From an uncultured Ruminococcus sp. (lineage in GTDB: Bacteria > Bacillota > Clostridia > Oscillospirales > Ruminococcaceae), in assembly GCA_949283135.1 (NCBI GenBank), contig CASDRM010000063.1, positions 1 to 32,926 of the forward strand: 32,926 nucleotides of DNA. The letters run 5' to 3'. A model generated the notes under the pieces. It did not search any database. It saw only the letters and a list, made by a program, of their open reading frames with translations, and was not told the DNA's origin. Each line of letters opens with the position of its first letter. The first letter of the stretch is position 1. A program made the position numbers and the translations under genes. Of the stretch, positions 1 through 32,926 are shown piece by piece.

Positions 1-342
1 GCCCGACTGGCCGAGCTTTGTTTTAGCGGCGGGGTTCACCGCGGAGCAGAAGGGGTTGACAAAGTAGAAGCCCTCGCCCTTGAGCGTGCCGATATAGTTT
101 CCGAACAGGGTGAGCACAAGCGCCTCCTGCGGCTTGAGTACTTTGAGTCCAGCGAATGGGATCCAGCCCAAAAGATTGAGAAGAAGTCCGATGACGAAGA
201 CCGGAACGCCCAAAGCGTATTTTTCATCCTCCAAAAGGAACCCGCCCGCGATCGTGATTGCTATTCCGACGGCGTATACGAGCATGGCGAGCAAAAGAGC
301 GGTCATACCGTTCTTTTTTGTGCTGAGTATTTTTTCTGTCAT
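1..342 (-). CDS. SPFH/band-7 domain membrane protein (5' part only)
   Basis: The minus strand is open from an ATG at 342 to the window edge (114 codons); the gene continues beyond the window. The protein starts MTEKILSTKKNGM, has two hydrophobic stretches (about residues 13-34 and 43-60), and then a segment containing LKPQEALVLTLFGNY, GTLKGEGFYFVNPF. That N-terminal layout, a membrane hairpin followed by 'P-x-E-a-v-v...fG.y.gt...Gl.fvnPf', is characteristic of SPFH (stomatin/prohibitin/flotillin) proteins, which scaffold membrane microdomains. A GGAAAGG ribosome binding site lies at 355-361. The upstream promoter overlaps a perfect inverted repeat, so the gene is probably regulated by a dimeric repressor. 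The cellular role is inferred from family only. Confidence 0.8.
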   Translation of the reverse strand, partial: MTEKILSTKKNGMTALLLAMLVYAVGIAITIAGGFLLEDEKYALGVPVFVIGLLLNLLGWIPFAGLKVLKPQEALVLTLFGNYIGTLKGEGFYFVNPFCSAVNPAAKTKLGQSG

Positions 343-391
343 GATTTATTCACGCCTTTCCAGAGCTCGGGGAGCATAGCTGCTCTGAACT

Positions 392-435
392 CTTTATGAT
401 ATCACTATGATATCATAAAGCTATTCGTTTGTCAA
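392..435 (-). promoter_or_regulatory. Sigma-A promoter with 13-bp palindromic operator for the SPFH gene
   Basis: On the minus strand TTGACA (435-430) and TATCAT (412-407) are separated by 17 bases. A perfect inverted repeat, CTTTATGATATCA (392-404) / TGATATCATAAAG (408-420) with a 3-base spacer, covers the -10 box. There is no T-run, so an operator is a better reading than a terminator. The repressor is unknown; PadR or GntR/YtrA type regulators bind palindromes of this sort. Confidence 0.7.
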
Positions 436-471
436 CAGCTCAGCTTAAATTTAATTTTAGCTGTCCGTCAC

Positions 472-852
472 TCAGTCGTCGTCTTCATCATTGTTGTCAA
501 GCTCCGCGAGGGCGTCGTCGTACTCCTTGCGGTACTTGCGCTCGAGGTCGTCCCTGACAAAGTCTCGCATGGCGTACTGCTCGCCGGTGATGTTTCCGGC
601 TGCGTAGTTTTCGGCGTTGGTGTAAAAGCACGCCGTCAAGAGCCCTCCGATACCCAGGATGCTCCACAGTATAGTCGCAAACGTCACGCACACGGTTGAA
701 ATGACATACGCCACCCAGTTGACCTCGACGTCGTTGTCAAGTATCGTTATATACTGCCAGTAGCATATCAATGCAAGCACTATAAGCCCTATGATCGGCC
801 CGATGATGTGGCGCTCACTCTTGTTTTTCTTTTTATCCGATTTGATTCCCAT
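472..852 (-). CDS. Small two-helix membrane protein, unknown function
   Basis: I do not recognise a family. The product is about 126 residues: a Lys-rich N-terminus (GIKSDKKKNKSE), two hydrophobic segments (IIGPIIGLIVLALICYWQY, then a second from about VAYVISTVCV to GIGGLLTACF), and a charged tail ending in DNNDEDDD. The region GNITGEQYAMRDFVRDDLERKY resembles the SHOCT-like idea of a short C-terminal helix, but this is weak. The ATG at 852 is preferred over the one at 861, because GAAAGG sits 9 bases upstream of 852 but directly abuts 861. It lies upstream of the SPFH gene on the same strand, separated by about 130 bases that hold that gene's own promoter. Confidence 0.6.
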   Translation of the reverse strand: MGIKSDKKKNKSERHIIGPIIGLIVLALICYWQYITILDNDVEVNWVAYVISTVCVTFATILWSILGIGGLLTACFYTNAENYAAGNITGEQYAMRDFVRDDLERKYRKEYDDALAELDNNDEDDD

Positions 853-923
853 TCCCGTCATCCTTTCATATCGCCTGCCGGATATTCCTGCCGAATCAGC
901 CGTCTACATCAAAAGCACAGCGC

Positions 924-952
924 ATTATGGTTTAAGTGTCAGCACATGGAAA
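924..952 (-). promoter_or_regulatory. Possible promoter for the small membrane protein
   Basis: On the minus strand TTTCCA (952-947) is followed after 17 bases by CATAAT (929-924). This matches sigma-A moderately and lies about 70 bases upstream of the start at 852. It is divergent from the argS promoter. Confidence 0.4.
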
Positions 953-968
953 AGACTTTATTTTCGGC

Positions 969-997
969 TTGCAAAAGCGGGAAAGATATGCTATTAT
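969..997 (+). promoter_or_regulatory. Promoter for argS
   Basis: TTGCAA (969-974) and TATTAT (992-997) with a 17-base spacer, about 50 bases upstream of the argS ATG. No T-box or other leader structure is evident, unlike alaS in this window. Confidence 0.6.
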
Positions 998-1045
998 GAA
1001 ATTTAACCGTTTGACTCTACATTTCCGAAAATAAGGAGCTAAAAT

Positions 1046-2803
1046 ATGAGAAAGATAACATCTATCCTGTCGTCTTATGTCTCGGAGGCGTTCAAGACCT
1101 GCGGCTATGATCCTTCTCTGGGAAGCGTCACCGTCTCGGACAGAATGGATCTGTGCCAATTCCAGTGCAACGGCGCGTTCGCCGCTGCGAAGCTGTATAA
1201 GAAAGCGCCGATCATGGTCGCCGAGGAGGTCGCCGAGGCGCTGAAGAAGGAGGGCATATTCAAAGTCGTTGAGGCGGTCAAGCCCGGATTTATCAATATG
1301 ACTCTCACAGACGAGTACCTCGTTGGTTATGTGAACGAGATAGTCGCGGACGAGCACACCGGCGTGCCTCAGTCGGAAACTCCCGAGACCGTCGTTATAG
1401 ACTACGGCGCACCGAATGTCGCAAAGCCGCTGCACATCGGGCATCTCAGGTCGGCGATAATCGGCGAGGCGCTCAAGAGGATAGCGCGTGAAATGGGAAA
1501 AACCGTGTATGCAGACGTTCACCTCGGGGACTGGGGAACGCCCATGGGTCTTGTGATAGCCGAGTACAGCGAGCGCCATCCCGAGTGGGCGTGTTTCAAG
1601 GAGGATTTCGACCCGGAAAAGGATGAAGTCCCCGCCTTGGACCCGGACGAGCTCAACGAGGTGTATCCCTATGCCAGCGCCAAGAGCAAAAAGGACGAGG
1701 CGTTCAAGGAAAAGGCTCACAGGATAACCCACGAGCTGCAAAACCACCGTCCCGGCTACTACGCCCTGTGGAGAGAGCTTGTCAAGGCTTCGATATCGGA
1801 TATAAAGAGCAATTTTGAGAAGCTCAACGTAAGCTTCGACCTGTGGTACGGAGAGAGCGACTCAGACGCCTATATCCCCGAGCTTGTTCAGATTCTCAAG
1901 GACAAGGGACTGCTTTATGAGAGCGAGGGAGCGCTTGTAGTCGATGTGCAGGAGCCGGGCGACAAGATAACCCTCCCGCCGGTGATAATAAAGAAGTCTG
2001 ATGATTCGAGCATATACGCCACCACCGACCTCGCCACCATAATCCAGCGCGAGCGTGATTTTAAGCCGGACAGGATATGGTATATCGTGGACAAGCGTCA
2101 GGCCATGCACTTTGTCCAGGTCTTCCGCTGCGCGAGAAAGGCGGGGCTCGTTCCCGATTCGACAGAGCTAAGGCACTTGGGCTTCGGAACCATGAACGGC
2201 GCGGACGGCAAGCCGTTCAAGACGCGCGACGGGGGAGTAATGAGGCTCAGCGACCTCATTAAGACCGCCACCGAGGGAGCGCTTGAAAAGCTTTCCGGCT
2301 CTGAGTATGTGTCCGGAGACATGAATGAGACCGCTCAGAAGATAGGCGTAGCCGCGATAAAGTTCGGAGACCTATCTAACCAGCCTGCAAAGGACTATGT
2401 ATTCGATCTCGGAAAGTTTTTGTCCTTTGACGGCAAGACCGGAACATATCTGCTTTATACCGTAACGAGGATAAACTCAATTCTCAAGAGGGCGGGAATA
2501 GATTATTCCGAAAAGAGAAAAATAACCGGAATATACACCGATGCAGAGCGTGAGCTCGCCCTTATAATCGCTCTTTCCGGCGAGACCTATACCAAGGCGA
2601 TAGACGACCTTGCGCCCTGCGTTCTCTGCGACAACGCGTATAATCTCGCGTCCGTGTTCTCGAGGTTCTACCACGACAACAGGATACTTTCCGAGGAGGA
2701 CGAGCAAAAGCGCAACAGCTGGCTGGCGCTTTCCTTGCTCACAAGAAGGGTTATAACAAAGCAGCTTGACATGCTGGGCATAGATTATGTCGAGAACATG
2801 TGA
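1046..2803 (+). CDS. argS: Arginyl-tRNA synthetase
   Basis: Class I aminoacyl-tRNA synthetase that charges tRNA-Arg with arginine using ATP, in the cytoplasm. The 585 residues match the usual length. An N-terminal Add-1 type domain (about 1-110) is followed by the signature APNVAKPLHIGHLRS with the HIGH motif at residues 130-133. The segment FKTRDGGVMRLSDLI (about 390-405) sits where the KMSKS-like loop is in ArgS, which commonly lacks a canonical KMSKS. The C-terminal DALR anticodon-binding domain includes GTYLLYTVTRINSILKRAG and ends LDMLGIDYVENM. AAGGAG at 1033-1038 supports the ATG. It is followed after 102 bases by the parvulin lipoprotein gene. Function is certain from motifs and length. 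Confidence 0.97.
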   Translation: MRKITSILSSYVSEAFKTCGYDPSLGSVTVSDRMDLCQFQCNGAFAAAKLYKKAPIMVAEEVAEALKKEGIFKVVEAVKPGFINMTLTDEYLVGYVNEIVADEHTGVPQSETPETVVIDYGAPNVAKPLHIGHLRSAIIGEALKRIAREMGKTVYADVHLGDWGTPMGLVIAEYSERHPEWACFKEDFDPEKDEVPALDPDELNEVYPYASAKSKKDEAFKEKAHRITHELQNHRPGYYALWRELVKASISDIKSNFEKLNVSFDLWYGESDSDAYIPELVQILKDKGLLYESEGALVVDVQEPGDKITLPPVIIKKSDDSSIYATTDLATIIQRERDFKPDRIWYIVDKRQAMHFVQVFRCARKAGLVPDSTELRHLGFGTMNGADGKPFKTRDGGVMRLSDLIKTATEGALEKLSGSEYVSGDMNETAQKIGVAAIKFGDLSNQPAKDYVFDLGKFLSFDGKTGTYLLYTVTRINSILKRAGIDYSEKRKITGIYTDAERELALIIALSGETYTKAIDDLAPCVLCDNAYNLASVFSRFYHDNRILSEEDEQKRNSWLALSLLTRRVITKQLDMLGIDYVENM

Positions 2804-2905
2804 GTAGTTTTTTAAAACTGTCACAAGACTGTCACATTAATGAGCTAAACTGCGAAGTATCTTTTTCACAGCGCAAAATACTACGATTATCATGGAGATG
2901 TTCAG

Positions 2906-4030
2906 ATGAAGAAATTTTTGAGAATAATTGCCTTTTTGGCTGCTATTGCGATGGCTGTATCCGTGTTTGCGTCATGCGAGGACGCCGCGGATGATCAGTT
3001 AGACGCAGACACAAACGACGGCGAGGAGTCGCAGGAGCAGGAGGATGAGCCTGTAGCCGAGGAGCCGTCGCTGATAATAGACGGCGAGGAGGTAGACATA
3101 TCCTCCAACCCGGTAATGTTCACGGTAGCGGGAATAGATGTTCCCTTCGATGAGTTCAGATATGTTTATAAGTATTTTGAGACCTATTACGGCATGAACG
3201 ATGAGTACTGGGAGTCTAATGCGGACATGTTCCCGACCTTCATTGAGATACTCACCAATGAGATCATCAACAATAATTTCGGTGTGATAATGGCGGATAT
3301 GTACGACATAGAGCTTACCGAGGAGGACGAGCAGAGCATCCGGGACTATGTTCAGGAGCAAAGGGACTACTTTGAGTCTGAGGAGGAATATGAGCAGGCT
3401 CTGAAGGACGCCGGAATCACTGAGGAGCTTCTCAGGAGGATGATAACCCAGAGCGTCACGAGCGAGAGGGTATATCTCGATCTCTACGGAGGAGACAACC
3501 CGAGGCTTCTTCCCTCCGATGACGAGATAAAGGAAGATATCCACAACGATTATGTAAGAGTTTATCACCTTCTTATCTCCTTCGACCATTTCGCGGATGA
3601 GGAGGGGTATGAGGACTATACAGACGAGGAGCTCAAGGCTGCTGCCGAGGAGCTTGCCAACGATTACCTGACACAGCTTCAGAACGGCGAGGCTGACATC
3701 TATGAGCTTGCTCAGACTGTCGGCGACGATCCCGGAATGACTGACAACGAGGCGGGATACCTGTTCACCTACGGCGAGATGGTAGAGCCCTTTGAGGAAG
3801 CGGCGTTCGCGCTTGAGGTGGGAGAAATGAGCGGGCTTGTAGAGACCGACTACGGCTGGCACATCATCTACAGGCTTGAGCAGGATCAGTATGTTGAGGA
3901 CAACTTTGAGGATGTGAAGTCCCAGTATATCAGCAAGGTGTTCAACGACCGCGTAGATCAGGTTCTTGCTGACGCGGAGATAACCTACGGCGAGTATTAT
4001 GATAAGCTCACTCCTGACAGCATAAACTAA
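2906..4030 (+). CDS. PrsA/SurA-like peptidyl-prolyl isomerase lipoprotein
   Basis: Predicted extracytoplasmic foldase. The N-terminus has a basic, hydrophobic signal ending VFASC, giving a lipidated Cys24, then a very acidic linker (residues 25-55). A SurA_N-like helical region follows (about 60-200, with EDEQSIRDYVQEQRDYFESE). A parvulin/rotamase domain spans about 218-322, with RVYHLLISF at its start, GDDPGMTDNEAGYL in the middle and ETDYGWHIIYRLE at its end; this order is diagnostic of the PpiC family. Parvulin lipoproteins help exported proteins fold at the outer face of the membrane. GGAG at 2894-2897 precedes the ATG. The strong terminator at 4060-4092 ends the unit. It is shorter in its chaperone part than SurA and closer to PrsA; the client proteins are unknown. 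Confidence 0.88.
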   Translation: MKKFLRIIAFLAAIAMAVSVFASCEDAADDQLDADTNDGEESQEQEDEPVAEEPSLIIDGEEVDISSNPVMFTVAGIDVPFDEFRYVYKYFETYYGMNDEYWESNADMFPTFIEILTNEIINNNFGVIMADMYDIELTEEDEQSIRDYVQEQRDYFESEEEYEQALKDAGITEELLRRMITQSVTSERVYLDLYGGDNPRLLPSDDEIKEDIHNDYVRVYHLLISFDHFADEEGYEDYTDEELKAAAEELANDYLTQLQNGEADIYELAQTVGDDPGMTDNEAGYLFTYGEMVEPFEEAAFALEVGEMSGLVETDYGWHIIYRLEQDQYVEDNFEDVKSQYISKVFNDRVDQVLADAEITYGEYYDKLTPDSIN

Positions 4031-4059
4031 ATAGTCAGCTTTTATTGCGAGTATATTGC

Positions 4060-4092
4060 GAGCCGCCTGTCCACGGATAGACGGCTCTTTTT
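4060..4092 (+). terminator. Rho-independent terminator after the parvulin gene
   Basis: The stem starts GAGCCG (4060-4065) and closes with CGGCTC (4082-4087), extended inward with one C-A mismatch and one G-U pair, followed by TTTTT (4088-4092). Confidence 0.85.
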
Positions 4093-4128
4093 CCGAGCCA
4101 TATGATTTGCCAAAAGGAGGAATGGCGG

Positions 4129-5328
4129 TTGAAACCATTCTTAAAATCTGGGACTTACCTGAAAGTCATAGCGGCGGCCGCGTCGCTTTCCGTTCTTGCC
4201 GGCTGTTCGCGCATAAATACGAGGATTGAAATCGGCACTATTCCGCCTGACCCACCTGACGGCGGAGTATCCATACATACCGTTGCGACCGCGCCGGAAA
4301 ACACGGACACATTGCCGGCTGTGCAGACTGACGCCGCTTCCGGACAGCCTCAGTCCGAGCCTGTGAGCAGCTCTACGGAGCCTGTTACCGTTCAAACCGA
4401 GACGTCCTGCACAGTCTCTTCCGCCGATGAGGCTATTGAGCCGGATTCCGTCTTTTCGCTGCCCGAGGAGTTTTTTGTCCGGCTTGAGGAGATATTTGAG
4501 CGTTACCAGATAAACCAAAACTGCGACCCAACCAAGTCTCCCTGCGGCTGCACGCCGGAGTACGAGCAGGTCGATGAGGACGGAAATGTAGTTATTCCAA
4601 GGGACAGGGTCGTCTCGATTTATTTTCTTGACGCAGACTCCGGCTATGAGCTTGAGATAAACAGCGGCGTTCACTTCCCGATAGCGAGCACCGTAAAAAT
4701 ACCTTTGTGCACCTTGATTTATCAGAAGCTCACCGACGGACTCGTCGACCCGGACACAATTCTCACATATGAAAAGCGCCATTATTTCGGCGGCACCGGC
4801 GTGATTGTAAAGGGAGATTACGGGCAGCAGTTCACGGTGACTGAGCTTCTGAAGCTCGCGATAACGGAGAGCGACAATGTCGCCTATGAGATGCTCAAGG
4901 ATCTGGTAAGCTGGGAGGAGTTCGGCGAATTCCTTGCCGCCAACGGCTGCACACATGAGGAGGATCTAAGATTGAGGCAGCAGAAGATATGCACCGAGTC
5001 GGCGGGAGCCTACGGCAGGATACTTATGGACTTCCTGACGAGTGACAGCCCGTATGTCGAGGACTTCAAGGCTGACCTTAAGATCACCAAGAACAAAATG
5101 ATAAAGTCTCACTATCCGTTCTACCGAAAGTACGGCTGGACGCAGTTTGCTTTCCACGACATAGCCTATGTCGATGCGCCGCACCCCTATGTGCTTGCGA
5201 TACTTACGAACCTTGAGGGAGAGGATAATTCCGATTACGAGCTGTATAAGGAAATTTCCTACCTTTTTGAGGAGTATTCACAGTCTGACGCAAACAGAGA
5301 AGCAATGTATGAGCAGTTCAAAAATTGA
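4129..5328 (+). CDS. Class A beta-lactamase-fold serine hydrolase lipoprotein
   Basis: The TTG at 4129 is chosen: AAAGGAGG at 4113-4120 lies 8 bases upstream, and this start gives a clean lipoprotein signal ending VLAGC (Cys26). An upstream ATG at 4102 would put that ribosome binding site inside the gene. After a Pro/Ser/Thr-rich linker (about 30-110) comes a penicillin-recognising domain. IASTVKIP carries the S-x-x-K motif (S187, K190), ITESDNVAYE carries S-D-N (248-250), and RKYGW (334-336) sits at the K-T-G position. No E-x-x-L-N omega-loop motif appears between SDN and the Thr-x-Ser segment near 289. The domain is therefore related to class A beta-lactamases (PF13354 type), but resistance activity is doubtful; a peptidoglycan-linked or non-catalytic role is equally possible. 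A CDPTKSPCGC cysteine cluster lies just before the domain. Confidence 0.82.
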   Translation: MKPFLKSGTYLKVIAAAASLSVLAGCSRINTRIEIGTIPPDPPDGGVSIHTVATAPENTDTLPAVQTDAASGQPQSEPVSSSTEPVTVQTETSCTVSSADEAIEPDSVFSLPEEFFVRLEEIFERYQINQNCDPTKSPCGCTPEYEQVDEDGNVVIPRDRVVSIYFLDADSGYELEINSGVHFPIASTVKIPLCTLIYQKLTDGLVDPDTILTYEKRHYFGGTGVIVKGDYGQQFTVTELLKLAITESDNVAYEMLKDLVSWEEFGEFLAANGCTHEEDLRLRQQKICTESAGAYGRILMDFLTSDSPYVEDFKADLKITKNKMIKSHYPFYRKYGWTQFAFHDIAYVDAPHPYVLAILTNLEGEDNSDYELYKEISYLFEEYSQSDANREAMYEQFKN

Positions 5329-5349
5329 GACTGAAATCGCATATTTTTG

Positions 5350-5378
5350 TTGAAATTTTTGAGTGCATTTGGTATAAT
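5350..5378 (+). promoter_or_regulatory. Promoter for malQ
   Basis: TTGAAA (5350-5355), 17 bases, TATAAT (5373-5378). The transcript would have a leader of about 75 bases that includes an inverted repeat TCACGC (5388-5393) / GCGTGA (5401-5406). Confidence 0.75.
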
Positions 5379-5461
5379 GTATCCATGTCACGCCGGCTGA
5401 GCGTGAAATATTATATAATATACCGCTTACAGGTGGGATAATTTTATTAGGGGGGATTGTT

Positions 5462-6976
5462 GTGAGAGCGAGCGGTCTACTTTTAGGCATAGCAGGTTTG
5501 CCCGGCAATTACGGCATCGGAAAATTGGGAAAGGAAGCGAGGAATTTTGTAGACTTTCTCAAAAAATCAGGGCAGAGATATTGGCAGATACTGCCTCTTA
5601 GCCCTACCGGCTACGGGGATTCTCCGTATCAGTCCTGCTCCGTAAGGGCGGGCAACCCGTATTTCATAGACTTTGAGACGCTTGAGCAGGAGGGCTTACT
5701 CAAGCCCGCGGACTATCAGAATACACAGTTTGGGGATAACCCGAGGTATATACACTACGGAATGCTCTACCAGACGGTAGCTCCCACTCTCAAAAAGGCG
5801 TATGAGCGCTTCAAGCCGGACGCGGGGTATGAGGAATTTCTCAAAAAGAACGCGGACTGGGTTCAGGACTACGCGCTCTATACCGCCGTCAAGGAGGAAA
5901 ATTCCGGAAAGCCATGGTACGAGTGGGAGAATTCTCTCAAGATGGCTCGTCCGGAGGCTCTTGCGGCCGCAAAGGAGCGTCTTGCCGACAAAATAGGATA
6001 TCAGCTCTTTGTTCAGTATGAGTTTTTCAAGCAGTGGCATGAGCTCAAGCTCTACGCTAACCGCAACGGCGTCGAGATAATAGGCGATATGCCGATCTAC
6101 TGCGCGTACGACAGCGTGGAGGCGTGGCTGAATCCCGAGCTCTTTGAATTCGACCAGAACAAGAGACCGCTGAGCGTAGCGGGCTGTCCTCCTGATGACT
6201 ACGCAAAGGACGGTCAGCTATGGGGCAACCCGATATACAACTGGAACGCCATGAGGGAAAACGGCTATAACTGGTGGATAAACAGAATAGCCTTCGAGAC
6301 TAATATATACGATGTCCTGAGAATAGACCACTTCCGCGGATTTGCCGGATATTTCTCGATACCGTACGGCTCTCAGACCGCCGCTGCCGGAAAGTGGCGC
6401 AAGGGCCCGGGAATGAGCCTGTTTAATTCCACCAACTACTGGCTCGGTCCCAAGAGGATCATTGCCGAGGATCTCGGCTTTGTGACGGACGATGTGAGAA
6501 CACTGCTTAAAGAGGCGGGCTACCCCGGAATGAAGGTGTTGCAGTTCGCATTTGATCCCAACGCAAAGAACGCATATCTGCCCTGCAACTTTGAGTCCAA
6601 GGACTGCGCGGTCTACACCTCCACCCACGACAGCTCGACCGCCTCGGGATGGGCGGAAAAGCTGGGCGGCGATACTCTTAAGTTCTGCATGTCGTATATG
6701 AATATCACCGATAAGAAGGATATTCCCGACGGTCTTCTGAGGGCGGCGTGGTCGAGCATCGCCGATACCGCTATAGCTCAGCCGCAGGACTTCCTCGGTC
6801 TCGGAGACGAGACAAGGATAAACGTCCCCGGGACGCTGGGACTCAACTGGCGCTGGAGGCTTTCGAGGGAGGATCTGAGCTTCGCGTTCTCCGACAAGCT
6901 TCTTAGCCTGACCAAGACCTACAACAGAATAGTGACCGATCCCGTGCCCGCTCTTCAGAAGGCGCAGGGAAGGTAA
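5462..6976 (+). CDS. malQ: 4-alpha-glucanotransferase (amylomaltase)
   Basis: GH77 enzyme that transfers alpha-1,4-glucan segments between maltodextrins and releases glucose; a cytoplasmic step of starch/glycogen use. The 504 residues match the short bacterial MalQ class. Visible landmarks are QILPLSPTGYGDSPYQS near the N-terminus, GDMPIYCAYDS, LRIDHFRGF with the nucleophile Asp289, IAEDLGFVTDDV with the acid/base Glu336, and STHDSST with Asp390 as the third acidic residue. The usual THDNDT loop reads THDSST here. The start is GTG at 5462 with AGGGGGG at 5449-5455. It has its own promoter and terminator and converges on a beta-PGM-like HAD gene, which fits maltose/glucose-phosphate metabolism. 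Confidence 0.95.
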   Translation: MRASGLLLGIAGLPGNYGIGKLGKEARNFVDFLKKSGQRYWQILPLSPTGYGDSPYQSCSVRAGNPYFIDFETLEQEGLLKPADYQNTQFGDNPRYIHYGMLYQTVAPTLKKAYERFKPDAGYEEFLKKNADWVQDYALYTAVKEENSGKPWYEWENSLKMARPEALAAAKERLADKIGYQLFVQYEFFKQWHELKLYANRNGVEIIGDMPIYCAYDSVEAWLNPELFEFDQNKRPLSVAGCPPDDYAKDGQLWGNPIYNWNAMRENGYNWWINRIAFETNIYDVLRIDHFRGFAGYFSIPYGSQTAAAGKWRKGPGMSLFNSTNYWLGPKRIIAEDLGFVTDDVRTLLKEAGYPGMKVLQFAFDPNAKNAYLPCNFESKDCAVYTSTHDSSTASGWAEKLGGDTLKFCMSYMNITDKKDIPDGLLRAAWSSIADTAIAQPQDFLGLGDETRINVPGTLGLNWRWRLSREDLSFAFSDKLLSLTKTYNRIVTDPVPALQKAQGR

Positions 6977-6980
6977 ACCT

Positions 6981-7021
6981 AAAAAACGGCTCGCCCGGAT
7001 TTCGCCCGGAGAGCCGTTTTT
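6981..7021. terminator. Bidirectional terminator between malQ and the HAD gene
   Basis: An A-run followed by ACGGCTC (6986-6992), an inner GC-rich section, GAGCCGT (7011-7017) and a T-run. Both strands see a stem followed by T residues, which suits the convergent genes on either side. Confidence 0.85.
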
Positions 7022-7069
7022 GCGCCTATGTACAACTATATGTCACTGTATGTGCGCGTCCGTATAGGA

Positions 7070-7735
7070 CTATATTAGCCTAAGATAGTTTTCAAGAGTG
7101 GCGTCGCAGATTTTTTTAATATCTTCCCATGCCTCCTGCGAATGCCTTTCAAGGATTCCCACGCAGTACATGTCCGCTGATTTAGCGCCTCGGCAGCCGG
7201 CGAGGATGTCCTCGAAAACTATGCAGCGCCCGGGATTCATTCCGAGCCTCTCGGCAGCGAGGAGGTATATGTCAGGGAAGCCCTTGCCGCGCTTGACGTC
7301 GTTTACTGTGACTATTGTCCCAAAGAGACTTAGGCAGCCGTGCCGCTCAAGACAGGGAATATACAGCTTGGGGTCGGAGGCGGTCGCAAGGGCGAGCCTT
7401 ACTCCTTCGCTCTTGAGTCTTTTAAGAAAGTCCTTCGCGCCGGGTATCATGGGGATATTCTCGGAATACTCCTTTTTGACCATCCGGTACCACTCGTCTA
7501 TGACGGCTTCCTTCGGGTTGGTGACGCCGCACTCTCTTATGACATAGTCCGCAGCCTCTGAAAAGTTCATTGCCGCGACTTTAGAGTAAAAGTCGTCCGG
7601 TATGGGGAGCTTTCTTTTCGCCATAAATTCCTCGTCTATATCTCTCCATACGCCCACCGAGTCGATCAGCGTGCCGTCAAGATCGAATATCGCGCAGTCG
7701 GCGTTTATAGTCAAGCCGTCAAAATCAAGCCTCAT
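7070..7735 (-). CDS. HAD-superfamily phosphatase, beta-phosphoglucomutase-like
   Basis: 221 residues with all four HAD motifs. Motif I is AIFDLDGTLIDS (nucleophile Asp18, Asp20). Motif II is the Ser/Thr of LALATAS. Motif III is the lysine in VKRGKGFPDIYL, and motif IV is IVFEDILAGCRGAKSA. The helical cap after motif I and the KGFPDIYL context place it in the beta-PGM/GPH subclass of soluble phosphatases and mutases. GAGGG lies about 7 bases upstream of the ATG at 7735. It faces malQ, so a sugar-phosphate substrate is attractive, but the sequence alone does not separate beta-phosphoglucomutase from other sugar or nucleotide phosphatases. Confidence 0.88.
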   Translation of the reverse strand: MRLDFDGLTINADCAIFDLDGTLIDSVGVWRDIDEEFMAKRKLPIPDDFYSKVAAMNFSEAADYVIRECGVTNPKEAVIDEWYRMVKKEYSENIPMIPGAKDFLKRLKSEGVRLALATASDPKLYIPCLERHGCLSLFGTIVTVNDVKRGKGFPDIYLLAAERLGMNPGRCIVFEDILAGCRGAKSADMYCVGILERHSQEAWEDIKKICDATLENYLRLI

Positions 7736-7778
7736 TGCAGGTCCCTCACTTTCTAAGCGTTTTGCCGCATGAGTACAG

Positions 7779-7806
7779 TTTATATTAAACGGGTGTCGTT
7801 TGTCAA
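7779..7806 (-). promoter_or_regulatory. Promoter for the HAD gene
   Basis: On the minus strand TTGACA (7806-7801), a 16-base spacer, TATAAA (7784-7779). It is divergent from the recG promoter that starts 8 bases away. Confidence 0.6.
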
Positions 7807-7813
7807 CAAAAGC

Positions 7814-7842
7814 TTGAAATGCCGGGCGCTCTTTCGTATAAT
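7814..7842 (+). promoter_or_regulatory. Promoter for recG
   Basis: TTGAAA (7814-7819), 17 bases, TATAAT (7837-7842). It overlaps the upstream ATG at 7819, so that ATG cannot be the recG start. Confidence 0.75.
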
Positions 7843-7875
7843 AGGCTTGAAAGCTTTAATCTGGGAGGTGAAAAA

Positions 7876-9906
7876 ATGTCCTTGAGCGACAGCGTGATGT
7901 ATCTTGGCGGAGTGGGTCCAAAGCGTGCGGAGCTGCTTAAAAAGCTGGATATCCATACGGTCAGGGACGTTTTGTACCACCTTCCGAGAAGCTATATAGA
8001 CCTGAGCGCACCGGTGAGGATCTCCGAGGCGGCATTGGGAGAGCAGTGTACGGTGCGGGTGAGGGTGGTAAAAAAGAGACCGCCCGCCCTGATAAGAAAA
8101 AACATGAGGATATACAAGGTCTTATGCACCGACGGAGAGTCGGATATGACGGTGGTCATTTTCAACTCGGTGTATCTGTATAACTCACTTTCGGAGGGAG
8201 AGGACTATATACTGTACGGCAGGATGAGCGGTAACCTCACATCTCGTGAGATGAGCTCCCCAATAATTCTGAAATATTCCTCTGCCGACAAAATACTTCC
8301 CGTTTACCATCTGACAGAGGGTATAAGCGCGCAGGTAATGCGTTCCTGCGTGAGGTCTGCCCTCAAAAGACAGGATGTAGCTGACTGCGAGACGCTGCCC
8401 GAGGATATTTTGCGGGAGTGCTCGTTGATAAGCTGCGAGAACGCCATAAGACAGATACACTTTCCGCAAAACGAAGGCATGATAGCTCCGGCAAGAAGAC
8501 GTCTGGCGTTTGACGAGCTGCTTGCTCTTCGGCTCGCCATGCTTTCAATGAGGGAGAAAAACCGCAGCCTCACCGCTTATGCATTGGGTAACAAGCCGAT
8601 TTCCCGCTATTACTCCTCTTTGCCGTTTGAGCTGACCAACGCTCAAAAAAGAGCGATAGAGGAATGTCTTTCGGATATGCGCGGGGATATTCCGATGAAC
8701 AGGCTGATTTTGGGCGATGTCGGCTCCGGCAAGACCGCCGTGGCGGCGGCGTGCTGCTATTTCGCCTTTTTGAACGGCTGCCAGTCCTGTCTGATGGCGC
8801 CGACCGAGATACTTGCCGACCAGCATTATGAAACGCTCACCGGGTTTTTGGCTCCTCTCGGGGTCAGGGTGGCTCTGCTTAAGGGCTCTATGACCCCAAA
8901 GGCAAAGTCGCAGATGAAGCTGAGGCTTGCCGCCGGGGAGTACGACGTCGCGGTCGGCACTCACGCCCTGATAGGTGAGAGCACGGAGTTTAGGAACCTT
9001 GCGCTCGTAATAACCGACGAGCAGCACAGGTTCGGCGTCAGGCAGCGGGACAGCCTCGCCAAAAAGGGAGAGAACCCCCATCGTCTGGTCATGAGCGCAA
9101 CACCTATCCCGAGAACTCTCGCGCTGATGATATACGGCGAGCTGGACATATCCATACTTGACGAGCTGCCGAAGGGAAGAAAGAAGGTCGAGACCTACGC
9201 TGTCACCGGTAAGCTGAGGGAGCGGGCGTACCGCTTCGCTGCAAAGCAGATAGACGAGGGGAGGCAGGCGTACATCGTCTGCCCTGCGATAGAGGACGCC
9301 GAGGGAGGTCTTGACATAAAGAATGTCACCGAGAGGGCAAGAGCTTTTAAGGAAGGCGTATTTAAAAACTACCGAATAGCTATTCTTCACGGAAAGATGC
9401 CCGCACAGACCAAGGAAAGTGTCATGAGGGGCTTCAAGGAGGGTAAAATCGACCTTCTTGTCTGCACTACCGTGGTAGAGGTGGGAGTGGATGTCCCGAA
9501 CGCCTCGGTCATGGTGGTGGAGGACGCAGACAGATTCGGGCTGAGCCAGCTCCACCAGCTTCGCGGAAGAGTGGGCAGGGGAGAGTATCAGTCCTATTGC
9601 ATTCTGATAGCGGAAAATCCCGGCGAGGACTCTAAAAAGAGGCTAAGAGCGCTGACAGCCTCCTCGGACGGCTTCGCTATATCAGAGGCGGATTTGAAGC
9701 TCAGAGGTCCGGGAGACTTTTTCGGTCAGGCGCAGCACGGACTTCCAAGACTCAAGATAGCGGATCTTGCCGCTGACTCCGACCTTGTCAGGCTCGCCTC
9801 GGATACCGCCGACCGGCTTTACGGCTCAGGCTTCCTTGCCTCCGAACAGGGCGGGGCGCTGAAGAGCAGGGTAGACGCTCTCTTAGGCGAGGGCGCGAAA
9901 AACTAA
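7876..9906 (+). CDS. recG: ATP-dependent DNA helicase RecG
   Basis: Branch-migration helicase that regresses stalled replication forks and processes recombination intermediates. 676 residues from the ATG at 7876, which has GGGAGGTG at 7863-7870. The N-terminal wedge/OB region (about 1-230) includes GVGPKRAELLKKL and YHLPRSYIDLS. Helicase motifs follow: Walker A GDVGSGKT (280-287), DEQH (381-384), SATPIPRTL, the C-terminal motif TTVVEVGVDVPNA, and QLHQLRGRVGRG (558-569). Near the end, LKLRGPGDFFGQAQHGLP is a RecG hallmark. The length and motif order are standard. It has its own promoter, and no clear T-run terminator follows on the plus strand. Confidence 0.97.
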   Translation: MSLSDSVMYLGGVGPKRAELLKKLDIHTVRDVLYHLPRSYIDLSAPVRISEAALGEQCTVRVRVVKKRPPALIRKNMRIYKVLCTDGESDMTVVIFNSVYLYNSLSEGEDYILYGRMSGNLTSREMSSPIILKYSSADKILPVYHLTEGISAQVMRSCVRSALKRQDVADCETLPEDILRECSLISCENAIRQIHFPQNEGMIAPARRRLAFDELLALRLAMLSMREKNRSLTAYALGNKPISRYYSSLPFELTNAQKRAIEECLSDMRGDIPMNRLILGDVGSGKTAVAAACCYFAFLNGCQSCLMAPTEILADQHYETLTGFLAPLGVRVALLKGSMTPKAKSQMKLRLAAGEYDVAVGTHALIGESTEFRNLALVITDEQHRFGVRQRDSLAKKGENPHRLVMSATPIPRTLALMIYGELDISILDELPKGRKKVETYAVTGKLRERAYRFAAKQIDEGRQAYIVCPAIEDAEGGLDIKNVTERARAFKEGVFKNYRIAILHGKMPAQTKESVMRGFKEGKIDLLVCTTVVEVGVDVPNASVMVVEDADRFGLSQLHQLRGRVGRGEYQSYCILIAENPGEDSKKRLRALTASSDGFAISEADLKLRGPGDFFGQAQHGLPRLKIADLAADSDLVRLASDTADRLYGSGFLASEQGGALKSRVDALLGEGAKN

Positions 9907-9934
9907 AGTCGGCTTTCTATACCGAGCCGTATGC

Positions 9935-9970
9935 AAAAACCGGTCTGTCGTTTTAGGCGGCAGACCGGTT
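9935..9970 (-). terminator. Terminator for the DUF4349 gene (minus strand)
   Basis: Ten-base arms AACCGGTCTG (9938-9947) / CAGACCGGTT (9961-9970). Only the minus strand has a T-run after the stem (the A-run at 9935-9939 on the plus strand), so it terminates leftward transcription. recG may share the hairpin less efficiently. Confidence 0.75.
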
Positions 9971-10029
9971 CCTGATTGGGGGATAGTAAAACTCAAATTG
10001 TCTAAATTCCGGATAACCGTGGCTTGACG

Positions 10030-11034
10030 TTATTTGCCGCTGTCATCCTTCTCGCTGTCCTTAGTGTTATTTGGCAGCTTGTTGGGGTAATGCTTCTCAT
10101 AGCCGGATTTGTTCTTTCTTATTATTGCCCTTATGATAACAACTATGATAGCTATAATGGCGCCGTAGATTATGAGATACGGCAGCGAGCTGACTATGCC
10201 GACAAAGAAATTCTTGAAGCCGTTTCCGATATCGCTGAGGTTTTCGGAGAGGTTTTGACCGATTCTTTCAAATACTCCGAGCTGAGCTACAGACTCGGAT
10301 ATCTTTTTTACCTCTTGCACGCTGAGCCTGAGGGTGCTGTAGGCAATGAGGCTGTCATATGACTTTAGCTGGGCTGTGAAGGACTCTATCTGGTAGTTTA
10401 CGTCTGTCAGATAGCTTTGTATCTGAAGTATCTCGTCTACCGTCTGAGCCTGCTCCATAAGCTTGAGAAAGCTTTCCTGCTCGGCACGGAGCGAGGCGAG
10501 TCTTGCCTCGATGTCCACATAGCTTGAGGTCACATCGTCTACATACTCGTAGGAATAGGTGACGGCGGCCATATCGCCTATAAGGCTTGTAAATTCCTCA
10601 AATCTGTCTGCCGGAATACGTAAGGTATAGTTTGCGCTGCGCAGATCTGACTCATAATAGGAATTAAGGCTCATTGTGGAGTCCTGGACATATCCGCCGT
10701 ACTCGGAGACTTTTTGCGAAAGCTCGGTTGTAAAGCTGTCAAAATCAATCGTTTCAACGCTCATATCCTTGTTCTTTATAATCTTGCGTTCTGATAATGC
10801 GTCCGCCTCGGGGCTGTCGGATGCCACCGATTCCTCGGGCAGCATTGGAGATGAGGGATACGCGACGGAGTCCTCGGCAATTTCAGCCGTTTCCTTATCA
10901 ATCCATCCGGTGACGCCCGAGGCTGACTGGTTGTAGATGTTGTCCGACGCTTCGCTGCTGTCAGCGCAGGAGCACAGAATGACCGCGGAGAAGAGCAGCG
11001 CGACCGCTGCTGTAATGATTCGCTTTATTTTCAC
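10030..11034 (-). CDS. DUF4349 domain lipoprotein
   Basis: A GTG start at 11034 is chosen because GAAAGGA lies 9 bases upstream; upstream in-frame codons lack one. The signal peptide ends ILCSC (lipidated Cys23). A Ser/Glu/Ala-rich linker leads to a DUF4349 domain (about residues 85-265): RKIIKNKDMSVETIDFDSF, SEYGGYVQDSTMS, YTLRIPADRFEEF, then a long coiled helix with ARLASLRAEQESFLKLMEQA and TVDEILQIQSYL, and YSTLRLSVQEVKK. A transmembrane helix near the C-terminus (around LPYLIIYGAIIAIIVVIIRA) and a Lys-rich tail follow. Family members sit at the cell surface; their function is not established. It is divergent from rpoB. Confidence 0.85.
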   Translation of the reverse strand: MKIKRIITAAVALLFSAVILCSCADSSEASDNIYNQSASGVTGWIDKETAEIAEDSVAYPSSPMLPEESVASDSPEADALSERKIIKNKDMSVETIDFDSFTTELSQKVSEYGGYVQDSTMSLNSYYESDLRSANYTLRIPADRFEEFTSLIGDMAAVTYSYEYVDDVTSSYVDIEARLASLRAEQESFLKLMEQAQTVDEILQIQSYLTDVNYQIESFTAQLKSYDSLIAYSTLRLSVQEVKKISESVAQLGVFERIGQNLSENLSDIGNGFKNFFVGIVSSLPYLIIYGAIIAIIVVIIRAIIRKNKSGYEKHYPNKLPNNTKDSEKDDSGK

Positions 11035-11463
11035 TATTATCAGTCCTTTCGGTCTCTTTTGTAAATAAAACAATTAAGCCCGGATTTTTATTGCGCTAAA
11101 GCAGAAAAAATTGATTTTTCTCTCATAATTTTGAACTGATTGCTATAAGTTCACTATATTGAGACCGGGATATATGGCATATTTAGGCATTATCACGAAA
11201 AATATTTATTTTGCAAACTCCACTTGACATATTGACAAAAATAGTGTAACCTTTTAATTTGTATCATAATGGCAAAAAAGACGCCTATTTTAAAAAAGCC
11301 GATTTTTGGTTATGCTTTTTTAACGAAGTTTATTAAAGATAACGGCTGACATGTGTTTAAACATAACAAATGTGTTCTGCCAAGGCGGACAGTCGGCAAA
11401 AATCGGCGCGGCTTTTAGCGATTATTTCTTAATAATATATAAAGAATGAGGAGTGATAAGCCA
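11035..11463. promoter_or_regulatory. Divergent regulatory region and long rpoB leader
   Basis: This 429-base stretch holds no gene that I can support. On the plus strand two overlapping -35 boxes occur, TTGACA at 11224-11229 and 11232-11237; the second has TAATTT 17 bases downstream (11255-11260). On the minus strand TTGCAA (11216-11211) and GATAAT (11194-11189) with 16 bases could serve the DUF4349 gene. The rest is a roughly 200-base rpoB leader with inverted repeats: GCCGATTTTTG (11298-11308) pairs perfectly with CAAAAATCGGC (11397-11407), and AAAAAAGC / GCTTTTTT could form a competing hairpin at about 11292-11321. Confidence 0.6.
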
Positions 11464-14400
11464 ATGGTCAATGTCAAGGACGTGCAGCTGGGTAAAAACG
11501 TAGTCCGCAAGAGCTTCGCCAAAATCAACGAGGTTCTTGAGATGCCAAATCTCATCGACATTCAGAAATCTTCCTACAAGTGGTTTTTGGATGAGGGCTT
11601 AAGAGAGGTATTCAAGGACGTCTCCATCAAGGATTACAACAACACTCTGGAGCTGAGCTTTATTGACTACAGGCTCGACGCAGAGCCCAAGTACACTATT
11701 GCGGAATGCAAGGAGCGTGATACGACATATGCGGCTCCGCTGAGGGTTACCGCAAGACTCCACAACCTTGAGACAGGCGAGATCAAGGACAGCGAGGTAT
11801 ACATGGGCGACTTCCCGCTTATGACCCCCTCCGGCACATTTGTAATAAACGGCGCGGAGCGTGTCATAGTTTCTCAGCTGGTTCGTTCTCCGGGCGTTTA
11901 CTATGCGGTGGAGAAGGACAAGGTTGGTAAAGATCTCTTCAAATCTACCGTCATACCCAACAGAGGCGCATGGCTGGAGTACGAGATGGACTCAAACGAT
12001 GTGGTTTACGTGCGCATCGACAAGAACAGAAAGATCCCGATAACCACATTCATAAGAGCTCTGGGAGTAGGCACCAATGCCGAGATAGACGAGTACTTCG
12101 ACAACGACCCGAGGCTTGCCGCGACCATCATGCAAAAGGACTCCACCACCACTACCGAGGAGGGTCTTATCGAGGTCTACAAGAAGCTTCGCCCCGGAGA
12201 GCCTTCTACTGTCGACAGCGCGATAACACATATAAACAACCTCTTCTTCGACCCGAGAAGATATGACCTTTGCAGGTTCGGACGCTACAAGTACAACAAG
12301 AAGCTCGGCGTTGCTTCAAGAATCGCCGGCTTTGTGCTTGCAAGACCGGTAGTCAATCCGCTCACAGGAGAGATTATCGCTGACGCCGGCGAGATGATAA
12401 CCAAGGAACGCGCCGCCGAGATAGAGTCCTGCGGTGTTACCGAGGTCTACATCCTCGTCGAGAAGAGAGAAACTATAACCAGCCCCACCGGCGAGGTGAC
12501 CCACAAGGTCGACAATGTCGAGGTCAAGGTAATAGGCAACGGAATGGTCGACATATCAAAGTATGTCAACTTTGACGCCAAGCCGCTCGGCATAAACGAG
12601 AAGGTTTCCTTCAAGGTTCTCAAGGAGATCCTTGAGTCCGCCTCCAATGACGATGACATCGCGAGAATGGTTGCCGAGAGAGCGGAGGAGCTGATACCCA
12701 AGCATATCGTTCTTGAGGACATAATGGCTACAATAAGCTACTTCCTCAATCTCTGCGAGGGAGTAGGAACGATAGACGACATCGACCACCTCGGAAACAG
12801 AAGAATCCGCTGCGTAGGCGAGCTTTTGCAGAACCAGTTCAGAATAGGCTTCTCCAGAATGGAGAGAGTTATTCGCGAGAGGATGAATATCCAGTCTCAG
12901 GACATCGAGGTAGTCACCCCCACCGCTCTGATAAACATAAGACCGATAACCGCGGCTATCAAGGAGTTCTTTGGCTCCTCGCCGCTGTCCCAGTTCATGG
13001 ATCAGACCAACCCCCTCGCGGAGCTTACTCATAAGAGAAGGCTTTCCGCTTTGGGTCCCGGCGGACTTTCCCGTGACCGCGCGGGCTTCGAGGTTCGAGA
13101 CGTGCACTATTCCCACTACGGAAGGATGTGTCCTATCGAGACCCCTGAAGGACCTAACATCGGACTTATCTCATATCTTGCGTCCTTCGCCAAGATCAAC
13201 GAGTACGGCTTTATAGAAGCGCCGTACCGCAGAGTCGACAAGGCGACCGGAGTTGTCACCGACGAGGTCGTATACATGACCGCCGACGTCGAGGACAACT
13301 ACATGGTAGCTCAGGCGAACGAGCCTCTTACCCCGGACAACAAGTTTGCCAGAGCCAAGGTAAACGGCAGATACCGTGACCAGATCATGGAGATCGACCG
13401 TGAGAACATAGACTTTATGGATGTATCGCCAAAGATGGTTGTTTCCGTCGCTACGGCGATGATACCCTTCCTTGAGAACGACGACGCGAACCGTGCCCTG
13501 ATGGGCGCTAACATGCAGCGTCAGGCGGTACCGCTTCTTGTGACTGAGAATCCTATAGTCGGTACTGGAATGGAGTATAAGGCGTGCGTTGACTCCGGAG
13601 TAGCGGTAGTCTGCGAGAACCCCGGCGTAGTCGAGAGAGTTGACGCTTCGGAGATAGTCGTCCGCGAGGATTCCGGCGAGCACAAGGTTTACCAGCTCAC
13701 AAAGTTCAAGCGTTCCAACTCGGGAACCTGCACAAACCAGCGCCCGATCGTAAGCAAGGGTGAAAGAGTAGAGCGCAACCAGGTAATAGGCGACGGACCC
13801 GCTACCTGCAACGGCGAGATATCGCTCGGAAAGAACGCTCTCATAGGCTTTATGACCTGGGAGGGCTACAACTACGAGGACGCCGTTCTGCTAAACGAGA
13901 AGCTTGTAAGAAATGACGTTTATACCTCTGTTCATATAGAGGAGTATGAGATAGAGTGCCGCGACACCAAGCTCGGTCCCGAGGAGATAACGAAGGACAT
14001 ACCCGGAGTCGGCGAGGATGCTCTTAAGGATCTTGACGAAAACGGAATCATAAGAATAGGCGCAGAGGTAAGAAGCGGCGATATACTTGTTGGTAAGGTG
14101 ACACCCAAGGGCGAGACAGAACTCACCGCAGAGGAAAGACTTTTGCGCGCTATATTCGGCGAGAAGGCAAGAGAGGTAAGGGACAACTCCCTCCGTGTGC
14201 CTCACGGCGAGTCTGGAATAATCATTGACGTAAAGGTGTTCACTCCTGAGAACTGCGACGAGCTTTCTCCCGGAGTAAATATGCTTGTCCGCTGCTATAT
14301 CGCTCAGAAGAGAAAGATCTCTGTAGGAGACAAGATGGCGGGTCGTCACGGAAACAAGGGTGTCGTATCAAGAATACTTTCACAGGAGGATATGCCCTTC

Positions 14401-15243
14401 CTCGAGGACGGTACGCCATTGGATATAGTTCTTAACCCGCTCGGCGTTCCTTCACGAATGAACATCGGTCAGGTGCTTGAGGTTCACCTCGGAATGGCGG
14501 CAAAGAAGCTCGGCTGGAAGGTAATGACCCCTGTATTCGACGGCGCGCATGAGGAGGACATAAGAGAGTGCTTCAAGCTTGCCGGAATGGCGGAGGACGG
14601 AAAGACGACGCTTTACGACGGACGTACCGGAGAGCCTTTTGACAACAGAGTAACGGTAGGCATCATGTACTACCTCAAGCTCCATCACCTTGTAGACGAT
14701 AAGATCCACGCTCGTTCAGTAGGACCCTACTCGCTGGTAACACAGCAGCCTCTCGGCGGTAAAGCTCAGTTCGGCGGTCAGAGATTCGGAGAGATGGAGG
14801 TTTGGGCGCTTGAGGCTTACGGCGCCGCGTACACTCTTCAGGAGATACTCACTGTTAAGTCTGACGATACCGTCGGAAGAGTAAAGACCTACGAGGCTAT
14901 AGTCAAGGGTCAGAATGTTCCCAAGGCCGGAATACCCGAGTCGTTCAGGGTGCTTGTCAAGGAGCTTCAGTCTCTGGCACTCGATGTCAGAGTCCTTGAC
15001 GAGCAGGGCGAAGAGATAGACCTCAAGCAGAACTTTGACGACGACAACGATATCATTCCTCAGCCTGTTTCGGATGTCGATGACACCGCGTTTGCGGGAG
15101 TCGAAACCATCGACGACGATTACACAAGCGATGCAATAGCCAACGACAGCGACGATTACTTAGACCCGGACGTTGATCCCGACGGCGACGAGATAACAGG
15201 ATTCTCCATCAGGGAGGACGAATCTCCGGAGGATCTCATTTGA
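11464..15243 (+). CDS. rpoB: RNA polymerase beta subunit
   Basis: 1259 residues from the ATG at 11464, which has AGGAG at 11449-11453; the ATG at 11446 has no such site. This is the catalytic-core beta subunit of RNA polymerase. The rifampicin pocket reads SQFMDQTNP...[14 protein letters not shown], with Asp513, His523 and Ser528 all in the sensitive wild-type state. [11 protein letters not shown] (956-966) and [24 protein letters not shown] are further core signatures. The C-terminus extends beyond the core as an Asp/Glu-rich tail of about 70 residues. rplJ and rplL are not directly upstream. rpoC follows after 61 bases, presumably cotranscribed. Confidence 0.98.
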
Positions 15244-15304
15244 GCCGATAAGGATCAGGTAGAAGCTAATCAGTCTGAAATTTAATGTAAAGAGGGTTTG
15301 AGCA

Positions 15305-18300
15305 TTGGACTTTAATGTTTTTGATCAAATAAAAATCGGTCTTGCGTCTCCTGAGCAGATTAGAAGCTGGTCTCACGGCGTCGTTGAGAAACCCGAAACC
15401 ATAAACTACCGCACCCAGAAGCCGGAGAGGGACGGACTCTTCTGCGAAAGGATCTTCGGTCCTACGAAGGACTGGGAGTGCCACTGCGGAAAATATAAAA
15501 AGATACGCTTCAAGGGCAAGGTGTGCGAGCGCTGCGGAGTTGAGGTAACAAGAGCCAAGGTAAGGCGCGAGAGGATGGGACACATCGAACTCGCCGCCCC
15601 CGTATCGCACATCTGGTATTTCAAGGGTACTCCCTCGAGAATAGGTCAGATGCTCGAGATCTCCCAGAAGAGACTCGAGGAGGTGCTTTACTTCACCAAG
15701 TACATCGTAACCGACCCCGGCGAGACAAGCCTTGAAAAGAAGCAGATACTCACCGAGAAGGAGTATCAGGATGCAAGGGAGCGCTTTGAGGACAAGTTCA
15801 AGGCGGGTATGGGCGCAGAAGCTATCAAGACTCTTTTGCAGGAAATCGATGTCGAGTCCCTTGCGAATGAGCTCAAGACGGAGCTCAAGGATCTTCCTCA
15901 GGGACAGAAGCGCATAAAGCTTCTGAAGAGGCTTGAGATAGTCGAGGCGTTCAGAGTTTCCGGCAACCGTCCCGAGTGGATGATACTCGACGTTGTGCCG
16001 GTAATTCCCCCGGATTTAAGACCTATGGTTCCCCTCGACGGCGGCAGATATGCCACCTCCGACCTTAACGACCTTTACAGGCGTGTAATAAACAGAAATA
16101 ACCGTCTTAAGAGGATGCTTGAGCTTGAGGCTCCCGATATCATTGTAAGAAATGAGAAGAGAATGCTTCAGGAAGCCGTTGACGCACTTATCGACAACGG
16201 CCGTCACGGCAGACCGGTAACAGGTCCGAATAACCGCGCATTCAAGTCTCTTTCCGACATGCTCAAGGGTAAGCAGGGACGCTTCCGTCAGAACCTTCTG
16301 GGTAAGAGAGTTGACTACTCCGGACGTTCGGTTATAGTTGTAGGTCCTGAGCTGAAGATGTATCAGTGCGGACTTCCCAAGGAGATGGCGTTAGAGCTCT
16401 TCAAGCCGTTCGTAATGAAGAGGCTGGTAGATACCAACCCGCAGATAAATATAAGATCGGCAAGAAAGATGGTAGAGCGCGGCAAGGACGAGGTATGGGA
16501 CGCTCTTGAGAACGTGATTCAGGGACACCCCGTTCTCCTAAACCGTGCGCCTACATTACACCGACTCGGCATCCAGGCGTTTGAGCCGGTGCTCGTCGAG
16601 GGAAGAGCCCTGAAGCTCCACCCGCTGGCATGTACCGCGTACAACGCCGACTTCGACGGCGACCAGATGTCAGTCCATGTGCCTCTGTCGGTAGAGGCTC
16701 AGGCTGAGGCGAGATTCCTGATGCTCGCCGCCAACAACCTTTTAAAGCCCGCCGACGGCAAGCCGGTAACCGTTCCTACACAGGACATGGTTCTGGGCTC
16801 CTACTATCTGACCCTTGAGAAGGACGGAGAGAAGGGCGAGGGCAAGATATTCCGCGATGTAAACGAGGCGATGATGGCTTATCAGGCGGGAATAGTATCT
16901 CTCCAGGCAAAGGTAAAGGTAAGAATGAGCCGCACCGTCGGAGATATCACCACCTCAAAGATAATAGACGCGACCGTAGGACGCCTTATTTTCAACGAAA
17001 ACATACCTCAGGATCTCGGATATGTGGACAGAAGCGATCCCGAGAAGCAGTTCGACCTTGAGATAAGCTTCCTCGTAAAGAAAAAGCAGCTCACCGATAT
17101 CATCGAGAGATGTATCCGCAAGCACGGTACCACCAAGACCAGCGAGGTTCTCGACTGCATCAAGGCTCTGGGCTTCAAGTATTCGACGAGAGCGGCTATC
17201 ACGGTAGCCGTCTGCGACGCTGAGATCCCTCCGGCAAAGAAGGAAATACTTGCCAACGCGGATAAGCTTGTCGATAAGATAGACGCTCAGTATAAGAGAG
17301 GTCTTATCTCAAGAGCTGAGAAGTCAAAGAGGTTTATCGAAATATGGTCAAAGGCGACAGACGATGTCACCGTTGCGCTTCAGAACAACCTCGACAAATA
17401 TAACCCGATTTACATGATGTCCGATTCCGGAGCCCGTGGTTCTATCGCTCAGATAAGACAGCTTGCCGGAATGAGAGGACTTATCGCGAACACCTCAGGC
17501 GCGACCATCGAGATGCCTATAAGAGCTAACTACCGTGAAGGACTCAACATCCTCGAGTACTTCATATCCTCAAGAGGAGCGCGTAAGGGTCTTACCGATA
17601 CGGCTCTGAGAACGGCGGACTCAGGATACCTTACAAGACGTCTTGTTGATGTATCTCAGGACGTTATTGTAACCGAGGAGGACTGCGGAACTCACGAGGG
17701 AATAGATGTATTTGAGATAAGAAACGGCAACGAGATGATAGAGCCGTTCGCAGAGAGACTTGTCGGACGCTTCCTTGTCGAGGATCTTGTATCCCCGGAA
17801 ACAGGCGAGCTGATAATGTCCAAGGATAAGCTGATGAACGCCGCTGACGCGAAGAAGGTCATCGAGGAGCTTGACAAAGAGGGTAAGGACAGGATCGCCA
17901 TTCGCTCGGTGCTCGGCTGCAAGTCCAAGAGAGGCGTTTGCGCTAAGTGCTACGGCATGGATCTTGCGCATTCGACCCTTGTATCGGTCGGCGAGGCGGT
18001 AGGCATTATCGCCGCTCAGTCGATAGGCGAGCCCGGTACTCAGCTTACGATGAGAACCTTCCACACCGGAGGCGTTGCTTCCGCGGAGGATATCACTCAG
18101 GGTCTTCCGAGAGTTGAGGAGCTCTTCGAGTCAAGAAAGCCGAAGGGCGCCGCGATACTCACCAGAATAAGCGGCGTGGTTTCCATTGAGGAAATCAAGA
18201 AGTCGAGAGTGATAGTTGTAACCAACACGGAGACCGGCGAGGTAGAGCAGTACCAGATCCCGTGGGACTACAGAATCAAGGTCAAGGACGGCGATCAGGT

Positions 18301-18889
18301 CAAGGCGGGAGACGAGCTGACAGCAGGCTCAAAGAACCCTGCGGACGTGCTTGCTATTTTGGGCAGCGAGGCCGTCAGAAACTACATCATCACCGAGGTT
18401 CAGAAGGTATACAGACTCCAGGGTGTTGACGTAAACGACAAGCATATCGAGGTTATTACCCGTCAGATGCTCCGCAAGGTAAAGATAGAGGATCCCGGCT
18501 CAAGCTACCTATTGCCCGGAACTCTTGTAGACAGGCACGAGATAGATGAAATAAACGCTCAGATTCAGGAAGAGATCGATGCAGGAGACACCTCTGCAAG
18601 GCTTATTACTACAAGCCCGGTCATCCAGGGTATCACAAAGGCGTCCTCAAGCTCGGAGAGCTTCCTCTCGGCTGCTTCCTTCCAGGAGACAACCCGTGCG
18701 CTCACCGATGCCGCTATCAAGGGCAAGAGCGACCATCTGCTCGGACTCAAGGAGAATGTAATTATCGGTAAGCTTCTTCCTGCCGGAACAGGAATGCAGG
18801 TATATAACAATGTCGAAGTTGTTTGCAACGATACCTACATCGAGCATGCGGCTCAGTCACACGAGCCCCCGCAGGAGACTGTGGTATAA
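15305..18889 (+). CDS. rpoC: RNA polymerase beta' subunit
   Basis: 1194 residues from a TTG start at 15305 ([20 protein letters not shown]), with GAGGG at 15292-15296. This is the catalytic beta' subunit. The N-terminal zinc ribbon has Cys59, Cys61, Cys74 and Cys77. The active-site loop NADFDGDQM (447-455) holds the magnesium-binding aspartates. The second zinc site uses Cys794, Cys872, Cys879 and Cys882. The trigger-loop segment [25 protein letters not shown] is intact. Length fits the Firmicutes form without large insertions. A strong terminator follows, so the rpoBC unit ends here and rpsL is not next. Confidence 0.98.
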
Positions 18890-18929
18890 AAATCGGAGAT
18901 ATCCGTTAATATTTTCACAGCTATGCTGC

Positions 18930-18970
18930 AAAGCGGCGAATCATGCTTGGTTCGCCGCTTTTATTATTAT
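18930..18970 (+). terminator. Terminator of the rpoBC unit
   Basis: Eleven-base perfect stem AAAGCGGCGAA (18930-18940) / TTCGCCGCTTT (18951-18961), a 10-base loop, then an AT-rich T-containing tail. Confidence 0.88.
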
Positions 18971-18988
18971 ATTGATAAATAATATACC

Positions 18989-19017
18989 TTGACAGACAAT
19001 GTATATTATGATATAAT
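18989..19017 (+). promoter_or_regulatory. Consensus promoter of the padR operon, likely autoregulated
   Basis: TTGACA (18989-18994), 17 bases, TATAAT (19012-19017): a perfect sigma-A consensus. The spacer and -10 contain an imperfect palindrome around TATATTATGATATA, where a PadR dimer could bind and shut off its own operon. Confidence 0.8.
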
Positions 19018-19042
19018 GTGAGCGAATAAGGAGGCTGATGAG

Positions 19043-19375
19043 ATGTCGATGGCATCTGAGCTTATGCGCGGAAGAGTCGACGCCGCGATCTTGGCAAACA
19101 TTATCAACAAGGACAGCTACGGCTATGAGATAAACAAAATGATATTCCACAAGTCGGGCAGCAGATATGAGCTTAACGAAGCCACGCTGTACACCGCGTT
19201 CAAGAGGCTGATAGACCTTGGCTATATCGTCACCTACTGGGGAGAAGGGGAAGTCGGCGCGAGGAGAAAATACTACAGGATAACTCCAGACGGAAAGAAA
19301 GCATATTATCGTATGGTGAGCGAGTGGGAGGACGCAAAGAAGCTTGTTGACGCCATACTTGAAACGGAGGAATAA
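19043..19375 (+). CDS. PadR-family transcriptional regulator
   Basis: 110-residue winged-helix repressor. The sequence SELMRGRVDAAILANIINKDSYGYEINKMI is the typical PadR helix-turn-helix start; NEATLYTAFKRLIDLGYIVTYW is the recognition helix and wing entry; and GARRKYYRITPDGKKAY forms the wing. The C-terminal helix (about 90-110) is short, as in the small PadR subgroup that dimerises through it. AAGGAGG at 19028-19034 precedes the ATG by 8 bases. It is first in a three-gene operon with a HAAS-type membrane protein and a DUF4097 protein, an association well known in Firmicutes. Autoregulation is inferred from the palindromic consensus promoter; the inducing signal is unknown. Confidence 0.92.
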   Translation: MSMASELMRGRVDAAILANIINKDSYGYEINKMIFHKSGSRYELNEATLYTAFKRLIDLGYIVTYWGEGEVGARRKYYRITPDGKKAYYRMVSEWEDAKKLVDAILETEE

Positions 19376-19378
19376 AAG

Positions 19379-20071
19379 ATGGAGCAGAGAATAAAAAACT
19401 ATATCGACGGTCTTTTCAGGGACGCGCCTCAGACCGTGCATGCGGACGGCGTGAGGGGAGAGATAACCGCGAACACTCTTGACAGGTTCAGAGAGCTGAA
19501 AGACAGCGGAATGGATGAGGAGGCGGCGTTTCACGCGGCTATATCCGGCATAGGCGACATACATGAGCTGCTTGACGAGTATTCGAAGAACTTGTCCGAC
19601 GCCGGCGAGGCAGACGACGGGAAAGACCGCCGTAAGAAAGCCATGCTTATAAGCATAGCCGTGGCGCTGTATATAATAAGCGTTGTTCCGGTAATTTTGA
19701 TCCCTGCCGGCACACTCGGCATATGCCTGATGCTTGTGATAGTTGCCGCCGCGACAGGGCTGATTATATACGCCGGCTCTTACCTAAAGGCACGGGGAGG
19801 CCGTGATCTGTCAGAGGAACGGGAGCAGGACGCCGGCGACGAAGTCTCATACAGTCCGGAAAAAAAGAGACGTGAGCACATGAAAAAGGAAATAGACGGT
19901 ATGGTCTGGACGACCATAGTGATAGTTTATCTATGTGTCAGCTTTTTGACAAGCGCGTGGCATATAAGCTGGATAATCTTTCTCATAGGCGCTGCGGTCA
20001 GCCACCTTATAAACGCTATATCGGATTACAGGGAAGCGGCTAAGGACGAAGGAAAGGACAAATCAGAGTGA
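19379..20071 (+). CDS. HAAS/DUF1700-type membrane protein of the PadR module
   Basis: 230 residues. A cytoplasmic alpha-helical N-terminal domain (about 1-80) contains RIKNYIDGLF, RGEITANTLDRFRELKDSGMDEEAAFHAAISGIGD and LLDEYS, which matches the HAAS (helical domain attached to an integral membrane domain) pattern. A highly charged linker leads to two hydrophobic segments (about 83-135), a second charged loop, then two more helices near the C-terminus. The ribosome binding site GGAGG lies within the end of padR, so translation is coupled. Members of this family are regulated by PadR and thought to sense or respond to envelope conditions; no enzymatic motif is present. Confidence 0.82.
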   Translation: MEQRIKNYIDGLFRDAPQTVHADGVRGEITANTLDRFRELKDSGMDEEAAFHAAISGIGDIHELLDEYSKNLSDAGEADDGKDRRKKAMLISIAVALYIISVVPVILIPAGTLGICLMLVIVAAATGLIIYAGSYLKARGGRDLSEEREQDAGDEVSYSPEKKRREHMKKEIDGMVWTTIVIVYLCVSFLTSAWHISWIIFLIGAAVSHLINAISDYREAAKDEGKDKSE

Positions 20072-20982
20072 AAAGAAAAGCTGTAGTAAGGATTGTCGTA
20101 TGGTCTTTAATAATAGTTCTGCTTGCGGCTGTGATAATAGCGGCGATAGCAGCATCTAAAAACGGATTAGGAGGCTTCCAGGTCGGATTAGGCAGATTTT
20201 CTCTTGGCTATTACCGCTTTGGCAATTCAGGACAATACCAGATAGGTGATTTTTCCGCGGACGCAGGAAGCGTAAGGGAGATAGAGATCGAATGGCTTTA
20301 CGGGGACGTGAGGGTTGAGTCCTATGACGGCGACAGCATTTCGGTGAGCGAGGACGCGGGTCTTGACGAGGACGACATGCTAAGATATAGGATCCATGAC
20401 GGCAAAATAAGTATAAAATACCGAAAAAGCGGCTTCTATTACGGCAGCAGGGAAAAGGATTTAGTCGTGATGGTGCCCAATGATGCCGATTTAGACGAGC
20501 TTAAGGTGTCGGCGGGAGTAGGAGAGCTGACGGCAGCAGGATTAAGCGTAGGCCAGCTTGAGCTTGAAATGGTGAGCGGCAATGCAGTCTTGGAGAGAAT
20601 AAACGCGAGCAAGCTGAGCACCGAGTCTGTTTCGGGTGAAATAAGCGTGACCGGCTCAAGTTTCGAGGAAGCCAAGTTATCCTGCGTGTCCGGTGAGATA
20701 GACTTTTCCGGGATTGCGGATGAGATGGAATTCGAGTGCGTATCGGGGAAAATGAGCGCGGCATTTGAGGTCGCTCCTTCTGCCATTGAGATAGACGCCG
20801 TGAATTGCGACGCCGAGATTTTCCTCCCTGAGGGCAGCGGCGTGGCGGCGTCAACTGACGGAATATCAAGCCGCATCAGCATTTATGGGGTTGAAGCGGG
20901 AAGCGAGTATACCTATGGCGACGGTTATACCAGGCTTAAAGTCGATTCTGTGAACTCGGATGTGACGGTCTTGGCAAAATAG
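20068..20982 (+). CDS. DUF4097 family surface protein
   Basis: 304 residues from a GTG at 20068 that overlaps the previous stop codon (GTGA), so the two are translationally coupled. One N-terminal membrane helix (about residues 6-28) is followed by an extracytoplasmic beta-rich domain with repeating turns: WLYGDVRVES, VSAGVGELTAAGL, EMVSGNAVLERINA, ESVSGEISVTGS, CVSGEIDFSGI, CVSGKMSAAFE. This ladder of VSG-x-x-x motifs is characteristic of DUF4097/DUF4098 beta-helix-like adhesin folds. The role is unknown; operon context suggests an envelope-stress or surface function under PadR control. Confidence 0.85.
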   Translation: MKRKAVVRIVVWSLIIVLLAAVIIAAIAASKNGLGGFQVGLGRFSLGYYRFGNSGQYQIGDFSADAGSVREIEIEWLYGDVRVESYDGDSISVSEDAGLDEDDMLRYRIHDGKISIKYRKSGFYYGSREKDLVVMVPNDADLDELKVSAGVGELTAAGLSVGQLELEMVSGNAVLERINASKLSTESVSGEISVTGSSFEEAKLSCVSGEIDFSGIADEMEFECVSGKMSAAFEVAPSAIEIDAVNCDAEIFLPEGSGVAASTDGISSRISIYGVEAGSEYTYGDGYTRLKVDSVNSDVTVLAK

Positions 20983-21016
20983 GCGTTATATATCAATTTG
21001 ATTTACTTATACTTAC

Positions 21017-21055
21017 GGACATCTCGGAAAATAATCCGAGGTGTCCCTTATTTCT
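21017..21055 (+). terminator. Terminator of the padR operon
   Basis: Twelve-base stem GGACATCTCGGA (21017-21028) / TCCGAGGTGTCC (21035-21046) with one wobble pair and a 6-base loop, followed by CTTATTTC. Confidence 0.8.
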
Positions 21056-21138
21056 ACAAAAATAACGCGTAGTCATTGTGCATACTATCCAATCAACCGG
21101 CTTCCAAGATGTGTATTTGGACAATTTTTTAAGTTCAG

Positions 21139-21167
21139 TTGACTTTGATGTGAGCAAGTGATAAAAT
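21139..21167 (+). promoter_or_regulatory. Promoter of the esterase cluster
   Basis: TTGACT (21139-21144), 17 bases, TAAAAT (21162-21167), about 125 bases upstream of the first esterase. Confidence 0.7.
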
Positions 21168-21173
21168 TTTAGT

Positions 21174-21292
21174 TATCCATTAGCTTAATTTGCCCCGGCA
21201 GCGTTTTCAATACGATGCTCCATGGGTGGGTATGGCTGAACCAGCTGCCATAAAAGCGGCTGGAAACTATTTTTTATGGAGAGTCAAAGCAC
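21174..21292 (+). promoter_or_regulatory. Structured 5' leader of the first esterase gene
   Basis: The leader can fold in competing ways. GGCAGC (21197-21202) pairs with GCTGCC (21244-21249). The same region, as CCAGCTGC (21241-21248), pairs with GCGGCTGG (21256-21263) and is followed by a T-run. CTCCAT (21218-21223) is complementary to ATGGAG (21276-21281), the ribosome binding site. It matches no riboswitch class that I recognise. This is a hypothesis of translational or attenuation control, not an identification. Confidence 0.4.
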
Positions 21293-22747
21293 ATGAAGAA
21301 ACTTATTTCAATCCTTTTGTGCGCTGCGATGCTTGCATCGCTGAGCGCATGCGCGAACGAAGACACCGGGGATGTGGACAAGCCCGACGACACCTCTGCC
21401 GTCACCGAAGCCCCAGATGAGGAGGAAGAAGAGGAAACCGAGGAGGTAACCGAGGCTCCCGAGGATGTCACGACCGTTGAGCCGGATGTAACAGAGGCTT
21501 CCGAGACAACTGTTCCCGAAACGACAACTGAGGAAGCAACAACGACCGAAGCCACTACTACAGAGGTCACCACTGTGACTACGACCGAGGCTACTACCGT
21601 CACCACCACCGCGGAGGAGATCAGCGTTGAGCCGATGAGCGCCGAGATGTACGCCAAGGCGAGCGTAAACGTAAGAAAAGGACCGTCGACCTCGTATGAC
21701 AGAGTAGGTCACCTTGACGAGGGCGAGAAGGTAGAAGTCACCGGCGTATGCGAGAACGGCTGGTACAGGATAGAGTTTGAGGGCGGCGAGTATTATGTCG
21801 GCGGAAGCTATCTCACAGATACCAAGCCCGAGGTTGTGACAACTGAGGCGACAAAGGCTGAAGAGCCTGAGAATGAGCCTGAGGATGCAAAGGATTCCTT
21901 CGAGATAGCCAAGGAGTTTATGGAGACTGTCGAAGACGATATCCAGACCTATATTCCCGACAAGGGATATCAGGATCCGGCGAGCAACGGCAACGCGAAC
22001 AATATCATAAAGACTACCTATTACTCAGACGTCGCAAAGCAGAATAAGAATGTTTGGATACAGCTTCCCTATGGCTACGACAAGAGCAAGGAATATCCTG
22101 TTTTGTATGTCCTCCACGGAATCTGGTGCGATGAGACTACCATGGTGAACAGTTCGCACACAAATGATATAATTGACAACATGACTGCCGAGGGCCTCGC
22201 AGAGGAAATGATCGTCGTATATCCCATGATGTACACCGACACAGAAAGGCTCAGACCTGACGGAATGGCTATGGTTGATACCGTTCCCGGCTACGACGCG
22301 ATCGTCGAGGATATTCTCTGCCTGATGGACTACATGTCGGATAACTACTCGGTAGCTGAGGGCAAGGACAACACCGCGGTATTCGGCTTCTCGATGGGAG
22401 GCAGAGAGGCTCTTGCGATAGGCTTTACCTACCCCGATAAGTTCGGATATGTAGGAGCAGCGTGCCCCGCTCCCGGACTTGTTCCCGGTCGCGACTGGGC
22501 GCTGGAGCATCCCGGACAGTTCCAGAACGACGAGCTCAAGTTTACGGACGAGATGCCTTACCTCGTGCTTATCGGCGCTGGCGACAAGGACGGCACAGTA
22601 GGCTCATTCCCGCAGAGCTACCATGAGCTTATGGAGAAGAACGGCGTAGAGCATATATTCTACATTGTTCCCGGTTCAGATCACGGCGACCCCGCGATCG
22701 CGAGCGTGACCTATAACTTCTGCAAGTACGTATTCAAGGCAAAGTAA
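21293..22747 (+). CDS. SH3-domain lipoprotein esterase, CE1-type (copy 1)
   Basis: 484-residue predicted surface lipoprotein. The signal ends LSAC (Cys20). A Glu/Thr-rich linker (about 24-112) precedes a bacterial SH3 domain (about 115-176: MYAKASVNVRKGPSTSYDRV, TGVCENGWYRIEF, GEYYVGG). The helix motif DSFEIAKEFME leads into an esterase-D/CE1 alpha/beta hydrolase (about 237-484): EYPVLYVLHGIW, GFSMGGREALAIG with nucleophile Ser367, Asp433 in GAGDKDG, and His464 in GSDHGDP. CE1 enzymes remove acetyl or feruloyl groups from xylan and similar polymers; the substrate here is unknown. No dockerin or carbohydrate-binding module is visible; anchoring is by lipid and perhaps SH3-wall binding. It is the first of four tandem paralogues. 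Confidence 0.88.
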   Translation: MKKLISILLCAAMLASLSACANEDTGDVDKPDDTSAVTEAPDEEEEEETEEVTEAPEDVTTVEPDVTEASETTVPETTTEEATTTEATTTEVTTVTTTEATTVTTTAEEISVEPMSAEMYAKASVNVRKGPSTSYDRVGHLDEGEKVEVTGVCENGWYRIEFEGGEYYVGGSYLTDTKPEVVTTEATKAEEPENEPEDAKDSFEIAKEFMETVEDDIQTYIPDKGYQDPASNGNANNIIKTTYYSDVAKQNKNVWIQLPYGYDKSKEYPVLYVLHGIWCDETTMVNSSHTNDIIDNMTAEGLAEEMIVVYPMMYTDTERLRPDGMAMVDTVPGYDAIVEDILCLMDYMSDNYSVAEGKDNTAVFGFSMGGREALAIGFTYPDKFGYVGAACPAPGLVPGRDWALEHPGQFQNDELKFTDEMPYLVLIGAGDKDGTVGSFPQSYHELMEKNGVEHIFYIVPGSDHGDPAIASVTYNFCKYVFKAK

Positions 22748-22774
22748 AATTTAATTTGAAGGACAGGAAGCATT

Positions 22775-23725
22775 ATGAAAAAACTTATTTTGATGTTTAC
22801 CTGCGCTGCGATGCTATTGTCGCTGTGCGCATGTGAAAATACAAATGACAAGGAAGATGAAGTAGTGGATACAAGAAGCTCCTTCGAGATAGCCGAGGAA
22901 TTTATGGACAGCATCGAGATTGAGACCTATATGCCCGACAACGGCTATCAGGATCCCGCCGAGGAGGACGAGGCAGGAGAGATAGTTGACATCACCTACT
23001 ATTCCGAGACGGTTAAGAAGGACAGGCCCGCAAAGGTACAGCTCCCCGCAAACTACGACGAGGACAAGGAGTACCCTGTTCTCTATGTCCTTCACGGAAT
23101 CTTCTGCGACCAGACCACCATGATCAACAGCTGGCAGACAAACGACATTGTTGACCACATGATAGCTGAGGGTCTCGCTGAGGAAATGATAGTTGTTTAC
23201 CCCTACATGTACGCGAGCGAGACTGAGGATACCTGCCCCGGGATCACCGTGGAGAGCGCGGCTAACTACGACAACTTCCTCAACGATCTCGTAAACGACC
23301 TCATGCCCTATATGGCTGAGAACTTCTCGGTTGCTGAGGGCAAGGACAACACCGCCGTCTTCGGCTTCTCGATGGGCGGCAGAGAGGCTCTTGCCATAGG
23401 CTTTACTTACCCGGATATGTTCGGCTACATCGCGGCAGCTTGCCCCGCTCCCGGACTCGTTCCCGGTCAGGACTGGGCTATGCAGCACCCCGGACAGTTC
23501 CAGAACGACGAGCTTAAGTTCACCGATGAAACGCCTTACCTCGTGCTTATCGGCGCCGGCGACAGCGACGGAACAGTAGGAACCTTCCCTGAGAGCTATC
23601 ACAATCTCATGGAGGAGAACGGTGTTAAGCATCTGTGGTACATCATTCCCGGCTCGGATCACGGCGACCCCGCGATTGCGAGCGTGACCTATAACTTCCT
23701 CAAATACGTATTCAAGGCGAAATAA
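22775..23725 (+). CDS. Minimal lipoprotein esterase, CE1-type (copy 2)
   Basis: 316 residues and the shortest paralogue. The lipoprotein signal ends LCAC (Cys20) and leads through only about 15 residues to the SSFEIAEEFMD helix and directly into the esterase domain; the SH3 domain and Thr-rich linker are absent. The triad is Ser199 (GFSMGGREALAIG), Asp265 (GAGDSDG) and His296 (GSDHGDP). Its catalytic domain is the closest to copy 1: both share PAPGLVPG, HPGQFQNDELKFTDE and the ending YVFKAK. It starts 27 bases after copy 1, with AGGACAGGAAG before the ATG and no terminator between, so the two are very likely cotranscribed. Confidence 0.88.
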   Translation: MKKLILMFTCAAMLLSLCACENTNDKEDEVVDTRSSFEIAEEFMDSIEIETYMPDNGYQDPAEEDEAGEIVDITYYSETVKKDRPAKVQLPANYDEDKEYPVLYVLHGIFCDQTTMINSWQTNDIVDHMIAEGLAEEMIVVYPYMYASETEDTCPGITVESAANYDNFLNDLVNDLMPYMAENFSVAEGKDNTAVFGFSMGGREALAIGFTYPDMFGYIAAACPAPGLVPGQDWAMQHPGQFQNDELKFTDETPYLVLIGAGDSDGTVGTFPESYHNLMEENGVKHLWYIIPGSDHGDPAIASVTYNFLKYVFKAK

Positions 23726-23770
23726 GATAGCCGGACAGCATATCCGGCGGCATTTACCGGAGAACAGCTT

Positions 23771-25213
23771 ATGAAACTTATGAAAAGAACTGCCATACTT
23801 TCTTTTGCTATCCTTGCGGCTTCTGTGTGCGTGCTTTGCGGATGCGAGGCGATAAATGTTGACATCGATCGGGGAGACAGCGCGGCGACTACCGTTACGG
23901 ACACCGCTTTGCCCGACGAGTCGGAGGATGTCAGCATTACCACAGAGCCTGCCGGCACAACTCCCGCTGTGACAACTCCCCCCGAAATCACCACTCTGCC
24001 ACAGACGACCACGGTTCTCCCCGAGACTACGACTGCGACCACCACTGCAGTACCCGAGACGGAGGCTCCCGAGACTACCACCGAGTTCAGCTTTGAGGTC
24101 AAGCCGATGAAGGCAACAATGTACGCCACGGCTTCTACGCATGTCAGAACCGGTCCCGCGACCTTCTTTGATATTGTCGGATACCTTCACCTTGGGGACG
24201 AGATAGAGGTAACCGGCGTATGCGATAACAGCTGGTACAGGATCAAGTTCAAGGGCGGCGAATATTATGTCGGCTGGTTGTATGTGAGTGAAGAGCGTCC
24301 TCACGGAGCGACATCTTCTACGACAGACGATGAAGAAATAATCCTCCCCGATGAATCAGTGGCGGACGAGTCGTTCGAGATAGCCGACGAGTTTATGGCT
24401 GAGGCGGCGAACGGCATTTCAGAGTACTGTCCGGAGGAATATTCTGAGGAGCAGTCCGGCAGGGAATACGGCGAGCTTGTCGTTGACAGGTACTATTCGG
24501 ACACCTGCGGGAGGAACAGACCGGTAAATATAATCCTCCCCGCCGGTTATGACGAGAACAGAAAGTACCCTGTTCTGTACGTCCTGCACGGGATGTTCGG
24601 CAACGAGTACGCCATGATGAACAATAACCGCACTCACATCATTTTGGGTAACATGATGGCGCAGGGACTCGCTGAGGATATGATTATAGTCTTCCCGTAT
24701 ATCTACGCCGGTCAGGACAAGAATGCGTTCACAGACTTTACCGCGGAGGATATGTCCGGCTATGACAACTTCCTAAACGACCTTGTCAACGATCTTATGC
24801 CGTATATGGCAGAAAACTACTCGATAGCCCATGGCAAGGACAACACCGCGGTGCTCGGCTTTTCTATCGGAGGCAGAGAGGCTCTTGCCATAGGATTTAC
24901 TTATCCGGACAAGTTCGGCTATATAGGAGCCGTATGTCCGGTGCCCGGACTGACGCCGTCCTCTGAGGAGTGGAATCCCGGGCAGCTAAGCGAGGAGGAG
25001 CTGAGCTTTGGCAGCGAAACGCCATATCTTATTATGGTAGGGGCGACGGAGTCCGACAGCGTAGTCGCAGACGCCCCCGAGAGCTACCACGAGATCATGG
25101 AGGACAACGGCGTGACACATCTGTGGTATGTAGTTGAAAACTCCGACCATGGTGAGCCCGCTATTGCTAGCGTGACCTATAACTTCGGGAAATATGTCTT
25201 CAGGGCTAAATAA
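23771..25213 (+). CDS. SH3-domain lipoprotein esterase, CE1-type (copy 3)
   Basis: 480 residues. The signal ends LCGC (Cys25), then comes a Thr/Pro-rich linker (about 40-108), an SH3 domain (about 111-176: MYATASTHVRTGPATFFDIV, TGVCDNSWYRIKF), a short acidic IILPDESVADESFEIADEFM junction and the CE1-type domain. The nucleophile elbow is GFSIGG (Ser365) rather than GFSMGG. The acid aligns as Asp429 in GATESDS and the base as His460 in NSDHGEP. PGLTPSSEEWNPGQ is shared with copy 4, not with copies 1 and 2. GGAG at 23759-23762 lies 8 bases before the ATG. It sits 45 bases after copy 2 with no terminator. Confidence 0.87.
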   Translation: MKLMKRTAILSFAILAASVCVLCGCEAINVDIDRGDSAATTVTDTALPDESEDVSITTEPAGTTPAVTTPPEITTLPQTTTVLPETTTATTTAVPETEAPETTTEFSFEVKPMKATMYATASTHVRTGPATFFDIVGYLHLGDEIEVTGVCDNSWYRIKFKGGEYYVGWLYVSEERPHGATSSTTDDEEIILPDESVADESFEIADEFMAEAANGISEYCPEEYSEEQSGREYGELVVDRYYSDTCGRNRPVNIILPAGYDENRKYPVLYVLHGMFGNEYAMMNNNRTHIILGNMMAQGLAEDMIIVFPYIYAGQDKNAFTDFTAEDMSGYDNFLNDLVNDLMPYMAENYSIAHGKDNTAVLGFSIGGREALAIGFTYPDKFGYIGAVCPVPGLTPSSEEWNPGQLSEEELSFGSETPYLIMVGATESDSVVADAPESYHEIMEDNGVTHLWYVVENSDHGEPAIASVTYNFGKYVFRAK

Positions 25214-25312
25214 ATGGGTTAAGATGCAGATATAAAATGCGCCGCTTTGTCTCTTCAAAAGGAAGTAGCCGTGCGGCACTTTTATGAAAATCAAATGGAG
25301 GATGTTGTGATT

Positions 25313-26929
25313 ATGAAGAGAAAAACACTCGCCGCAATTTGCGGGCTATGCGCCATGTGCGCAATTATGCTTTGCGGCTGCGGCAGCAGGGACAGGACTC
25401 AGCAGCCTGATGTCATGCCGAACGGACTTGTTGCGGGAGGCGCCGTGACGGTAGCGCCCGAGGCAAACACAGGGCTCCTTGCCAGTCCCGTTCAGCGTGC
25501 GTTCGGTATTGAGAACGCGGTTGAAATAAGATCTATCAAGCTTGTGATGTATGTCAATGAGGATGTCGATGTCAGAAAGGGACCCGGCACTGGCTACGAC
25601 GTAGCTATATCTCTTGACAAGGGCGATAAGGTCGTAGTCACCGGCGTATGCACCAATAGCTGGTATAGGATAAAGGTAGACAAGAAAGAGTACTATGTGC
25701 AAAGAAAGTTCCTCTCCGTGAAAAAGCCTACCGACGAGGACAACGCCTCCGTCACCACCGAGGAGGATGAGATATACCTTCCTGACGAGCCGACTGTCAC
25801 TACTGAGGAGGACGAGATTTATCTTCCCGACGAATCGAGCGTGGTGACTATGCCTACGATCATCACCACACATCCGAGCGTTCCGACATATACTCAGCCG
25901 ATAGTGACTACCACAACTCCGGCTGAGACTACAGTCACCACTACTACTCCGGCTGAGACTACAGTCACCACTACTACCCCGGTAGTGACCACGGTTACCA
26001 CAACCACTCCGGTCGTGACTACGGTTACCACAACCGAGCCGGTTCCCTCTGTGGATGATTCGTTTGAGATAGCGGAGAGTTTGGCTGACATTGTTCAAAG
26101 CGATATCGTCACGATAGAAAATAATAGCGAACTGTATCACAGCCTTAGAGAACTTACATATGTTGGCATTACTGATGCTAACATTAAGGAGTATACTTAT
26201 TACTCTCCAGTTGCTGAGAAGAACAAAACCTACAAGGTTCAGTTGCCTCCCAACTTCTCTGCCGATAGGGAGTATCCTGTGCTAATTATTCTACACGGAA
26301 TTAACGGCAACATGGACACGATGAGAAACGATTGGTGGAATCATATTATCATTGACAATATGATGAGACGCGGTCTTGCTGAAGAGATGATAGTCGTATA
26401 TCCGAACATGATAACCAGCAAAGACCACGATACCTTTACCGAGATAAACCTTGAGTCTGCTCAGGCGCACGATGCCTTTGTTCAGGATATTCAGGCACTG
26501 ATGAGTGATCTTTATTCCCGCACTGAGTTCAAGGCAGCTCGCGGCAAGGAGAACACCGCTATCTTTGGCTTCTCAATGGGCGGACGCGAGGCGCTTGCGA
26601 TAGGGTATACCTACCCTGAACAGTTTGGATATATCGGCGCTGCCTGCCCTGCACCGGGGCTGACTCCGTCTTCGGAAGCGTGGAATCCCGGACAGTTCCA
26701 AGAAGATGAGCTTAAGTTTGAGGAAACAAGACCCTATCTTATAATGATAGGAGCATCCAAATGGGACGGCATGGTCGGACAGGCACCTTTGAACTACCAC
26801 AATATCATGAGTAGAAACGAGACTTATGCCAGACATGTCTGGTTTGAGATGGATACAGGAAACCACGGTGATCCGACTATCATAAGTACTCTTTACAACT
26901 TCGCGAGATACGCATTTACCGCTAAATAA
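25313..26929 (+). CDS. SH3-domain lipoprotein esterase with repeat linker (copy 4)
   Basis: 538 residues from the ATG at 25313; a GTG at 25307, only 5 bases after GGAGG (25297-25301), is an equally plausible start. The signal ends LCGC (Cys23). The SH3 domain comes earlier than in copies 1 and 3 (about 75-137: VDVRKGPGTGYDVA, TGVCTNSWYRIKV). Then follow two EDEIYLPDE units, four TPAETTVTTT-like decapeptides (202-241), DDSFEIAES, and the esterase domain with Ser421 (GFSMGG), Asp485 (GASKWDG) and His518 (TGNHGDP). It is the most divergent of the four and has more A/T-ending codons in its catalytic part. No terminator separates it from the alaS T-box promoter. Confidence 0.86.
   Translation: MKRKTLAAICGLCAMCAIMLCGCGSRDRTQQPDVMPNGLVAGGAVTVAPEANTGLLASPVQRAFGIENAVEIRSIKLVMYVNEDVDVRKGPGTGYDVAISLDKGDKVVVTGVCTNSWYRIKVDKKEYYVQRKFLSVKKPTDEDNASVTTEEDEIYLPDEPTVTTEEDEIYLPDESSVVTMPTIITTHPSVPTYTQPIVTTTTPAETTVTTTTPAETTVTTTTPVVTTVTTTTPVVTTVTTTEPVPSVDDSFEIAESLADIVQSDIVTIENNSELYHSLRELTYVGITDANIKEYTYYSPVAEKNKTYKVQLPPNFSADREYPVLIILHGINGNMDTMRNDWWNHIIIDNMMRRGLAEEMIVVYPNMITSKDHDTFTEINLESAQAHDAFVQDIQALMSDLYSRTEFKAARGKENTAIFGFSMGGREALAIGYTYPEQFGYIGAACPAPGLTPSSEAWNPGQFQEDELKFEETRPYLIMIGASKWDGMVGQAPLNYHNIMSRNETYARHVWFEMDTGNHGDPTIISTLYNFARYAFTAK
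25751..25840 (+). repeat. 45-bp tandem duplication inside copy-4 esterase
   Basis: Two in-frame 45-base units (25751-25795 and 25796-25840), each encoding VTTEEDEIYLPDE plus two residues (PT or SS). They differ mainly at third positions, so the duplication is not recent. Confidence 0.85.
25916..26035 (+). repeat. 30-bp tandem repeat, four units, linker of copy-4 esterase
   Basis: Four in-frame 30-base units at 25916, 25946, 25976 and 26006. Units 1 and 2 are identical (TPAETTVTTT). Units 3 and 4 are near-identical to each other (TPVVTTVTTT). A degenerate copy precedes unit 1. This is a Thr-rich spacer prone to slippage and length change. Confidence 0.92.
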
Positions 26930-26933
26930 AGTA

Positions 26934-26962
26934 TTGACAATCCCGTTTCAATCACCTATAAT
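26934..26962 (+). promoter_or_regulatory. Consensus promoter for alaS
   Basis: TTGACA (26934-26939), 17 bases, TATAAT (26957-26962): a perfect sigma-A consensus beginning 5 bases after the stop codon of the fourth esterase. Confidence 0.88.
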
Positions 26963-26969
26963 AGTGATG

Positions 26970-27186
26970 TTTGAAGCGGCGACGACGGGAATGACTGCTG
27001 GTATGGTCTTTTCAGAGAAAGGGCGGATGGTGAAAGCCCCCGGGACCGGCGGCAGGTGCTACCCCTGAGCCTTGCGGTAAACCGCAGCGGATTGGCGCGT
27101 TATAGCCTTGTGAGGTCTTTTTAAGACAAAATTGGGTGGTACAGCGATAACCTCGCCCCATGTTTGGGGTGGGGTTATATTTTTTT
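26970..27186 (+). promoter_or_regulatory. Alanine T-box leader
   Basis: tRNA-sensing leader. The T-box sequence AATTGGGTGGTACAGCG (27130-27146) is near consensus. In stem I, GGG (26987-26989) pairs with CCC (27061-27063), and CTGCTG pairs with CGGCAG. This leaves a specifier loop with GCT (27057-27059) followed by A, an alanine codon that fits the downstream alaS. The distal loop region CAGAGAAAGGGCGGATGGTGAAAGCC is of T-box type. Uncharged tRNA-Ala should stabilise the antiterminator and switch alaS on. Confidence 0.93.
27147..27186 (+). terminator. T-box terminator
   Basis: Thirteen-base stem ATAACCTCGCCCC (27147-27159) / GGGGTGGGGTTAT (27166-27178) with two wobble pairs, followed by a T-run to 27186. 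Its 5' arm follows directly on the T-box sequence, as the regulatory switch requires. It may also stop read-through from the esterase genes. Confidence 0.92.
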
Positions 27187-27344
27187 GAGCACCGTCCTTC
27201 GCGGTGCTGTCTTTAAGCTTCGTTTGCCGCTGTACCGGGTCTTACGCTCAGGCGGCGTAAGACTGTGATTTTGTCTTAACGCTCGCAGCCGTGCCGAAGC
27301 TATCCGCCTTGCCGCAGATATTAGTGAAAGGAATTGTGAAATTT
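27187..27344 (+). other. Extra alaS leader with two hairpins downstream of the T-box
   Basis: About 158 bases separate the T-box terminator from the alaS ATG, longer than usual. They contain AGCACCG/CGGTGCT (27188-27194 / 27202-27208) and a perfect 9-base GTCTTACGC/GCGTAAGAC hairpin (27239-27247 / 27255-27263). Neither has a strong T-run. No gene is supported here. Confidence 0.6.
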
Positions 27345-29993
27345 ATGAAATGGACAGGAGTTAACGAGCTCAGAGAGAGCTTTTTAAAGTTCTTCGAGTC
27401 AAAGGGATGCCTAAGGCACAAGAGCTTTCCTCTCGTTCCCCAGAACGACAATAGCCTGCTTCTTATAAACGCAGGAATGGCGCCTTTAAAGCCTTATTTC
27501 ACCAAGCAGGAGGTTCCCCCGAGAACGAGAATGACCACCTGTCAGAAGTGCATAAGGACAAACGATATCGAGAATGTCGGAAAAACCGCCCGTCACGGCA
27601 CATTCTTTGAGATGCTTGGCAACTTCTCCTTCGGCGATTATTTCAAGAAGGAGGCTATAAGCTGGGCTTGGGAGTATATCACCAAGGTGCTTGAAATACC
27701 CGAGGACAGGCTTTATGTGACCGTTTATCAGGACGACGACGAGGCTGAAAAGATCTGGCATGAGGTAGTCGGACTTCCGATGGACAGGATATACAGAATG
27801 GGCAAGGAGGACAACTTCTGGGAGGCAGGTATAGACGGACCCTGCGGACCCTGCTCTGAGATATACTTTGACAGAGGGCCGGAGTATGGCTGCGGCAAGC
27901 CTACCTGCGGCGTGGGCTGCGACTGCGACAGGTATATGGAGTTCTGGAACCTTGTATTCACCCAGTTTGAGCGCCACGAGGACGGAACATACACTCCTCT
28001 TGCTCAGAAGAACATAGATACCGGCATGGGTCTTGAGAGACTTGCCGCCATGATGCAGGGAGTCGATTCAATATTTGACGTCGACACTATCAAGGCGATA
28101 AGAGACCACATCTGCCGCATAGCGGGCTGCGAGTACGGTAAGGAATACAAGAAGGACGTTTCTATAAGAGTTATCACCGACCATATAAGGACTGTTACCT
28201 TTATGGCGTCGGACGGAGTGCTTCCCTCAAACGAGGGCAGAGGCTATGTAATGCGCAGGCTCTTAAGAAGAGCGGTGCGCCACGGCAAGCTCTTGGGAAT
28301 CAACGGTCTGTTCCTTAAAGATCTTGTAAAGACGGTTGTTGACTGCTCGAAGTGCGAGTACAGCGAGCTTGAGGAGAAGTATGATTATATTGTCAAGCTT
28401 CTTACGAATGAGGAAAAGAACTTTAACGACACCATAGACAGGGGAATGGTGATACTCGGAGGCTATATTGACGAGCTCTCCGCCTCCGGCGAGAAGGTGC
28501 TCGACGGAAAGAAGTGCTTCACCCTTTCGGACACCTACGGCTTCCCGATAGATCTTACCAGAGAGATACTCGAGGAAAAGGGCTTTGGTTGCGATGAGGA
28601 GGGCTATAAGCAGGCTCTCGAGGTTCAGAAGGAGACTGCCCGCGCGGCAAGAGGCGGCTCGAAGTATATGGGAGCGGACGAGACAGTCTTCCACAAGATA
28701 AGCCGCGAGTACACGACAAAGTTTTTGGGCTACGATACTCTTGAGTGCGAGGACGAGATAGATTACATTGCTACCGACGATGAGCTTATCGACGCCGCAG
28801 GAGCAGGCGACACGGTATACATTATCTCGAAGGCCTCGCCGTTCTACGCTGAGAGCGGCGGACAGGTAGGAGATATAGGAACTATCACCACCAAGACGGG
28901 CAAGTGCCAGGTTATTGACACTCAGAAGGCAGTCGGCGGAAAGATTGCCCACAAGGTCAAGGTTGTGGAGGGTGCGGTTCAGGTCGGAGAGCACGCAGTA
29001 TTCAAGGTAGACGCCGAGAACAGGCTCGCTATAATGAGAAACCACTCCTGCGCGCACCTTTTGCAGGCTGCTCTCAGGCAGGTCCTTGGCGACCATGTTC
29101 ATCAGGCGGGACAGCTTGTGGACGCGCACAGGCTGAGATTTGACTTCGCGCACTTCTCCGCCATGACCAAGGAGGAGATAGACAAGGTGGAGCATCTTGT
29201 AAACAGCTATATCCTCGGCGGAATAGAGATAGACACCCGCGAGATGCCGATAGAGGAGGCAAGAAAGCTCGGAGCGATGGCTCTATTCGGAGAGAAGTAC
29301 GGAGACGTGGTAAGGGTCGTCAGAATGGGAGACGCTTCGATAGAGTTCTGCGGCGGAACTCACCTTGACAACACCTCAAAGGCAGGACTCTTCAAGATTA
29401 TAAGCGAGTCCTCGGTAGCGGCAGGCGTAAGGCGTATAGAGGCGGTGACCGGCTGGGGAGTACTCGACAGCTTCAAGCACAGCCTTGGGACGATTAACGA
29501 CGCGGCTTCGGCTCTCAAGCTCGCGAACCCTTCAGAGCTTGTTGCAAAGTGCAGGTCTGTAGCAGATGAGGTAAGGTCTCTCGAAAAGGAGAAGAGGGAC
29601 ATGTCCGAGGCGATAGCTGAGCTCAAGTCGAGCGCACTGCTTGCCGGCGGAAGGGACGTATGCGGAGTCAAGCTGATTGTTTCGATTATCAGGGACGTAA
29701 AGCCGGATGAGATAAAGAAGATGTCCGAGGTTGTAAAGAACAAGGTTGCGGATTCAGTTGCGGTGATAATCGGAGTCAACAACGGCGTCGGAAATATAGC
29801 GGTAGCCTGCCATAAGGGTGCGGTGGACAGAGGAATACTTGCCGGAAAGCTTGCCGGAAGAGTGGCAGGACTCACCGGAGGAAAGGGCGGAGGACGTCCT
29901 GACAGCGCGATGGCGGGAGTGGGCGACGTATCTAAGATTGAATACGCCGTAACTCAGGTCGATGATATAGTCAAGGAAATGCTCGGTGAATAA
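27345..29993 (+). CDS. alaS: Alanyl-tRNA synthetase
   Basis: Class II synthetase that attaches alanine to tRNA-Ala and edits mischarged Ser/Gly. 882 residues from the ATG at 27345 (MKWTGVNELRESFLKFFESK), the classic AlaS start; upstream in-frame GTG codons at 27291 and 27336 are less likely. GAAAGGA at 27326-27332 is the ribosome binding site. Motifs include HKSFPLVPQNDNSLLLINAGM, GNFSFGDYFKKEAI and EGRGYVMRRLLRRAVRHG in the catalytic part. The editing site zinc ligands are His567, His571 (HSCAH), Cys669 and His673 (CGGTH). The C-Ala domain ends with GGKGGGRPDSAMAGVGD. Expression is controlled by the alanine T-box. Confidence 0.97.
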   Translation: MKWTGVNELRESFLKFFESKGCLRHKSFPLVPQNDNSLLLINAGMAPLKPYFTKQEVPPRTRMTTCQKCIRTNDIENVGKTARHGTFFEMLGNFSFGDYFKKEAISWAWEYITKVLEIPEDRLYVTVYQDDDEAEKIWHEVVGLPMDRIYRMGKEDNFWEAGIDGPCGPCSEIYFDRGPEYGCGKPTCGVGCDCDRYMEFWNLVFTQFERHEDGTYTPLAQKNIDTGMGLERLAAMMQGVDSIFDVDTIKAIRDHICRIAGCEYGKEYKKDVSIRVITDHIRTVTFMASDGVLPSNEGRGYVMRRLLRRAVRHGKLLGINGLFLKDLVKTVVDCSKCEYSELEEKYDYIVKLLTNEEKNFNDTIDRGMVILGGYIDELSASGEKVLDGKKCFTLSDTYGFPIDLTREILEEKGFGCDEEGYKQALEVQKETARAARGGSKYMGADETVFHKISREYTTKFLGYDTLECEDEIDYIATDDELIDAAGAGDTVYIISKASPFYAESGGQVGDIGTITTKTGKCQVIDTQKAVGGKIAHKVKVVEGAVQVGEHAVFKVDAENRLAIMRNHSCAHLLQAALRQVLGDHVHQAGQLVDAHRLRFDFAHFSAMTKEEIDKVEHLVNSYILGGIEIDTREMPIEEARKLGAMALFGEKYGDVVRVVRMGDASIEFCGGTHLDNTSKAGLFKIISESSVAAGVRRIEAVTGWGVLDSFKHSLGTINDAASALKLANPSELVAKCRSVADEVRSLEKEKRDMSEAIAELKSSALLAGGRDVCGVKLIVSIIRDVKPDEIKKMSEVVKNKVADSVAVIIGVNNGVGNIAVACHKGAVDRGILAGKLAGRVAGLTGGKGGGRPDSAMAGVGDVSKIEYAVTQVDDIVKEMLGE

Positions 29994-30031
29994 AATTTAT
30001 TTTTGAGTATAAAGGAAAGGAAGATGCAAGC

Positions 30032-30370
30032 ATGTCAGATTGTCTGTTTTGCAAAATAGCGGCGGGCGAGCTGCCCTCGAAGAAGGTATATGAGGACGAG
30101 TATGTCTACGCCTTTGAGGACATAAACCCGGTAACTCCAATTCACATCCTGTTTATTCCCAAGGAGCACATCTCGGGAGCAAGCGAGATAACTTCGGAAA
30201 ATTCGGCGGTGGTTTCAAAGATTTACGAGGCGATAGCCAAGGTGGCTAAGGAAAAGGGTCTTGATAAGAGCGGCTTCAGGGTGGTGTCAAACTGCGGCGC
30301 GGACGCCGGACAGACGGTTTTCCACCTTCATTTCCATCTTCTCGGGGGAACAAAGCTCAACTGGCCGTGA
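30032..30370 (+). CDS. HIT-family nucleotide hydrolase (HinT-like)
   Basis: 112-residue histidine-triad protein with the HLHFHLLGG motif (His98, His100, His102) that hydrolyses nucleoside phosphoramidates and adenylates. It starts SDCLFCKIAAGELPSKKVYED, with the N-terminal C-x-x-C zinc pair Cys4/Cys7, and contains DINPVTPIHILFIPKEHI, typical of the HinT/PKCI branch. It lies 38 bases after alaS without a terminator, so it is probably in the same transcript. HinT can hydrolyse aminoacyl-adenylates made by synthetases, which makes the pairing with alaS sensible, though this is inference. Confidence 0.93.
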   Translation: MSDCLFCKIAAGELPSKKVYEDEYVYAFEDINPVTPIHILFIPKEHISGASEITSENSAVVSKIYEAIAKVAKEKGLDKSGFRVVSNCGADAGQTVFHLHFHLLGGTKLNWP

Positions 30371-30447
30371 TGTGCCCATGTACTTGGACTTTCGGTCGCG
30401 AAATCAACCTGCTATGAGCAGTGTAAATTTGAAAGGATTGAACCAAA

Positions 30448-30993
30448 ATGGCAGAATACTATACGCTTAATGTCGCCGGTCTGACAAGACAGCTTCCGAT
30501 ATGCAGCGTCAACGAGCATATGGACATAGCGGCGTTTGTGATGTTCTCTGACGTGGAGCTGACCGTGGCGTGCGCCAAGGCTCTTCTTGAGAAGGCTCCT
30601 GAGTGCGACGTTATCGTCACGGCAGAGTCAAAGGGCATACCGCTGGCTTATGAAATGGCTCGTCAGCTCGGAAACGGGATGAGATACATTGTCACCCGCA
30701 AGATGCCGAAGCTTTATATGAAGGATCCCATATGCGTGGAGGTAAAGTCTATCACGACGGCTGTCCAGCAGAAGCTCTGGCTGGACAAGAACGAGGCGGA
30801 CTATCTGAGAGGAAAGCGGGTGCTTATAGTGGACGACGTCATCTCTACCGGTGAGTCACTGGAGGCGGTAAGAAAGCTGGTCGAGAGCGCAGGCGGAAAT
30901 ATTGTCGGAGAGTGCGCAGTTCTTGCCGAGGGAGACGCAGGAAAGAATTTCAACATATTCTACCTTGAGCATCTTCCTCTCTTCTTCAAGTAA
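30448..30993 (+). CDS. Phosphoribosyltransferase, adenine-PRT-like
   Basis: 181 residues with the type I PRTase PRPP-binding loop VLIVDDVISTGES (125-137) and a preceding VTAESKGIPLAYEMARQLG segment like the Apt/Xpt group. The family transfers purine bases onto PRPP in salvage. Some relatives (PurR-like and adenine-PRT-like proteins) have lost or shifted specificity, so adenine as substrate is likely but not proven. GAAAGGA precedes the ATG. It is 77 bases after the HIT gene, with no obvious promoter between, and two hairpins follow it. Confidence 0.85.
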   Translation: MAEYYTLNVAGLTRQLPICSVNEHMDIAAFVMFSDVELTVACAKALLEKAPECDVIVTAESKGIPLAYEMARQLGNGMRYIVTRKMPKLYMKDPICVEVKSITTAVQQKLWLDKNEADYLRGKRVLIVDDVISTGESLEAVRKLVESAGGNIVGECAVLAEGDAGKNFNIFYLEHLPLFFK

Positions 30994-30998
30994 ATATA

Positions 30999-31062
30999 AA
31001 AACCGCTGTCGGTTTTGAGCCGAGCCCCAACAGCTGCGCGCTGTCGGGGCTCGCTTTGTTTA
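30999..31062 (+). terminator. Double-hairpin terminator after the PRTase
   Basis: First hairpin AAAACCG (30999-31005) / CGGTTTT (31010-31016) with loop CTGT. The second, larger one has GAGCCCC (31022-31028) closing with GGGGCTC (31046-31052), then GCTTTGTTTAT. Together they end the alaS-HIT-PRTase unit. Confidence 0.8.
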
Positions 31063-31080
31063 TAAGAGGGCAGTTTTTTC

Positions 31081-31109
31081 TTGCCTAAACCGGATAGTTG
31101 TATTATAAT
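31081..31109 (+). promoter_or_regulatory. Promoter for holA-rnmV
   Basis: TTGCCT (31081-31086), 17 bases, TATAAT (31104-31109). The in-frame TTG at 31098 falls inside it and so is not the holA start. Confidence 0.65.
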
Positions 31110-31130
31110 AGCTTAAAAAGGGGGATGATT

Positions 31131-32180
31131 ATGGCGATTTTCAGCGAGACAGAGCTTGTAAAATCAATTCGCTCCGGCAATATATTGCCCTGCTATATGT
31201 TCTGGGGCAGAGACAGCGCGACGGTCGGAATGATAACCTCCAAGCTGGTCAAGAAGCTGATGCCCGATGAGGCACGAGACCTCAACTATCACTTTTTCGA
31301 CCCTGAGAGCTTCTCGCTGACAGAGCTCGGAGATATCTGCGAATCGCTTCCGATATTCTGCGACAGGGTAGTGGTCGCGGTAAACGACCTTAATGCGGAG
31401 CTTTTGCGTCAGGATGAGCTAAAGCGCCTTATGGACATCATCTCTGGAATAGACCAAAAGACCACCACGGTGATATTTTACTCAACAGGCGTCGACCTCG
31501 CCGACGGAAAAAAGTCGTTATCCCCGAAAAACAAAAAGCTTGCCGAGCACATATCAAAATGCGGCGGAGCCGTCACCGAGTTCGGGTATAAAAAACCTAA
31601 CGAGCTGGTGAAATATATCAACCAGCGGCTTGGCAAGTCGGGCTGCTTCATGAAGCCGGAAAACGCAGAGTATCTGGCATCTATACTTGGCTGCAGTCTT
31701 TTGATGATAAACAATGAGTGCGACAAGCTTTCCGCTTACCGCGGGAGCGGAGAAATAGGCAGGCAGGATATCGAGCTTTTGGTCTTTGCTCAGGCGGACG
31801 CGGACGCGTATAAGCTTTCAAAGGCGATAGTCTCGGGCAGGCGCGCTGAAAGCTACGATATTCTTGATACCCTTTATTCAAGGCAGGCGGAGCCGGTGTC
31901 TTTGGTATCGGTGATAGCCGGCGCGTTTATGGATTTGTACCGAGCTAAAACCGCCATACTCTCCGGAAAAAGCGCGCAGGAGGTAACGGACGACTTTTTG
32001 TATAAAAACCGCGCCTTTGCGGTGACGAACGCATGTCGGGACTGTAGGGGAATGTCTGTGGAAAAGCTGCGGAGCTGTATCGGCATTCTGTCAGACTGCG
32101 ACAGGAAAATGAAGTCCTCAAGATTAGACCCAAGGGTGCTGCTCGAAGAGGCGATAGCCCGCATGCTCGAGGAAATTTAG
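31131..32180 (+). CDS. holA: DNA polymerase III delta subunit
   Basis: Clamp-loader delta subunit, which opens the beta sliding clamp during replication. 349 residues from the ATG at 31131; AAAGGGGG at 31117-31124 lies 6 bases upstream, while the ATG at 31125 directly abuts it. Family features are NILPCYMFWGRDSATV near the start (delta lacks a working Walker A), SLPIFCDRVVVAVND, and the domain II-III helices with SILGCSLLMINNECDKLSAY and FAQADADAYKLSKAIVSGRRAESYDIL, then DRKMKSSRLDPRVLLEEAI at the C-terminus. The last block is typical of Firmicutes HolA. The gene ends one base before the RNase M5 start codon. Confidence 0.93.
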   Translation: MAIFSETELVKSIRSGNILPCYMFWGRDSATVGMITSKLVKKLMPDEARDLNYHFFDPESFSLTELGDICESLPIFCDRVVVAVNDLNAELLRQDELKRLMDIISGIDQKTTTVIFYSTGVDLADGKKSLSPKNKKLAEHISKCGGAVTEFGYKKPNELVKYINQRLGKSGCFMKPENAEYLASILGCSLLMINNECDKLSAYRGSGEIGRQDIELLVFAQADADAYKLSKAIVSGRRAESYDILDTLYSRQAEPVSLVSVIAGAFMDLYRAKTAILSGKSAQEVTDDFLYKNRAFAVTNACRDCRGMSVEKLRSCIGILSDCDRKMKSSRLDPRVLLEEAIARMLEEI

Positions 32181-32181
32181 T

Positions 32182-32775
32182 ATGGGTAGTATGCTTCATT
32201 ACGGCGGCGCAATAATAGTTGAGGGCAGGTACGACAAGGCAAGGCTTTGCAATCTTGTGGACTGCCCTGTGATAGTGACAAACGGCTTCGGCGTATTTAA
32301 GGATAAGGAAACGGCGGAGCTTATAAGGTTTTATGCCAAGAACGGCGGGATAATAATCCTTACCGACAGCGACAGCGCTGGCTTCAGGATACGAGGCTAT
32401 ATAAGGGGAATAGTGCCGCAGGGAAATATAAAAAACGCATATATACCCGATATTTACGGCAAGGAGAAAAGAAAGGCAGCTCCCTCCGCAGAGGGAAAGC
32501 TCGGAGTCGAGGGAGTGCCTGACGAGGTGATACTCCGCGCACTCAGGTCATGTATAGAAGACGAGCCTGAGCACGGTAATCAATCGAGAAAAATAACACG
32601 GCTTGATCTGTATGAGGACGGACTTTCGGGCGGAAAAAATTCGGCGCTCCTCAGACAAAGGCTGCTTGACGTGCTGGGGCTTCCGCAGAGGCTTCCGGCA
32701 GGCTCTTTGGAGGACGCTCTGAACCGTCTTATGAGCTATGAGGAGTACAAAAGGACGATTGAGAAGATTAAATAG
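32182..32775 (+). CDS. rnmV: Ribonuclease M5 (5S rRNA maturase), Toprim family
   Basis: 197 residues. The Toprim domain has IIVEGRYDKARL (Glu14) and ILTDSDSAGFRIR (Asp62, Asp64), the metal-binding residues that cut 5S rRNA precursors in Firmicutes. The C-terminal DUF4093 region (about 130-197) contains RKITRLDLYEDGLSGG and LRQRLLDVLGLPQRL, typical of RNase M5. GAGG at 32169-32172 inside holA serves its ATG, and the two genes are separated by one base, so translation is coupled. The segment between the domains (about 95-112) is Lys/Ala-rich and variable. Confidence 0.93.
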   Translation: MGSMLHYGGAIIVEGRYDKARLCNLVDCPVIVTNGFGVFKDKETAELIRFYAKNGGIIILTDSDSAGFRIRGYIRGIVPQGNIKNAYIPDIYGKEKRKAAPSAEGKLGVEGVPDEVILRALRSCIEDEPEHGNQSRKITRLDLYEDGLSGGKNSALLRQRLLDVLGLPQRLPAGSLEDALNRLMSYEEYKRTIEKIK

Positions 32776-32807
32776 GAAACTGTGTAGGATAAAGGACAGG
32801 TAAACGG

Positions 32808-32926
32808 ATGGTTTTTGCAAGTCTTGAATTTTTGTTTTACTACCTTCCGGCGGTGCTGCTGGTTTATTTGATAACCCCGCGAAGGCTTAAAAACGCGCTC
32901 TTGTTTGTCTCAGGCGTTCTGTTTTA
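32808..32926 (+). CDS. MBOAT-family O-acyltransferase (5' end only)
   Basis: 39 codons are visible before the window ends, starting MVFASLEFLFYYLPAVLL and continuing YLITPRRLKNALLFVSGVLF. This is the typical first helix and loop of AlgI/DltB-like membrane-bound O-acyltransferases, which transfer acetyl groups to exported polysaccharides. AAAGGACAGG at 32791-32800 precedes the ATG. The catalytic His lies outside the window, so the call rests on the N-terminus only. It follows rnmV after 32 bases with no terminator. Confidence 0.8.
   Translation, partial: MVFASLEFLFYYLPAVLLVYLITPRRLKNALLFVSGVLF

Follow-up and report, generated by a model that had tools for sequence, protein, structure and literature searches.

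Which polymer do four neighbouring surface esterases of an uncultured Ruminococcus act on, and do the four form one system? The question arises from positions 21293-26929 of a 32,926-nt contig (the window, meaning the whole stretch of DNA analyzed here), where four tandem genes on the + strand, E1 to E4, each encode a lipoprotein with a CE1 domain (Pfam PF00756). A preliminary description had read them as one surface system of paralogous esterases, three of them carrying a bacterial SH3 domain and a Thr-rich linker, and had left the substrate open between the cell's own wall and a plant glycan.

Four lipoproteins with a CE1 catalytic domain

The encoded proteins comprise 484, 316, 480 and 538 residues (E1 to E4), with the lipoprotein signal at the N-terminus and CE1 at the C-terminus in all of them. 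The genes and their domains are:

21293..22747, + strand: E1; lipobox Cys20, Thr-rich linker, SH3_3, CE1; triad Ser367, Asp433, His464
21437..21616, + strand: most Thr-rich stretch of E1, 26 Thr in 60 residues, N-terminal to SH3
21662..21814, + strand: SH3_3 domain of E1, modelled as strands with high pLDDT
22775..23725, + strand: E2; lipobox Cys20, CE1, without SH3; triad Ser199, Asp265, His296
23771..25213, + strand: E3; lipobox Cys25, Thr linker, SH3_3, CE1; triad Ser365, Asp429, His460
24137..24280, + strand: SH3_3 domain of E3
25313..26929, + strand: E4, the most divergent copy; lipobox Cys23, SH3_3, long Thr-rich linker, CE1; triad Ser421, Asp485, His518
25562..25717, + strand: SH3_3 domain of E4
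25748..26050, + strand: Thr-rich linker of E4 from SH3 to CE1, mostly disordered in the predicted model

All four proteins match the Pfam esterase family above its curated cut-off (E-values of 5e-16, 4e-24, 7e-22 and 1e-17 for E1 to E4), and E1, E3 and E4 also exceed the cut-off for SH3_3 (PF08239; 1e-12, 1e-7 and 4e-7, respectively). E2 carries no SH3_3 at the Pfam cut-off and no Thr-rich linker either. This linker precedes the SH3 domain in E1 and E3 and separates SH3 from CE1 in E4, and the peak number of Thr per 60 residues is 26 in E1, 22 in E3 and 32 in E4. The lipoboxes read LSAC (E1), LCAC (E2) and LCGC (E3 and E4), from which lipid anchoring is predicted; for E4, the listed ORF opens at a TTG at 25247, and the lipoprotein signal comes from the ATG at 25313. 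The nucleophile elbow is GFSMGGREALAIG in E1, E2 and E4 and GFSIGGREALAIG in E3, and the triad residues Ser, Asp and His are invariant in 22 of 22 aligned sequences (E1-E4 and 18 relatives), including the columns of AmCE1 and XynZ. The shared lipoprotein, CE1 and triad architecture is far beyond chance. Thus ORFs, Pfam matches and lipoboxes bear out the preliminary description as to four tandem paralogues, their place and strand, and it was equally right about the elbow with its conserved Asp and His and about the SH3 domain and linker on three of the four proteins.

Among proteins of known structure, the closest sequence match of E2 is the ferulic acid esterase AmCE1/Fae1A (5cxu, E-value 6e-63), followed by the XynZ feruloyl esterase (1jjf, 6e-37). 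AlphaFold models of E1 and E4, in which SH3 and CE1 are confident and the linkers between them disordered, also match AmCE1 best, with TM-scores (normalised to the target) of 0.91 and 0.84. Since sequence and predicted fold both match AmCE1, CE1 membership of E1-E4 is well supported. AmCE1, from the anaerobic fungus Anaeromyces mucronatus (PDB 5cxu/5cxx), shares the CE1 fold and triad, with 35-40% identity over the domain, but it has neither lipid anchor nor SH3. The XynZ domain of Clostridium thermocellum (PDB 1jjf/1jt2) likewise has the CE1 feruloyl esterase fold and triad; however, it is part of a cellulosomal xylanase, is without the clamp, and reaches an identity of only 24-28% in the fold matches. 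The catalytic Ser aligns with the residue mutated in 1jt2, the S172A mutant (PMC8040265).

The region that alignment, rather than coordinates, equates with the AmCE1 beta-clamp is near full length in E1 and E2 and a shorter loop in E3 and E4, and in this region a small hairpin appears at 399-406 of the E1 model but not in the E4 model. This difference suggests that E1/E2 and E3/E4 may accept substrates of different shapes. Because CE1 includes acetyl-xylan and cinnamoyl as well as feruloyl esterases, between which sequence does not decide (PMC8040265), feruloyl specificity of E1-E4 is likely rather than certain.

A genus-wide tether at a conserved locus

The enzyme class of E1-E4 is already known; what is new is the display of a feruloyl-esterase-type CE1 on SH3 and lipid, and the exchange of the catalytic domain behind this display stem. 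SH3-CE1 fusions occur in four genomes of the genus, namely the window's, G021, G023 and the sister genome G012, which appears to be Candidatus Faeciplasma pullistercoris and which matches the window at about 95-96% identity in the genes they have in common. In a sample of 298 genomes of the family the fusions are found nowhere else among matches at E 1e-90 or better, a threshold that could miss more diverged fusions elsewhere. The SH3 anchor is an unusual feature of these CE1 esterases, as had been suspected, and the cluster recurs in G012, G021 and G023. An already characterised SH3-CE1 esterase family was sought in the open-access literature, where no paper combines both domains, which is weak evidence given that subscription journals lie outside this coverage. 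G023 also encodes a 1315-residue protein (L065:4771-8718) with a C-terminal CE1 and about 1000 residues that lack a Pfam match.

In an alignment of 44 SH3_3 proteins of the genus, the lipobox Cys and the core SH3 residues are invariant. The fusion partners among these SH3-Thr lipoproteins (L001, L111-L159) include GHL10 (12 proteins), transglutaminase core (12), GDSL (5), GH5 (4) and VanY (3). The lipobox-Thr-SH3 module is a general genus-wide surface tether that is not specific to CE1 esterases and, because it carries many unrelated domains, it says where an enzyme sits and not what it cuts. We accordingly rejected the idea that SH3 points to a wall substrate, the same module being borne by GH5, GDSL, GHL10, transglutaminase-like and VanY proteins.

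The cluster sits between a PadR-like/permease-prefix/DUF4097 operon and alaS, and occupies the same place in G012, G021 and G023. A single esterase stands beside alaS in G008, and copy number at the locus varies from one to four between genomes. Apart from the upstream operon, the neighbours are the housekeeping genes rpoB, rpoC, alaS and holA. The earlier reading that no glycoside hydrolase, transporter or polysaccharide-utilisation regulator adjoins the esterases holds locally; a GH77 gene is found 14 kb from the cluster. Whereas a PUL has its esterases beside glycoside hydrolases, a transporter and a regulator, here housekeeping and envelope genes adjoin, and the cluster does not qualify as a PUL. 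The upstream genes (19025-20982) encode a PadR-like protein, which the ORF list, at 120 aa, misses, a permease-prefix membrane protein and a DUF4097/LiaG-like protein. They probably form a regulated envelope operon, which lies beside esterases in four related genomes. Farther off, the minus strand carries a gene for a DUF4349 lipoprotein (10030-11073), flanked by recG and rpoB. On the downstream side, a predicted perfect TTGACA-17-TATAAT promoter begins 5 bases past the E4 stop codon, and a T-box leader before alaS (26934-27163) aligns over the whole Rfam model, scoring 72.6 bits against a gathering score of 93.

Three further features bear on expression of the esterases:

21017..21046, + strand: predicted intrinsic terminator between the DUF4097 gene and the esterases, conserved in G012
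21139..21167, + strand: predicted promoter TTGACT-17-TAAAAT upstream of E1, a consensus match only, conserved in G012
25214..25312, + strand: E3-E4 gap, aligning to a G012 region with a terminator-like hairpin (by eye) that is degraded here

The upstream terminator, the promoter-like site and the short E1-E2 and E2-E3 gaps make co-transcription of E1-E3 plausible. The view of the cluster as one surface system holds only in part: E1-E3 look co-transcribed, but a terminator-like hairpin follows the E3 orthologue in G012, E4 is the most divergent copy, and E1 is recombinant. An RNA element was sought upstream of E1 and none was found; the leader there is no more conserved than the genome average (about 95%).

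Plant xylan as the probable substrate

We consider it probable that E1-E4 are surface-held CE1 esterases removing ester groups from plant xylan, most likely ferulate or other hydroxycinnamates and possibly acetate. Plant xylan is favored over the cell's own wall because of the feruloyl-esterase match, the fusion of related CE1 domains to xylanases and dockerins, and the xylan-degrading genes of the genome. Among the 298 family genomes, the top matches from beyond the genus include GH10-CBM-dockerin-CE1, GH98-CBM-dockerin-CE1, CBM-dockerin-CE1 or dockerin-CE1 proteins; GH98 enzymes have a xylanase role. The CE1 domains of these proteins are close to E1-E4, but they are docked to cellulosomes via their dockerin, whereas E1-E4 use lipid and, in three cases, SH3. 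The dockerin that marks a cellulosomal esterase had no match in E1-E4, nor elsewhere in the genome at E 1e-3, and E1-E4 are not of the cellulosomal kind. Family searches of the draft assembly (127 contigs, probably a MAG) gave 4 GH10 and at least 13 GH43 domain matches. Pattern matching shows a lipobox in several GH43 proteins and in two of the four GH10 proteins; inspection by eye adds a similar signal in a third GH10 protein. GH5 cellulase domains are found on some other SH3-Thr lipoproteins of the genus. With dN/dS values of 0.05 and 0.13 relative to their orthologues, E2 and E3 are under purifying selection. Several distinct CE1 esterases are also encoded together for xylan in a multi-CE1 PUL of Dysgonomonas mossii (PMC8040265). 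E1-E4 resemble such Bacteroidota loci in this clustering, but there glycoside hydrolases are adjacent and CBM48 is carried, whereas E1-E4 have no adjacent glycoside hydrolase and use an SH3 tether.

In the proposed mechanism, a lipid on the N-terminal Cys would tether each esterase outside a monoderm gut bacterium. In three of the proteins the disordered Thr-rich stretch and the SH3 domain, which we infer to bind peptidoglycan, would place CE1 at the wall or outside it. Catalysis would follow the usual Ser-His-Asp acyl-enzyme route and cleave ferulate, other hydroxycinnamate or acetate esters off xylan fragments, and the cell's own GH10 and GH43 enzymes could thereby gain access to the xylan backbone.

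Against xylan, no xylanase adjoins the cluster, and the shared SH3 tether also carries the wall-related VanY and GHL10, so that location alone is compatible with a wall role. The esterases could then target the cell's own envelope (O-acetyl peptidoglycan, or D-alanyl or acetyl esters of teichoic acid), with SH3 bringing them to the wall, in agreement with SH3_3 being typical of wall-binding proteins and with the envelope-related look of the upstream operon and its LiaG-like protein. To our knowledge, however, peptidoglycan O-acetyl esterases belong to other families (SGNH), not CE1; moreover, the nearest CE1 relatives are feruloyl esterases and xylanase fusions, and E2 has no SH3 at all, which together make an envelope substrate improbable. 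Even less credible to us is a general role in detoxifying or scavenging small esters, phenolic or other, rather than in attacking polysaccharides: S-formylglutathione hydrolase, PHB depolymerase and enterochelin esterase do count among the CE1-fold relatives, but they match much less well than AmCE1, CBMs and dockerins occur in the sister lineages, and a surface tether fits a polymeric substrate. The choice between wall and plant glycan that the preliminary description had left open is in this way narrowed to plant xylan, with the own wall disfavored.

Mosaic structure of E1

E2 and E3 are 94% and 93% identical to their G012 orthologues. For E1, identity to the orthologue is about 95% as far as residue ~199 and falls to 37-85% per segment across CE1. 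The junction maps to the following position:

21887..21905, + strand: E1 recombination junction; DNA ahead of it about 95% identical to the orthologue, DNA beyond it 37-85% per segment

Ahead of the junction the two E1 genes have a synonymous divergence of 0.20; beyond it, this divergence is saturated. In the tree, the E1 catalytic domain of G012 falls with the one from the SH3 gene of G021, whereas the window's E1 domain falls with E2, and joint grouping of both E1 catalytic domains is rejected with a p-AU of 2e-5 in a test chosen after the divergence had been noticed. On the simplest reading, the window's E1 would have kept its own display stem and acquired a catalytic domain resembling that of E2. 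We rejected a recent gene conversion in which the present E2 was the donor, as the catalytic domains of E1 and E2 differ at a dS of 0.93; the donor would therefore be an E2-like copy unseen in the two genomes compared. A check for a plasmid source gave only distant matches (<60% identity). The orthologous cluster of G012 consists of three genes and a decayed fourth. At this fourth position, between the third esterase and alaS (L044:13900-14125), lies a short remnant of the C-terminal part of an esterase, interrupted by a stop codon, which resembles E1-E3 more than E4 and so need not be an E4 orthologue.

Might the mosaic be an assembly chimera? The assembly is a draft in 127 contigs and the comparison is with one sister genome, but the new E1 domain is identical to no other copy (dS 0.93 to E2), the word shared with E2 at the junction spans no more than about 15 bases, and the frame stays open across the domain boundary, so that we give an artefact little credence and regard E1 as a real recombinant. 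The four copies may also be redundant dosage paralogues of one specificity, a by-product of tandem duplication, which would be compatible with action on xylan. The same triad and elbow in all copies and the variation from one to four copies at the locus agree with this; however, the CE1 domains differ strongly (E4 has a long branch, and the clamp loop is shorter in E3 and E4) and orthologues are conserved at low dN/dS, and we judge mere redundancy unlikely. More speculatively, and with less than even odds in our view, the cluster could be a reservoir for catalytic-domain exchange, in which recombination between neighbouring copies or between strains supplies a constant lipid-Thr-SH3 stem with varied CE1 domains. 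If so, the specificity of surface esterases would change quickly while their display stays unchanged. The domain swap in E1 is a concrete case where recombination could change specificity.

For a gut Oscillospiraceae lineage, these proteins place the feruloyl-esterase type known from cellulosomes on a lipid and SH3 tether, not on a dockerin, in a genome with no detected dockerins and with dispersed xylan enzymes. If confirmed, this would mean that surface fibre breakdown can be organised without a cellulosome or a PUL, and would provide a modular display stem that is potentially useful for surface display.
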